DNA of 60,271 nucleotides from a virus. The stretch's first letter is position 1. Each line of letters starts with the position of its first letter. Location: positions 1 through 60,271 of IMG/VR virus record IMGVR_UViG_3300008261_000124. One strand, given 5' to 3'. The position numbers were made by a program, and so were the translations under genes. A model generated the notes under the pieces. That model saw only the letters and a list, made by a program, of their open reading frames with translations, made no database searches and was not told the DNA's origin. Positions 1 through 60,271 of this stretch are shown here, one piece after another.

Positions 1-7036: not shown

Positions 7037-7874
7037 AAAGTCTATGCTTATTAGACCTTCTAACAGGTCAACAGACTTCATTAGTCCAAGCTTTGGACAT
7101 GGTTGCTTAGGTTTCAACTGTAGTTATTGTTATATGAAAAGACATAAACCTACAGGTTTAACAGTAGCCACTAACACAGAAGATATACTTACAGCTATTG
7201 ATCATCATTCTTGGTTTGCTGATGTAGAGAAACCTAATCAAACTCATGATGAATATATAAGCTACGACATCTCTTGCAATGAGGACCTAGCTTTACATTT
7301 AAAGTATCATGAGTGGAAAAAGATTTTTGACTTCTTTAAGAATCACCCAAAAGCTATGGGATCTTTTGCTACTAAGTATGTAAACAAAAAACTGCTTGAA
7401 TATAATCCAGAAGATAAAATTAGAATAAGATTTAGCTTAATGCCTCAAGTATATGCTGATCAGTTGGAACCTAATACTAGTAGTATAGAAGAAAGAATAA
7501 AAGCTATTGACCAGTTTATTGATGCTGGATATGATGTGCACATAAATTTCTCTCCTGTAATAGTTACTAAAAATTGGTTATTAGAGTATGAAGAGTTGTT
7601 TATTCAAGTTAATAGCTTTGTAAAGAATAAAGAAAAGATCAAAGCCGAGGTAATATTTCTTACTCACAATGAAGGTAAGCATCAGTATAATCTAGCCAAC
7701 AATCTACCAGGAGAAGATCTATTATGGAAGCCTGAGATACAAGAAGGTAAGATTTCACAGTATGGTGGAGAAAATATTAGATATAAACATGATCTCAAAG
7801 CTGAGTATATAAGACAGTGGACCGAACTACATGATAAGATACTCCCATGGAACACTATTCGGTATTGCTTTTAA
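7017..7874 (+). CDS. Radical SAM protein, spore photoproduct lyase/SplB-like
   Basis: Radical SAM enzymes bind a [4Fe-4S] cluster through three cysteines; the SplB family repairs UV thymine dimers or modifies nucleic acids. Near the N-terminus (residues 30-38) the protein has GCLGFNCSYCY, followed by MKRHKPTGL, a placement typical of SplB-like proteins. The spacing is CX4CX2C rather than the canonical CX3CX2C. The central SPVIVTKNW and DAGYDVHINFSPV segments resemble the barrel strands of that family. Length is 285 aa with the ATG at 7017; a GTG at 7014 is also possible. A DNA repair role is likely but unproven. Confidence 0.7.
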   Translation: MVEKVTRKSMLIRPSNRSTDFISPSFGHGCLGFNCSYCYMKRHKPTGLTVATNTEDILTAIDHHSWFADVEKPNQTHDEYISYDISCNEDLALHLKYHEWKKIFDFFKNHPKAMGSFATKYVNKKLLEYNPEDKIRIRFSLMPQVYADQLEPNTSSIEERIKAIDQFIDAGYDVHINFSPVIVTKNWLLEYEELFIQVNSFVKNKEKIKAEVIFLTHNEGKHQYNLANNLPGEDLLWKPEIQEGKISQYGGENIRYKHDLKAEYIRQWTELHDKILPWNTIRYCF

Positions 7875-7902
7875 ACAATTTAAAATAATAAAAAATATTA
7901 TC

Positions 7903-8379
7903 ATGAAAAGCTTTAATGTAAAAATAACAGCTGATGAACTAAAAACAATGTTAAAATTAGTTCTTTTGTGTAAAAATCCTGATAAGTTAGCAGATGTAAT
8001 AATAGGTAATCTTTCTAAAAATAGTGTTGGTTTAGAACAAGTTTATAAGGGTTTATTAAATATATTTCCAGAATGTCCTTATAAAGTAGGTCAATGGGTA
8101 TATGTAAATCTTAATGAATTTTATATTTGGCAAATAGATAAAGAAAAAACAAGACTTTTACCTCAAGTTTTAAATAATACATATTTACCAATAGAAATAA
8201 CTGATATTGATTTGTATTCTACATCACCTGTTAAAGCTAAAGCAACAATAATTAAGACAGGATCAGATACATCTGTAACAGAATCTGTGTATGCTGAATT
8301 AGATACAATAACGGGTATAGTAGAAAATTTAGAGGATTTTATTGAAAATATAGAAGGGATAGATAATGAAATTGTTTAA
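7903..8379 (+). CDS. Hypothetical protein (158 aa)
   Basis: The start at 7903 (MKSFNVKITADELKTMLK) is preferred because the longer in-frame version from 7831 overlaps the radical SAM gene and looks non-coding there. The N-terminal helical part carries VLLCKNPDKLADVIIGNL and the remainder is beta-rich. No motif is recognised. Confidence 0.55.
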   Translation: MKSFNVKITADELKTMLKLVLLCKNPDKLADVIIGNLSKNSVGLEQVYKGLLNIFPECPYKVGQWVYVNLNEFYIWQIDKEKTRLLPQVLNNTYLPIEITDIDLYSTSPVKAKATIIKTGSDTSVTESVYAELDTITGIVENLEDFIENIEGIDNEIV

Positions 8380-8385
8380 TCTTTT

Positions 8386-8393
8386 ATATTTGT
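8386..8393 (+). promoter_or_regulatory. TATATTTG box (Bacteroidota -7-like)
   Basis: A perfect match to the TAnnTTTG -7 element of Bacteroidota vegetative promoters, 8 bases before the ATG at 8402. It supports choosing that start. No clear -33 TTTG at the standard distance is visible. Confidence 0.4.
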
Positions 8394-8401
8394 GTAAAAT
8401 A

Positions 8402-8596
8402 ATGATTATGAGTGAAATAGAAGAAAAATCTTCATTTAAAAAACATAGAAAATATGTTTATTTAGACAAATATGAGTTTCAAATTGAAGATATTAAACAA
8501 GATATTTCTTATTTAAGAAAAACTGTTTTGATTACTACAATTGCATTAACACTTGTGTCTGTAGTATTAGCTTTAAAAGAATTAAATATATTGTAG
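8402..8596 (+). CDS. Small single-span membrane protein
   Basis: The product is 64 residues: a charged, probably coiled-coil N-terminus (EFQIEDIKQDISYLRKT) followed by one hydrophobic helix (VLITTIALTLVSVVLALKEL) near the C-terminus. The start at 8402 is chosen because a TATATTTG box lies just before it and the upstream in-frame ATG at 8366 overlaps the previous gene. Single-span proteins of this shape resemble tail-anchored phage proteins; function is unknown. Confidence 0.5.
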   Translation: MIMSEIEEKSSFKKHRKYVYLDKYEFQIEDIKQDISYLRKTVLITTIALTLVSVVLALKELNIL

Positions 8597-8902
8597 ATGA
8601 TAATTTACCAGCTTCCTAACGGCAGGATAGTGTATATCTCCATAGAAGAATATTTAAACATTTCAGATAATGATCTGAATAACATAACAGGGGGAGAATA
8701 TCCAAAATCTGTGTGGGAAGGCTCGGTATTAGATTGTAAAAGTTCTAAAAAAAGAACTACTGTAAATAATGAACTAGATTATATACCTGATAGTGAAGAA
8801 ATTGAATCAGTATATACTCAAGTGTCTATAAATTCCTTAACAATGGATGAAATAGAATCTATGGAAGACCAAGATGATATTTCAGAAGAAGAAGAAAGCT
8901 AA
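8597..8902 (+). CDS. Acidic hypothetical protein
   Basis: The product is 101 residues with a very acidic C-terminus (MDEIESMEDQDDISEEEES). It begins MIIYQLPNGRIVYISIEEYLN, which looks like a small beta-rich domain. It directly follows the membrane protein and is the last gene before a terminator. Confidence 0.5.
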   Translation: MIIYQLPNGRIVYISIEEYLNISDNDLNNITGGEYPKSVWEGSVLDCKSSKKRTTVNNELDYIPDSEEIESVYTQVSINSLTMDEIESMEDQDDISEEEES

Positions 8903-8933
8903 TTATTAATAAAAAATAATTGCTAAAAATGTG

Positions 8934-8962
8934 AAAACCAGGATGAGTTGCCTGGTTTTTTG
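8934..8962 (+). terminator. Intrinsic terminator
   Basis: AAAACCAGG (8934-8942) pairs CCTGGTTTT (8951-8959) around an 8-base loop, with the T-run continuing to 8961. It ends the transcript of the preceding small genes. Confidence 0.8.
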
Positions 8963-9021
8963 CATTTATAATAATCACAACTCAAAATCAATTAATGTTT
9001 AACAACTAAAAACTAATCAAA

Positions 9022-9492
9022 ATGAATAGCAAAGTAAAAGTAACAGCAGATGAATTAGGTAATGTAGTAGTAGTATCAAAAAACAATCCAACATGGGCTC
9101 ACATTAGAGTAGAACAAACAAGAGTTGTGGTTGATGATAATGGTTTTGCTAGAAAAAGATCTATTAGTGCACTAATTCATGGTACAACAGAAGATTTAAA
9201 ATCTTTTGGTTGGGTGTTAGGACAAGAATTATCTGGTAAAATTATTTTCAAAGAAAGTTTACAACCATTCAATATGAAAGAACCTGAACGTGATTATAAA
9301 ATTGCAGGTAAAACAGGTATTGTATGTTGTTTAGATGGACAACCTATTTATAGAAAAACTTTCTATACTTTAAATTCTAATTCAGAAGATTTAGCTATTG
9401 CTCATAATAATACAGAAGATATTAGAGCAGCATATAGTACACTTACTGAAACAGATATTCAAGAATCCCAAGATTTATCAGTAGATCTTTAA
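9022..9492 (+). CDS. Conserved-looking protein in its own transcription unit
   Basis: The product is 156 residues (MNSKVKVTADELGNVVVVSKNN), beta-rich, with the repeated pattern of a small OB- or sandwich-like fold and an acidic C-terminus (ESQDLSVDL). It is bounded on both sides by intrinsic terminators, so it is probably monocistronic and strongly expressed early. The leader AACAACTAAAAACTAATC-AAA-ATG matches that of the gene at 2195. Nucleic-acid binding is a reasonable guess, not shown. Confidence 0.55.
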   Translation: MNSKVKVTADELGNVVVVSKNNPTWAHIRVEQTRVVVDDNGFARKRSISALIHGTTEDLKSFGWVLGQELSGKIIFKESLQPFNMKEPERDYKIAGKTGIVCCLDGQPIYRKTFYTLNSNSEDLAIAHNNTEDIRAAYSTLTETDIQESQDLSVDL

Positions 9493-9500
9493 CAGTAACC

Positions 9501-9533
9501 AAGGAGAGGTAATAAAACCTCTCCTTTATTATT
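9501..9533 (+). terminator. Intrinsic terminator
   Basis: AAGGAGAGGT (9501-9510) pairs perfectly with ACCTCTCCTT (9517-9526) around a 6-base loop, followed by a T/A-rich tail. It closes the one-gene unit at 9022. Confidence 0.75.
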
Positions 9534-9555
9534 TATAAACTTAACACCCTTAATT

Positions 9556-9993
9556 ATGTATACTAGAAAAAACCCTTACATTAATCATTATGAGAAAGAT
9601 CCTTATAATGATCATCAAAACTTTCTTTACAATAGAGCTTTACATGGTTTAAATATCTATTCTAAGAAAGAATTAAATGAACTAACTGTGGAAAAGAAAA
9701 AGAGAATCTTAAGAATTTACAAAAAAACACAGTATGTACTTAATCTATGGAAACAAGAACTTGTCAATGAAATGGCAAATGCTTTGTTTATGAATTTGTT
9801 TCCTAGAATGTCAATAACTCAAGAGATATTACACTTTGGAATAGAAGGTGATGAAACTTATATTAATAAATTAAGTTTTAAGATGTTGAAAATTAATAAA
9901 TCTCAGATTATTGAAAAACTCATTGAAAATAAACTATTACCTAAAAATTTTAACCAATTAGAACAAACTTATGAAAATAGAATCAGTCATTAA
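9556..9993 (+). CDS. Hypothetical protein (145 aa)
   Basis: An aromatic, polar N-terminus (NPYINHYEKDPYNDHQNFLYNRALHGLN) precedes a strongly helical, basic body with KKKRILRIYKKTQYVLNLWKQELVNEMANALFMNLFP. No catalytic motif is seen. It overlaps the next gene by 23 bases. Confidence 0.55.
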   Translation: MYTRKNPYINHYEKDPYNDHQNFLYNRALHGLNIYSKKELNELTVEKKKRILRIYKKTQYVLNLWKQELVNEMANALFMNLFPRMSITQEILHFGIEGDETYINKLSFKMLKINKSQIIEKLIENKLLPKNFNQLEQTYENRISH

Positions 9994-10204
9994 TGGAGGA
10001 GTATATATTTTACTTAGTCCAGAAAACAGCATGGAAGAAGAATTAATTAAAACTTTATGTAAACAAGAAAATGATATAGTTCAGATTAGATCTAATTTAA
10101 TTGTTTTAAATCAATCATTTACTAATGGTGTATTGATAGGTAAGAAGGTAGTGGGATCATTAAAAAGTAGAAATGACATTGAAGACAAAAAAGAAGAAGT
10201 GTAG
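9971..10204 (+). CDS. Hypothetical protein (77 aa)
   Basis: It begins MKIESVINGGVYILLSPENSMEEELIKTL and overlaps both neighbours (23 and 32 bases). It is probably a small mixed alpha/beta protein. Function is unknown. Confidence 0.4.
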   Translation: MKIESVINGGVYILLSPENSMEEELIKTLCKQENDIVQIRSNLIVLNQSFTNGVLIGKKVVGSLKSRNDIEDKKEEV

Positions 10205-10601
10205 TATTTGTGAAGAAGAGACTTTTATTTGGGCTAACCGAGATGGTATGAAGTTATGTAAGCAATGTTCTTATAATGGAGTTGCCAAACTTAGTAAAAT
10301 TAAACCAACTGCTAAGCATAAACCAATAGCATCTCGGACCCAAAAAAGGTCTAAAGAAGAAAGATTATATTCTGCTAAGAGAATACTTTATCTTCAAAAT
10401 CATCCTATGTGTGAAGCACATTTACCTGGTATATGTACAGAGTATTCTACTGATATTCATCACATGTCTGGTAAAATAGGTGATCTGTTAACAGATGAAA
10501 GATATTTTAAAGCTTTGTGTAGATCATGTCACACTTTTGTAGAAAATAATCCAGAAGTAGCAAAAGAAAAAGGATTTAGTATTAACAGATTAACAAAATA
10601 A
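10173..10601 (+). CDS. HNH endonuclease with N-terminal zinc ribbon (NinG-like)
   Basis: The product is 142 residues. The N-terminus carries CSIC and CKQC, a zinc ribbon. The C-terminal half has the HNH core DIHHMSGKIGDLLTDE followed by LCRSCH, where the paired histidines and the C-x-x-C-H serve as metal ligands, plus a NPEVAKEKGFS tail common in phage recombination nucleases of the NinG/HNH type. Role: cutting DNA junctions or processing ends during replication and recombination. It is not mobile-looking, as no intron or NUMOD repeat is attached. Confidence 0.75.
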   Translation: MTLKTKKKKCSICEEETFIWANRDGMKLCKQCSYNGVAKLSKIKPTAKHKPIASRTQKRSKEERLYSAKRILYLQNHPMCEAHLPGICTEYSTDIHHMSGKIGDLLTDERYFKALCRSCHTFVENNPEVAKEKGFSINRLTK

Positions 10602-10603
10602 TT

Positions 10604-10903
10604 ATGGGATACATAACAATAAATAGAGATATAGATGTAGACTTTGATGAAATAGAAGATTCTGATATTCTAGATATAATAGAAGATAGACTTGATACTT
10701 ATAAGAGAAGACAAAATAAGTTAGCTCATGCAGATCTTATAAATGATATCAAGGATCTGATTAAGGATTCAACAAGTCTACCAGAATCTAACACTACACA
10801 TATTGATGAAGGTTCTTTATATTATGAACTTAAACTTAAAGTATGTAAAGAGCTTATGAGCAAGTATAGTCTAGAACAATTAGAAACATTTTTAAATAAA
10901 TAA
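10604..10903 (+). CDS. Hypothetical acidic protein (99 aa)
   Basis: MGYITINRDIDVDFDEIEDSDILDIIEDRLD gives an Asp-rich N-terminus, and the C-terminus is a helical LKVCKELMSKYSLEQLETFL. It follows the HNH gene after two bases. Function is unknown. Confidence 0.5.
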   Translation: MGYITINRDIDVDFDEIEDSDILDIIEDRLDTYKRRQNKLAHADLINDIKDLIKDSTSLPESNTTHIDEGSLYYELKLKVCKELMSKYSLEQLETFLNK

Positions 10904-10904
10904 T

Positions 10905-11030
10905 ATGAATGAATTTATATGTAGTGAGTGTGGTACCAAGTACAGCTCACCAGAATTAACACCTCCTCCAGGAATAAAGTGGAGTGATGGTCATGTATGT
11001 ACACCTAAACCTGTAAACAATGGAAAATGA
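10905..11030 (+). CDS. Tiny zinc-knuckle-like protein (41 aa)
   Basis: MNEFICSECGTKYSSPELTP has CSEC and a later HVC, a possible single zinc site of the CxxC...H-x-C type. It overlaps the next gene by 11 bases. Supported by motif and placement only. Confidence 0.45.
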   Translation: MNEFICSECGTKYSSPELTPPPGIKWSDGHVCTPKPVNNGK

Positions 11031-11391
11031 GTTTGTTAGCTATACCCAAGCTCTAGCTCTTAAAGAATTAGGGTTTAATGAACCTTGCCTCTCTTTATAC
11101 TTAGATAATCACAAGAAAACAATGACAAGTAGTATGAAGGGAGCAGACACGAATAGTTGGTTAAAAGAACATTATTCAGGATATGGAAATAGTATTACTG
11201 CACCACTCAAACAACAAGCATTTAGATGGTTTAGAGAGAAACATAATTTACATCCAAGTATTATGTATAACGGTATTGGACAATATGATTTTACATTAAA
11301 AGGTGACTGGTCAGGTAGAATTTGGGATACCTATGAAGAAGCAGAACAAGCGTGCTTAGATAAATTAATAGAAATAGTTAAAATCAAATAA
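11020..11391 (+). CDS. Phage protein of a common uncharacterised type
   Basis: The product is 123 residues. It opens FVSYTQALALKELGFNEPCLSLY, carries APLKQQAFRWFREKH in the middle and closes with YEEAEQACLDKLIEIVK. This three-part pattern recurs in Bacteroidota phages to my knowledge, but no function is assigned. No catalytic residues are evident. Confidence 0.65.
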   Translation: MENEFVSYTQALALKELGFNEPCLSLYLDNHKKTMTSSMKGADTNSWLKEHYSGYGNSITAPLKQQAFRWFREKHNLHPSIMYNGIGQYDFTLKGDWSGRIWDTYEEAEQACLDKLIEIVKIK

Positions 11392-11392
11392 C

Positions 11393-11590
11393 ATGGGACA
11401 AGAAGTTAAAAAAGTATGGTTACTCTTTGATGGTAGATATAAAACAGATCAAGACAATGCAGTATGCTTTGAAGCTTGTGAAACACTTAAAGAAGCTAAA
11501 AAGAATGCAAAAGAGTATGGTAATGATACTGTAATAGTTGAAACAGAAGTACACGGTAAATATCTTAAAAATCATAAAACTATAAATTAG
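11393..11590 (+). CDS. Hypothetical protein (65 aa)
   Basis: MGQEVKKVWLLFDGRYKTDQDNAVCFEACETLKEAKKNAKEYGNDTVIVE reads as a compact beta-alpha-beta protein. It sits in a tight run of small genes. Function is unknown. Confidence 0.45.
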   Translation: MGQEVKKVWLLFDGRYKTDQDNAVCFEACETLKEAKKNAKEYGNDTVIVETEVHGKYLKNHKTIN

Positions 11591-11591
11591 T

Positions 11592-11801
11592 ATGAAAAAT
11601 AAAAAAGAAACAACAGAACAAGCACCAGTAAATGTTCGTGATAAGACTCTTGATATATTGGAAGAGATGGAAAGAAATCTAGCAAGATTAAAGCTAGCTT
11701 TCAAAGCAGGTCTAGATGAGATGGGAGAGATTACAAAGGAAGATGTTGATTACAATATTAATATTGTAAGTAGATTAATGTATAAAAAATTTGGTAAATA
11801 A
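11592..11801 (+). CDS. Hypothetical protein (69 aa)
   Basis: A helical, charged protein with LDILEEMERNLARLKLAFKAGL, probably a short coiled coil. It begins one base after the previous stop. Function is unknown. Confidence 0.45.
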   Translation: MKNKKETTEQAPVNVRDKTLDILEEMERNLARLKLAFKAGLDEMGEITKEDVDYNINIVSRLMYKKFGK

Positions 11802-11856
11802 CAATTAAAACTTAGAAATCATCGGACAGTATTATAAAGCAGTAAACTTAGATAAT

Positions 11857-12354
11857 ATGGAGCATGTGTCTTCATATGATTATGGAAATGGTGCTAAATT
11901 AATGGAGCACAGTTACATAGGTAACAACTTTGTAGAAGCTGTAGAGTTTCTACTGATAAATGATGGTGATGATAAAGGTAGATGGGCAGACTCTAGAATA
12001 GTATGGGCAGGCGACTATGCTGATCTAGAAGAAAATGGAAAAAATATCTATGATAAAATTGCAGAAGACAATGGTTTACAATTTTTAGTAGAAGCTGTAC
12101 CATCTAAGTATCCCTACCTGGTTAACTGGGACAAGAAAGAGTATGTAGATAAAAGAAAGTGTCCTACCCCTGGAAAAGGTAATGATTGGCAAATACACCC
12201 ACTCCCATTACTAACCTGTGAAGGTAATGGTAGAGGTGGTGGAGATTACCATGGAGATAACGATTATGTAGGAACATGGTCAAGATGTGTAGTCAATCTA
12301 ATGAAAGAGATACCTGAAGGATTTACAGAAATAACTCCTAACTTTATAGAATGA
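11857..12354 (+). CDS. Phage protein of unknown function (165 aa)
   Basis: The N-terminus GNGAKLMEHSYIGNNFVEAVEFLL is followed by VWAGDYADLEENGKNIYD and a Gly-rich GRGGGDYHGDNDYVGTWSR segment. The VWAGDYAD pattern looks familiar from phages, but I cannot name a function. It overlaps the next gene by four bases. Confidence 0.55.
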   Translation: MEHVSSYDYGNGAKLMEHSYIGNNFVEAVEFLLINDGDDKGRWADSRIVWAGDYADLEENGKNIYDKIAEDNGLQFLVEAVPSKYPYLVNWDKKEYVDKRKCPTPGKGNDWQIHPLPLLTCEGNGRGGGDYHGDNDYVGTWSRCVVNLMKEIPEGFTEITPNFIE

Positions 12355-12584
12355 CAACAATACATGAGCTACAACAAATACTATGGGTTACAACTCCACA
12401 TGGAGATGGTATAGCATTATTTATAATGGATTATGGTATGCAAAACAACACAGTATGGGTTGTAGCTCTTGAAAATGATGGTTCTATAAAACATTATGAT
12501 AGTAGTCAAATAAAACTTTGTTATAATCACACAATTAATTTTAATATAAATGGGAAAAATGAAAGATTTAACAATAAAATTTAA
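12351..12584 (+). CDS. Hypothetical protein (77 aa)
   Basis: MTTIHELQQILWVTTPHGDGIALFIMDYGMQNNTVWVVALENDG looks like a small beta barrel (SH3-like), plausibly nucleic-acid or protein binding. It overlaps both neighbours. Confidence 0.5.
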   Translation: MTTIHELQQILWVTTPHGDGIALFIMDYGMQNNTVWVVALENDGSIKHYDSSQIKLCYNHTINFNINGKNERFNNKI

Positions 12585-12864
12585 AGGTTATCAAATCAGT
12601 GGAATTGCTCATTTAAAATTATGGGGTGGAGATGAAGGAACTATAAATATGGATAAATGTTTTATACCAGTAGATGAATTAACTCACAACAGAATTAAAA
12701 TCTGTATAAATGATGCAGGATTTGGTTGTGAAAAAATAACATCAGCTAGAGTAGACATTCATAAAATATATGGTGAACCACCTTATTATAAAGAATATGA
12801 TAGAAGTATAATTTTAGATGAACAACAATGCTTTGATGGCATAAGAGGTGTATTTTATGAATAA
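12550..12864 (+). CDS. Hypothetical protein (104 aa)
   Basis: A beta-rich protein with FKGYQISGIAHLKLWGGDEGTINMDKCFIPVDEL. It lies immediately before and overlaps the helicase gene by 8 bases. Function is unknown. Confidence 0.5.
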   Translation: MGKMKDLTIKFKGYQISGIAHLKLWGGDEGTINMDKCFIPVDELTHNRIKICINDAGFGCEKITSARVDIHKIYGEPPYYKEYDRSIILDEQQCFDGIRGVFYE

Positions 12865-13951
12865 AACTAGAGAAATAATACAAAAAGAAGTTTTAGAAGT
12901 TTTAAGAAAAACAAAAAGAGGATGTGTAAATGTTAGTGTAGGTGTTGGTAAAACTTTAATAGGTTTAAAACACATGAGTGAAAACTTTACAGATGACTCA
13001 TTCTTTCTTGTTGCTGCTCCTAAAAAATCTATTATACAAAGTTGGAAAGAAGAAGCAAAAAAACATAATTTAGAATACTTATTAGATAATATAACCTTTA
13101 CAACCTATTTATCTTTAAAAAAACAAGACTTAGACTATAAATGTCTCTATCTTGATGAAGCACATAACCTTTTAGAATCACATGAGGTATGGTTAAGTGC
13201 ATATAAAGGAAACATAATAGGGTTGACAGGTACCCCACCTAAATATGTTGAAAGCAAAAGAGGAAAGCTTTTTAATAAATATGTTCCGGTTGTATATTCC
13301 TATGTAATAAATGATGCAGTAAATGATAAAATCTTAAATGATTATCAAATATATGTTCATGAATTGCATTTGTCTAAAGCTAAAACAATAAAAACAGGTA
13401 AAGCTCCTAAGATGTGGATGACTTCAGAACAAGAATCTTATAATTATTGGACAAATAGGGTTAATTTTGCTAAATCTCCTAAAGAAAAACAAATAATGAG
13501 TATCATGAGAATGAAAGCTATTATGAGTTATCCTAGTAAAGAGCAATATGTAAAAAAACTTATAGAAACTATAAATGATAAACTTATAATATTTGCTAAT
13601 ACTCAAGAACAAGCTGATAAATTTGGTGTAGCAAGTTATCATAGTAATAATATAGAATCCTCTGATAATTTAGATTTGTTTAAAAAAGGTATTATTAATC
13701 AATTATCTTGTGTTTTACAATTAAGTGAAGGTGTAAATATTCCTAATTTAAAATCGGGTATAATTATGCATGCTTATGGTAATGAAAGAAAAAGTCAACA
13801 GCGGATAGGCCGGCTGATGAGGATGAATCCTGATCAAAAAGCAACTATACATATACTATGTTATAAAGATACTGTAGATGAAACTTGGGTAAAGAATTCA
13901 TTAGAAGATTATGATAATAATAAAATAATATGGACAGACAACTATTTTTAG
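12857..13951 (+). CDS. SF2 DNA helicase
   Basis: The product is 364 residues with the full set of superfamily 2 motifs: Walker A VGVGKT (about 28-33), DEAH box (about 100-103), GLTGTPP (motif III-like), and motif VI QQRIGRLMRM near the C-terminus. It is short and has no extra domains, resembling compact phage UvsW/SNF2-type helicases that remodel replication forks or recombination intermediates. ATG 12857 is chosen over a GTG at 12848. The gene overlaps the ClpS-like gene by 22 bases. Confidence 0.9.
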   Translation: MNKTREIIQKEVLEVLRKTKRGCVNVSVGVGKTLIGLKHMSENFTDDSFFLVAAPKKSIIQSWKEEAKKHNLEYLLDNITFTTYLSLKKQDLDYKCLYLDEAHNLLESHEVWLSAYKGNIIGLTGTPPKYVESKRGKLFNKYVPVVYSYVINDAVNDKILNDYQIYVHELHLSKAKTIKTGKAPKMWMTSEQESYNYWTNRVNFAKSPKEKQIMSIMRMKAIMSYPSKEQYVKKLIETINDKLIIFANTQEQADKFGVASYHSNNIESSDNLDLFKKGIINQLSCVLQLSEGVNIPNLKSGIIMHAYGNERKSQQRIGRLMRMNPDQKATIHILCYKDTVDETWVKNSLEDYDNNKIIWTDNYF

Positions 13952-14241
13952 ACAACCAAATGGTTGAAATTGAACATGATGTAGATTTAGAAGAGGCAAT
14001 AAAAGAACTAATAGAACCAACACTTGCTATTGTAGTTTATAATGATGACTATAATACTTTTCAGCATGTTATTGAATGTTTTGTGGCTTATTGTGATCAC
14101 AGTCCTCATCAAGCAGAACAATGTGCACTAATTATACATAACAATGGTAAATGTGCAGTAAAAAATGGATCTAAAGATAAACTTCAACCGATTTATGAAG
14201 CTTTATTAGAAAAAGGTTTAACTTGTAAAATTGAAAAATAA
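13930..14241 (+). CDS. ClpS-like adaptor protein
   Basis: ClpS delivers proteins with N-degrons to the ClpAP/ClpCP protease. Residues 31-90 match the family: TLAIVVYNDDYNTFQHVIE carries the N-D-D motif (38-40), and QCALIIHNNGKCAVK carries the histidine (70) of the substrate pocket. The spacing is the same as in E. coli ClpS (N34, D35-D36, H66). The phage could redirect or block the host N-end-rule pathway. The start may be internal (Met11). Confidence 0.82.
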   Translation: MDRQLFLDNQMVEIEHDVDLEEAIKELIEPTLAIVVYNDDYNTFQHVIECFVAYCDHSPHQAEQCALIIHNNGKCAVKNGSKDKLQPIYEALLEKGLTCKIEK

Positions 14242-14397
14242 ATGAGTTATAAATTAGCTAAAATGCAATCTGAAAGAAATGATAATTGTTTACCTGGGTA
14301 TAAACATGCATATGAAATTATAAAAGGGAGTGCTAAAAATTCCACTACTCCTAAATGGAAATGTAAAATATGTGGTAATATAGTAAAATCATCTTAA
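14242..14397 (+). CDS. Small zinc-binding-like protein (51 aa)
   Basis: MSYKLAKMQSERNDNCLPGYK ends in KCKICGNIVKSS. CKIC plus the earlier Cys could form a zinc site. It starts one base after the ClpS-like gene. No function is recognised. Confidence 0.4.
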   Translation: MSYKLAKMQSERNDNCLPGYKHAYEIIKGSAKNSTTPKWKCKICGNIVKSS

Positions 14398-14403
14398 TTT
14401 TAA

Positions 14404-14411
14404 TATTTTTG
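14404..14411 (+). promoter_or_regulatory. TATTTTTG box (-7-like)
   Basis: It matches TAnnTTTG and stands 4 bases before the ATG at 14416. The spacing would give a leaderless or nearly leaderless transcript, as at 32372. Confidence 0.35.
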
Positions 14412-14415
14412 TAAT

Positions 14416-14733
14416 ATGGCATGTACAGCAATTAAAATAGGAGATGTTAGAATAAAAATAATAACAACTCCGGTTTCTTTCCCTAATACAGAAGGAGTTA
14501 TAAGAAACTTTACAGATGTTCAATTATATAAATGTGATGATGATTTTATTCCAGAAGGATCTGCATCAAGAAGTATTCATGAAGATGATGAAGAAACTTA
14601 TCATAAAAAATTAAGAAAAGAATCTTTTGAAAGAGGTCATTTTGTGAAAGAAGAATCTACAGATATAGAATGGAATCCTGATTATAAACCAGAAGAAAAT
14701 GAATCTGCCCTTCAAAGTGATATGCTTGGATGA
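14416..14733 (+). CDS. Hypothetical protein (105 aa)
   Basis: MACTAIKIGDVRIKIITTPVSFPNTEGV is beta-rich. The C-terminal half is acidic and helical (DDEETYHKKLRKESFERGHF). It overlaps the next gene by 35 bases. Function is unknown. Confidence 0.5.
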   Translation: MACTAIKIGDVRIKIITTPVSFPNTEGVIRNFTDVQLYKCDDDFIPEGSASRSIHEDDEETYHKKLRKESFERGHFVKEESTDIEWNPDYKPEENESALQSDMLG

Positions 14734-15007
14734 TAGCAATAGACCAGAAAGCATTCCTACCAGTAAATGGATAAAAAAAGGTGAATCTTATACAGTAATC
14801 AAAATAGGTAAATTATTAATACAAAATGGACTTGTTGGTTTTAAACTACAAGAAGTTAATATTGATGATTGTTACCCATACCAATTTTTTTCTGCTAAAA
14901 GATTTGGTATTCCTACTCCAGATAAATGGATAGAAGAAGAATTAGAAAGATTACTAAAAGAAGCTCAAGAAGAAGTTAAAGAACTAAATACTTATTACAG
15001 TGAATGA
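14699..15007 (+). CDS. Conserved-looking phage protein (102 aa)
   Basis: VICLDDSNRPESIPTSKWIKKGESYTVIK is a distinctive opening that looks familiar from Bacteroidota phages and mobile elements, followed by GFKLQEVNIDD and an acidic coiled-coil tail. Probably a small beta barrel; function unknown. Confidence 0.55.
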   Translation: MNLPFKVICLDDSNRPESIPTSKWIKKGESYTVIKIGKLLIQNGLVGFKLQEVNIDDCYPYQFFSAKRFGIPTPDKWIEEELERLLKEAQEEVKELNTYYSE

Positions 15008-15320
15008 TATTCAAACTAAAAACAATGCAATAACAAGTTACTTAGGTGGACCAGCTGTCCTTAAATCTTTATTCTTTAATGGATTAACAGATGAAGAATT
15101 TTATTTTGTAAGTCCAGAAGATTTACAATTTCATTTATCCTGGGATTGGATGATGCCTTTATGGAAAAAATTAAGGTTAGATATATCTTCAAGAGAAGAT
15201 CAAGTAGCTATGTTCTATGCTATGAACAAAGCTTTAGATGAAGTTGATCTAGAAAAATTACACAATCTAGTATCAATTTATTGTATTAACTGGTGTAAAC
15301 AAAAACAAATTAAACTATGA
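15000..15320 (+). CDS. Hypothetical protein (106 aa)
   Basis: It contains ITSYLGGPAVLKSLFFNGLTDEEFYFVSPEDLQFHLSWDWMMPLWKKL and is mostly helical. It overlaps both neighbours. No motif is recognised. Confidence 0.5.
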   Translation: MNDIQTKNNAITSYLGGPAVLKSLFFNGLTDEEFYFVSPEDLQFHLSWDWMMPLWKKLRLDISSREDQVAMFYAMNKALDEVDLEKLHNLVSIYCINWCKQKQIKL

Positions 15321-15469
15321 AAAGAGAAGCAAACCCCGTAAGACCTGAAGTAAAAGCTCACCAAGAAAGATTTATGAAAACTCCACAGGAAAGAGCTCAC
15401 ATTAAAAGATTAAAATCAGAACATAAAAAATACTTAAAAAACATAATCAAAGAAGGTTATGAAAGGTAA
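15317..15469 (+). CDS. Small very basic protein (50 aa)
   Basis: MKREANPVRPEVKAHQERFMK continues with TPQERAHIKRLKSEHKKYLKN, giving a Lys/Arg-rich helix that could bind nucleic acid. It is supported by ATGA overlap with the previous gene and 11-base overlap with the next. Confidence 0.4.
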   Translation: MKREANPVRPEVKAHQERFMKTPQERAHIKRLKSEHKKYLKNIIKEGYER

Positions 15470-15866
15470 AAAAGATGCAATGTTTACCTCTATGCTTAAA
15501 AAGCAAGGAGGTAAACTTGTTTATGCAAATAAATCTGATGAAACTATTTATAAATTATTTGTAGATAATCTTCAAGAAGGTCAATTTGTAGAAGTATTTT
15601 TTGATGCAAATAAAGATGATGGAACTTTAGCACAACTAGCTAAAATACATAAATGCATAAGAGAACTAGCTAAAGAAGCAGGTTACAATTATGAAGATAT
15701 GAAATTAATGGTTAAGAAAAAAGCAGGATTATGTATTAAGAAAGAAATAGAAGGTGAAACAATGATGTATTGTAAGTCATTTGGTCAAGCTTCTAAATCA
15801 GATCTTATTTCTGTAATTGAAACTATAATAGAAATAGGAGACTTACTTAATATTAATTGCCGTTAG
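15459..15866 (+). CDS. Possible NinB-like recombination protein
   Basis: The product is 135 residues. The middle, FDANKDDGTLAQLAKIHKCIRELAKEAGYNYEDMKLMVKKKAG, and the C-terminal SDLISVIETIIEIGDLLNINC resemble the layout of phage NinB proteins (single-strand binding, recombination mediator). Key identities are few, so this is a fold-level guess. Its 3' end overlaps the convergent minus-strand gene by 14 bases. Confidence 0.45.
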   Translation: MKGKKDAMFTSMLKKQGGKLVYANKSDETIYKLFVDNLQEGQFVEVFFDANKDDGTLAQLAKIHKCIRELAKEAGYNYEDMKLMVKKKAGLCIKKEIEGETMMYCKSFGQASKSDLISVIETIIEIGDLLNINCR

Positions 15867-16158
15867 GTGCTAATTCTTCATCAGGAATTTCATATTCTTC
15901 TTCCTTAGTTTTACCTTGCTTAACAGCTTGTTGTTCTATTTCATAAACTAACATCATATTTACATGTATATTCATTTCATGTAAATTAGCTGGTGGATCA
16001 TTAGTTTTTAGTTTTTCTAAAACAGCTTTAAATTCATCTAGTTTCATAGAATTTCCTAATGCTGTTAATAGTTCAACAACTCTTTTATAGAAAGATCCAG
16101 AAACTTGGATATCTATTAAAGCATCATTAGGTATAGTTTGAAATTTAACTTTTGCCAT
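15853..16158 (-). CDS. Lone minus-strand small protein in the early block
   Basis: The product is 101 residues, MAKVKFQTIPNDALIDIQVSGSFYKRVVELLTALG, continuing with helices and an acidic tail (KTKEEEYEIPDEEL). It is read against all neighbours: convergent with the gene at 15459 and divergent from the uracil-DNA glycosylase. Its own TATATTTG box lies at 16163-16170 on the minus strand. Opposite orientation suggests separate timing, perhaps regulatory. Function is unknown. Confidence 0.6.
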   Translation of the reverse strand: MAKVKFQTIPNDALIDIQVSGSFYKRVVELLTALGNSMKLDEFKAVLEKLKTNDPPANLHEMNIHVNMMLVYEIEQQAVKQGKTKEEEYEIPDEELAPNGN

Positions 16159-16162
16159 AAGG

Positions 16163-16170
16163 CAAATATA
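16163..16170 (-). promoter_or_regulatory. TATATTTG box for the minus-strand gene
   Basis: CAAATATA on the plus strand reads TATATTTG on the minus strand, 4 bases before the ATG at 16158. It matches the Bacteroidota -7 consensus and is the only promoter-like element for that isolated gene. Confidence 0.4.
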
Positions 16171-16181
16171 ATTAAAAAATC

Positions 16182-16889
16182 ATGATTACAGTAAACCTAC
16201 AAGAAACACAATTAAAATTATATGAAAAACTAAAACCTTCTGGATGGGGTGATAAACTTAAAACATTCATATTAAGTAGTGAATTTGAAAACATACTAAC
16301 TACATTACTTAATGAGGTTAATGAAAATAAAAGATTTACTCCACCTTTAAAACAAGTATTTAGAGCATTTGAAACATGTAGTCTTAATAATCTTAAAGTT
16401 ATTATTATAGGACAAGATCCTTTTCCTCAACCTTATGTTGCAGATGGTCTTGCTTTTTCTTGTAGTAACATAGGAAAGCCTGAAGTATCATTAAAGTTTA
16501 TCTTTAAAGCATTAGAAGATACAGTATATCCTGATGGTTATACTTGGGACCCTGATTTAGAAAGATGGGCAAATCAAGGTGTATTATTGTTAAATACAGC
16601 TCTTACAACAACTATGTCAAAAATTGGAGTGCATTATGATTTATGGAAACCTTTTATAGAATTTTTATTAGACTATTTAACTATTAATAATCCAGGATTA
16701 TGTTATGCTTTTTTTGGTAAAAAGGCTCAAGCATGGGTTGATTATATTCCTGATAATAATCATAAGTTATATACCAGTCATCCAGCATCAGCAGGTTATA
16801 AAAATTTAGATAAATGGGATTGTAATGACATATTTAACAAAATCAATATTTTTGTACAAAATCAATTTAATACTAAAATAATATGGTAA
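16182..16889 (+). CDS. ung: Uracil-DNA glycosylase, family 1
   Basis: UDG removes uracil from DNA. The catalytic water-activating loop reads GQDPFPQPYVADGLAFS with the catalytic Asp79, close to family 1 GQDPYH. The middle has ANQGVLLLNTALTT, typical LLLN motif. The DNA-intercalation loop is SHPASAGY in place of HPSPLS, keeping the catalytic His. Length (235 aa) fits. With ThyX and the MazG-like protein it suggests active control of dUTP/uracil in this phage. Confidence 0.92.
   Translation: MITVNLQETQLKLYEKLKPSGWGDKLKTFILSSEFENILTTLLNEVNENKRFTPPLKQVFRAFETCSLNNLKVIIIGQDPFPQPYVADGLAFSCSNIGKPEVSLKFIFKALEDTVYPDGYTWDPDLERWANQGVLLLNTALTTTMSKIGVHYDLWKPFIEFLLDYLTINNPGLCYAFFGKKAQAWVDYIPDNNHKLYTSHPASAGYKNLDKWDCNDIFNKINIFVQNQFNTKIIW
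16847..16854 (+). promoter_or_regulatory. TATTTTTG box (-7-like) inside the UDG gene end
   Basis: It matches TAnnTTTG 28 bases before the ATG at 16883, which would allow separate expression of the replication genes. It lies within coding sequence, so chance occurrence in AT-rich DNA is possible. Confidence 0.2.
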
Positions 16890-17365
16890 ATGAAGAGCCA
16901 GATAGAATTTATGGCAGAAGAGCTGAAATAAAAGAATTTGTTGATGAATTCATAGCAAGTTTTATTCAAAAATTTGGATATAAACCTATAGTAATGTTTT
17001 CAAACAATGAATTTAAAGGAGTTACTAAAGTTTTACCATTTCCAAAAATAGAAGAAATAGCTAATAGGCAGCTTAAAGAAGCATTAGATAATTCTAATTC
17101 AAAATTCTTTTTTCCTATTACTTCTAAAAAGAGAAAGAGAATGGTTATTTATTACAAACATTGTACAGCTAAATTAATGTATGACATGGGTTATACTATG
17201 ACTTATATTGCAAAATGTTTAAATATGAGTCACTCTACTGTGTCTGTTTCTGTATATAAAATACACCAGTTTGTAGGAATAAATGATGCTATTATTTGTA
17301 ACATTTTAAATTCATTAAAGAATGAAATCATTGAACAACAAAATAACACTATTGACAATTTTTGA
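16883..17365 (+). CDS. Protein with DnaA domain IV-like DNA-binding helix-turn-helix
   Basis: The C-terminal half (about residues 83-128) reads RKRMVIYYKHCTAKLMYDMG, then YIAKCLNMSHSTVSVSVYKI. This is the DnaA domain IV pattern in which (D/S)HSTV (116-120) contacts the DnaA box. There is no AAA+ ATPase part; the N-terminal 80 residues are different. It probably binds a phage origin and helps recruit the helicase encoded two genes downstream. It overlaps the UDG gene by 7 bases. Confidence 0.65.
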   Translation: MVNEEPDRIYGRRAEIKEFVDEFIASFIQKFGYKPIVMFSNNEFKGVTKVLPFPKIEEIANRQLKEALDNSNSKFFFPITSKKRKRMVIYYKHCTAKLMYDMGYTMTYIAKCLNMSHSTVSVSVYKIHQFVGINDAIICNILNSLKNEIIEQQNNTIDNF

Positions 17366-17954
17366 TAGTATTATTACAGAAGGTTTAAGTCCTAATCAGT
17401 ATTATTTATTACAATGTTTGAATGAAAATATTACAGCTCCTTCAGTTAATTTACATCAAGATTTAAGACATCTTGTAAGTAATGAATGGATTAAAGATGA
17501 AACATCTGCTAAAGGTCCTTTATATATTCTTCAACCTAAAGCAAAATCTTTAATATCTAAAATTGATTCTTTTGTTGGCATACATGTTAAAAAAGCACTA
17601 TCTCATAGTATGGGTGCAGATTTTGAAACCAATGCTGAAAAATATAACAACATATTTCCAAAAATAAGATTAGGTAGTAATAAAGCTGCAAGATCTCCTA
17701 TTAAAGAAATTATTATTGCTTTTAAATGGTTTTTTGAGAATTATGAATATAGTTGGGAAACAATACATGAAGCAGCAGAAGTATATATTGAAACTGAAAG
17801 ATCTAAGAATTTTAAATTTACCAGAACATCAAAATATTTTATAAGAAAACAAGATACAGACAAATCTTGGTCTTCTGATTTAGCTAGTTATTGTGAATTA
17901 GTAGAATCAGGTGAAGACTTTGATAAACCTAAACATATAGAAAAAGTATTTTAG
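17322..17954 (+). CDS. Putative winged-helix replication accessory protein
   Basis: The product is 210 residues. The N-terminal 75 residues (LSPNQYYLLQCLNENI, then LRHLVSNEWIKDE) read like a winged helix. The C-terminal half is aromatic and helical (AFKWFFENYEYSWETIHEAAEVYIE). Its place between the DnaA-IV-like protein and DnaB suggests a helicase loader or initiator partner; this is inference from context. It overlaps the previous gene by 44 bases. Confidence 0.5.
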   Translation: MKSLNNKITLLTIFDSIITEGLSPNQYYLLQCLNENITAPSVNLHQDLRHLVSNEWIKDETSAKGPLYILQPKAKSLISKIDSFVGIHVKKALSHSMGADFETNAEKYNNIFPKIRLGSNKAARSPIKEIIIAFKWFFENYEYSWETIHEAAEVYIETERSKNFKFTRTSKYFIRKQDTDKSWSSDLASYCELVESGEDFDKPKHIEKVF

Positions 17955-17974
17955 GTTTTTTTGATTTCTTTTAA

Positions 17975-17982
17975 TATATTTG
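17975..17982 (+). promoter_or_regulatory. TATATTTG box upstream of the DnaB-like gene
   Basis: A perfect TATATTTG lies 27 bases before the ATG at 18010, in a 55-base non-coding gap (rare in this block). A TTTG lies 11 bases further upstream, closer than the usual -33 spacing. It probably starts the replication operon. Confidence 0.5.
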
Positions 17983-18009
17983 ATATCCGTTTATAAATAA
18001 TCAAAGTAC

Positions 18010-18999
18010 ATGGCAAAATCAAAATGGAAGACTCAAAGAGAGTCTTTTATAGAATCATTGTCTTATTTAGAAGGTAGAAGATATGGTAAAATAACCAGTA
18101 TTAAAACTCCATGGGATTCTTTTAATAATGCAACAACTGACGGTATAGAATGGCATAGTACAACTGTAATAGGTGCCAGACCTGCTACAGGAAAAACACT
18201 AGTAAAAGATTTACTTGTCAATGGTGCATTTAGACTTAATCCTTTAATGAATTTTAGGGTGCTTGAATTTCAGTTTGAAATGTTAGGTAAAAATTCAGCA
18301 ATAAGAGAATACTCTAGCCACATAGGTAGATCATATAAATACTTATGTAGTGCTGATGGTAAACTTAGTGATGAAGATTTTCTTAAATGTAAAGATTATG
18401 CTAAAAACAAACTTAAATTTCCTATTGATGTAGTAGAAGAGCCGTGTAATATGATTGAGTTTGTTGAAATTATAAATGATTATATGCTTGAGCATTCTTC
18501 ATTAAAAGAAGATGGTAAAAGAGTATATAAAAATACAATAATTACATTAGACCACTCGTTATTACTTAAAAGAGCTCCTGGGGAAAAAGATAAGTTTGAT
18601 ACTCTTTATACATTAGGAGAAACATTAACTGCATTAAAAAGAAAATATCCTATAGCTTTTATAGTACTTAGCCAGCTTAATAGAGGAATAGATGCTCCAG
18701 AAAGAAATGAAGATGGTAAATATGGTAATTTCATATTGGAATCTGATATCATGGGTGCAGATGCCTTATTACAACATGCTGATACTTTAATTGGTCTTAA
18801 TAGGCCCGGTAAACAAAAAATAAAGTATTATGGTGTTGAAAGATATATTATAGATGGAGATCCTACTATATTAGCTATGCATTTTATTAAATGTAGAAAT
18901 GGTGAAACAGGTGTAGCATTCTTTAAAACAGCTTTTGAGCAAATGCAAATACATGAAATACAAGCACCTGCAAGACAAGAAAAAAAAGTTAGAATATGA
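18010..18999 (+). CDS. DnaB-like replicative helicase (RecA core)
   Basis: The product is 329 residues with Walker A GARPATGKT (55-63), Walker B-like TIITLDHSLLL, and the DnaB motif FIVLSQLNRGID. The usual N-terminal DnaG-interacting domain is missing, so this is the compact motor type found in phages. It unwinds DNA at the phage fork and would partner the primase at 20945. The next gene overlaps by four bases. Confidence 0.88.
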   Translation: MAKSKWKTQRESFIESLSYLEGRRYGKITSIKTPWDSFNNATTDGIEWHSTTVIGARPATGKTLVKDLLVNGAFRLNPLMNFRVLEFQFEMLGKNSAIREYSSHIGRSYKYLCSADGKLSDEDFLKCKDYAKNKLKFPIDVVEEPCNMIEFVEIINDYMLEHSSLKEDGKRVYKNTIITLDHSLLLKRAPGEKDKFDTLYTLGETLTALKRKYPIAFIVLSQLNRGIDAPERNEDGKYGNFILESDIMGADALLQHADTLIGLNRPGKQKIKYYGVERYIIDGDPTILAMHFIKCRNGETGVAFFKTAFEQMQIHEIQAPARQEKKVRI

Positions 19000-19535
19000 G
19001 TATATCAACAATAGATTCTGCAGAAGACAGAAAAGAAAATCTTAAAAAACTAAAAGATTTTCACAAAAGTACAATTGAAAGTTTGGGTATAACTGATTAT
19101 TATTTACTAGGTAAAATGGCATATTTATCTCCTAAAAGAGAAAAAATAGTAAGTTTTTTTCATAGTGAAATAAGTAAAGGTGAAGATATCTACATAGAAT
19201 TTACTAACAGGTTTAATATACCTGAAGATCCTGATAGAACACTTTATGTTTATAGGTTTAATCCACATTTTCAAGAAGAATATGAAAATACAGGAGATTC
19301 TGATTTAAGTAAAGTTAGATATATTGTTCCTGTAGATGAATTGAAAATAGTAAAAAGATACAGCCCAAAGGCTGAAATTAAAATAGAAGAAGAGACAAAA
19401 ACATTTGAAGATTTTAGCTTACCAGATCCTGAAACAGATCCACCTCTTAATGAGATGACTATAAGAGATCTTGCAGCTATATTGCTACAAAAGCCAGTTA
19501 GCAAGAAACAATGGTTAAATGAACTTTTAAAATAA
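18996..19535 (+). CDS. Hypothetical protein in the replication operon
   Basis: The product is 179 residues. The N-terminus is charged and helical, the centre beta-rich (RTLYVYRFNPHFQEEYENTG), and the C-terminus ends NEMTIRDLAAILLQKPVSKKQWLNELLK, which looks like a short interaction helix. Coupling to DnaB (ATGA) implies a replication role; none is recognised. Confidence 0.55.
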   Translation: MSISTIDSAEDRKENLKKLKDFHKSTIESLGITDYYLLGKMAYLSPKREKIVSFFHSEISKGEDIYIEFTNRFNIPEDPDRTLYVYRFNPHFQEEYENTGDSDLSKVRYIVPVDELKIVKRYSPKAEIKIEEETKTFEDFSLPDPETDPPLNEMTIRDLAAILLQKPVSKKQWLNELLK

Positions 19536-19541
19536 ATGTAA

Positions 19542-20174
19542 ATGGAAAACAATTTAACGACACAAAACAATCAGCAGGATTTAAAGGGTTTTTTACAAAC
19601 TCTTATTGATTCCAAAAAACTTCCTACTCATGTAAAAACAGTAGAAGATGCATTCACTATTGCTCAAATGGGTAAAGAACTAGGTTTTGCAACAATGCAA
19701 AGTATGCATTACATCATCCCGATCCAAGGAAGACTGAGTTTATCTGCTAAAGCAACTGGTGCTTTACTTAGAAAAGGTGGTGTAAAGTTTTATACTAAAG
19801 AAGATGGTGTTTATGTATATGCTGATGGTAGTACAGACACAATTTCTCCAAAAACTGATGGTACTAAACCTGTAGATCAAAGAACTACAATTGTTTTTGT
19901 AAGAGATAATGTGGAAGAAGTATGTTCTTTTACATGGAAAGATGCTGAGAAACAAGGTCTTACTACTAAGGATAATTGGAGACGCATGGTTAAGGAGATG
20001 CTCTATGCAAGATGTTTAGCAAAAGGTGCTAACAGAGTTGGTGCTGATTTATTATTAGGATTGTATACAGCAGAAGAAATGGCAGATACTTTCTTAAAAG
20101 AATCAGATGTAAGAAGAAATGAAGATGGTACAATAGCAGAAGTTATTGATACTAATTATAATGAAGTAAAATAA
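19542..20174 (+). CDS. RecT-like single-strand annealing protein
   Basis: The product is 210 residues. The middle PIQGRLSLSAKATGALLRKGGVKF, followed by FTWKDAEKQGLTTKDNWRRMVKEMLYARCLAKGANRVGADLLLGLYTAEE, matches the RecT/Red-beta layout (W..y...ML..RA...a.r...pd.l.GlYT.eE). It would anneal single strands during recombination together with the exonuclease at 28927 and the SSB-like protein next door. Confidence 0.68.
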   Translation: MENNLTTQNNQQDLKGFLQTLIDSKKLPTHVKTVEDAFTIAQMGKELGFATMQSMHYIIPIQGRLSLSAKATGALLRKGGVKFYTKEDGVYVYADGSTDTISPKTDGTKPVDQRTTIVFVRDNVEEVCSFTWKDAEKQGLTTKDNWRRMVKEMLYARCLAKGANRVGADLLLGLYTAEEMADTFLKESDVRRNEDGTIAEVIDTNYNEVK

Positions 20175-20194
20175 TAACAAAAAAACAAAAAAGT

Positions 20195-20902
20195 ATGAGT
20201 GGAAAATTAAGCACAAAAAACATCCAAACAGGTGGAGAAGGAGTATCTAAAACATTAGAACCAGGTAATGTCTTAGCAAAAATTAATGGTATATCTTTAG
20301 ATGAGTTTAAATTTAAACCTGGAGCTTATCATATTATCTTGCATTTAGAAGGTGAAGATCAAGGTAGTAACTTTGAAGGTTTTTATTATGATAAAGATAG
20401 ACCTGAGTTAGGAAGACATAAAGGTAAAATAGGTAATGTAAAAGCAACAGAATGGGCTTTTGCAGATGGTGAAACCAAATCAGGTATTCCCGTAAGTAGA
20501 GATCAAGAAATGTTAAAATTCTTAAAACAAGTTTGTATTGCTACTAATACAGTTAGCTGGTTAGATGCTCAAGATGAAAAACATGATACTATAGAATCTT
20601 TATTTACAGCATTTTCTAAAGATAAACCTTTTAAAGATGAATTCTTTGCTTTTTGTATTGGTGGTAAGGAATATACAAACAAAGGTGGTTATACTGCTTA
20701 TGATTTATTCTTGCCAAAATTTACTAAAGATGGAGTATCAATAGAAAAAGAAGATGCTTCATCTTCTAAACTTTTAAAGTTTAATCCAGATGAGCATATC
20801 AGAAAGAAAAAAGTAGATCCTGTTAATGAGTTTGGAGGTTCTTCAGATAGTTTCAGTGATGCTACTACTGGAATTACTACTGATTCAGATTTTGATCTTT
20901 AA
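20195..20902 (+). CDS. Putative single-stranded DNA-binding protein with acidic tip
   Basis: The product is 235 residues. The N-terminal two thirds are beta-rich and could form an OB fold. The C-terminus is a flexible Ser/Asp stretch ending TDSDFDL, like the acidic hydrophobic tip of SSB proteins that recruits partners. It sits directly after the RecT-like gene and is followed by a strong terminator. No sequence motif proves the OB fold. Confidence 0.5.
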   Translation: MSGKLSTKNIQTGGEGVSKTLEPGNVLAKINGISLDEFKFKPGAYHIILHLEGEDQGSNFEGFYYDKDRPELGRHKGKIGNVKATEWAFADGETKSGIPVSRDQEMLKFLKQVCIATNTVSWLDAQDEKHDTIESLFTAFSKDKPFKDEFFAFCIGGKEYTNKGGYTAYDLFLPKFTKDGVSIEKEDASSSKLLKFNPDEHIRKKKVDPVNEFGGSSDSFSDATTGITTDSDFDL

Positions 20903-20907
20903 CTAAC

Positions 20908-20932
20908 AAGGGAGTGTAACAACTCCCTTTTT
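20908..20932 (+). terminator. Intrinsic terminator
   Basis: AAGGGAGT (20908-20915) pairs with ACTCCCTT (20922-20929), 8 perfect pairs around a 6-base loop, then continues into T residues. It closes the RecT/SSB-like unit. Confidence 0.75.
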
Positions 20933-20944
20933 ACATTATACTAT

Positions 20945-21949
20945 ATGCTAAAAACAAAATCCATTATAACAGATTTAAAAGAAGTACCAAGAGAGTGGGT
21001 TTTTGAGTATTATTTATTATTACCAGAAAAATTAACAGGGCAAGATGTTAAAATAAAATCAGTATTTAATCCAAATGACAATACTCCTTCTATGTATGTA
21101 TATTATGCAAATAATGAAGTTTATAAGTTTAAAGATTTTTCTACAGGTAAATCTGGTGATTCAATAAATTTAGTAATGGAGCTTTTTAATTTAAGTACTA
21201 GGGGTGAATCAGCTCATAAAATAATGGAAGATTATAAAAAATATCTTTCTATTAATAATGATGCTTTAGATTCAAGAGTACTTAAAAGAGTATCTAGATA
21301 TAAAATTGTAGATTTTACTCCTAGATCTTGGACAAATTTAGATGAAAAGTACTGGACCAAATTTAATATAAGTTCTAAACTTTTAGAATTTTATAAAGTT
21401 TCTCCTATATCTGATTTTAAACTTAGTAAAATAGAAGAAAATGGTGATGTAAAAGAAATAGTAATTAAAAATTATAATATGTATGGTTTCTTTAGAACAG
21501 ATGGTACTCTCTATAAAATATATCAACCTTTGGTTAAAGACAATAAGTTTTTTAAAATAAAGGATTATATACAAGGTACAGACCAACTAACTATGAAAGT
21601 ACCTTATTTAATAATATGTAGTAGTTTAAAAGATATAATGGCTTTTAAAAATTTAGGATACAGAAATGCAGAAGCTATTGCTCCAGATAGTGAAAACAGT
21701 TTGATCCAAGAACATATTATAAATGCATATAAATTAAAATACAAATCTATAATTACTTTGTTAGATAATGATCTTGCTGGTATAGAGGCTATGAAAAAAT
21801 ATGAGACTCTTTATAAAATACCTTATGTTATTCTTAACTTATCCAAAGACTTATCTGATTCTGTAAGAGATTATGGAATCCATAAAGTAAGAGAAATTTT
21901 AACACCACTTTTAAAAGATAAATTAAATAAAAATGAGTTGGTTGTATAA
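20945..21949 (+). CDS. DnaG-type primase (TOPRIM domain)
   Basis: The product is 334 residues. The N-terminal part KIKSVFNPNDNTPSMYVY, then YKFKDFSTGKSGDSINLVM, corresponds to the DnaG zinc-domain region, but the cysteines are gone. The TOPRIM fold follows: IICSSLKDIMAF takes the place of the Glu motif, LLDNDLAGIEAM has Asp274 and Asp276, and KDLSD (301-305) matches the family KDPSD. It makes RNA primers for the phage polymerase. The usual catalytic Glu of motif IEG is not obvious, which is odd. Confidence 0.85.
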   Translation: MLKTKSIITDLKEVPREWVFEYYLLLPEKLTGQDVKIKSVFNPNDNTPSMYVYYANNEVYKFKDFSTGKSGDSINLVMELFNLSTRGESAHKIMEDYKKYLSINNDALDSRVLKRVSRYKIVDFTPRSWTNLDEKYWTKFNISSKLLEFYKVSPISDFKLSKIEENGDVKEIVIKNYNMYGFFRTDGTLYKIYQPLVKDNKFFKIKDYIQGTDQLTMKVPYLIICSSLKDIMAFKNLGYRNAEAIAPDSENSLIQEHIINAYKLKYKSIITLLDNDLAGIEAMKKYETLYKIPYVILNLSKDLSDSVRDYGIHKVREILTPLLKDKLNKNELVV

Positions 21950-22352
21950 AAATGCAGTGTTTAAAGATGAGCACATACCAAATGGAGCTATCGGGTTTGT
22001 CTATATGATGACAGCTATAGTAGATAACCAATCTGTTGCTTATATAGGCAAAAAAAATTTCTATGCTACTAGAAAAAAAAATCTTAGTAAAAAGAAGCAA
22101 CCGGTAGACAAAAGAAAGAAGACCTATGAAAGAGTTAGTAAATTAGCTTATCATGACTACTACAGTAGTAATGATGTTCTTAAACAGGCTCATAAAAGAG
22201 GTGTAGTAATCAAAAGAGAAATACTTAAAATATGTTTTAGTAAAACTGAACTTACTTATCAAGAAGTAAAACACCAGTTTTTACACGGAGTATTAGAAAA
22301 AGATTATTTCTTGAACCGTAATATTTTAGGTAGATTCTACAAACAAAAATAA
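21933..22352 (+). CDS. Putative SegE-like GIY-YIG nuclease
   Basis: The product is 139 residues. GFVYMMTAIVDNQ then SVAYIGKKNFYATRKK has the SegE-type GIY-YIG pattern (GFVY...YIGKKNF). Basic residues follow, and HQFLHGVLEKD stands near the C-terminus. T4 SegE is a homing nuclease, but this gene is in a normal replication run with no flanking insertion signs. It overlaps primase by 17 bases. Confidence 0.6.
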   Translation: MSWLYKNAVFKDEHIPNGAIGFVYMMTAIVDNQSVAYIGKKNFYATRKKNLSKKKQPVDKRKKTYERVSKLAYHDYYSSNDVLKQAHKRGVVIKREILKICFSKTELTYQEVKHQFLHGVLEKDYFLNRNILGRFYKQK

Positions 22353-22353
22353 T

Positions 22354-22710
22354 ATGAATTGGCAAGAAGCAGTATTACTATTAAAAGATAGAGGTATAGT
22401 AAAGTTAGAAATAAAATATGAAGGATCAGGAGATTCAGGTGCTATAGATGATTGTCTTTATTATGATGGAGAAGATAATGAACACTATATAGCTCAAATT
22501 GATATTACACAAAAACAACATGATAATATCATTGATTTAGTATATCCTATGTTAGATGATATAGAAGATTGGTATAATAATGATGGTGGTTATGGTACAG
22601 TAACTATCAACCTAAATGATTTTACTTATTCTATAGAAAATAATGTAAGATTTACTGATGTTGATACTTTCACACATGAAGGTGAACTTAAAGATTTTAT
22701 TAAAGAATAA
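22354..22710 (+). CDS. DUF6878-like protein
   Basis: The product is 118 residues. KLEIKYEGSGDSGAIDDCLYY, a central WYNNDGGYGTVTINL and a terminal FTHEGELKDF fit the pattern I recall for DUF6878, seen in phages and mobile elements. Function is unknown. One-base overlap with the next gene. Confidence 0.55.
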   Translation: MNWQEAVLLLKDRGIVKLEIKYEGSGDSGAIDDCLYYDGEDNEHYIAQIDITQKQHDNIIDLVYPMLDDIEDWYNNDGGYGTVTINLNDFTYSIENNVRFTDVDTFTHEGELKDFIKE

Positions 22711-23057
22711 TGTCACACCCGTATGACCACAGCCGTTCCTCAGCAAAGAAGTGGGGTGGTGATCCTGAAGAATACTTGAAATATCATGAGTGGTTTGATG
22801 AAACTAAAGCTTGGGTAGGTCATAGTGTTCACAGGATGTTTAGACACCATTCAGAAGGTATATTTGAATGTGAGAAAATATTTGGAAAGTTTTTCTATAA
22901 CTCTGTAGGCAAAAGAGTATATATAAGATATATAGGAGAACAGCATGTCAAAGAAGACTGCAATGGTCATATTCCTTCTGCTAAAGAATGGGTAGATGCT
23001 ATTAATAATAAAGAAACACCACTATGGATGTTAAAGACACAAAAAATAGAAGATTAG
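22710..23057 (+). CDS. DUF6915-like protein
   Basis: The product is 115 residues. HPYDHSRSSAKKWGGDPEEYLKYHEWFDETK, followed by RMFRHHSEGIFECEKIFG and EQHVKEDCNGHIPSAKEWVD, matches the DUF6915 layout I recall, with many conserved His and Asp residues that could bind a metal. Function is unknown. Confidence 0.6.
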   Translation: MSHPYDHSRSSAKKWGGDPEEYLKYHEWFDETKAWVGHSVHRMFRHHSEGIFECEKIFGKFFYNSVGKRVYIRYIGEQHVKEDCNGHIPSAKEWVDAINNKETPLWMLKTQKIED

Positions 23058-23482
23058 TTTCTGATATTGTCATTGATGAAGATCAATATAAGAATTTACT
23101 GAACATGTTGAATTCTACAGAACAAGATGCTGTAGTAGCTTTAAATGTAATAAATAACTTAAAGGTTGATAAAAATCTTATACAAGTTTTATTTCTCAGA
23201 AAGGAATCAGCTTGTTCAAATGATTATTGGAATATACATTGTAGTAAGCATATAAAGTATCATAAAAATACAAGTGTAATAACAAACCCTAATTTAATTA
23301 CTTATGCTAATATATTTAAAATACTAAATCAATTTACATTTTCATCAAAGAAAGATAAAGAACAAGCTTTGATTTTTTATACTAAAAGATTAGAAAATTT
23401 TCTTATTAAAAATCTATTAGGTTTTGAGGATGTAATAGATAATTTTTCTATAAATGTAAAAATAAAAGATAATGACAAATAA
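23024..23482 (+). CDS. Protein with a helical repeat shared by two nearby genes
   Basis: The product is 152 residues. About residues 22-58 read YKNLLNMLNSTEQDAVVALNVINN, then LKVDKNLIQVLFL. This matches, in length and pattern, segments in the proteins at 27328 and 27812 (L..ML.S.d..n..A...i.n....k). The rest is basic and unrecognised. It overlaps the metallopeptidase gene by 11 bases, so it probably belongs to the MoxR-VWA unit. Confidence 0.55.
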   Translation: MDVKDTKNRRLVSDIVIDEDQYKNLLNMLNSTEQDAVVALNVINNLKVDKNLIQVLFLRKESACSNDYWNIHCSKHIKYHKNTSVITNPNLITYANIFKILNQFTFSSKKDKEQALIFYTKRLENFLIKNLLGFEDVIDNFSINVKIKDNDK

Positions 23483-24982
23483 AGCAGAACAATTAGCAAA
23501 AGCTAGTAAAGATTTAATGCTAAAAGAACCTTTCTATGGTTTGTTTCTTACAATGCTTAACAAACAATGGAGTGATAAAGTACCTACTGCTGGTGTTAGT
23601 AGACTAGGTATTAACTATCAACTTTATTTGAATGAAGAGTTTTGGGCAACATTAGATCCTAATAAGAGAATTGGTTTACTCAAGCATGAGCTCAATGTAA
23701 GGGTTCCTTATGCAGTAATGTATAAGTAAAATGTCTTAAATTGTCGGGAACTACCTTAGAGCTTTACACACCAAGCATATATAGTAATATAATATGTGGC
23801 CAGAATAATTACCTGGGTATGGTAAAAGAGGTGAAGATTGGTATATCCGCAGCCAAATTTCTTGGAAGTATACCAAGAAAGAGGTTCAACGACTACAATA
23901 GACCATCCTGTGAAGGATGAAGGTATAGTCTGATCTCATGTGAAAATATGAGTTAACATAAATGATTACACATAGGTTTCTTTCACATAACAGATTTTGA
24001 GCATCTTACAAATAAGATGATTGCTAATATAGCTTTTGATCTTGAGATAAATCAATTTATTGATAAAGACTCTTTACCAGAAGGTGGTATGACAATAGAC
24101 TTGTTTCCAGATCTTAAGTTAGAACCTAAAAAGGGTAGCAAGTATTATTATGACAAGTTATTAAATGCTGCTAACAATCCCGGTACTTGTAGTACTGTAG
24201 ATAAGATGATGCAAGCTGCTGGTGATGGAGAAGGTGAGATAGAAATTGATATAGATAAGCAAGGTAATGTAAAAGTAAAATTACCTAATCATGATACTTG
24301 GCAAGAGTTTGAAGATCTTGATGAAGCAACTAAGAAGTTGATTAAAACTCAAACAGAACATATCATAAAAGAAGTAGCTGATCAGGTTGTAAAATCTAGA
24401 GGTACAGTACCTGGTGAGTTTAAAGAAATACTAGAAAGACTAGAAGCTTTAGATCCTCCTAAGTTTAACTGGAGAGGATTCTTAAGAAGATTTGTTGGTG
24501 GTAATATTAGACACAATACTAGATTATCAAGACACAAACCTAATTTTAGATTTCAAGACAATCCTGGGTTAAAACATAAATATAAGAAAAATATTCTTGT
24601 TGCTGTAGATACTTCAGGTTCTGTACATACAGAAGAACTTAAGGAGTTCTTACATGAGATATATCATATACAAAGAAGTGGTACAGAAGTAACTATTGTT
24701 CAATGTGATAGTGCTATATCTCATATAGAGAAATTTGATCCTAAGAAGGAATTTAAAATAAAAGGTAGAGGAGGCACTAGCTTCCACCCGGTCACAGATT
24801 ATTATGACCAACATTTTAGAAAGTACAACTGTTTAATATACTTAACAGATGGGGAAGCACCAGCTCCTGATAAATGTAGAGGACCTGTATTATGGGTTAT
24901 CTCTAGTCAGTCCCAAGGACTAAATAAAGATTTAAAAGGTTTACAAATTCAATTACCAAAAGATTATGGCAACAGCAAATAA
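23472..24982 (+). CDS. VWA/HExxH putative metallopeptidase interrupted by a group I intron
   Basis: Exons 23472-23692 and 23965-24982 join to 412 codons. The junction falls between the second and third base of codon 74 and rebuilds HELLHIGFFH (residues 72-81), a zinc HExxH site that neither exon has alone. The C-terminal part is a von Willebrand A domain with the MIDAS motif DTSGS (289-293) and a GGTSF segment. This architecture resembles VWA-like putative metallopeptidases (DUF2201/VWA-like pair) that work with MoxR ATPases. The adjacent gene is such an ATPase. The intron-retained product ends after codon 85 with a wrong tail. Confidence 0.8.
23693..23964 (+). mobile_element. Group I intron (272 bases, no endonuclease gene)
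   Basis: Core elements are visible in order: P-like AATTGTCGGGAACTACC (about 23739-23755), Q-like CCGCAGCCAA (about 23848), R-like GGTTCAACGACTA (about 23883-23895) and S-like ATAGTCTGA (about 23923); ACTA/TAGT pairs form P7. The last exon base before it is T and the last intron base is G, as group I rules require. Removing it restores the reading frame and the HELLH motif. It lacks an endonuclease gene, so it may be immobile or mobilised in trans by the neighbouring one. Confidence 0.85.
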
Positions 24983-27326
24983 CAAAATTAGCATGAACTC
25001 TGAAGAGTTAAAATCATTATTAACATACATTCATAACAATAATAAAGTATTGTTAGAGAAGAACTTACCTGTACAGACTGTAAATGTAGAAGGTGAAGCA
25101 GGTGGTGGTAAGACTTCTACTATTCTTCAACTAGCTAATGAGTTAGGATTGGATATGATACGTAAGAACCTCGCGGAGCTTGAAGATGTGGCAGATCTTA
25201 TCGGGTTTCCGTGCAAGGAGCATGAGATGATTGGTAAAGACAACTCTGTTAGATGGGTTGTAGAAGGTACTATGCCTCAGTATATTCAAGCAGGTTATAA
25301 ACCAACCGGTGAAAAGAGAATGACACATGCTGCTCCAGATTGGGCACAGGGTAGAGTTGCTCCCGTTCTATTGTTATTAGATGATTATAGTCGTTAAATT
25401 AAATTTACTAGATTTTTATTATCTAGCACTAAAATTAGTATATTTGTAATAAATATTTATTATGAATAAACTATTTAATTCAAAATTAACAAGTTATAAA
25501 AATAAATCAGGTGTATATCTATTAAAGATAAAAGAAAATTATTATGTTGGTAGTTCTATTAATCTTATAAAGAGATTAGAAAGTCACAAAAGTAAATTAA
25601 AATTATTAAAACATGAAAATATATACATACAAAGATGTTTTAATAAGTATGGTAAAAAAGAATGTTTTTTCTCAATACTTGAATTTTGTGAACCGGATAT
25701 AAGACTGATAAAAGAACAATTTTGGATTAATACCTTAAATCCAAAACTAAATCTTAAACCAAATTGTTTAACTCAACAAAACTGTATTACTACTTCTAAA
25801 CCTGTATTTCAATATTCTCTTAATGGAGAATTTATTGCAGAATTTCCATCAGTCAGAGAAGCTGAAAGAATTCTTGGTATTTCAGGTATAGGAAATGTAG
25901 CTAGAAAAGTAAAATCTTATTTTAAATCTGTAGGAGGTTTTTTATGGGATTATGAAAAAAAAACAAATCTTAGTTATACAAATAACAGTAAGAAAGCTAA
26001 AATAAAAGCAGTTACTATGTATAATAAGGAAGGTATAAAGATTAAAAGTTTTGAATCAATAGCAGATGCAGCAAGATATATATTAAAACCAGAAGATAAT
26101 TTTGATGGTTTATGTGCATGTATATCGAGTGTAGCTAAAAATAAAGGTATTTTAGTAAAAGATAAATATAGATATTCTTATGATAATTTAGAATTTCTTA
26201 AACCTTTGGTACTTAAAAGAAATTATCCCATATTGCAATGTGATACATCAGGAAATATTATTAAAGAATGGGAATCAGCTATTATAGCTGCTGAATCTTT
26301 AAATATATCAACAGGTGCAATTAGATTAGCATTAAAAGGAAAAATAAAATTATGTAAGAATTCTATATGGAAAATCAAGATGTAGCGTCTATTAAAAAAT
26401 CCTGTGAATTGTCTGGAAAAGCATAGAAATATGCCAATCAGCAGCCAAGCTGTTTAGTAATAAACAGAAGGTTCAACGACTAGTGTATGGAATATAGTCT
26501 GAACTGCAAATATAAAAGACTAAATTGCAGAATCTAAGGATAAAGAGCCTTAGAGATAACAAAAATGGCATCAGAAAAGTTTATTCAAGCGACCATGACT
26601 CTCCTGGAAACACAATGTTATGGTAGCTGGTGTTTACCAAAAGGTTCATTAATTGTTCTTACCTCAAATCCTGATAATGGCAACTATTCTGTTAGTGCAT
26701 TGGATGGAGCTCAAAAGACTAGGGTTATTAATGTAAACTATAAGTTTGATGTTAATGTATGGGCAAGATATGCAGAGAAAACTGGTATTGATGGTCGTTG
26801 TGTAAACTTCTTGTTATTACACCCAGAGTTAATGGAAGGTGAGAATGTTAATGCTAGAACTGTAACTATGTTCTTTAATAGTTTAATGTCTATCAAGAAT
26901 TTTGCAGATGAGTTACCTCTTATTCAGCAGTTAGGTGAGGCATGTACTAATCCAGAGCTTACTACTTTGTTTACTACATTTATCAATAACAAGTTGGATA
27001 AGTTAGTTACTCCTAAAGATATGTTACTTCATGACAATGAATCTTATATTATAGGTGAACTAAACAGTTGTATTGGTAAAGATGGAAACTATCGTGCAGA
27101 TATTGCTAGTGTATTAGCAACAAGGTTGATTAACTTTACTTGTACTTATTCTGATAATAACTCAATAACTCAAAAGATTACTGACAGACTTATCAAATTC
27201 TCTACAGAAGATATATTTACTACTGACCTTAAATATATTATTGTAAAACAAATACTTAACTATAACAAGCAGAAGTTCCAAAAACTTATGCTTAATCCTG
27301 AAGTATTAAAGATGACTATGAAATAA
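24966..27326 (+). CDS. MoxR-type AAA+ ATPase interrupted by a group I intron
   Basis: Exons 24966-25394 and 26568-27326 join to a 395-residue protein. Walker A is GEAGGGKT (43-50). Exon 1 ends in VLLLLDDYSR, the Walker B strand, and exon 2 continues ASEKFIQATMTLLE. LIVLTSNPDNGNYSVSALD is the sensor segment. MoxR ATPases pair with VWA proteins as chaperones or maturation factors; the VWA partner is the preceding gene (17-base overlap). The insertion lies exactly after the Walker B aspartates, so unspliced RNA gives an inactive 143-residue product. Confidence 0.85.
25439..25446 (+). promoter_or_regulatory. TATATTTG box inside the intron
   Basis: A perfect -7-like element 15 bases before the endonuclease ATG (25462). 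A CTAGAT/ATCTAG hairpin lies just upstream. It may let the endonuclease be transcribed separately from the host gene. Confidence 0.4.
25462..26385 (+). CDS. Intron-encoded GIY-YIG homing endonuclease with NUMOD repeats
   Basis: The product is 307 residues. The GIY-YIG nuclease domain opens SGVYLLKIKENYYVGSSINLIKRLESH, with catalytic Arg in KRLESH and a Glu in KEQFWINTL. Three repeats of NUMOD1/HTH type follow, near residues 113-165, 193-250 and 253-306 (KPVFQYSLNGEFIAEFPS, KAVTMYNKEGIKIKSFES, YPILQCDTSGNIIKEWES), which recognise the target DNA. It would cut intronless MoxR alleles and spread the intron. Confidence 0.9.
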   Translation: MNKLFNSKLTSYKNKSGVYLLKIKENYYVGSSINLIKRLESHKSKLKLLKHENIYIQRCFNKYGKKECFFSILEFCEPDIRLIKEQFWINTLNPKLNLKPNCLTQQNCITTSKPVFQYSLNGEFIAEFPSVREAERILGISGIGNVARKVKSYFKSVGGFLWDYEKKTNLSYTNNSKKAKIKAVTMYNKEGIKIKSFESIADAARYILKPEDNFDGLCACISSVAKNKGILVKDKYRYSYDNLEFLKPLVLKRNYPILQCDTSGNIIKEWESAIIAAESLNISTGAIRLALKGKIKLCKNSIWKIKM

Positions 27327-27327
27327 T

Positions 27328-27807
27328 ATGGAAGAACAAGCAGTATATACACCACTGGTAGCTACCCCTGTTGAGGGGGAAGCTCCAGTATTAAATGAAG
27401 ATACATACAATACATTGTATGGGATGCTAAAAAGCCCAGATGAAGGTAATCATAAAATGGCACAACTTATTTTAAATAGTTGTGATATCAAAAAATCTAT
27501 TTATTGGATTTGGATGTTAGCAAGGACTGGATATGTTAGTAGAATGGTAAACTTAAGAACAAAAGCTAGTAGAGCTTTTAGAGATCATAGTAGATTATTC
27601 TATATATGCAATAAAAATGAACTAGCATTTGCTGAGTATTGTGTAAGAGAAGGTGGATTAATGACACCAGAAATCTTTAAATATTTAGAAGATGCTATTA
27701 TACGTAAAGCTAAGTTTCAGTTTAAACACACTTTCTATGATGTACAATTTAAAATAAAGGAAGAGTATAAAGATCTTCCTGCTAATGTTGAATTTATAAA
27801 TAATTAA
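27328..27807 (+). CDS. Protein with a helical repeat, MoxR neighbourhood
   Basis: The product is 159 residues. Residues 26-62 read YNTLYGMLKSPDEGNHKMAQ, then LILNSCDIKKSIYWIWML, the same pattern as in the proteins at 23024 and 27812. The rest is helical and basic. It starts one base after the MoxR gene. The shared repeat suggests a common partner. Function is unknown. Confidence 0.6.
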   Translation: MEEQAVYTPLVATPVEGEAPVLNEDTYNTLYGMLKSPDEGNHKMAQLILNSCDIKKSIYWIWMLARTGYVSRMVNLRTKASRAFRDHSRLFYICNKNELAFAEYCVREGGLMTPEIFKYLEDAIIRKAKFQFKHTFYDVQFKIKEEYKDLPANVEFINN

Positions 27808-27811
27808 AAAG

Positions 27812-28930
27812 ATGAATTTTAAGAAAACAATTTTACTAAACGGTGGTTTTAATTCTCAAAATAATTTTATAGTAAATAAGTACTATTTATCAGAAGATGA
27901 GAATCCATTTAATATTTTTAAAGATAATTATGTTTCTACCCCAGGAAATATACTGTATATTTATCCTAATTCTACAATTCCTAGATTTAAAGTAAAAACT
28001 TTTTGTGAAAATAACAAAGTATCTTTAACAAAGAACAAAGAAAAAGCAAATGCTATTTTTGCTGACCCTTCATCACTAATAGATAATTTATTTGAAAGAA
28101 AAGGTTGGTTAAGAAAATTAAAAGTATCAAGTTTAAAACATTATCTTGATCATTATGTGCTTGTGCAAGATGTTAGATTTGATTCCATTAGACAATTTTT
28201 AAATGAAGTAGAAACTGATTTTGTATTATGTAATTATCAGTTTATGAATTCTGTTCTTGAGGGTAGGAGTGGTATTCCAAAGTATAATTTTATTAAGTAT
28301 GATGATGTTGTAGATGAGGGTAATCCTACTACTTTAAATAATCTCTGGGATTATACTTATACTTATGATCAAAATTTATTATTACCAGAAGATAATTATC
28401 AAGAATATATATATCTTGTGAATAATTTTCATAATATTTATCATCAAGATGCTTTATTAAAAATAATTAATACAGGTACCATAATTGATAAAGAGTTATA
28501 CGAAGGTCTAAACAGCATGCTTAAAAGTACAAATAAATCAGATCATGTTGTAGCAATGGAAGCTATGGCAAATGCTGATTATTTAAAGTCTGCTATATAC
28601 TTGTTATTATTATTTAAAGAGTATAATCGTGTAATGTTTGATAATCAAGCAAGATATCATGTAAACTTTAAAAGTTTGTGCAATTTCTTTAATATTAATC
28701 ATAGATCTAGAATTAGTATAGATAATATAGTAAATAAATTAAAAGAAAAAGAAGTTCTTACTACTAAGAATCTATACATGCTTTTAGATATGGTTACTGA
28801 AGAAGTACAAGATCATGGTAACACGGCCTGTTTTAAAATGACTGGAGTAGCTCCTATACCAGAACTAGTAGAAATAGCTAAGCAAACAGATGCTAGATTA
28901 GAAAAACCAGAAACAATAGAAGAACTATGA
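27812..28930 (+). CDS. Larger protein with the shared helical repeat
   Basis: The product is 372 residues. The N-terminal about 180 residues are alpha/beta and unrecognised (ILYIYPNSTIPRFKVKTFCENN). Around residues 225-275 it has LYEGLNSMLKSTNKSDHVVA, then MEAMANADYLKSAIYLLLL, the shared repeat. A CNFFNINHRSRISIDNIVNKL helical segment follows. It overlaps the exonuclease by four bases. Likely part of the MoxR-VWA module, by position. Confidence 0.55.
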   Translation: MNFKKTILLNGGFNSQNNFIVNKYYLSEDENPFNIFKDNYVSTPGNILYIYPNSTIPRFKVKTFCENNKVSLTKNKEKANAIFADPSSLIDNLFERKGWLRKLKVSSLKHYLDHYVLVQDVRFDSIRQFLNEVETDFVLCNYQFMNSVLEGRSGIPKYNFIKYDDVVDEGNPTTLNNLWDYTYTYDQNLLLPEDNYQEYIYLVNNFHNIYHQDALLKIINTGTIIDKELYEGLNSMLKSTNKSDHVVAMEAMANADYLKSAIYLLLLFKEYNRVMFDNQARYHVNFKSLCNFFNINHRSRISIDNIVNKLKEKEVLTTKNLYMLLDMVTEEVQDHGNTACFKMTGVAPIPELVEIAKQTDARLEKPETIEEL

Positions 28931-29940
28931 CAGAAACCACTAAAAAGACTCCTGCTGAATTAGAGCAGGAGTTTTATTCTAAACCCTTGTATATTAGCTA
29001 TTCAGCATTGAATAAACTATTATTTTCTCCTCAATTATATTACAAACATTATGTACTACAACAGAGAGAAGAACAGATAGATTCTTATTTAATTGATGGA
29101 AAAGTTATACATAGTTTATTATTAAATGATGGTTCATTTGATGAAAATTTTATACTTTTACCATCATCACTCCCAACAGGCAACTCAAGATTAGTGATAG
29201 ACAGAGTCTTTTCACAAGTAGACAAAACCAATCCAGGATTACTCACCGACCACTCTCAATCTATAATTAATATACTCAAAGAAATAAACCTTCATCAATC
29301 TCTAAAAACTGATGAACAAAGAGTAGCAAAAATAGTTACAGAAGAAACTATTAGTTATTATTCTTTTTTATTAGCAAAGGGAAGCAGAGACATAATTGAT
29401 TCTGAAACATTACAAAGATGCAATGAAGTTGTTGATGTGCTGAAAGCAAATAGCAAAGTTTGTGACCTTTTAGGATTATACAGATCAGAAATGGAAAACA
29501 TAGATGTAATAAATGAAACAGAGTTTCGTGCAGAAAGTAAAGATCTGAATACTCCTATTAATCTAAAAGGTATAGTTGATAGTATATTAATAAATCATGA
29601 TACTAAAACAATATATATTAATGATTTAAAAACTACCGGTAAGACAATATCTGATTTTGAAGAAACTATTCAGTTCTATAAATATTCTGTACAAGCTGCT
29701 ATTTATAACAGGCTTGTAAGATTTGAGTATAATTACATTATTGAAAAAGACTGGACAGTTAAATTTCATTTTATTGTTGTAGATAAGTATCAACAAGTTT
29801 ATTGTTTTGAAGTTTCTGATGAAACAATGGTTAAATGGGATGCTGAATTAATAACATATTTGAATGAAGCTGCTTGGCATCTTAAAAATAAAAACTTTGT
29901 ATTACCCTACAAATTTGCTACAAGCCAAATAATTTTGTAA
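28927..29940 (+). CDS. PD-(D/E)XK exonuclease (RecB/Exo VIII-like)
   Basis: The product is 337 residues. The N-terminus ISYSALNKLLFSPQLYYKHYV is followed by DGKVIHSLLL (His62). The catalytic core is KGIVDSILINHDTKTIYINDLKTTG, with Asp218 and Asp233-x-Lys235, and QFYKYSVQAAIYNRLV is the QxxxY motif. This is the nuclease type that chews double-strand ends to feed RecT-like annealing proteins, as encoded at 19542. Confidence 0.85.
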   Translation: MTETTKKTPAELEQEFYSKPLYISYSALNKLLFSPQLYYKHYVLQQREEQIDSYLIDGKVIHSLLLNDGSFDENFILLPSSLPTGNSRLVIDRVFSQVDKTNPGLLTDHSQSIINILKEINLHQSLKTDEQRVAKIVTEETISYYSFLLAKGSRDIIDSETLQRCNEVVDVLKANSKVCDLLGLYRSEMENIDVINETEFRAESKDLNTPINLKGIVDSILINHDTKTIYINDLKTTGKTISDFEETIQFYKYSVQAAIYNRLVRFEYNYIIEKDWTVKFHFIVVDKYQQVYCFEVSDETMVKWDAELITYLNEAAWHLKNKNFVLPYKFATSQIIL

Positions 29941-29950
29941 ATTAATTATT

Positions 29951-30520
29951 ATGGCTCAGACATTATCAATGTATAAAAATTATTTTCAAAAAAGTAGGAT
30001 CTTTATGTATCCACTTTTAGAAATTAAGAAGGGTGCAAGCGTAACCCCAATTGAAACTTATATATCTTGGGAAGGTTTTTATAAACCTCAGGATAGAAAA
30101 TTTTGTTGCCTTTATCATTTAAGAGATGATAAAGACTTTATAAATTTTGAAAAAGATAAGTTGATTAATAATAAACTTTTTCATGACTTTAAACAGACAG
30201 AAGATGGAAAAGGTATTTATGTTTTTGATTTTAATTCCTATGCTGAAGACTGGGATAATATAATTAAAGGTAAATATTCAAAACTTACTCCTATTTATAA
30301 GAGAAAAATTGAAAACTTTCATAACAAGAAAGAATCTAATTATGCTTATATAGAAAGTTTTTTATATCCTGAAAAATATTATTCTATGTATTCTGAAATG
30401 ATTGGTGTTGCAGAAAATCTATTAAAAGATGTTGGTGAGTTATGTTCATTAATGGATTTTGAAAAAGAAAATCTACATGCTAAAATTAAAAATTTGGAAT
30501 TAAAGTCTAAATTGTCTTAA
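29951..30520 (+). CDS. Phage protein of unknown function (189 aa)
   Basis: The N-terminus YFQKSRIFMYPLLEIKKGASVTPIETYISW has a distinctive conserved look; a CCLYHLRDDKDF segment and a C-terminal coiled coil follow. No catalytic motif or membrane segment is seen. I cannot assign a role. Confidence 0.55.
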   Translation: MAQTLSMYKNYFQKSRIFMYPLLEIKKGASVTPIETYISWEGFYKPQDRKFCCLYHLRDDKDFINFEKDKLINNKLFHDFKQTEDGKGIYVFDFNSYAEDWDNIIKGKYSKLTPIYKRKIENFHNKKESNYAYIESFLYPEKYYSMYSEMIGVAENLLKDVGELCSLMDFEKENLHAKIKNLELKSKLS

Positions 30521-30543
30521 TTTGTAACCCTTAAACCAAAACT

Positions 30544-30966
30544 ATGACAGACTACAAAACAATGATGTTGGTAACTATTCCTTGGACACCAACAGAAAAA
30601 AGTTTCAGACTAATTCCAGTATCCACAGCTTGTCCATATTTGGATGTTGTATATTGGAGAGACAAGAAAGTGTTAGAGATTAACTCTACTTTCAAGAAAC
30701 AAGAATATGCAATGTTTCCAAAAGTGGATGACAATGGTGATATTGAAATGAGAAAATCACCTAAGAAAAATGAAAATGGTCAGACAACTACTGAGAAACA
30801 AGAAAGAAGAATGACTGAGGTGCTTCAAAAGTATTATATTATTGACAAAGGTGAAATAGTAAACTTTATTAAAAGATTTGCTATTAATACTGATGAGATT
30901 GCTTTTGAGAAAATCATCAATGAAACTGATATTGTACTAGCAGAAACACCAAAAATCATAACTTAA
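30544..30966 (+). CDS. Conserved-looking hypothetical protein (140 aa)
   Basis: MTDYKTMMLVTIPWTPTEKSFRLIPVSTACPYLDVVYWRDKKVLEI is a beta-rich N-terminus, followed by a charged linker (ENGQTTTEKQERRMTEV) and a helical end. It is closed by a strong terminator. Function is unknown. Confidence 0.55.
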   Translation: MTDYKTMMLVTIPWTPTEKSFRLIPVSTACPYLDVVYWRDKKVLEINSTFKKQEYAMFPKVDDNGDIEMRKSPKKNENGQTTTEKQERRMTEVLQKYYIIDKGEIVNFIKRFAINTDEIAFEKIINETDIVLAETPKIIT

Positions 30967-30982
30967 AAACCATGGCGTGGTT

Positions 30983-31016
30983 AAAGGGTATAGAGAGATC
31001 TATACCCTTTTTTTAT
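30983..31016 (+). terminator. Intrinsic terminator
   Basis: AAAGGGTATAGA (30983-30994) pairs perfectly with TCTATACCCTTT (30999-31010) over 12 bases around a GAGA loop, followed by a T-run to 31014. It separates the exonuclease unit from the DNA polymerase. Confidence 0.88.
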
Positions 31017-31053
31017 CTTAGAAGGGGGAACAGCTTAACTGAACATAAATAAC

Positions 31054-31212
31054 ATGAAAAAGAACCATTATGTAATAGACTACGAGACTCTTATAGACTG
31101 TACTGTCCTTGTAGCTGAGCACTATAAAGAAAACATAATTCACACATTTGTTATAGGCCATCTTAAAAATGATATGCAGGACTTGTACATAAGAAAGCTC
31201 AAGATGTTATAA
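31054..31212 (+). pseudogene. DNA polymerase fragment: Exo I part only
   Basis: The product is 52 residues: MKKNHYVIDYETLIDCTVLV, then AEHYKENIIHTFVIGHLKNDM. The DYET is the Exo I metal site of a family B polymerase proofreading domain. The frame stops at 31210. Codons for the following exonuclease part resume in another frame (from about 31197, AQDVINRQENKEFSEF). The stretch normally holding Exo II (F-N-x3-F-D) is missing, so this looks like a deletion or assembly gap rather than a normal short gene. Confidence 0.6.
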
Positions 31213-31343
31213 ACAGACAAGAAAATAAAGAATTCTCAGAGTTTAGTGAAAGAGATTTATCTATAAGACAGATAGATGTATTCAAGTTAAACCACTGGGA
31301 CAATCCGGCTAAAAGATCTAGTCTTAAATGGATACAATATTCT

Positions 31344-32339
31344 ATGGATTGGCACAATATTCTTGATATGCCTATTCACCATACAACCAGTGTTACTACT
31401 CAAGAACAACTTGATACCGTGGTAACTTATTGTATTAATGATGTAAAGTCTACTAAACAAATTATGAATCTTAGCAAAGATCAAATTAATCTTAGAAAAG
31501 ATCTTACTAAAGAGTATGGTATTAATTTATTTAGTGCTTCAGAACCAAGAATATCTAAAGAGTTATTCTTAATGTTTCTAAGTCAAGAAACTGGAATAAA
31601 AAAGTACGACTTAAAAAATCTTAGAACTAGAAGAGATTATATAAAAGTATCAGATATAATACTACCTTATACTAAATTTAATCATCCAGCTTTTCAAAAT
31701 TTACTTTTAAACTTTAAAGGTTTAATAATAAATGCTAAAGATACTAAAGGAGGATTCAAATATAGTTTTAACTATAAAAATGTAAAAACTGATTTTGGTC
31801 TAGGCGGTGCTCATGGTTGTACAGCTTCTGGAGTATATGAAGCTAAAGATGGTATGATCATCATGAGTTCTGATGTCACCAGCTTTTATCCTAATCTAGC
31901 TATTAGAAACAAGTGGTCTCCTGCTCATTTACCTAAAGATATCTTTTGTGATAAGTATGAATGGTTCTTTGAGGAGAGAAAAAAATTACCCAAAAAAGAT
32001 CCTAAAAACTATGTTTATAAAATTATTCTTAATTCAACTTATGGTTTAAGTAATGATGAGAATAGCTTTCTATATGATCCAGAGTTTACCATGAGAATTA
32101 CTATCAATGGTCAATTAACTCTGATGATGCTGTATGAAATGTTATCTGAAGGTATACCAGGATCTATTCCTCTAATGCAAAATACAGACGGTGTAGAGAT
32201 GATGATACCTGAACAATACAAACAGAAGTATATGGAAATATGCTCAGAATGGGAAAAGATAACGCAGCTTAACCTAGAACATGATGAGTATAAGAAAATG
32301 GTGATTAAAGATGTTAATAACTATATAGGAATATATTAA
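31344..32339 (+). CDS. Family B DNA polymerase, palm fragment
   Basis: The frame is open from 31173; the first ATG is 31344. Exo III appears as TYCINDVKSTK (29-38). Polymerase motif A is DVTSFYPN (177-184), motif B is KIILNSTYGL (226-235) and motif C is MQNTDGVEMM (278-287), where the first Asp of the usual DTD is Asn. The gene ends KDVNNYIGIY and continues in the gene at 33013, cut by a GIY-YIG endonuclease gene. It should copy phage DNA together with its C-terminal part. Confidence 0.82.
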   Translation: MDWHNILDMPIHHTTSVTTQEQLDTVVTYCINDVKSTKQIMNLSKDQINLRKDLTKEYGINLFSASEPRISKELFLMFLSQETGIKKYDLKNLRTRRDYIKVSDIILPYTKFNHPAFQNLLLNFKGLIINAKDTKGGFKYSFNYKNVKTDFGLGGAHGCTASGVYEAKDGMIIMSSDVTSFYPNLAIRNKWSPAHLPKDIFCDKYEWFFEERKKLPKKDPKNYVYKIILNSTYGLSNDENSFLYDPEFTMRITINGQLTLMMLYEMLSEGIPGSIPLMQNTDGVEMMIPEQYKQKYMEICSEWEKITQLNLEHDEYKKMVIKDVNNYIGIY

Positions 32340-32371
32340 TTAATGTTATTTTTATTAATAACTATATTTCA

Positions 32372-32379
32372 TATATTTG
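32372..32379 (+). promoter_or_regulatory. TATATTTG box before the free-standing endonuclease
   Basis: A perfect -7-like element, 4 bases before the ATG at 32384. Spacing predicts a leaderless transcript. It parallels the box before the intron-encoded endonuclease. Confidence 0.4.
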
Positions 32380-32383
32380 TTAT

Positions 32384-33016
32384 ATGAAAGCTGACATAAA
32401 ACATAAAAATCTATCTGGTATTTACATGATTAGAAACCTAATAAATAATAAAGTTTATATAGGTAAATCTTTAAATATATATGCTAGAATAATTGAGCAT
32501 ACTTATAAATTAAATAAAGGATTATCTGATAGTTCTCATTTACAAAGTTCATGGTTAAAACATGGTTCAAAAAACTTTGACTATTCAATATTAGAAATAA
32601 TTAAAGATACAGATGAAATTGCTAGAAGAGAATTATTTTGGATGCATGCTTTAAAAACTTTAGATAAAAATTATGGTTATAACTTAAGATCTGATAGTGA
32701 TTCTGAAATGATAGTTCATGAATCTACAAGAAAAAAAATATCTAATAGACTTAAGAAAGAATGGGCTAAAGGTATAAGAAAAGATCACGGAAAAAAACTT
32801 TCAGCTAATTGGAAAATAAATCCAGGTAGAGTTCAATTACAATCTAAAGTAATGTCTAAAGTATTAACTAAATATGAATATGTAATAAATGGTAGAAAGC
32901 TTAATTATAAAAGATTAAAAAGATGCGGTTTAAAAAATGTTATAGCAACTTTTTATAAACAAAATAGTAATAAAGTAATTTTTAAAGGTATAGTAATAGA
33001 AAGAATAAAAACATGA
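32384..33016 (+). CDS. GIY-YIG homing endonuclease inserted in the DNA polymerase gene
   Basis: The product is 210 residues. The nuclease domain begins SGIYMIRNLINNKVYIGKSLNIYARIIEH (GIY...YIG, Arg in YARIIEH), with a Glu in RRELFWMHAL. A NUMOD3-like basic segment follows (STRKKISNRLKKEWAKG, then KDHGKKLSANW). No group I core motifs (R/S) are found between 32340 and 33015. Its stop overlaps the next start in ATGA. It splits the polymerase much as MobE-type genes split T4-like phage genes. Confidence 0.88.
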   Translation: MKADIKHKNLSGIYMIRNLINNKVYIGKSLNIYARIIEHTYKLNKGLSDSSHLQSSWLKHGSKNFDYSILEIIKDTDEIARRELFWMHALKTLDKNYGYNLRSDSDSEMIVHESTRKKISNRLKKEWAKGIRKDHGKKLSANWKINPGRVQLQSKVMSKVLTKYEYVINGRKLNYKRLKRCGLKNVIATFYKQNSNKVIFKGIVIERIKT

Positions 33017-33501
33017 TACAGAAAAAAGCTAAGTATAAAGGATTATTTGAGTTTGAAAACATGGCTTTACATAAAAACAAAAGTTTTTTAATCATACCTA
33101 AAGCTTTGAGTGCATACTTTATTGATAACAAATTGCCAGAACAGTTTTTACAAGAAAATAGAAATATACTAGACTATTGTGCAGGTGTAAAAATCAAAGG
33201 TGACTGGGAATTTCAACAGACTTGTGTTATTGATAGAGAAATAACAAGACAAACCTTACAGAAAACACTTAGATATTATATATCAAATAATGGTTGTAAA
33301 ATTTATAAAGTAAATAAATCTGACAAAAGAGAAATACAACTTGAATCAGGCAAGTGGATGCAAACTTTATTTAATGTATATAAAAATAAAGCTTGGGAAG
33401 ACTATAACATAGATGAGTCCTATTATTTGGACAAAATCTATAGAGAGATTAATAATATTATACCTAAAGTTAGTAAACAACTTAATCTTTTTGAACAATG
33501 A
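33013..33501 (+). CDS. Family B DNA polymerase, C-terminal (thumb) fragment
   Basis: The product is 162 residues, MIQKKAKYKGLFEFENMALHKNKSFLIIPKALS. The KAKYKGLFEF beta segment normally follows the NNYIGIY end of the palm fragment directly, so the two ORFs were one gene. It has its own ATG, overlapping the endonuclease stop by four bases, so the polymerase may assemble from two chains. The C-terminus KQLNLFEQ resembles a sliding-clamp-binding peptide (QLNLF). Confidence 0.75.
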   Translation: MIQKKAKYKGLFEFENMALHKNKSFLIIPKALSAYFIDNKLPEQFLQENRNILDYCAGVKIKGDWEFQQTCVIDREITRQTLQKTLRYYISNNGCKIYKVNKSDKREIQLESGKWMQTLFNVYKNKAWEDYNIDESYYLDKIYREINNIIPKVSKQLNLFEQ

Positions 33502-33683
33502 TAAACAACATAAATGATCCCTCAAAAGAGGGGTCAAATGAACTTAATAAGGTTCCCGGTGAAGAACACAATAAAAGTAAAATCAAAATGTCTATTCAAG
33601 CTGATTTAGAAGATTTGATCAAGGAGATGGAAGAAGAAGAAAAGAATAAAGAACCATGGAGACAGAAGTATATAAAAAAATAG
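33498..33683 (+). CDS. Small acidic helical protein (61 aa)
   Basis: A Lys/Glu-rich protein with SIQADLEDLIKEMEEEEKNKE. A hairpin GATCCCTC/GAGGGGTC (33516-33535, AAAA loop) lies near the start of the coding sequence. It overlaps the polymerase fragment by four bases. Function is unknown. Confidence 0.45.
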   Translation: MINNINDPSKEGSNELNKVPGEEHNKSKIKMSIQADLEDLIKEMEEEEKNKEPWRQKYIKK

Positions 33684-33686
33684 AAT

Positions 33687-34034
33687 ATGACAAGAGAAGA
33701 ATTTAATACTATAGTAGCAAGGAGGCAAGAGCTTATTAATAATGTTTTAGCTAGTAAAGGTACCGAGTACTCTGCAGGTAATCAAGATGCTTTTCACAAT
33801 TTTAAAAAAGCTATTGGTTTAAGTTTTCATAATACTCAAGAAAAAGTAGCTTGGGAATTTGCAGTAAAACACTTTCAATCAATAAAAGATATGTTGGATC
33901 ATTTATCTATAGATGGTTTTAATGGTCACCCAAAAACAGAATATGTTGAAGAAAAAATTGGTGATGCTATAAATTATCTTATATTAATAGAAGGAATGAT
34001 TAAAGAAAGAATAAAAAACTATAATAAACTTTAA
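33687..34034 (+). CDS. Nmad1/DUF1599-like nucleotide-modification associated protein
   Basis: The product is 115 residues. GTEYSAGNQDAFHNFKKAIGLSF, then EFAVKHFQSIKDMLDHL and VEEKIGDAINYLILIEGMI fit the nucleotide modification associated domain 1 pattern as I know it (KgxEYa..D.l.NF...KH..SI...E.i.DaiNY). It probably helps handle modified or precursor nucleotides with the MazG-like neighbour; the reaction is unknown. Confidence 0.6.
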   Translation: MTREEFNTIVARRQELINNVLASKGTEYSAGNQDAFHNFKKAIGLSFHNTQEKVAWEFAVKHFQSIKDMLDHLSIDGFNGHPKTEYVEEKIGDAINYLILIEGMIKERIKNYNKL

Positions 34035-34047
34035 AAACAAAAAAAAA

Positions 34048-34446
34048 ATGGAAAAACCTTTAAAATCTGTAGCTGCTTTTCATAAAGCTTTTTTACAACA
34101 AGATGGAGAAAAACCAAGATTAATAGATGTTGACTCTTATGATTTAAGATTCAAATTAATGAAAGAAGAAAATGAAGAATATCTTGAGGCATGTGCTGCA
34201 AATAATCTTGTAGATATAGCTGATGCATTAGGAGATCAACTATATATTCTATGTGGTACTATTTTAAAACATGGTATGCAAAATATTATTGAAGATGTAT
34301 TTGATGAAATACACAGAAGTAATATGAGTAAACTGGATGAAAATGGAAACCCTATTTTTAGAGAGGATGGTAAAATACTTAAAAGTAGTAGATACTTTAA
34401 ACCAGATCTCAGTAAAATAGTTATTGCATCCCTTGCTGATAACTAA
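34048..34446 (+). CDS. MazG/PRA-PH-like nucleotide pyrophosphohydrolase
   Basis: The product is 132 residues. LRFKLMKEENEEYLEACAANN carries the EExxE metal site, and VDIADALGDQLYILCGTILKHG carries the second DxxxD pair. EIHRSNMSKLDENGNPIFREDGKI is a typical tail of phage HisE/MazG-superfamily proteins. It hydrolyses NTPs or dNTPs to monophosphates, possibly cleaning dUTP alongside ThyX and UDG. It is the last gene of the plus block. Confidence 0.85.
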   Translation: MEKPLKSVAAFHKAFLQQDGEKPRLIDVDSYDLRFKLMKEENEEYLEACAANNLVDIADALGDQLYILCGTILKHGMQNIIEDVFDEIHRSNMSKLDENGNPIFREDGKILKSSRYFKPDLSKIVIASLADN

Positions 34447-34451
34447 CTAAT

Positions 34452-34487
34452 AATAGGCTACCTCAAAAGGGTAGCCTATTTTTTTTA
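34452..34487. terminator. Bidirectional terminator between convergent blocks
   Basis: AATAGGCTACC (34452-34462) pairs with GGTAGCCTATT (34470-34480), 11 perfect pairs, followed by a T-run on the plus strand. Only a short AT-rich flank stands upstream for the minus strand. It lies between the MazG-like stop (34446) and the giant minus-strand gene stop (34485). Confidence 0.85.
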
Positions 34488-37400
34488 TTGTCTACTAAAT
34501 GTTTCAAAAGATTGTAAACCTTTAACAGGATCTACTTGACTTCCAGAGAAACCTAACATTGTTCCTAAATGGTTCCATATTTTAGCTTCTCCTTCTTTTT
34601 GCCACTCATAAGGACCTGTATCTTTTTTGTAAAATAAATCTTCATTTTCACCAGGCATAGCATGTAGGGCAATATCAGTTAATATTTTAGAATAAGATGT
34701 AATAGTTGGACCAAAGGCAAGTGATGTTGAACTTGTTAAATCAAGATAGTTATTCAAACCTACTCCTGGTAGTGGTATAAAACTTTGGTTTTCAGCTTGT
34801 GTTTTTAGCATTAGAGTAAGAGCATGGTTTGATAACCACCCTGTTAATTCAAAATCATCTTCCCCTAATGCACCAGATTTAGCTCTTAATTTTTCAAATC
34901 TATCTTCATCATCATCATCATAACCAAACAATAGAGAAGCTACCATAGATACTATTAATATTTGTGCAGCATCCATAAGCATTCTAGCCATTGCTCTTTT
35001 TTCAGATTTTTGAAGATATTTTATATGTTTACCTAATGTAGCTATTGTTTTTGCTATAGCAATTGTAGCTTCTACATAATATCCTGCTCTTATAGTACCT
35101 AATGCAAAGTTTGCACGGTCTTTACCAAATCTGTTCATAAACATACTTGTAAAGTATCTTCTCATGAAAGCAAATAACCTATAAGCAAAAAAAGCTTGAG
35201 CTTGAGGTTGTTCAAATTTAGCAAAAGCACCATTGAGATCTTTAAACTTCTCATGTACAGCATTTTGCATTTTTACAAACTCTTTACCTAATACAGCTTT
35301 TTCTTGACCGTTTTCATCTACTTCATAAGTGATTCCATAAGTAGCATCTACACCTTCTTTTAGAACCATCTTACCAGACTTATCTAATTCAAAAGCATCT
35401 GCATAAGCTATACTAGTTTCTACACCATTTACAATTCTTGGAATTTGTTTATGATACATCATAGAATAGAATAGCTGTAAACCACCTTCCATCTCCATGA
35501 ATTTTCTAGGGCTATACACAAAACTTAAACTAGCTAGATCTTTAGCAAAAGTTCTTGATGCATCTTTACCCAAACTTTCATCTGCTTTACCTTGTAATGG
35601 ATCCATAAGCATTATGAGTTGAGTATCTAATGTATTATAGTTACCACCCCATATTCTAGTAGTCCATTCATTCATTGCTGTCTTACTTCTTATTTTACCT
35701 TTACCCATAGAGACAAAGTCAAAATATTCACCAGCTGTTGCTTCAACATTTAACTGCCAAAGAATACCCCAGTAGTTTTTTACAGCAGATGGTAAGTTTA
35801 ATGCAAAGTAATTAATAGATGCTCCTTTTGTAATACCAGCAGTTACTTTATTAATCCAATCAAGATGTTTTTCATCAAAGACCTTACCTTTAAATTCTCG
35901 GTTATAAAGAGCTTTAAAACCAGCAACTCTATTACTTGTACCTTTATTACCAAACAAAGCTTTTACACTATCTCTCATAGTACCTTGTTTGTTTCTAATT
36001 TTATCAAGTTCTCTTGCTGCTTCATCTAAATTTTCTAGTGTATTCATCATGGCCTGGGCAACTGGAGATATTTCATTAAATACTCTTTGTTTTTCAGCCT
36101 GAAGCATATACAAATTAAAAGATGTTATAAGATCATAAGACACTTCTTCAATAGGAATATTAGACAAACCTCTCATAGGAATTTTATCTACAACAGGATC
36201 TAATAAAGCATTTTTAGCCATTGCTAGTTTTTCATAATCTTCTTCAAACTGAACATTGCCTAATTCATCTTCAACATCAATTTCTTCCCTAGATTCTATA
36301 TTAGCTTCTTCTTTAGACTTACCACTAAGAGTAGCAGCCATACCTCTACCCACACTTTTTATTCTATCAACCCATCTTTTTAAAGGTCTACCTGTTCTTA
36401 ATCTTTCAAGATTATCTTTAATAGGAAATCTTGGAATATCTAAATATAATTTTTGAGATTTATCAAGACCTATTTGATTATCAACATGATATTCTGTAAA
36501 GGCTTTTAGTAAAGCAGCTTTTTTAGAATCTTTGATAATTTCATAATAAGCATGATTTATAAATGGAGAATCTTGAGGTGCTCCCTGTTCTTTACTTAAA
36601 GGAAGATATTCACCCCGGTTATTAACAAACTGAGCTTTTTCTTCTTTAGTCATGTTAGGCTTGATGGTTTTAAATTCATCTTTTATTTTGAAAAAGAAAA
36701 ATCTAGAACTAGGAATACCATTTATTTCATAGGTTTGTCCTTCAAACTTAACTTTAGTTTTTTCTATATAAGGAACATCAGGATTTTTTTCAATAGGAAT
36801 AACAACACTCCAAGCATTTAGTCTTTCATATTTGTATTTCTTTGTACCATCTGAAGTCATGTAATATCTTTTTACATGATTTTCATTAAACCATTTAGCA
36901 AATGATGGTTTTTTAAGTAAAGTACCTTCTAATAATTTAATATCACTAAGAAGTGAATCAGCCTCATCTAATTTTCTAGGTTTAGCATTAATAGCAATTA
37001 GATTTTGGTTTAATTCATCCATGTAATACTCAGTAGGCTCTTTAAACTGCAATTCAGCAAGTTCTTTTAAAACTTCTTTTATTCTAAGTTTAGTAGCTGT
37101 ACTAAGATTAATCTGATCATTTTGAGATTTAAACTGAATATCATTAATTTTTTCTTGAATATTCTTAAGCTTTTCTAAAATTTTAGCTCTATTGGCCATT
37201 TTAGAAGGATCAGTCTGACCATAAGAATCTTTATATCCAGATAAAATAGCTGTTCTTTCTTTATAAAGTGCATCTACTTTATATTCATCAGGTAAATCTT
37301 TAGATAATTCAGCTAAAGTATCATATAATTCAGCTTGTCTATCATAATAAGCTTGTGTATATTTTACTCTACTGTTTTGTTTTAACCATTTATATTGTAA

Positions 37401-40073
37401 ATCTTTAAACTCATCAGTTAAAGTACCATCAGGATTATATTTTGCTATGTTAGAATATCTAGGATCTGTAGCTAACAAATTAGAAAAAGCTTCAAATTCT
37501 CTTTGAAACTGACCTTTTTTAGGAATAGCATCATAATACTTACCCATTCTTTTTCTATGAGCAGTTAAATCCCTTGCTATTTTTTGGTCTTTTTGATCTT
37601 TAAGATTTCCATTCTCATCAAAAATAGAGTAAAGTCTTTCTCTCTGTTTTAATAAATTATCTAGTATACTATTGTTTTCAAATGTATCTAGTTCATTAGG
37701 ATTATCAGCTCTAAACTTTTTTATCTCAAGATTTATTTCTTCTAACTTCATGAAAGCATCATAGTTCTCATTTTCAAGAACTTTTCTGTCTTCATAATAT
37801 GACTTAACATATTCTCTATTAAAGTATTTATTTAAGAATTCTTCTTTTTTCTTATAAGCTTCTTTTAACTTTTCTGGATCATTAGCCTTTTTAGCATCTT
37901 CAATATCTTGCTCTAGCATGGCAACTTCATACCTACCACTAGTTGTTGGTGCCATTAAAGATAATACAGCTTGTTTAGTTAGTCTACCGTTTTCATCTCT
38001 TCCGGCTTTTGTATCTGTTATAATATATTCACCAAACTCTTTTCTAGGATCATTCCCTGTAATACCTAAAGACTCCATAAGAGGCTGAATAGTCTCAGAA
38101 AATTTTCTAGATCTTAAGAAAGCATTAGCTGTAATATCTGATGTATGTTTCTTTAAGAATAAAGCAAAAGTTGAAAGAATAGGATCAGGATTTGTAGTAT
38201 AACTCTCAAACATTGTACTCCAAAAATTAGAGTCACCAAGTTCACCAGTATACAATTTTTTTATTTTATCCTCATCAAATGTATATTTCTTCTTTTTTTC
38301 TTTTAGTTCTTTTATAAGCTTATCTCTATAAGAATCAGCAGGCATTTCTTCTAGCCTTTTGATTTCTTCATCAATATTCTTTGTTATATTTTCTGAAAAA
38401 TAGTTAAGTAAATCTGTAGTAGATTTTACAGCACCATCTTCTTGTATAGTAACAAAAGTTTCTTTACCTTTTTTAACAGAAGCATCTAATGTAGCAACAA
38501 ATCTAAAAACATAACTATCTTTGGGAATACCAGCTTCAATCATTGCTCTTTCAGTTTGATCAATGAAATCACCCCATTGTTTTAATAAATCATGAGCATA
38601 AGCTACATCTTTTAGTTTGTCTACAGGTTTAGCATTACTTGCTGCAATGGTTTCTAAATACTTATTAATTTCAGTAAGAGTTTTATCTAATGTAAATAGA
38701 GAATTTATTAATGCTTTAGTTCTAAAAGAAAGAGTAAGATCAGCATAGTTTTTTACTTTAGAAGGATCTACATCTTTTAATCTCTCAGCAATATCTCTTA
38801 AATATCCACCTGCTTCTTCATCAGCAATAACCTTTTTTATATCCCAGTAAGGTTTTGCTTTTGTAAGTCTTAATTGTCTATCATTGAACATTATAAAATT
38901 ATCAATAACACCCATAAGTTTACTTTCAGCTTCTGCAGTTTTTATAGCATCAGTAATTTCTTTTGCAGCTTTTTCTAATTCATTATTATAAGAATTTATA
39001 GTTTCTGCATTAACTTCTTCATTTTCAAGTTTAAAGTTTTCATTCTCTACCATTTTAACAAAAGATGAAACACTATCATTAGGAGTAAGCTTTTCTACTT
39101 TTACAGTTCCAAATTGTTTTCTTATTCTTTGTTTGATGTGATACATCAGATTATTCTTTATAAAAGCATCAAATGCTTCACTCATAAGACCTGCATTAAC
39201 ATTAGTACCAGCATTTTTTACTGATGCATAATATTTAAGAGATTCAGCTAAAACTAATTCTTTATATAAATCAGAATCTTTATTTATTATTGTTGGATAT
39301 TTATCATTTATAATCTCTTGAATATCAGCTGCTTGTGGAGTTTTAAGAAATCTTTCATAAATAGCATTAAAAGTATCTTTAGCATTTAGTCTTAAAGTAT
39401 GAATTAAAGGTAAAGCAATATCAGCAAAGTTGCTATTCAATGATATTTTATCCTCAACTAAATGTATTTTGTTATTGATGATAAATACAGATTGTCCTTG
39501 ATAAGGAGTAGCAGTTTTTGTTAGAATATTATTAGCTTCTTGGGTTGTTACAATTATAAAATCCCTACCTAAATTTTCACCAAACTTGTAGAGAAATTCA
39601 TCTTTTCTCATCTTGTTTTGTAAATCAATAGCTGTTATTGGTTCTACAAATTCTTCTGGTACTTCATTAGCCAATTCTTCAAGAGTTTGGAATCTTTTAG
39701 CAGCAATTTCTTTTTCTTCCTCAGTTCTTTTTATAATTTCTCCTTGAAACAATTTATCTAAATAATCATTATTTGCAAGCCATTGTTTATAAACATCTTC
39801 ATTAAACATACCTTCTTGAGCATCATTTATCATGTCAAGAAGAGTAGTGCTATAATCATACTTTTGTCTTTTAACTAATGGAACATATTTATTAAGTAAA
39901 GCAGCTGCTTTTATAGGTTCAGCTTCAGTAAATAGAAAAAATGCCCCGGCAACAGGCTCAGGTAAAACATCTTCTCTAGATGACATCCATACTTTCCAAG
40001 TATTATTTTCACCTATAGTATTTTCTAGAGCTAACCAGTCTGGGGCAGTTTTAAGAGGACAAGATCCTTTCAT
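34485..40073 (-). CDS. Giant virion/cargo protein (1862 aa), RNA polymerase module
   Basis: It is the last gene of the late minus-strand series, one base after the 263-residue gene. The N-terminus has CPLKTAPDWLALENTIGENN. Long stretches are charged coiled coil (for example near residues 760-1000). Near the C-terminus a hydrophobic segment AAQILIVSMVASLLFGY (about 1692-1708) precedes a poly-Asp DDDDEDRF. No enzymatic motif was found. Genes of this size and position in crAss-like phages are packaged with the virion RNA polymerase; a role in ejection or transcription is inferred. Confidence 0.6.
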   Translation of the reverse strand: MKGSCPLKTAPDWLALENTIGENNTWKVWMSSREDVLPEPVAGAFFLFTEAEPIKAAALLNKYVPLVKRQKYDYSTTLLDMINDAQEGMFNEDVYKQWLANNDYLDKLFQGEIIKRTEEEKEIAAKRFQTLEELANEVPEEFVEPITAIDLQNKMRKDEFLYKFGENLGRDFIIVTTQEANNILTKTATPYQGQSVFIINNKIHLVEDKISLNSNFADIALPLIHTLRLNAKDTFNAIYERFLKTPQAADIQEIINDKYPTIINKDSDLYKELVLAESLKYYASVKNAGTNVNAGLMSEAFDAFIKNNLMYHIKQRIRKQFGTVKVEKLTPNDSVSSFVKMVENENFKLENEEVNAETINSYNNELEKAAKEITDAIKTAEAESKLMGVIDNFIMFNDRQLRLTKAKPYWDIKKVIADEEAGGYLRDIAERLKDVDPSKVKNYADLTLSFRTKALINSLFTLDKTLTEINKYLETIAASNAKPVDKLKDVAYAHDLLKQWGDFIDQTERAMIEAGIPKDSYVFRFVATLDASVKKGKETFVTIQEDGAVKSTTDLLNYFSENITKNIDEEIKRLEEMPADSYRDKLIKELKEKKKKYTFDEDKIKKLYTGELGDSNFWSTMFESYTTNPDPILSTFALFLKKHTSDITANAFLRSRKFSETIQPLMESLGITGNDPRKEFGEYIITDTKAGRDENGRLTKQAVLSLMAPTTSGRYEVAMLEQDIEDAKKANDPEKLKEAYKKKEEFLNKYFNREYVKSYYEDRKVLENENYDAFMKLEEINLEIKKFRADNPNELDTFENNSILDNLLKQRERLYSIFDENGNLKDQKDQKIARDLTAHRKRMGKYYDAIPKKGQFQREFEAFSNLLATDPRYSNIAKYNPDGTLTDEFKDLQYKWLKQNSRVKYTQAYYDRQAELYDTLAELSKDLPDEYKVDALYKERTAILSGYKDSYGQTDPSKMANRAKILEKLKNIQEKINDIQFKSQNDQINLSTATKLRIKEVLKELAELQFKEPTEYYMDELNQNLIAINAKPRKLDEADSLLSDIKLLEGTLLKKPSFAKWFNENHVKRYYMTSDGTKKYKYERLNAWSVVIPIEKNPDVPYIEKTKVKFEGQTYEINGIPSSRFFFFKIKDEFKTIKPNMTKEEKAQFVNNRGEYLPLSKEQGAPQDSPFINHAYYEIIKDSKKAALLKAFTEYHVDNQIGLDKSQKLYLDIPRFPIKDNLERLRTGRPLKRWVDRIKSVGRGMAATLSGKSKEEANIESREEIDVEDELGNVQFEEDYEKLAMAKNALLDPVVDKIPMRGLSNIPIEEVSYDLITSFNLYMLQAEKQRVFNEISPVAQAMMNTLENLDEAARELDKIRNKQGTMRDSVKALFGNKGTSNRVAGFKALYNREFKGKVFDEKHLDWINKVTAGITKGASINYFALNLPSAVKNYWGILWQLNVEATAGEYFDFVSMGKGKIRSKTAMNEWTTRIWGGNYNTLDTQLIMLMDPLQGKADESLGKDASRTFAKDLASLSFVYSPRKFMEMEGGLQLFYSMMYHKQIPRIVNGVETSIAYADAFELDKSGKMVLKEGVDATYGITYEVDENGQEKAVLGKEFVKMQNAVHEKFKDLNGAFAKFEQPQAQAFFAYRLFAFMRRYFTSMFMNRFGKDRANFALGTIRAGYYVEATIAIAKTIATLGKHIKYLQKSEKRAMARMLMDAAQILIVSMVASLLFGYDDDDEDRFEKLRAKSGALGEDDFELTGWLSNHALTLMLKTQAENQSFIPLPGVGLNNYLDLTSSTSLAFGPTITSYSKILTDIALHAMPGENEDLFYKKDTGPYEWQKEGEAKIWNHLGTMLGFSGSQVDPVKGLQSFETFSRQ

Positions 40074-40074
40074 T

Positions 40075-40866
40075 TTAACATTCGCTTTTTTTGTTGTTAA
40101 TATCTTCTTCTGATGGTGAAATATGTTTGTTTACAATGTCATCTATAGATGGAGCTCCTGTAACACTAGGATCACTTATTCCAAAAGCATCATTAAGTTT
40201 GTTAGACAAATATATTGATAATTCTTGGTTTGTAGAGGATTCCTCTTCAGTAAAAGGAATGATGTTACCTTCTTCATCCATAGTCCAGCTACCTTCTTTA
40301 CGTCTTTCTATGTCTTCTTCTTTAGAAAGGTCTTCTGTTTCATATTCTTCTTCTGGTGTAGTAAAATCTATAGTTTTTTGAATACCTATTTGTGGTTTAC
40401 TTATCAGTAAAGATGGTGATTGTCTAGGATTAATTTCTACAATAATAACATCTTCAATTGTAGTATTTTTTAACTTAAAAATATCAGGATATTGAGTTGC
40501 AATTTCTTGCATTATTTTAAGATTAGGCTCAAAGATCTCTTTCCTATTGGCAGTTTTAACACTCATACCAACATTCCATCCTTTTACTATAAAAATTTTA
40601 TCATTAGATTTAGCAAGAACTCCCTGTAAATAATCTAGAATACCTCTTTCAGTAAGATATTGGTTGGCTTTGAGACCTCTTTGTATTTTCTGTAGTTTGT
40701 TTTTATTAATATTTAATAAAAAATTTTTGGCTTCACTTACAGTAGGGATATAATCAGAGTCTGGTTTACCCTGATTATATCTTCTTATTAAGCCTTCAGC
40801 AATAGTGCTTCCATATCTTTTTTCTAAGTTTTTATACTCCTTAGTTGATTTATTTATACAAGTCAT
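40075..40866 (-). CDS. Small partner protein between the giant late genes (263 aa)
   Basis: MTCINKSTKEYKNLEKRYGSTIAEGLIRRYNQGKPDSDYIPT is a helical opening; a middle beta-rich part and an acidic tail (EEDIERRKEGSWTMDEEGNIIPFTEEE) follow. It sits between the two giant genes with gaps of 1 and 5 bases, so it is co-transcribed. The Cys3 opening resembles the CPLK start of the downstream protein. No function is recognised. Confidence 0.55.
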   Translation of the reverse strand: MTCINKSTKEYKNLEKRYGSTIAEGLIRRYNQGKPDSDYIPTVSEAKNFLLNINKNKLQKIQRGLKANQYLTERGILDYLQGVLAKSNDKIFIVKGWNVGMSVKTANRKEIFEPNLKIMQEIATQYPDIFKLKNTTIEDVIIVEINPRQSPSLLISKPQIGIQKTIDFTTPEEEYETEDLSKEEDIERRKEGSWTMDEEGNIIPFTEEESSTNQELSIYLSNKLNDAFGISDPSVTGAPSIDDIVNKHISPSEEDINNKKSEC

Positions 40867-40871
40867 AGTAC

Positions 40872-43800
40872 TTATAATTTACAATTAATTGTTTGATCTA
40901 CAAATTGTTCGACTGTTAAATCAAATGGTAGTTCATTATATTTATCAAGTATGCTCTCTAAGGTACCAACTTTTTTCTTTTGTTCATCAGTTAATTTATT
41001 ATAGATAGCTGTTATTTGTTTTATAGGATCACCAGTTTGTACTATAGGTTGAGTAGTGGATTTACTATAATTCTTTCTTAGTTCAGCTAAAGCAGCTTTA
41101 TTTATTCTATCTTCTAATAATCCTTTGGTTTCTCCTTCAGCTTGTTTAATAAAGTCATGACCTAATTCATGAAGAAGAACAAAAGTAAAAAATTCATCAA
41201 ATGATGTAAACTCATTTTCAGCAAGAGGTGTAGCAGAACTTTTATCATTTAATACTGCAGATTTAGTCCAAGCTTTTTCAGCATATTTTTGTTTCAAAAG
41301 TGAAATATTTAGTAAAATAGCATTACCAATGTTTCTTGCTCCTACAGGTTTATCTCTAGTTGATTCAATTTGTTGGAACAAAAGAGGTTTTTTTCTAAAA
41401 GTTTTTTGAGCTAAAGCTTTTTCTTCAGTAAAATATGGTTTACCTAGTTGAGTAGTAGTAAGTTTAGCTTGATCAAATATAGATGATAAGAACACAATAT
41501 TTTTACCACTATCCTCTAAAGACTTGATATTAGAAATAGCAGAATCAATATCAGTTTTAGCAGCATTGATTTGCTCAAAAGACATACCTGGAAATCTATA
41601 GTTCAAATCTGATAAAGAAGAAATAATGATAGAATCTAGATTGTTGTTTTTTACATCATAGATAAAATCACTTTTCTTTTCATAATCTTTAGCTAAATCT
41701 TTAAATGTTTGAGAGTTATCATCTAAAACATAAACATTACCTTTTACATTTGTTATAAATGGTAAGTTGTTTATATTCAATGCATTAGATTGTTTAAGAT
41801 TAATAACATCTTGCATATTCATTCTCCAGTTTACACCTCTATTTATTAAAGTAGAATTTTTAGAATTATATCTAGCTTTAAAAAATTCATTAAAACCGGC
41901 TAAAAATTTATCTGCATTATCACTATCTAATAATTTTTTTAGGTTATTGACAGCAACATCCATTATTCTATTATAGTTTCCATAAGGCATGATTGACATT
42001 AAGTTAAACTCACTTGGGTTCATACCTGATTGTAAGAAAGCATATAACGGTAACTTTTCAAAAAAGCTACTTATATAAGCATTATTTTGAGGACTGTTTG
42101 CTACTTTAATAAAACTAGGATCAGCAAGTTCACTCATTTGTCTTCTATAATCTTCTCTTTTCTTTTTACCATTCTCATCCCTAATATCTGTAACATCTGA
42201 TATATCAGTAAGAGTAAAGTTTAATATACCTTTATACTTTTGTTTTACATCATTAGGTACTACACTAGCTTTAAATTTAGATATAACAGAATACTTTTTA
42301 GCAAGAGCAGGGTTATCATTAATAATATTTATAAGTTCTTGAGCCACAGTATCTTTTCCAGATCTAAATAATTTGAATGTATTATAAATATTATTTAATG
42401 CTTTATTCTTTAAAATGTTTTCATAAGCATACTTCTTTAATCCGTCTTCTGTAGAAAATGCAGGATTATTAATATTTTTTAAAGCAGCATAAGATCTTTT
42501 ATAGCTAGTAGTATTAACCACAGAATCTATTGGATACATTCTTCTTAAATATTCTCTTTCTAAGCTAAACTCAACAAACTCTTCAAATGTAGCATCTTCA
42601 AAAGCAGCTAAAGGAACAGGATATAATCCTCTTTCTATATAGTTTTTAGCATATTCTTTATTATCATAATCATTTTTAAGTTGTTCAATGTTAACTAACT
42701 GATCTACAGGAATTTGTTTATACATTGTATCACCAGATCTGTAGTTTTTAAGAGTATTGATAAATACATACTGATATAAAGAATTTAAAAATCTTATTAC
42801 ATATTTTTCTTCATCTAAACCAGTAGCTTTTTCTATACTACTAAATAGTGTTCTATTTTCTACAGCATTAGTTAAAAAGTCAATTACCTTAGGATGATTT
42901 CTAGTAGGAAACAGTCTTCCAAACAATTCAATAGTAAAATCTTGAACTTGAAATGGTTTAAGAGCACCTCCATTAACAAGATTATTTACATCTTCTTGAG
43001 AAACAGTTTTAGAATCTTTTAATCTAGCTATAGCTCTTGATTTTATCTTAGCCTCAAACATGTTTGGTGAAGTAGTTGTATCAGGATTTAAAGTCATTTT
43101 TAATAAATCATAATCCTTCATCAATTCTTCAATAAGAAGATATTGTAAAAATCCAGCTTTTTGAGATTGATCAGCAAAATTAAGTCTGCTAGAAGCTATA
43201 CTTTTTAATTCATCTAATGTAAAAGCTCCTTTATGATAAAAATTTAAAGCATATTGTAAACCGTGTACATTATCTTTATTATTAGTATATTCAGCACTTG
43301 GTACATTTATAGATCTCATCATATATTTCTTAGCTAAATTTTTAGCATTAGACCCACTTGAATCATGATCTTTACCAAATACTAATTTAGATAGTGGAGA
43401 TTTATAACTATTTTCTAAAGAAACATATTCTCTAACCATAGGATTAGAAACAAAATATGCTATGTGTTCAAAAGGCACTCCTGCATCAACTAAAAACAAA
43501 ATTTTAGGTGTAACAGTAGGATTACCTTGCAAATAAGCTACCCATTCATCTTTATCAATATCAACAAATCCATTTAACAACTGAGAAATAATTTCAGCAA
43601 CACTGTTTTCATTATTATAATCTCTATCTTTAGATAAAGAAATAGCACCATCAGAAGTTTTATTATGCTTTAACTTTAAACCAATAGGAAAATCAACAAT
43701 TTTTTCTTCAATCACATTTTTACCAGCTTTAGTCCGAGTAAGTATTTTTATTACCACAGGCATTGACTTTTTAAGCTTAGTTCCATAAATACGGAATTGG

Positions 43801-46800
43801 TTACTATTAGTACCACCTACAGCAACAATACCTAGACCTTGACCACCAGCAATACTAGCTTGTTGTTTATCTGTATTAAAATCTTGCTCTAACATTCTGG
43901 TAGCACTAATTCCTTTTGGAGCATTTCTTTTACCAGTCATAATAGACTTTTCATAGTCTGTTTCATCATCTAGTTCTTGAACTAATGATTTTAATCCTTT
44001 TTGACCTGGAGCATCTTCAGTTATGTATTTAGTTAAATGAGTATCATTTGGTGTCAATAATACTTCGGCCATATCTGGTAAAGAAAGGACATCAGTTATA
44101 GCATCAATTAAATCATTCTCAATAACTTTAGAAAAGTTTCTTTTATGCTCTTTTGCTAAAGAAAGTTCTATAGCTGTTTTAGCTAAATCATTTTTTTCTT
44201 TATATAAATTAGATATAGTTTCTTCAACTTTATTTAACTCAGTAATATTAAAGTCTTTAAGTTTTTGATTGTATATTTTATATGCTTCAGGTATATTATT
44301 TTTAACAAAGTCCATTAGATTTTTATCAGAAAGATTTTCTAATAATTTTCTAGTATTTTTTTGAGTTAAAGAATTATACTGTTCTTTTCCTAAGTACTTA
44401 GTTTGAGCAACATCAGTTACAGCTTTTCTGAAATCACTAAGATCATCTTTAATAGTAGTCCAAGTAAGATTCTTTTTGTCTACTTCAGTTTTGATTTCAC
44501 CTTTAATAGCTTTAGCCCTAGCTTTATTAAAACTTTCTTCAAGCTTTTCTATATGAGCATCTAACTCCTCAACAGTATTAAAACTATCTTTAATTAAAGT
44601 ACCTCTGCTAGATATGTACTTAGAGTAAGAAGTGAGTTTATCCACGTCAAAGTCAGTACCTGATTTAGCAACAATTTCTGCAGGAATAATAATAATTGGA
44701 CCGGCAATAGGTGGTAAAAATCTTTGAACTTCAGCAAATTCTGCAGAGTTAGGTCCTTGTACTGGAATCCTAACACCTGTTATTCTAATTTTTAATCTGT
44801 TTTCATCTGTATTTAACCACTCATTGACATTGATCATTTCATTAAGCCTATTGAAACTTGCATCAAAGTCTAATTCTCTATCACCTTTTTCATTCTTTTT
44901 ATAAACAGCAATTATTTCTTTAGAATCTATATAATTACCTTTTTCATCTTTGGTAAAATATTTAGTAAAGAAAAGCTTTTGATAATCTTCATTTAAAGCA
45001 ATAGCTACACCCATACCTTTTGTGTCAACTTTACCATCAGGATCTACTACATAAGATCTTAAACCATTAGTTCCATAATTATTTAAGTCTTTTTCTGTAG
45101 GTTTTTTAAATTTTACATCTTGAAAAAATGCAGAAGATCCTTCAACTAATGGTTCACCATTTACTTTTAATCTTACTAATCTATTGTTGATAATAGATAC
45201 TAGATTTTTTTCTATTTGTGGAGCTAAAGGGTGGCTACTTAAATCAACTGTACCTTTTTCATTGCTTTGAATAAGATCAATTTCAGTTTTGCTGTAACCT
45301 TGTTTTTCTAATTCTTTTCTTATAAAACCTAGCATTACTTGAATATCACCTTCAAGTTTAACAGTTCCAGTTTTAGGATCAATTACTTCTTTAAATTTTA
45401 AATTTCTTAGTATTTCAGCCTTTTTAACTTTTACTATTCTATCAATAAGACTAAATACCTTGTCAGTTTTTTCTTTAAATATCTGTTTTTTAGGATCTCC
45501 TTCACTGTATAAACTAACATTAAATAGTTTACGTAACTGAGATGCTAAAGTAGATTCTCCTTTAAAATAACTATTTACTTTAGTTTGATTTTTAAGATAA
45601 GCAAGAAATATAGGATTTACAGTAAATGTAAAATTTTCTTTTAGTCTACTTGTATCATTTCCTTCATATATATCATCACCATTAAGATTTTCTGAGGATC
45701 TAATATGTGATTGTTTTGAACCTGATTCAAATGTGATATAATCAATACCTTGTTCAATCATTTTTAAATGAATGTCCTGTAGCACAGCTTTTTTATTTCC
45801 GTATTCAAGCATACTAGGAGTCAAAGGCATCAAACTAAACTTATGAATACTGTTTATTGGATATCTACCTGTAATAGCTAACGGACCGGCATAACCTAAT
45901 TTGTATACTGGAAATAAACCTTTTATCTCATCTGCAGATACTTGTTTACCTTTTATAACATCTTGATATGCAGCTTCTTGTTCAGGACTCCAATCTGATT
46001 CTAATTTTTTAAGAATTCTGTATGCATCAAAACTAACAAAACCTTGACCATCAGCATCTTTAATTTTAGCAAAAGGAGCCATCCTACCACCTGTAGGATT
46101 ACCGTTTTTATCTAAACCATCTGGTCCATATAATTCTTTTTTAATAGCAGCCTCGTCTGTAATACCTCTTCTTATCATTGACTTTCTGAACATATCTTCA
46201 TACATTTCATAATATGCAGATCTTACTTCAGATTCTTTTATGATAGCTGTATTAAATATACTAGTATGTTTTCTAATATCTTTTTTAGCTATTTTATTCT
46301 CATCCATTAATTTTTGCTCATACTCTCTTTTAGCATAAGTATTAGCATAATTATTAGCTAATGAACCTGTTGCAAAAATAGTACCTGGTGATTGGTAAGG
46401 AGCAATCCTTTTAGGACCTTCATTTTTAGCATGATTAAACTGAAAGTGATCTGTATGAATAATTGTTCCTACTTCAGCTTTGTATAACCAAGAGTTAATA
46501 GTATAAGATGAGAAAAATGCATTTTTAAGAAGTATATCAGAACTTTCACCTAAAGAATCTAACTGTGCTTTTTTTATTACTTTATTAGAAATAAATCTTT
46601 CTTTTAAAGCTTCTTTAATAGCTTCTGGTAATAATGCTTCTCCATTTCTTTGAAGTTTTGCAGATTTAACAGCTTTAACATATTGCTTTTCATATCTTTT
46701 CTTTAATCTAGAAAAATATTCAAGAACTTGTTTATTTAGTTCATCTCTTAATACTTCATTCTCATTTAGAGTAGTTATTAATCCTTTCTCAGCAACAGCA

Positions 46801-49800
46801 TTTAAAAATTCAGTAGTTGTTAATCTTTGTTTTAATGATTTTTCTTTATCAACATCTTGCTCTAAAACATCATCAAACATTGCAAATTGATCAGCTTTTT
46901 CAAAACCTTTATATGTTTTATAGTAAGTCGGATCATCTTTAACCATTTTTATTCTTTTGATTTCTGCTTCAAGTTTAGGATAAACCAGTTGTAATATTTT
47001 TGTATTAACATTGCCTTGGGTAATATAATCTCCTGAAGCATTTTTTAAGAATAACTCAGTATCTATAAACAAATGATTAGTCTTTTTACCATCATAAGTT
47101 TTTATTTCTTTTATTTTTACACCTAAATATGTTTTCTTTCCTGCAGCTCTTGTTGTACCTTCTTGAACACCATAAAACATCATACTAGTCATGTCAGTAA
47201 TAACTTTGTCTAGTTTGGTCATTTTACCATAAGGTACACCATTAGATTCAAAATCTTCAGTCACATATTTGCTACCATCAACATCAAATACCTCTATTGA
47301 GTTATCTTGATCTTTTGTTCCATCTGTTTTAAATAATGAGTTTAAAAAGATAGAAGCTTTTGCTTGAGGATTAAATTCTGGATTTAGATAATATAAATGA
47401 GCATAATCACCTAACAATGTATTATCAAACATATCACCTTTAAACATAACTTCATTAATAGAATTTATGATTTTAGTGTATGTACTGTTAAGAGCAGTTG
47501 TTGCTTTTAAATTATCAGAAGAAGCTCTTACCATACTGCCGGTATATTGATCTGAATACTGAGCCTCAAGACTAGCAATAGCATCAACTCTACCAACAGA
47601 TGAGTTATAATTTATATCTACAACCTGATTAAATCTATTTAATGATTTAAACTTGTGAAATCTACTTAAGAAATCTATTGGAGCTTCAATGTTTAGTTTA
47701 TTATATTCAGCAAGACCTATGGCTTGTGCTATATATTTTACATCTTCTTCTTGTAATGTTTGATTTATATCATAATTATTAGTTAGATATAATCCAATAC
47801 TATTTAAAAAAGGTATCCAGTTTTCTTTACTGTTTACTGTATAAGATAATAAACCATCAGCACCAAATGTTTCTACTAAAAAAGCTTTCTTAATAGCTGG
47901 TAAATTTAATTCATTAGCTTTTGTTTCAGTATTTACTTTGATATAAGGAGATGATGTTTCCTGAGCAAACTTAGATGGCCAATCTCTTCTTTTAATTTTA
48001 AAGTATTCTGCAGTAGTTTTACCTACTTTTATTTTCACAGATACTTCTCCATTTTCATCTCTATCTTCTACAAATTGTGTAGCTAAGATAGGCATGTTGT
48101 AAAGATTTAAAGATTGCCATAAACTAATCCACATATTAGCTGCATTTTCAGATGTAGACATTACTTCAGCAGGATTACCAACTTTGAGCAATAATTGATC
48201 AAAATATGGAGCAATCTTCATATCACGGGCTTTTATCATTTTATTATATAAGCCTGTCGGTGTTGTTTGACCACCTAATTTATTAGTTAATACTCTCCAT
48301 GTAGGAATAAAATCTACAGTTTCAGGAAATCCTAAAGCATTTTCTATATTAGAACCATCAGGGTTTTTTTTGAGTAAACTTTTAACAAGAAATAAAGTTT
48401 CATTTGTGGCTATATCTTCAGATTTTTTCTCATTAGGACCCTTGTTTGAGTAAGTTTCATCAGCTTCTGCTTTTTTAGAATCTAAATTATCTATTTCAAT
48501 ATCATAATCTTTTACTAAACCTAAATCTTTAAATGCAGAATTTTCTCTATGGAATGCAACAACAGAATTACCTTTTGCATTACCTTTTATTATTTCTGTT
48601 ATATCACCAAATATTTCTGATTTTAGAGCTCTACTTAAAATATCAATATTTCTTTTGTAAACATCTAAGAAAGGATCATTTTTATTTTCTTTATTTTTTT
48701 CTACATAAGCCATGTGTTGTTTAAGCTTATTTTGAAAAGCTGTTTTAACAACAACATTATAAATATGATCTTGATTTTTAGGACTTGTTATAGCTGTAAT
48801 AACATATCCATTAGCAATAACACCTTTTGCTTTTTGTTCTTGAATTACTCTATCTGTATATAAAGATATAATACCATCAATACTATTGCTTAACTCTATA
48901 GCTTCTTGATAGTTAAACAAAGGTGCCCCATCTTCTGCTATAATACCAGAGTTTAATCTTCCAAACTCAGCATTTTTAAGATTAGGAGCTATACGGCTTA
49001 TTTGATCTTGTGTCTTAGCTCTATACAAAGTATTGAACATTTCATTAAGAACAGTCTCAGAACCAGGATTAGAATATACAGTAGTTGCATCAGCACTACC
49101 AAAAAACTGTTTAAGTAAAGCCCAAATTCTATTAAAGATTTTACTTAGAATATTAGTTTTAGCATTTTTGGTTTTAAACTTACCATTATTTATAGCAAAT
49201 AATCTAAACTCTTCTGCTATAAATTCTTCTAGTAATAATCTGTCTTGAGGAAAGTTAGGGTTAAGATCACTAAACTTTACTGTTACTTTTTCAAAGTTGT
49301 TACCTCCTTGACCACCGGTTCCTTTAACTACTTCAAATGAACCATCAAGTTTAGAAACACTGTTATACAATCTATCTCTATCACCTTTTGATAAATATAA
49401 TTGACTAAATACATGCCATGCTTCATGATAACCATGAGTATAACTTGCTCCAGAAAACAATGTAACAGCTGCATTAGAAAACATACCAAATGCATCAGAA
49501 TTTACAATTGTTCTACTAAAGTCAGTTGTAATTAATGGTTTACCACTTTCATCAACAGCTTTAAATAAAGGGCTTTCTTCTAAAAACTTTTTAGCTCTTT
49601 CTTCTTGTTCAGCTGTTGTAGGTATGGTTTCTAAAAGTTTTGATCTGAATGCTGCAGAATTTATATCAAAGTCAATTCCTCCAAATAAATCAGGATTTTC
49701 ATCAACTTTTTCTATAGTTTCTTTAACTTCTTGTTCTACTTGTTTTTTCTCATTTATTCTTTTATATCCTAAATAAGAATTAACAATCATTGGTCTACCT

Positions 49801-51467
49801 TTTCTTCCTACAGTTTTATCCATAGCAACTCTAGGCATAATTCTTTGGAAAATAAAATCATAGTAATTTCTACTATCTTCAGTTATTTCACCAGTAGGTG
49901 TAACAGTGATCCATCTTAATTTATTATCATTGTAAGGTTTTTCCATAATAGTAAGGAAATTGTTACCAAAGAAACTTTTTAGAATTTCTCTAGCTTCTTC
50001 CTTATTATTTACAATATCTAATATTTTACCATTAACACTTAATACATCTTTAGTAAGAATAAATCCAGAGTTTTCTTCTATATGTAAAAACTGTTTTATA
50101 TAATCTAGTTTATCCATAGCTGATAAAGGAATACCTAAAAGCTTTGGATCATCAACTAAAACACTTACAATATTATTTAATACATCAGAATCAGTACTAA
50201 GTTTTTCAGGATTTTTTAAAGATACTCTTGAGTCTGAATCTTCAAATTTTATAGTAGGTAATACTATACTTTTATTACCTTTTACTATTGTAGTAAATTC
50301 AATACTTGCTTTTTCTACCGGTGTAAGATTAAACTCAGAAAGATAAGCTTGTGTTGCTTTTCTTTGAGCAGGAGTCATATCATTTGTATTTTTATAATAA
50401 CCAGTGCTACCACTGTTTATATCTAAAAGTACAGGTTCAGTATTAGTTTCTTCTACTATTTGTTTTACAAAATCTTCTTTTTCTTTATATAACTTATCTA
50501 TATAAGAAACTAAATCTTTAAACTTTTCAGTTTTAACAGCTTCTTTTTCTTCAGAAGTTAAACTTGTATCACTATCTACTATATTTGTTATTTCAGTTTG
50601 TTTTTCATTAAACAATCTGTCTTTAATGGATTGTTCTTCTTCTTTAGAAGAAGCTTTCATTAAAAAATGAACTATAGTACCATTACTTGCATCACCAAGA
50701 GTACCATCTTCTTTAAAGTAAAGAAAGTTACCTTTATTATCTACAAGAGCTAATACTACAAAATTTGTAGGTTGCTCATTCAAATAAAGATTTCTTTCAA
50801 GATTAGGTAATTGATTTTCTTTTATTGCCAGCAATCTAAACCCAGTATGTCCTTCATAAGTAACTTCTGTAAAGTCTGGTTGAAAATCTTTAACAGAACC
50901 TAATAATTTATTTACTACATTATGATGTAAATTTGCTTTAGGGTTTGTTTGATCTTGAGAAGGAATACCATTTACTCTAAGTAACTGTTGACCAATAGTT
51001 TTATTTATTTCACTTGGGAATAATAATCTATCAATAAAAAGTTCTTTTGCAGATGTAGTAGTTTCTATAGGAATAACTGAATCTTTAGGTTGATTAGCAA
51101 TCTCTTCTTCTATTTGTGATATAGGAATAGATATAATTTTTAATTCTTTAGCTAAAAGATCCAACCCATTTTGACTATTTACTTTTTGAATAAGATCTTT
51201 AATACCATCTAAATCTTTCCCGTCTAAACTCATCATGTCTAGATCAGGATTTATTTTAAACAAATTAGTCATTATTTGTGGTACATGATATGCCACACCT
51301 AAAGCCTGTACTTGATCTTTATTTTTACTATAAGCAGCATCATAAATTTCTTTTATAATACCCAGATAATTAAATGGTTTTGTCTTAATACCTTCCAGCA
51401 TTAAAACATTTACATATTCTTCTAAAGCTTTTTTTAAGTCTTTTTGTTGTTCAAGATTACAAACCAT
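40872..51467 (-). CDS. Giant virion-packaged RNA polymerase with two zinc-peptidase motifs
   Basis: The product is 3531 residues. DFDVD (2272-2276), followed by Lys, is the catalytic DxDxD of the crAss-like virion RNA polymerase; the first double-psi barrel may include TGRYPINSIHKF (about 1866-1877). Two HExxH sites flank the core: HEAWH (681-685), with a later LLEEFIAEEFR, and HELGHDF (3433-3439). Both look like zincin peptidase domains. The enzyme is thought to enter the cell with the DNA and read the early genes. The peptidases may process the polyprotein; that is inference. Confidence 0.85.
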   Translation of the reverse strand: MVCNLEQQKDLKKALEEYVNVLMLEGIKTKPFNYLGIIKEIYDAAYSKNKDQVQALGVAYHVPQIMTNLFKINPDLDMMSLDGKDLDGIKDLIQKVNSQNGLDLLAKELKIISIPISQIEEEIANQPKDSVIPIETTTSAKELFIDRLLFPSEINKTIGQQLLRVNGIPSQDQTNPKANLHHNVVNKLLGSVKDFQPDFTEVTYEGHTGFRLLAIKENQLPNLERNLYLNEQPTNFVVLALVDNKGNFLYFKEDGTLGDASNGTIVHFLMKASSKEEEQSIKDRLFNEKQTEITNIVDSDTSLTSEEKEAVKTEKFKDLVSYIDKLYKEKEDFVKQIVEETNTEPVLLDINSGSTGYYKNTNDMTPAQRKATQAYLSEFNLTPVEKASIEFTTIVKGNKSIVLPTIKFEDSDSRVSLKNPEKLSTDSDVLNNIVSVLVDDPKLLGIPLSAMDKLDYIKQFLHIEENSGFILTKDVLSVNGKILDIVNNKEEAREILKSFFGNNFLTIMEKPYNDNKLRWITVTPTGEITEDSRNYYDFIFQRIMPRVAMDKTVGRKGRPMIVNSYLGYKRINEKKQVEQEVKETIEKVDENPDLFGGIDFDINSAAFRSKLLETIPTTAEQEERAKKFLEESPLFKAVDESGKPLITTDFSRTIVNSDAFGMFSNAAVTLFSGASYTHGYHEAWHVFSQLYLSKGDRDRLYNSVSKLDGSFEVVKGTGGQGGNNFEKVTVKFSDLNPNFPQDRLLLEEFIAEEFRLFAINNGKFKTKNAKTNILSKIFNRIWALLKQFFGSADATTVYSNPGSETVLNEMFNTLYRAKTQDQISRIAPNLKNAEFGRLNSGIIAEDGAPLFNYQEAIELSNSIDGIISLYTDRVIQEQKAKGVIANGYVITAITSPKNQDHIYNVVVKTAFQNKLKQHMAYVEKNKENKNDPFLDVYKRNIDILSRALKSEIFGDITEIIKGNAKGNSVVAFHRENSAFKDLGLVKDYDIEIDNLDSKKAEADETYSNKGPNEKKSEDIATNETLFLVKSLLKKNPDGSNIENALGFPETVDFIPTWRVLTNKLGGQTTPTGLYNKMIKARDMKIAPYFDQLLLKVGNPAEVMSTSENAANMWISLWQSLNLYNMPILATQFVEDRDENGEVSVKIKVGKTTAEYFKIKRRDWPSKFAQETSSPYIKVNTETKANELNLPAIKKAFLVETFGADGLLSYTVNSKENWIPFLNSIGLYLTNNYDINQTLQEEDVKYIAQAIGLAEYNKLNIEAPIDFLSRFHKFKSLNRFNQVVDINYNSSVGRVDAIASLEAQYSDQYTGSMVRASSDNLKATTALNSTYTKIINSINEVMFKGDMFDNTLLGDYAHLYYLNPEFNPQAKASIFLNSLFKTDGTKDQDNSIEVFDVDGSKYVTEDFESNGVPYGKMTKLDKVITDMTSMMFYGVQEGTTRAAGKKTYLGVKIKEIKTYDGKKTNHLFIDTELFLKNASGDYITQGNVNTKILQLVYPKLEAEIKRIKMVKDDPTYYKTYKGFEKADQFAMFDDVLEQDVDKEKSLKQRLTTTEFLNAVAEKGLITTLNENEVLRDELNKQVLEYFSRLKKRYEKQYVKAVKSAKLQRNGEALLPEAIKEALKERFISNKVIKKAQLDSLGESSDILLKNAFFSSYTINSWLYKAEVGTIIHTDHFQFNHAKNEGPKRIAPYQSPGTIFATGSLANNYANTYAKREYEQKLMDENKIAKKDIRKHTSIFNTAIIKESEVRSAYYEMYEDMFRKSMIRRGITDEAAIKKELYGPDGLDKNGNPTGGRMAPFAKIKDADGQGFVSFDAYRILKKLESDWSPEQEAAYQDVIKGKQVSADEIKGLFPVYKLGYAGPLAITGRYPINSIHKFSLMPLTPSMLEYGNKKAVLQDIHLKMIEQGIDYITFESGSKQSHIRSSENLNGDDIYEGNDTSRLKENFTFTVNPIFLAYLKNQTKVNSYFKGESTLASQLRKLFNVSLYSEGDPKKQIFKEKTDKVFSLIDRIVKVKKAEILRNLKFKEVIDPKTGTVKLEGDIQVMLGFIRKELEKQGYSKTEIDLIQSNEKGTVDLSSHPLAPQIEKNLVSIINNRLVRLKVNGEPLVEGSSAFFQDVKFKKPTEKDLNNYGTNGLRSYVVDPDGKVDTKGMGVAIALNEDYQKLFFTKYFTKDEKGNYIDSKEIIAVYKKNEKGDRELDFDASFNRLNEMINVNEWLNTDENRLKIRITGVRIPVQGPNSAEFAEVQRFLPPIAGPIIIIPAEIVAKSGTDFDVDKLTSYSKYISSRGTLIKDSFNTVEELDAHIEKLEESFNKARAKAIKGEIKTEVDKKNLTWTTIKDDLSDFRKAVTDVAQTKYLGKEQYNSLTQKNTRKLLENLSDKNLMDFVKNNIPEAYKIYNQKLKDFNITELNKVEETISNLYKEKNDLAKTAIELSLAKEHKRNFSKVIENDLIDAITDVLSLPDMAEVLLTPNDTHLTKYITEDAPGQKGLKSLVQELDDETDYEKSIMTGKRNAPKGISATRMLEQDFNTDKQQASIAGGQGLGIVAVGGTNSNQFRIYGTKLKKSMPVVIKILTRTKAGKNVIEEKIVDFPIGLKLKHNKTSDGAISLSKDRDYNNENSVAEIISQLLNGFVDIDKDEWVAYLQGNPTVTPKILFLVDAGVPFEHIAYFVSNPMVREYVSLENSYKSPLSKLVFGKDHDSSGSNAKNLAKKYMMRSINVPSAEYTNNKDNVHGLQYALNFYHKGAFTLDELKSIASSRLNFADQSQKAGFLQYLLIEELMKDYDLLKMTLNPDTTTSPNMFEAKIKSRAIARLKDSKTVSQEDVNNLVNGGALKPFQVQDFTIELFGRLFPTRNHPKVIDFLTNAVENRTLFSSIEKATGLDEEKYVIRFLNSLYQYVFINTLKNYRSGDTMYKQIPVDQLVNIEQLKNDYDNKEYAKNYIERGLYPVPLAAFEDATFEEFVEFSLEREYLRRMYPIDSVVNTTSYKRSYAALKNINNPAFSTEDGLKKYAYENILKNKALNNIYNTFKLFRSGKDTVAQELINIINDNPALAKKYSVISKFKASVVPNDVKQKYKGILNFTLTDISDVTDIRDENGKKKREDYRRQMSELADPSFIKVANSPQNNAYISSFFEKLPLYAFLQSGMNPSEFNLMSIMPYGNYNRIMDVAVNNLKKLLDSDNADKFLAGFNEFFKARYNSKNSTLINRGVNWRMNMQDVINLKQSNALNINNLPFITNVKGNVYVLDDNSQTFKDLAKDYEKKSDFIYDVKNNNLDSIIISSLSDLNYRFPGMSFEQINAAKTDIDSAISNIKSLEDSGKNIVFLSSIFDQAKLTTTQLGKPYFTEEKALAQKTFRKKPLLFQQIESTRDKPVGARNIGNAILLNISLLKQKYAEKAWTKSAVLNDKSSATPLAENEFTSFDEFFTFVLLHELGHDFIKQAEGETKGLLEDRINKAALAELRKNYSKSTTQPIVQTGDPIKQITAIYNKLTDEQKKKVGTLESILDKYNELPFDLTVEQFVDQTINCKL

Positions 51468-51473
51468 AATATT

Positions 51474-54400
51474 TTAACACAATTTGTTTATAAAGTTATT
51501 TTTAGCTTCTTCTTTAGTAAGCTTGTTGTTGTATACTGTTTGATTTTGAACTATTGATTTTTTATTTTCAAGTATAGTATCATTATCCTCAGTAGTTACA
51601 TTTATAGATTTAGGATCTACAACCCCTTGTATAACAGTTGATAAATCTTCAATTTTTATAGTTACATCACCTGATATCGGAGAAGATAAAGTTACAGTTT
51701 TTTTGTTGATTTTACTAATTTTATAAGGGTTTGGAGTTACTTGACCAAAAGGAGTATATAATACCTCATAGCCTCTTTCCTTAGCAATAGTTAAATTATC
51801 AACATTAATATTTTTATTTATAGATTCAAGAGTTACAGTTTCAGATTTAAACTCTTTAGAAGGTGTATTTTCTCTTACATATCCAAAATTTTGAGATTTA
51901 ATATTACCATCTTTATCAAATCTATAAATAGCTAATACTTCTCTAAGTTTACCTTCTATTTCTTTTGTGATTTTTTTAATAGCAAACTTTTCACCTACAG
52001 GTTGTACAGTAGTAGTTTTACTAAGATCATAATTAGGAATAACCCTTACTACTCTACCATCATCTAATGTTATTTGATATGATTGATCAGTATATGTTCC
52101 ATAATCTCCTATAGAAAAAGTGCCGGTTAAAGCAGAATCTCCCTGAAGTTCTGAAGATAAAGCTTTAAACTTTTCTTCAATAGACATGTCATTAAAAGCC
52201 TGAGTATCAACAGGTTGAGCAAAAGTTAATGTAGAAACAGTTACTTCAGAGGGTTCTTCTTCTATAGCAGCTTCAGTACTTGTAGAAATAGGTAGAGGAG
52301 AAGGTGTAGTTTCAATAACTTCTTTACCAATAGGTTGCAAGTAATCTTCTACTACTTTATCATAAGTAATAGTTGCATTTTTAGCATCAAAAGCATCTAC
52401 AGCTTCTAAAATATTACCATCTAAATCACCTTTAACCTCAATAGGTAACAAAGCTAATTTTTTAACCTGAATACCTAAAAGATCTTCAATCATTTTCTTG
52501 TAAATAGAAAGCTGTAATGTATAAGCTTCTTTTTTCTTAAAACTATCTTTTTCAGTTCCAAACTTTGTCCAGTCACCGGCAGTTTTAATATCATAAATTT
52601 TAAAGTTTCCATCTTTATCTATAACAAGTAAATCAAGCTCTCCGGCAACTTTTTCTTCTTTACCTTTTACATTATATCTACCAAAAGGAACAACATTCTT
52701 AGCTACAATAATCTCACCTCTTTCTTTAAGTTTTTCTCTAACCTTAGTTAAAGCATCCACTATACCACGGTAAGCAGCTTCACTCACAGACTTAGGTTTC
52801 CTAATTGGTTTACCATCAAAAAAATCTCTAGCAAGCTCATCAACTACATTACCTCTATCTTTAGCCTCACTATAGATTATATCATTTAGTGTTTTTTTGA
52901 AGTTTTCAACAGACTCATCTTTTGATACAGCATCTATTAACTTATTGATTTTATTTTGAGAAAGTCTGTCTTTGTATGTTTTTATTTTCTCTTTTTCTAA
53001 TCTATCTATGATAGAATTAATAAGATTTTTAGCATACTCTAGTTTATATTTGCTTTTTAAAGATATGTCTTTTAAAGCTTTTTCATAATACTCAACTAAT
53101 AGTTTTCCACTTGTTTCAGCATAATTAAACTCTTGAATACCATATATTTCTTTTAAAATTCTATCTTTAAGTTTGGTAGCTCTAAGATTATAATCTTCCC
53201 CAGCAACTACATAACCAGATTGATCATCTTTCTTTTTAGCATCTTTAGATATAGCTTCTAATTTTTTTAAGGCTGCTAACTGTTCCGGAGACATGGCAGC
53301 TTGAAGCTCTTTTATAGCAATAGCATTCTCAAGATTTAAAAGCATGTTTTGTTCATCTTCTGTTAAATCTTTTTTCTTAGATAAAACATCATATTCAGCT
53401 TTAAGTTCATCTAAAGTTTTATCAGCAAATACATCTACTTCTTTAACCTTTTCTTGAGTCTTAATATATTTATTTACTATTGGTCTAACAGTAGGATCAC
53501 TAGTCAACCATTCCTGAAAACTTGTTTCTGGATCAATATATCCTTCAGATTTTTTATATTCATAATCTTCTACAAGTTTATCAATAAGTTCTTGAGGATA
53601 TGTAGAAGGATCATCAGGATTAATACCTTCTTGTTTTTCTTTGGTAGCTTCAGACTTTTTAGCTTCTCTTTTAACTTGTTCTGCTTTTTCTAATAAATCA
53701 AGATGATCCTCCCAAACTTTCATTGCTACTTTATATCTAGCATCATCTGGAGAAATATCTTGTTCTTTATTTTTATCTATAAACCCTGTAATATTAGGAA
53801 TTTCTGTACCATTTACTACAGCATTTTTAATAGCTTTTAAATCTTCAGGTTTTAAAATTAATCCTGTATTTTTATAAATCTCATTTAGGATAATGTTAAG
53901 TTCTCTTCTTCCTGTAAAAACATCATTGTTATACTTTAGTACATTTTCTTTATCGCTTATAATAGTACCAAATACATTTTGAAGTCTTTTTTGAACAGAT
54001 AGGAAACCTTCTGGATTAGAAAGTACATTGATAGATTTTACTAAACTTTTACTTTCCTCACCCAAAAGCATGTGATCTAATACAAGTTGATATGCCTCAT
54101 CTATAGTACTATCAAGTACCATACTATTATTGTCACCAGCTAAATATTTTAAGATTTTATTAAAATCTTTTTTAGCTTCTTTTTTAGCTTCTTCTATAAC
54201 TTCTGAAGATTCACCAAACTTTATTTTACTAGCTGTATCATAGAATTTTTCTATTAATTCTAATCTTTCAGTTTTTTGTTTTTTAACCTTCTTTTGTTCA
54301 GGTATAGATTCATCTAATACAGCTATTTCTTTTTTAAGTGTATTTATTTCTTGAATAGTTCCTTGATTACTCATCAGACTCATAAATGTTTGAGCATCAG

Positions 54401-56690
54401 ATTTTGCTATTTTATTAGCAAGTCCTGAAAAACTCTGAGTCATCTTTTCCATTCTTTCAGACAAATTAGTCAAAGAATGTTTTGAAAATATTAAATCTTT
54501 TTTAGCCTGTTCCCATGCTTGATAAGCTATAAGATTAGCTCTAAATAAAGGATTGTTAGAATCATATTGTTTAAAGTTGAATGGGTTAGGCATTTCATTA
54601 GAAACACTTTCATAAGTATTTCTTATGCTTTCTGCTCTAGAAATTACTTTATCAATATATTTTAAAGCCTGGTTACCATCTTCAATTCCATATTCTTTAA
54701 AAGCATCTTTAGCTTCTTCTGGACTTAAGTTTTTATAGTCTTTGATTTTATTAAGAATGATATCATATTTACCTGTTCTTAAAGCTGTATGTATATGTTC
54801 AAACACAGCTTCATCTTTAATATCTCTTGCTGTTTTTGCATCACCATTTTCTAATGCTTCACTAAGGTCATCAGCCATTTTTTGCTGTTTAACAGCATTA
54901 GCAAGATCTGGAGCCAAGTATGTAACAGCATTTTTATAAAAATCATTTAAGCTATCAACTTCTGTTTTTCTTTGAGCATCTCTTGCAGCTTTTGCTTCTT
55001 TTATTTTTTCTCTATCTTTAAATGCAACAGCTTTAGAGATAGCATAAGAAGGTGCAGACATTACAGGAGATGCAAACATACTCATTGCAAAACCACTGGC
55101 AAAAGTTTCAGCTCCTTGTGCAGAAAACTGATCACTTAAACCTTTCATAAAATATCCCATGTAACCTTCATAGTCAGCTCTTGCTGGATCTTTATACATA
55201 GCGATTGCTTGTTCTGCAGAACCTTTAGAAATAGCTTCTTGTATATTTTCTTGAATACCCTCTGCAAAGTTTCCTTTTAAATAATTATAAGCATATCTAC
55301 CATATACTTTAGGATCTTTTAAAGCTTTAGCTGCTACTTTAGCTCTATTGAAAAAACCTTCTCCGGCTTCAACAAATGTCTTTTTATCAAAAAGTATATC
55401 ATCACTAAATTTAACAAGATTCTTTTTTAAAAGTTTATCTACAGGAGCAAACATACTATTGTAGAAAAATTTATTACTCCACATAATAGCTGGCATATTA
55501 TATAATGCAGTCTTATATGATTGTGTATTAGCAATATTTTCTATTTTTTGTAATTCTTCTCCAGTAGGATCAACCCCGTGTTCATCTCTATATTGTTTAA
55601 TCAAATCTTCTGTAACATCTATCTTGGTCATACCACCTTCAAGCTTTGCTTCAGATACGGCAGCTTTAGTCATCATTACATCTCTAGCAAAACCACCAAA
55701 GGTTCCTACCATTTTTGCATAGTCTGTAGCATAGTCCGTAGCTTTTAAAGCTTGCATAGTATTTTCTAATGGATTAACCATTGTACCAATACCACTTGTT
55801 ATTTTCCCAGCTCTAGTATTCCAAAATGATCTTGCATCAGATACATTGTTTATAGCTCTAAACTCATCAGTAGCTTTACCGGCAGCTTTAGCAGTATCTG
55901 TTATCTTATCACCAACTTTTAATCCTTCAGCTATTTTTTCTGCAGCTTTTCCTGTTCTTGTAAAAATAGAAGGTAATGTAACTTCAGAACTTAAACCTCC
56001 GGTAGCAACAGTAGCTGCTGTCAAGGCTAAATCCTCAGCTAACATTTCTAAACCTATACCAATACTATATCCAGAGTTAAGAAATGTATTAGTTAAAAAT
56101 CCACCAACCCCTCCTTTTGTAGAAGAACCAATCTCCATAGCCCTCTGCATTTCTCTAGCATTTTTAACATCTGGAGCTAAAGGATCTGTAAACATATCAC
56201 CCCAAGTACTAACACCAGATTTTATACCAGTCCAAACTAAAGATGGCCATTGACTAGCTGCTCTAACAAACTCATCTCCAAAAGTCATGTTATCATTATA
56301 AAGACTTTCATTATCTCTATATGGAGAAAAACCAAGATCTTTATATGGTTTAGAGTTATAATATCTTTCAAAATTAGCACCATCAAAATCTCCACTATAA
56401 CTATAAGGTCTCATTATAGAGTAGTCATTTTGTGGAGTTTTACCTAATTTTTCAACAGCAGCATCTAAGTAAGAAACATTTTCTCTACCTGGATTACTAC
56501 CTGATAAAGGGTTCCCAACTACATACTTATAAATATCACTACTTGCTGGTTTAGCAGGCATTGTTACTTTTTGAGTTTCTAAAGAACTCAAAGCATTATC
56601 TAAATAATCTACATTTTGAGTAGAAGGAGATATTGTCTCAGCTGTAGGTTGTTCTACTACCTCCTGAGATTGATTAATTTCTTCTGCCAT
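51474..56690 (-). CDS. Giant cargo protein (1738 aa) with a PD-(D/E)XK nuclease-like domain
   Basis: The N-terminal quarter has several Ala/Gly-rich hydrophobic helices (for example GIGLEMLAEDLALTAATVATGG) and may interact with membrane or capsid channel. Residues about 1300-1430 form a Cas4/RecB-like core: VAGELDLLV (Asp1353), FKIYDIKTAG (Asp1367, Lys1369) and YTLQLSIYKKMIE. The C-terminus is beta-rich. It is 6 bases from the RNA polymerase gene, so is probably packaged with it. Nuclease activity on host or own DNA is possible. Confidence 0.7.
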   Translation of the reverse strand: MAEEINQSQEVVEQPTAETISPSTQNVDYLDNALSSLETQKVTMPAKPASSDIYKYVVGNPLSGSNPGRENVSYLDAAVEKLGKTPQNDYSIMRPYSYSGDFDGANFERYYNSKPYKDLGFSPYRDNESLYNDNMTFGDEFVRAASQWPSLVWTGIKSGVSTWGDMFTDPLAPDVKNAREMQRAMEIGSSTKGGVGGFLTNTFLNSGYSIGIGLEMLAEDLALTAATVATGGLSSEVTLPSIFTRTGKAAEKIAEGLKVGDKITDTAKAAGKATDEFRAINNVSDARSFWNTRAGKITSGIGTMVNPLENTMQALKATDYATDYAKMVGTFGGFARDVMMTKAAVSEAKLEGGMTKIDVTEDLIKQYRDEHGVDPTGEELQKIENIANTQSYKTALYNMPAIMWSNKFFYNSMFAPVDKLLKKNLVKFSDDILFDKKTFVEAGEGFFNRAKVAAKALKDPKVYGRYAYNYLKGNFAEGIQENIQEAISKGSAEQAIAMYKDPARADYEGYMGYFMKGLSDQFSAQGAETFASGFAMSMFASPVMSAPSYAISKAVAFKDREKIKEAKAARDAQRKTEVDSLNDFYKNAVTYLAPDLANAVKQQKMADDLSEALENGDAKTARDIKDEAVFEHIHTALRTGKYDIILNKIKDYKNLSPEEAKDAFKEYGIEDGNQALKYIDKVISRAESIRNTYESVSNEMPNPFNFKQYDSNNPLFRANLIAYQAWEQAKKDLIFSKHSLTNLSERMEKMTQSFSGLANKIAKSDAQTFMSLMSNQGTIQEINTLKKEIAVLDESIPEQKKVKKQKTERLELIEKFYDTASKIKFGESSEVIEEAKKEAKKDFNKILKYLAGDNNSMVLDSTIDEAYQLVLDHMLLGEESKSLVKSINVLSNPEGFLSVQKRLQNVFGTIISDKENVLKYNNDVFTGRRELNIILNEIYKNTGLILKPEDLKAIKNAVVNGTEIPNITGFIDKNKEQDISPDDARYKVAMKVWEDHLDLLEKAEQVKREAKKSEATKEKQEGINPDDPSTYPQELIDKLVEDYEYKKSEGYIDPETSFQEWLTSDPTVRPIVNKYIKTQEKVKEVDVFADKTLDELKAEYDVLSKKKDLTEDEQNMLLNLENAIAIKELQAAMSPEQLAALKKLEAISKDAKKKDDQSGYVVAGEDYNLRATKLKDRILKEIYGIQEFNYAETSGKLLVEYYEKALKDISLKSKYKLEYAKNLINSIIDRLEKEKIKTYKDRLSQNKINKLIDAVSKDESVENFKKTLNDIIYSEAKDRGNVVDELARDFFDGKPIRKPKSVSEAAYRGIVDALTKVREKLKERGEIIVAKNVVPFGRYNVKGKEEKVAGELDLLVIDKDGNFKIYDIKTAGDWTKFGTEKDSFKKKEAYTLQLSIYKKMIEDLLGIQVKKLALLPIEVKGDLDGNILEAVDAFDAKNATITYDKVVEDYLQPIGKEVIETTPSPLPISTSTEAAIEEEPSEVTVSTLTFAQPVDTQAFNDMSIEEKFKALSSELQGDSALTGTFSIGDYGTYTDQSYQITLDDGRVVRVIPNYDLSKTTTVQPVGEKFAIKKITKEIEGKLREVLAIYRFDKDGNIKSQNFGYVRENTPSKEFKSETVTLESINKNINVDNLTIAKERGYEVLYTPFGQVTPNPYKISKINKKTVTLSSPISGDVTIKIEDLSTVIQGVVDPKSINVTTEDNDTILENKKSIVQNQTVYNNKLTKEEAKNNFINKLC

Positions 56691-56695
56691 TTATA

Positions 56696-58420
56696 TTATT
56701 TATTAAGTAATTTCTTATTGCTTTCAGAAGCAAGTCTTAATCCTTCTAACATCATTTGTTCAGAGGTGCTAATATCAGAAATAGAAATGGTTTTAGGTGA
56801 AAGAGATTCAGTAACAAGTTCTCCATTTCTAACTACTTTTTTATCAGTTACTACTTTTACAGTTCCTGATCTTTCATCATAATCTGTAAATCTTACTGTT
56901 CCACCATAGTCTGAAAATACATCAATATCTACATCTTTACCACTTCTAAGTATTGTTTCAGTATTAGTCATTTTAGTAGCTTCAATAATATTACTTTTAA
57001 TCATATCCTTATTAAAAAATAATGTAATACCATCAGCTAATATTTTATCTCTTTTAACAGCAAGATCACCTTTTTCTTTACTTCCTAAAACTTCTTCAAG
57101 AAAATCTTTTGGTAATTTTAAACTCATAGAACCTACATTTTCTTTTTCTGCAGCAATAGCAGATAATAATGCAGAAATAGTAGGTTTGTCTTTATCTTTA
57201 GAATTAACTTTTCTTACAAGAGCTTCTAATACCATTTTAGCAGTTTCATCTTGATCTGTATCTTCATACGTTTCTCTATCATTAGATGAACCTATTACAA
57301 TTTTAGCACCACCCGGATTTGATATAGCTTCATTAATAGTACTAACAACATCAGCAGAAGGACCAGTTCTAGTTTTTAGATCTAATGCACTGTAATTTAA
57401 ACCTCTTGCAGATATGTTACCCTGTCCACTAAGTCCGGCTCCTGTATTAAAAGTTTTAGATGTAGTATTATAAGTTATATAAAATTGATCTTGTAAAGCT
57501 TCATAAACATCTTGAGCATCACTTGCATCTGCATCATAATTACCAGCAGCATATTCTCTTTTTATATAATCTTCAATAAAACTTTTAGGGGCATCTTCAT
57601 TATGACCTATAAATGATCCACTTTTTGTTAAAAGTAAATCAGCATATTTAGCAGCTTTATTATCTTCTGTAGCTTTAGATTTAATAAGGTTTACAACTTT
57701 TTTATTAGCATCAAGAGCATTTACCATTTTAGCTACATAAGCATCATGACCTTTTTTAACATGATATGCAACTTCTTTTGCTTTAGAACCTCCTACAAAA
57801 TCTTGTGCCCAGCCTGTATCACCAGACGGATTTTTCTTTTGATCTAATTGAGTAAGTGTATTACTAAAAAGCTGATAATAGTTACCTTTCTTTATATTTC
57901 TTTCTAATGATTTAGGATCAGTTATTTTATTCCAATTATCACCAAAGTTATCTTTTAAATACTGTTTAGCACCAGGTGCATTAGAATTTTTAGCTTTGGT
58001 AAATACTTCATATAAATAACTTAAAGCTCCATTTTTTGAATCAGCTTCAGATGCAAAAGCTTCTCTTCTAGTTCTTTGATACATCATTTCAGGAGTTTCT
58101 TTTAAATCATAAGAAACAGTAGAACCAGGAGTTGCTTCTACTTCAGTAGCTCCTGTAGTAAAATCTCCAGCAGGACTAGGTAATGTACCATTTTTAACAC
58201 CTTCTTCTATTTCTTTTAAACTAACATCATAACCATATTTAATCTTCATCTCTTCTACATTAATAGCAAACTTTTGAAGATTTTCATCTTTTCTTAAACT
58301 ACTTGCAAGAACTAGTTCACTCTTTTGTGCAGCAGATCTAGCACTTATTTCTCCATAAGGATTTGCTTTAATAGTTCTTGTTTCACCTCTTTTAGATAAG
58401 TTTTCAGCAAGACTGTCCAT
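56696..58420 (-). CDS. Late structural/cargo protein (574 aa)
   Basis: It contains EMMYQRTRREAFASEADSKNG, a Ser/Gly-rich middle (FNTGAGLSGQGNISARGLNY) and a beta-rich C-terminus ending in a Ser/Lys helix. No enzymatic motif is seen. It follows the 303-residue gene with a 44-base gap whose frame is open upstream of the ATG for 51 bases, so the start could be different. The two may be one ancestral cargo protein split in two. Confidence 0.55.
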   Translation of the reverse strand: MDSLAENLSKRGETRTIKANPYGEISARSAAQKSELVLASSLRKDENLQKFAINVEEMKIKYGYDVSLKEIEEGVKNGTLPSPAGDFTTGATEVEATPGSTVSYDLKETPEMMYQRTRREAFASEADSKNGALSYLYEVFTKAKNSNAPGAKQYLKDNFGDNWNKITDPKSLERNIKKGNYYQLFSNTLTQLDQKKNPSGDTGWAQDFVGGSKAKEVAYHVKKGHDAYVAKMVNALDANKKVVNLIKSKATEDNKAAKYADLLLTKSGSFIGHNEDAPKSFIEDYIKREYAAGNYDADASDAQDVYEALQDQFYITYNTTSKTFNTGAGLSGQGNISARGLNYSALDLKTRTGPSADVVSTINEAISNPGGAKIVIGSSNDRETYEDTDQDETAKMVLEALVRKVNSKDKDKPTISALLSAIAAEKENVGSMSLKLPKDFLEEVLGSKEKGDLAVKRDKILADGITLFFNKDMIKSNIIEATKMTNTETILRSGKDVDIDVFSDYGGTVRFTDYDERSGTVKVVTDKKVVRNGELVTESLSPKTISISDISTSEQMMLEGLRLASESNKKLLNK

Positions 58421-58464
58421 GTCTTTAAATTCTAAAGCACTAGCATTTGCTATGATTGCTTTAT

Positions 58465-59376
58465 TTAAAGTTTACCAGTTTTTTCTTTTTTCTTTTCAAG
58501 TTCTAATATTCTATTATTAACTTGAGCATAATTATCACTTACATATTTATACTTTTTATTAATGTCTTCTAGACCTTGATTAAAAACTTTAGTAGCATAA
58601 GCCTGTTCTGAAGCTTCTCTAGAACCATGAATATTAATACCATTTCTTATATTATCTTCTATATCAACATAAGACATAGTTCTGTAATTTTCTTCTATTC
58701 TTGGATCATTACCATATACACTTTTAAATACTCCTAAAAGACCATCTTTAATAAGTTTTCCATTTTTGTCAGTAACTATCCATTGTCCACTTACAGTATC
58801 TTTTTCAGCATTAAATCCTTTATCCATAACAAGTTTCATAGCTTTTTCTTGCCACGGAACATAAGAATCATAAGGATCTAATTTAAAATTTACAGCTTCA
58901 TTAGCTGAAAGATTTTTATACTTCTCCATTTGATACTGCATTTTTTTTACACCAGCATCCCAATATAATCCTCCACACTTATCAGCATCTACACAACCTT
59001 TTAAAGATTCAGCTTTTTGTAACTGAGAGTTAAACTTTTTAGTAGTAACCATATCATGAACCATATTTTGGTCATCATAAAATCCTTGAAATACATTTAA
59101 AGCTTGATCAAGATTTTCTTGTCTAGACAAATCTAATCCTGCAATTCTTTGAATATCTCCATTGATTACTTTAAAAAATTCTTCTCTTCTTTTAATATTG
59201 TCTTCTCTAGACATAGGCGAGTATAAAAGACTTCCATATAAATCATTTACTTTCTTTTTTGCTGCATCATACTTTGTTTGCTTAGTTTGCATAACATTAG
59301 CAAAAAAGTTAAGATCAGGTTGAAAAGGTTGGATTTGTGGAATGTAGTCTGTTAAACCCTGTATATATGTAGCCAT
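58465..59376 (-). CDS. Late structural/cargo protein (303 aa)
   Basis: MATYIQGLTDYIPQIQPFQPDLNFFANVMQTKQTKYD is a typical opening of phage proteins bound inside the capsid or portal. It is mostly helical, with CVDADKCGGLYWD in the middle and a Lys-rich coiled-coil end. Its promoter region (59377-59462) is AT-rich, with TATATTTA on the minus strand. The next gene continues the same late series. Function is not recognised. Confidence 0.55.
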   Translation of the reverse strand: MATYIQGLTDYIPQIQPFQPDLNFFANVMQTKQTKYDAAKKKVNDLYGSLLYSPMSREDNIKRREEFFKVINGDIQRIAGLDLSRQENLDQALNVFQGFYDDQNMVHDMVTTKKFNSQLQKAESLKGCVDADKCGGLYWDAGVKKMQYQMEKYKNLSANEAVNFKLDPYDSYVPWQEKAMKLVMDKGFNAEKDTVSGQWIVTDKNGKLIKDGLLGVFKSVYGNDPRIEENYRTMSYVDIEDNIRNGINIHGSREASEQAYATKVFNQGLEDINKKYKYVSDNYAQVNNRILELEKKKEKTGKL

Positions 59377-59462
59377 GTTTGTTTTTAATTGAGTTACATT
59401 AACTTTATAATATAAATATATTTAAAATTTTATATGTTTAATACACTTATAAAGTTTATTTA
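59377..59462 (-). promoter_or_regulatory. AT-rich gap with a -7-like box for the late genes
   Basis: This 86-base gap is the largest in the late block. On the minus strand it reads TATATTTATATTATAAAG, close to TAnnTTTG, about 25-35 bases before the 303-residue gene. It may be a secondary late promoter; no terminator-like hairpin is evident. Confidence 0.25.
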
Positions 59463-60271
59463 TTAAGTATAAGCTTGTTGCGATAAATAATCTCCCCTAT
59501 CATCAGCTTCATTTTTTGAACTAGATCCTCTTCCAGTTAAAATTTTTATAGCTTCATCTCTTGTAAATCCTTGATCCATAAGACTTTTTAATTCATCTCC
59601 CATAGTTTTTGATGGTTGATTTGGAGTAGGTACAAAATAAGGATTGAATCCTATCATACCACCTGTTGAAGGATCAGTATAATAATTATCATATAAAGTA
59701 TTTAAAGCTTGAGCTTTAGCTCTATTTGTTATTGCATCAATATAAGATTGTCTTACATTTTGCCTAGCTAAATTTTTTGAATTATCAAACTGTTGATTCA
59801 TAACTGTATATTTATCATACAATTGAGTATCTAAGTTAGCTTTATTTTGTGCTGCTGCATTAAGAATATCAGTTCTTTCTTTATTAAATTGATTAGCTAA
59901 ACCAACATTAAGATTATTATATCTTGCCATAATATCAGCAGCATTTTTTAAAGCTTGACCTTGAATAGAAGATGATCTAGCAGATAAAGCTTGTGGTCCT
60001 GTAAAAGCTGCCATACCTTGTGTTTGTATATTAGCTTGTTCAGCATTAGCACCTAATTCACGGGTAGGATCATAAAATGTTACCTCAGGTAAATATACTT
60101 GAGGAGTTGCTTGCCATGGTTGATATCTTTTTACTCTAGCTAAATCTCCAGCAGCACCGGCAATTTTAACAATGTCTTGTAACCACCAAGGATGATAAGG
60201 AGTACCTGGTTGTTGAGCAGGAGTAAACCTTTTAAATTCTTCTTTAGGTTTTTCTTCTTTAGGTTTTTCTT
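59463..60271 (-). CDS. Partial late structural protein, N-terminus beyond the window
   Basis: The frame stays open from the stop at 59463 to the right edge, so the internal ATG at 60014 is not necessarily the start. Upstream residues read PWQATPQVYLPEVTFYDPTRE and, further on, repeated KPKEE. The part seen is Gln/Ala-rich and helical (RSSSIQGQALKNAADIMARYNNLN), typical of capsid-inner or tail proteins. It belongs with the two genes that follow. No function is recognised. Confidence 0.6.
   Translation of the reverse strand, partial: EKPKEEKPKEEFKRFTPAQQPGTPYHPWWLQDIVKIAGAAGDLARVKRYQPWQATPQVYLPEVTFYDPTRELGANAEQANIQTQGMAAFTGPQALSARSSSIQGQALKNAADIMARYNNLNVGLANQFNKERTDILNAAAQNKANLDTQLYDKYTVMNQQFDNSKNLARQNVRQSYIDAITNRAKAQALNTLYDNYYTDPSTGGMIGFNPYFVPTPNQPSKTMGDELKSLMDQGFTRDEAIKILTGRGSSSKNEADDRGDYLSQQAYT

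Follow-up and report, generated by a model that had tools for sequence, protein, structure and literature searches.

In the group 2.2 jumbo phages, a MoxR AAA+ ATPase and a vWA protein form a chaperone pair, and the vWA protein carries a metallopeptidase fused at its N-terminus (Iyer et al. 2021, PMC7824862). In the N4-like phages, gp24 (AAA) and gp25 (vWFA) are core genes (PMC4193335, PMC2784036), and a two-subunit MoxR-type chaperonin has been named in phage 0305phi8-36 (PMC2147016). A preliminary description of the locus analysed here held that such a module was not described in phages; the passage on the jumbo phage pair and the N4 proteins contradict this. In the T4-type phages, mobile group I introns and homing endonucleases are known from td, nrdB and nrdD, and the targeting of critical codons is a known strategy of these elements (PMC2988022, PMC3984707). 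The Delta/Zeta crAss-like phages are intron-rich, and the genes given are MCP, PolB, primase, ATP_43b, TerL and RNAP. The MoxR/VWA module is thus already known in phages, as are group I introns in conserved genes of phages, including crAss-like ones (PMC7886860).

The window, a stretch of 60,271 nt of viral DNA (IMG/VR record IMGVR_UViG_3300008261_000124), carries a module of this kind in which both genes are interrupted, with the following features (a slash after or within a motif marks the insertion point):

23024..23482 (+): upstream flanking protein, with weak similarity (E 3e-4) to the one at 27812-28930
23472..23692 (+): VWA/metallopeptidase gene (DUF2201), exon 1, ending ...KHE-CT/, from the alignment to uninterrupted L001; DUF2201_N
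23693..23964 (+): intron 1, group I, 272 nt, no ORF; boundaries from intronless orthologues, and covariation
23858..23880 (+): P6 hairpin of intron 1, TTTCTTGG...CCAAGAAA, with its loop closed in the window
23965..24982 (+): VWA/metallopeptidase gene, exon 2, LHIGFFH..., with MIDAS motifs DTSGS, GGT and TDG
24966..25394 (+): MoxR-type AAA+ ATPase, exon 1, with Walker A GEAGGGKT and Walker B LLLLDD
25395..26567 (+): intron 2, group I (possibly a derivative), 1173 nt, ending in G; boundaries from intronless orthologues
25462..26385 (+): predicted GIY-YIG/NUMOD1 homing endonuclease ORF, 307 aa (Pfam)
26483..26491 (+): P7-P7' interval of intron 2, 9 nt, where at least 64 nt (P3' and P8) are expected
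26568..27326 (+): MoxR-type AAA+ ATPase, exon 2, ASEKFIQ...
27328..27807 (+): downstream flanking protein, conserved beside MoxR in close relatives
27812..28930 (+): downstream flanking protein, part of it similar to 23024-23482

As the preliminary description had proposed, the VWA and MoxR genes form an adjacent pair that overlaps by 17 bases (24966-24982), and their identity is borne out by Pfam, fold matches and motifs. The spliced products, of 412 aa (VWA/metallopeptidase) and 395 aa (MoxR), can be aligned over their whole length with uninterrupted relatives, L001 being 85% identical. The full-length VWA protein of L001 comprises DUF2201_N and DUF2201 (Pfam, E 1.7e-18 and 6.9e-18), while MoxR is an AAA_5/AAA_3-type ATPase (Pfam) whose predicted fold, from a model of moderate confidence (pLDDT 73), best matches NorQ (E 5.5e-9), including NorQ complexed with the NorD VWA domain, and CbbQ. 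The locus therefore holds a MoxR-class AAA+ ATPase gene beside a VWA gene with a MIDAS, and the two genes are adjacent in nearly all of the relatives that have both. Based on these families, the module is probably a chaperone/protease remodelling pair, in which the MoxR AAA+ ATPase is partnered by the metallopeptidase-VWA protein. The exons are under purifying selection (pN/pS 0.14-0.23); since this includes both MoxR exons, the MoxR gene was functional until recently at least. Additionally, the proteins that flank the module at 23024-23482 and 27812-28930 share a weak common domain (E 3e-4).

Intron 1 splits the Leu codon of the HEL/LH zinc motif (CAT GAG CT/.../A TTA CAC). Its 5' exon ends ...CATGAGCT/, and the intron 3' end is ...AAATG/, with a final G. 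In P1, GAGCU pairs with GGGUUC, which is GGG(U/C)UC across the introns at VWA residue 74 (V74); the ends are thus those of a group I intron, with a 5' exon ending in U, an intron ending in G and a U.G pair in P1. The P3-P9 core contains the P, Q, R and S elements AAUUG.CGGGAAC, AUCCGCAGCC, GGUUCAACGACUA and GUAUAGUCU, and P3 and P8 are present and covary. Eighteen V74 introns share one fold, in which 35 of 77 pairs show compensatory changes; all V74 introns begin after GAGCT or GAACT and end in G. In same-site relatives, the P6 loop is filled by a LAGLIDADG ORF, whereas in the window the P6 hairpin is closed; from this difference, we infer that intron 1 is an ORF-less copy of a LAGLIDADG intron that lost the ORF from its P6 loop. 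A search for compact ORF-less introns at VWA-gene sites found none. Related cores are also found in distant phages, inside or next to other genes, namely Enterococcus iF6 (next to the class III RNR), Vibrio JA-1 and the Staphylococcus PALS_1 lysin. The Rfam group I models detected neither intron 1 nor intron 2, even at E<=10, so the intron calls rest on our own alignments.

Intron 2 splits the MoxR gene at DDYSR/AS, three residues past Walker B. Its ORF matches GIY-YIG (PF01541, E 2.3e-7) and NUMOD1 (E 5.8e-14), and the earlier observation of one endonuclease for the two introns was correct. The elements P, Q, R, S and P9, shared with the MoxR-type introns, in whose 3' core 24 of 31 pairs covary, are all present in intron 2, which follows a U in the 5' exon and has G as its last base. 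The full-length alignments of the spliced products and the compensatory changes in both RNA folds speak against chance as the source of the two intron readings. P3 and P8, present in its relatives, are missing from the window's copy: the P7-P7' interval is 9 nt versus 64-200 nt in the other MoxR-type introns (a short reading in L165 was a false S match and was set aside), and a search for a P3 partner in the window's intron 2 found none. Given the absence of P3' and P8, intron 2 as assembled should not splice; it is possibly a group I intron derivative of doubtful working state, and an assembly loss of ~55 nt is the simplest alternative to a defective intron. The truncated core is present on one contig only, and searches for a second copy found none.

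IMG/VR contains at least 598 MoxR stretches, and our scans of it gave ~170 module-bearing loci. With exons fixed by uninterrupted orthologues (L001, L003, L007, L027 and others), eight intron sites were mapped in the module across relatives (residue numbering of the window):

VWA-gene sites: 74 (HEL/LH), 99 (D/xEIN) and 344 (GG/T of MIDAS)
MoxR sites: 47 (Walker A), 77 (D/LxG), 143 (window only), 145 (6 nt further on) and 155 (ME-L/)

The maximum is three introns per module (L165/166). All of the ORFs checked in the VWA gene are LAGLIDADG, and all of those checked in MoxR are GIY-YIG, based on Pfam LAGLIDADG_3 or GIY-YIG for V74, V344, M77, M145 and M155 and on the motif for V99 and M47. LAGLIDADG (PF14528) was detected with E ~1e-8 in L005, L029, L054 and L012. 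Used as a query, the LAGLIDADG ORF of L054 gave 23/23 matches at VWA residue 74, and the module-bearing matches to the GIY-YIG ORF of L012 were at MoxR 144-145. The two intron lineages are thus partitioned by gene. The preliminary description had called the two introns related; both are group I introns, but their relatives carry different endonuclease families. Its claim that both introns target catalytic motifs holds at HEL/LH and at DDYSR/AS.

Conservation at the intron sites exceeds that at random positions (p 0.0009, a value that rests mainly on V74 and V344), while at M145 and M155 conservation within ±3 residues is no higher than average. A resemblance between the VWA and MoxR homing sites (19/50 matches) was discarded because 9% of random positions equal it, and a 282-nt "intron" at MoxR 88-97 in L029/L083 proved to be an in-frame protein insertion, continuous with the L030-type protein. 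Some 5' exon ends recur at different sites: CGGAT/ or GGAT/ at MoxR 77 (L010), MoxR 145 (L012/L026) and VWA 99, and GAGCT/ at MoxR 155 (L083) and VWA 74. Such matching ends could aid ectopic jumps.

In the scans that were not endonuclease-seeded, 78 of 87 complete modules have no intron and nine are interrupted. On a 153-row tree, the intron state changed at least 15 times at V74, at least 12 times at M145 (with M143) and at least 5 times at V344. On this tree, the sample of which was partly drawn with endonuclease queries, so that co-occurrence is biased, VWA and MoxR introns are not positively associated (2.3 the same way, 6.1 opposite, p ~0.29). A raw excess of double-intron modules had resembled coordination, which this tree-based test does not show. 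Near-identical phages differ in intron state (L029/L083, L136/L138, L026/L027 and L001/L002), and the near-identical L165 and L167 differ by ORF loss from the P6 loop. The last pair, together with the LAGLIDADG ORFs that same-site relatives of intron 1 encode themselves, goes against the earlier suggestion that the small intron depends on the larger one. Random occurrence of the introns in relatives, which the same description named among its refuting observations, is half true, as the sites are far from random and the occupancy is erratic. Next to its module, L026 has two more insertions (1136-2171 and 6671-7229) relative to L027.

The sequence of L012 is mosaic: the backbone is 100% identical to L007, its V344 intron with ~230 nt of upstream exon is 99-100% identical to L136/L137, the exons between its introns have no match among the sampled phages, and the sequence returns to that of L007 ~150 nt past the MoxR intron. 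Both introns are thus contained in one continuous non-backbone stretch of ~3.1 kb. L012 and L013, from different assemblies, agree, which argues against a chimaera. The mosaic is a fresh co-conversion signature, left either by a single event with both introns or by two adjacent events; a three-way comparison of the mosaic weakened an initial reading of it as proof of a single cassette transfer.

The independent presence changes, the lack of association between VWA and MoxR introns, the near-identical pairs with and without introns and the L012 tract argue for independent homing and not for a splicing switch. Very probably, the introns are independently gained and lost parasites of conserved sites, with the module as a landing pad. 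Two group I lineages, unrelated to each other, would be involved: one carrying LAGLIDADG would insert in the VWA gene, at the zinc-motif, D/xEIN and MIDAS sites, and one carrying GIY-YIG would insert in MoxR, at Walker A, D/LxG, the two post-Walker B sites 6 nt apart and ME-L/. The endonuclease of each lineage would cleave alleles lacking the intron at invariant codons, break repair would copy the intron with some flanking exon, and self-splicing of the RNA would leave the host protein intact. Introns would come and go independently, intron 1 being a copy minus its P6-loop ORF, and no regulatory role would be needed, although parasitic and regulatory roles are compatible with each other.

Compatible with independent homing, and concerning the window's copy only, is the reading that intron 2 is dead or mis-assembled, leaving MoxR broken or in two pieces (N-terminal, 143 aa; C-terminal, 253 aa). 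We give this reading an even chance: the partnerless P3 and the shortened P7-P7' interval point to it, as does the in-frame ATG that ends the intron and precedes exon 2, a start for the C-terminal piece, while the purifying selection on the exons and the occurrence on a single contig speak against it, and a 55-nt assembly deletion would look identical.

We regard as unlikely that the ORF-less VWA intron spreads with the linked MoxR intron, the repair of a MoxR cut co-converting the 1.43 kb between them. A MoxR intron is also present in each of the three lineages whose VWA intron lacks an ORF (the window, L026 and L167/168), the two L012 introns share one non-backbone stretch, and phages are known to show both trans and collaborative homing (PMC2988022). 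However, the sampling is biased, as L167/168 were found via a GIY-YIG query and the window was the starting locus; both L012 introns carry endonucleases; the V344 and M145 parts of L012 resemble different phages, so that two events fit equally; and L026 compared with L027 has no divergent tract. A linkage-driven passive co-transfer of the small intron, on the pattern of L012, is possible. We are similarly doubtful that the module is a hub whose two gene-loyal intron lineages, moving between catalytic codons, travel as a linked cassette by co-conversion; if so, ORF-less copies would persist by riding the neighbour's homing, and inter-phage exon exchange would be concentrated in the module. Finally, regulated splicing of both introns that turns the module on as a unit, as initially proposed, is highly improbable, for although both introns break essential motifs and unspliced RNA would give neither full protein, most complete modules (78/87) have neither intron, the introns of the two genes do not co-vary on the tree, the sites differ between relatives and the window's intron 2 looks ribozyme-defective.

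Elsewhere in the window, a DNA polymerase is split (31344-33501): ORFs 31344-32339 and 33013-33501 both have matches in a single polymerase family, and a GIY-YIG ORF (32384-33016) lies between the halves with no room for a ribozyme, like the endonuclease-split genes of T4-like phages. The N-terminal polymerase stretch (31060-31344) reads with an apparent frameshift near 31200. A 1738-aa ORF (51474-56690, -) matches crAss-like RNA-polymerase subunits (33% over ~170 aa, E 1e-19), the only tested sign of crAss relatedness in the 60-kb window; a PDB search gave no match for this ORF or for a 3531-aa ORF.

In PHROGs (phrog_1314) and in many phage records, the DUF2201 metallopeptidase-VWA family bears the label "HNH endonuclease", which is probably a propagated error. 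Because automated annotation splits or mislabels the module genes, phage surveys count too few MoxR/VWA genes.

How does this locus compare with the known systems? The NorQ/NorD MoxR-VWA complex (PMC13036017) provides the best MoxR fold match, and its DxSxS-T-D MIDAS is also found in the window. Its role differs, being metal insertion into NO reductase. To our knowledge, NorD is without the metallopeptidase fusion of the window's VWA protein. N4 gp24/gp25 likewise combine a MoxR-like ATPase with a VWA protein, in N4 within the middle-gene block; in N4-like phages, however, the two genes are not always adjacent. The jumbo phage pair has the same two-gene composition and fusion, with a proposed role in virion assembly with proteolysis, but belongs to another phage group, and the passage on the pair makes no mention of introns (PMC7824862). 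The MoxR and VWA genes are also absent from the genes given for the Delta/Zeta crAss-like phages (PMC7886860), and no paper on introns in MoxR/VWA genes was found in the literature searched, which left most subscription journals outside. With the T4-type introns, the window and its relatives share catalytic codons of conserved phage genes as sites, GIY-YIG, co-conversion, ORF loss and trans homing; they differ in that the host genes are a chaperone pair and the two lineages are gene-partitioned over eight sites. The preference of homing elements for such sites implies that this phage chaperone module, so far little studied, is under strong conserved constraint. What is new is the intensity of a multi-site, gene-partitioned invasion of one chaperone pair, together with the truncated core of intron 2. 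One two-gene module with eight intron sites and many near-identical intron-plus/minus pairs constitutes a natural series, in which homing, co-conversion, ORF loss and same-gene ectopic jumps can be read directly.

Follow-up and report, generated by a model that had tools for sequence, protein, structure and literature searches.

The group I introns of phages include those in the td, nrdB and nrdD genes of phage T4. These T4-type introns also interrupt conserved genes for enzymes at codons of critical function, and some copies have a working endonuclease and others do not (PMC2988022). The sequences targeted by homing often code for residues critical to protein function, where imprecise loss of the intron is lethal (PMC2988022, PMC3984707). 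Intron-rich crAss-like phages harbour group I introns in genes of the replication core, among them those for an AAA ATPase and PolB; in the accessible text of that report, a DUF2201 metallopeptidase-VWA gene is not named among the intron hosts (PMC7886860).

The sequence analysed in this study was a stretch of 60,271 nucleotides of viral DNA (IMG/VR record IMGVR_UViG_3300008261_000124, positions 1 to 60,271; hereafter the window), in which a metallopeptidase-VWA gene is interrupted by a 272-nt insert. With the T4 introns and other phage group I introns, this insert shares the self-splicing core, the 5' U.G pair and the terminal G, and its family likewise includes copies with and without an endonuclease (PMC2988022). 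It differs from the T4-type introns in its host gene and in the endonuclease of its family, which is of the LAGLIDADG type and not GIY-YIG or HNH, and its splicing is predicted from sequence. The introns of Enterococcus phage iF6, Vibrio phage JA-1 and Staphylococcus phage PALS_1 have cores 70-78% identical to that of the window over 118-173 nt. Unlike the window intron, that of iF6 adjoins a class III ribonucleotide reductase gene and has an endonuclease, and that of JA-1 adjoins an HNH homing endonuclease. In the collection of papers searched, none described an intron in the zinc motif of a phage metalloprotease.

The window encodes DnaB, a primase, a helicase, PolB and Thy1, a gene set like that reported for crAss-like phages in the accessible part of the source (PMC7886860). 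It also contains, on the minus strand (40872-51467), a 3531-aa ORF that contains DFDVD, a motif of the crAss-like phage RNA polymerase. These features suggest that the window may derive from a crAss-like phage; none of the Crassvirales markers TerL, MCP and portal was identified in it. A GIY-YIG ORF (32384-33016) comes after a fragment of DNA polymerase B, the end of which is at 32339, and is probably part of another intron. An unusual cargo for a phage, at 7014-7874, matches spore photoproduct lyase, a radical SAM DNA repair enzyme.

Results

Intron borders and predicted spliced product

The original prediction was of a group I intron within the zinc-site codons of a metallopeptidase, whose removal would rebuild HELLH and join both exons in frame. 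Removal of 23693-23964 in silico gave a single open frame of 412 aa, containing LLKHELLHIGFFH, in which the protein junction reads KHELLHIGFFH. The predicted ligated-exon junction is CATGAGCT-ATTACAC. The proposed borders of the T|...G type proved exact to the base, with T as the final base of exon 1 and G as the final base of the intron, and no alternative register gave the same mRNA. The intron does lie inside HELLH, but the insertion codon is that of Leu74 within HExxH, split CT|A, and not a zinc-ligand codon. The claim that unspliced RNA could not make the active site was borne out: the intron has stops in all three frames, and the unspliced RNA is read for 85 codons before a stop, giving a product of 85 aa that lacks the zinc site. 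As weak evidence on an independent start at ATG 24017, no clear ribosome-binding site was visible there. The coordinates of all features are given in Table 1.

Table 1. Coordinates of the interrupted genes, intron elements and further introns (positions in the window unless a locus is named)
Feature	Position	Strand	Remarks
Exon 1, DUF2201_N metallopeptidase / DUF2201 VWA protein	23472..23692	+	221 nt; codons 1-73 and CT of codon 74
P1, exon side GAGCU	23688..23692	+	Ends with U of the U.G splice-site pair; GAGCT in 20/20 distinct intron-bearing alleles
ORF-less group I intron	23693..23964	+	272 nt; RF00028 (71.6 bits), same-site homologues, covariation
P1, internal guide sequence GGUUC	23702..23706	+	Pairs with GAGCU in 20/20 introns
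P2 hairpin, CUUAUGCA-GUAA-UGUAUAAG	23707..23726	+	Three pairs with compensatory changes
P6a hairpin, UUUCUUGG-aaguaua-CCAAGAAA	23858..23880	+	7-nt loop is the position of the LAGLIDADG gene in relatives
P7, 5' strand GACUA	23891..23895	+	RF00028 match, alignment of introns
P8 hairpin, AUCCU-GUGA-AGGAU	23905..23918	+	RF00028 match, alignment of introns
P7, 3' strand UAGUC	23926..23930	+	RF00028 match, alignment of introns
P9 hairpin	23935..23952	+	RF00028 match, alignment of introns
Terminal guanosine (omega-G)	23964..23964	+	All same-site introns whose 3' end was located end in G; built into the search, as the pattern locating 3' ends required a preceding G
Exon 2	23965..24982	+	1018 nt; A of codon 74, L75-H76, remaining metallopeptidase domain, VWA domain
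Partner AAA ATPase (MoxR-like), exon 1	24966..25394	+	Ends directly after the Walker-B-like LLLLDDYSR
Second intron, in ATPase gene	25395..26567	+	1173 nt; GIY-YIG/NUMOD1 ORF 25462-26385
Partner AAA ATPase, exon 2	26568..27326	+	phrog_1297 match
MIDAS-threonine-site intron	L009 3082-4029		LAGLIDADG ORF inside
MIDAS-threonine-site intron	L112 about 3796-4764		Coordinates in gene orientation
Intron between D99 and M100-E101	L100 about 3234-4316		Coordinates in gene orientation

Group I identity and RNA structure

In a restricted Infernal search, the full RF00028 model (1-253) matched 23683-23952 with 71.6 bits (E 2.4e-18; gathering score 50 bits), and a search of the record itself agreed. This was the only significant RNA match of the insert. 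A scan of the whole window against Rfam at the gathering threshold missed the intron, which probably reflects the faster filters and not its absence. The core P3-P9 scored above the gathering score, and both the U.G pair at the 5' site and the terminal G were present.

In an alignment of 20 distinct introns, the 53 pairs of P1-P9 were 94% standard, and 15 of them had changes on both sides, with compensatory changes in P2, P3, P5, P6a, P8 and P9. When the pairing partners were slid by 1-3 columns as a control, pairing was 32-45% and the number of compensated pairs was 0-6. P1, P4, P6 and P7 had no compensatory change among the 20 introns, being conserved and too invariant for a covariation test; the third pair of P1 is G-U in the window and some other introns, and G-C in the rest. 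Folding of the single sequence against shuffles gave only a modest z-score (-2.4), and the case therefore rests on the covariance model and the homologues. These sequence data confirmed 23693-23964 as a group I intron, which would be spliced out of the transcript.

Empty and occupied sites in related phages

Three relatives (L003, L004 and L015; 79-81% amino acid identity) read through the junction with the gene uninterrupted at the intron site, which shows that the arrangement in the window is not due to chance, and 87 of 98 loci, a set that includes repeat contigs, matched as one uninterrupted stretch. Three other loci (L013, L014 and L016) had an insert of about 1.1 kb exactly at residue 74. 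Rfam gave no group I match for these three, probably because the core is broken by an endonuclease gene, and their introns were recognised by alignment instead.

Viral contigs were scanned with a degenerate pattern combining the exon end and the guide sequence (IGS GGGNTCC required). In 33 of the 34 contigs matching the pattern, the metallopeptidase-VWA gene was interrupted at the same nucleotide; these 33 include repeat contigs of the same allele, and 20 distinct intron cores remain. Applied to the genomes of bacteria and archaea, the same pattern found 93 stretches; 80 of these were retrieved, and none encoded a metallopeptidase-VWA protein. GAGCT was present in 20 of 20 sites with the intron and in 27 of 63 without (Fisher p 1e-6), a comparison that carries little weight, as the search pattern biases it and the GGGNTCC requirement partly builds in the association. 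The predicted intron, its borders and the rebuilt metallopeptidase are supported by Infernal, the intronless relatives, the same-site homologues and the covariation.

Where both ends were readable, the same-site introns were 1087-1115 nt long, except those of the window (272 nt), L041 (303 nt) and L113 (296 nt). A LAGLIDADG_3 ORF was found in both of the long inserts tested (L013 and L016), and the extra sequence of the long introns sits between the P6a arms, where the window has its 7-nt loop. No endonuclease gene is present within the 272 nt of the window intron, which holds no ORF.

Two side observations were made in these loci. Compared with L014, L016 has one C inserted at the start of exon 2 and lacks one C about 15 nt later, which changes HELLH to HELLP; in other respects the two do not differ. 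The change is likely a sequencing or assembly error. A tmRNA is located at 28-303 of L011, a viral contig, near a relative of the metallopeptidase gene.

Intron history

The core of the window intron is 89% identical to those of L106 and L112, whose host genes encode proteins with only about 50% identity to that of the window. It is 72% identical to the core of L026, the nearest intron-bearing relative (73% protein identity). In the exon tree, the window, L026 and L123 formed a clade with full support. This clade was rejected by the intron data (p-AU 7e-149), and the intron grouping was rejected by the exon data (p-AU 5e-43). A looser clade of five rows on the intron tree had not been rejected in an AU test (p 0.135), and the exon-defined clade was tested afterwards. 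The rejection of the exon-tree clade by the intron data shows that the intron has moved horizontally.

On the intron tree, the presence of the endonuclease underwent at least three state changes, the short copies being those of the window, L041 and L113. The loop of L041 retains similarity to the leader of the endonuclease gene, and the sequence of this copy suggests that the endonuclease was deleted. Many related phages carry the same mobile, selfish intron at this site; the copy in the window is a form of it that lacks the endonuclease.

Host protein and partner ATPase

The spliced protein matched PF13203 (DUF2201_N, putative metallopeptidase; 60.2 bits) and PF09967 (VWA-like; 67.8 bits), both well over the respective cut-offs. 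The separate halves scored 18.5 and 21.8 bits for DUF2201_N, both under the cut-off, compared with 60.2 for the joined protein. H72, E73, H76, H81, D99, E101, T345, D369 and the MIDAS residues D289/S291/S293 were invariant in 37 relatives. In an AlphaFold model (pLDDT 90.9), HELLH is part of a helix predicted with confidence (63-78), and the helix that follows (91-103) contains D99/E101. By structure comparison, the VWA part matched solved VWA domains (Z about 11). The N domain had weak structural matches (Z only about 5), the best being the metallopeptidases selecase, BlaR1 and BepA (Foldseek, VIA-align), and no convincing relative came from a PDB sequence search with this domain. PHROG 1314 and many GenBank phage records call the same protein 'HNH endonuclease'; Pfam finds no such domain and shows DUF2201, a point to watch in the annotation of DUF2201 metallopeptidase-VWA proteins.

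Together with the adjoining AAA ATPase, the protein, a putative MoxR co-chaperone, looks like the MoxR-vWA-metallopeptidase pair of jumbo phages, which has the same domain fusion, with an N-terminal metallopeptidase, and the same kind of neighbouring ATPase; the accessible text of that source does not mention an intron, whereas both genes are interrupted in the window (PMC7824862). The second intron, in the ATPase gene, had a partial RF00028 match (26397-26541; 41 bits, below the cut-off). Intronless relatives read SR-A[TS]EK straight through this site, and inserts of about 1.0-1.1 kb were present there in L009, L023, L041, L061 and L063. In L004, L015, L029, L030, L031, L036 and L038, the ATPase gene is interrupted elsewhere, around residues 77 and 88-143. 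Further introns were also found in the metallopeptidase gene: in L009 and L112 (and in L132 by sequence), an intron lies directly 5' of the MIDAS threonine codon (GRGG|T), and that of L100 is next to E101. The intron sites of the two genes fit the rule of critical residues, in a purely descriptive sense given the few sites compared.

Discussion

The best explanation for this locus, with a probability of roughly 94%, is homing into a conserved site, with horizontal arrival of the intron and predicted splicing. After transcription, the RNA would fold into the group I core and the end of exon 1 would pair with the guide sequence. Two transesterification steps, initiated by guanosine, would then release the intron and ligate the exons, from which the normal HELLH enzyme would be made. 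The element came from a different lineage of phages, through homing or recombination, and the endonuclease was presumably lost from the P6a loop, before or after arrival. The HExxH codons would be the position at which the homing endonuclease of this intron family, which presumably cleaves the homing site, inserts the element. Such a position is accounted for because phage introns and homing endonucleases are known to occupy conserved critical codons (PMC2988022, PMC3984707).

A second explanation is that splicing serves as a regulatory switch that delays or tunes the protease, for instance through GTP level, the passage of ribosomes or temperature, and that the intron is kept for this reason. 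The truncated product of the unspliced RNA, which lacks the zinc site, is compatible with this, as are the persistence of the intron without its endonuclease and the view of phage introns as a 'molecular on-switch' (PMC11878797). However, unspliced RNA would be non-functional for any intron in a coding gene, and such a switch is dispensable, as close relatives lack the intron. The presence of the intron is patchy and was acquired horizontally, the majority of same-site copies belong to the long, endonuclease-sized class, and the preference of the homing site already explains the position. Control of the enzyme by splicing is possible, but it is unsupported and not needed, and was considered very improbable. 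The same low probability applies to a broader form, in which splicing of the HELLH, E101-adjacent, MIDAS-threonine and Walker B introns, whose unrelated sites are at metal- or nucleotide-binding codons of one phage machine, would jointly gate the assembly of an active protease-chaperone in the course of infection, as a domesticated sensor of timing or energy.

It was judged even less probable that the gene is broken, the interruption inactivating the protease and the two ORFs being remnants or separate proteins. An ORF list does give two separate frames, but this is a mechanical listing; the group I core is intact, the repair is exact at the level of single bases, the exons are conserved to the last codon at 79-81% identity to intronless alleles, and the same arrangement with open exons recurs in many phage contigs. 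Nothing supported the reading of the insert as a group II intron, intein or chimeric assembly, the probability of which is negligible: RF00028 was the sole significant RNA match, the stops in all three frames exclude an intein, and the homologous introns at the same base in independent contigs show that the insert is not an assembly join.

The intron interpreted here as a product of homing is genuine, has well-defined limits and is of an ordinary kind, and its added value is a large same-site family with three allele states. For annotation, gene callers will split the metallopeptidase gene in phage genomes with such introns. The site is available empty, with an intron carrying the endonuclease and with an intron lacking it, and this provides a clean natural series in which the gain of introns, the loss of their endonucleases and the co-conversion of exons could be measured. 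The family is a lineage of group I introns widespread among uncultivated phages, with the active-site motif of a protease as its homing site.
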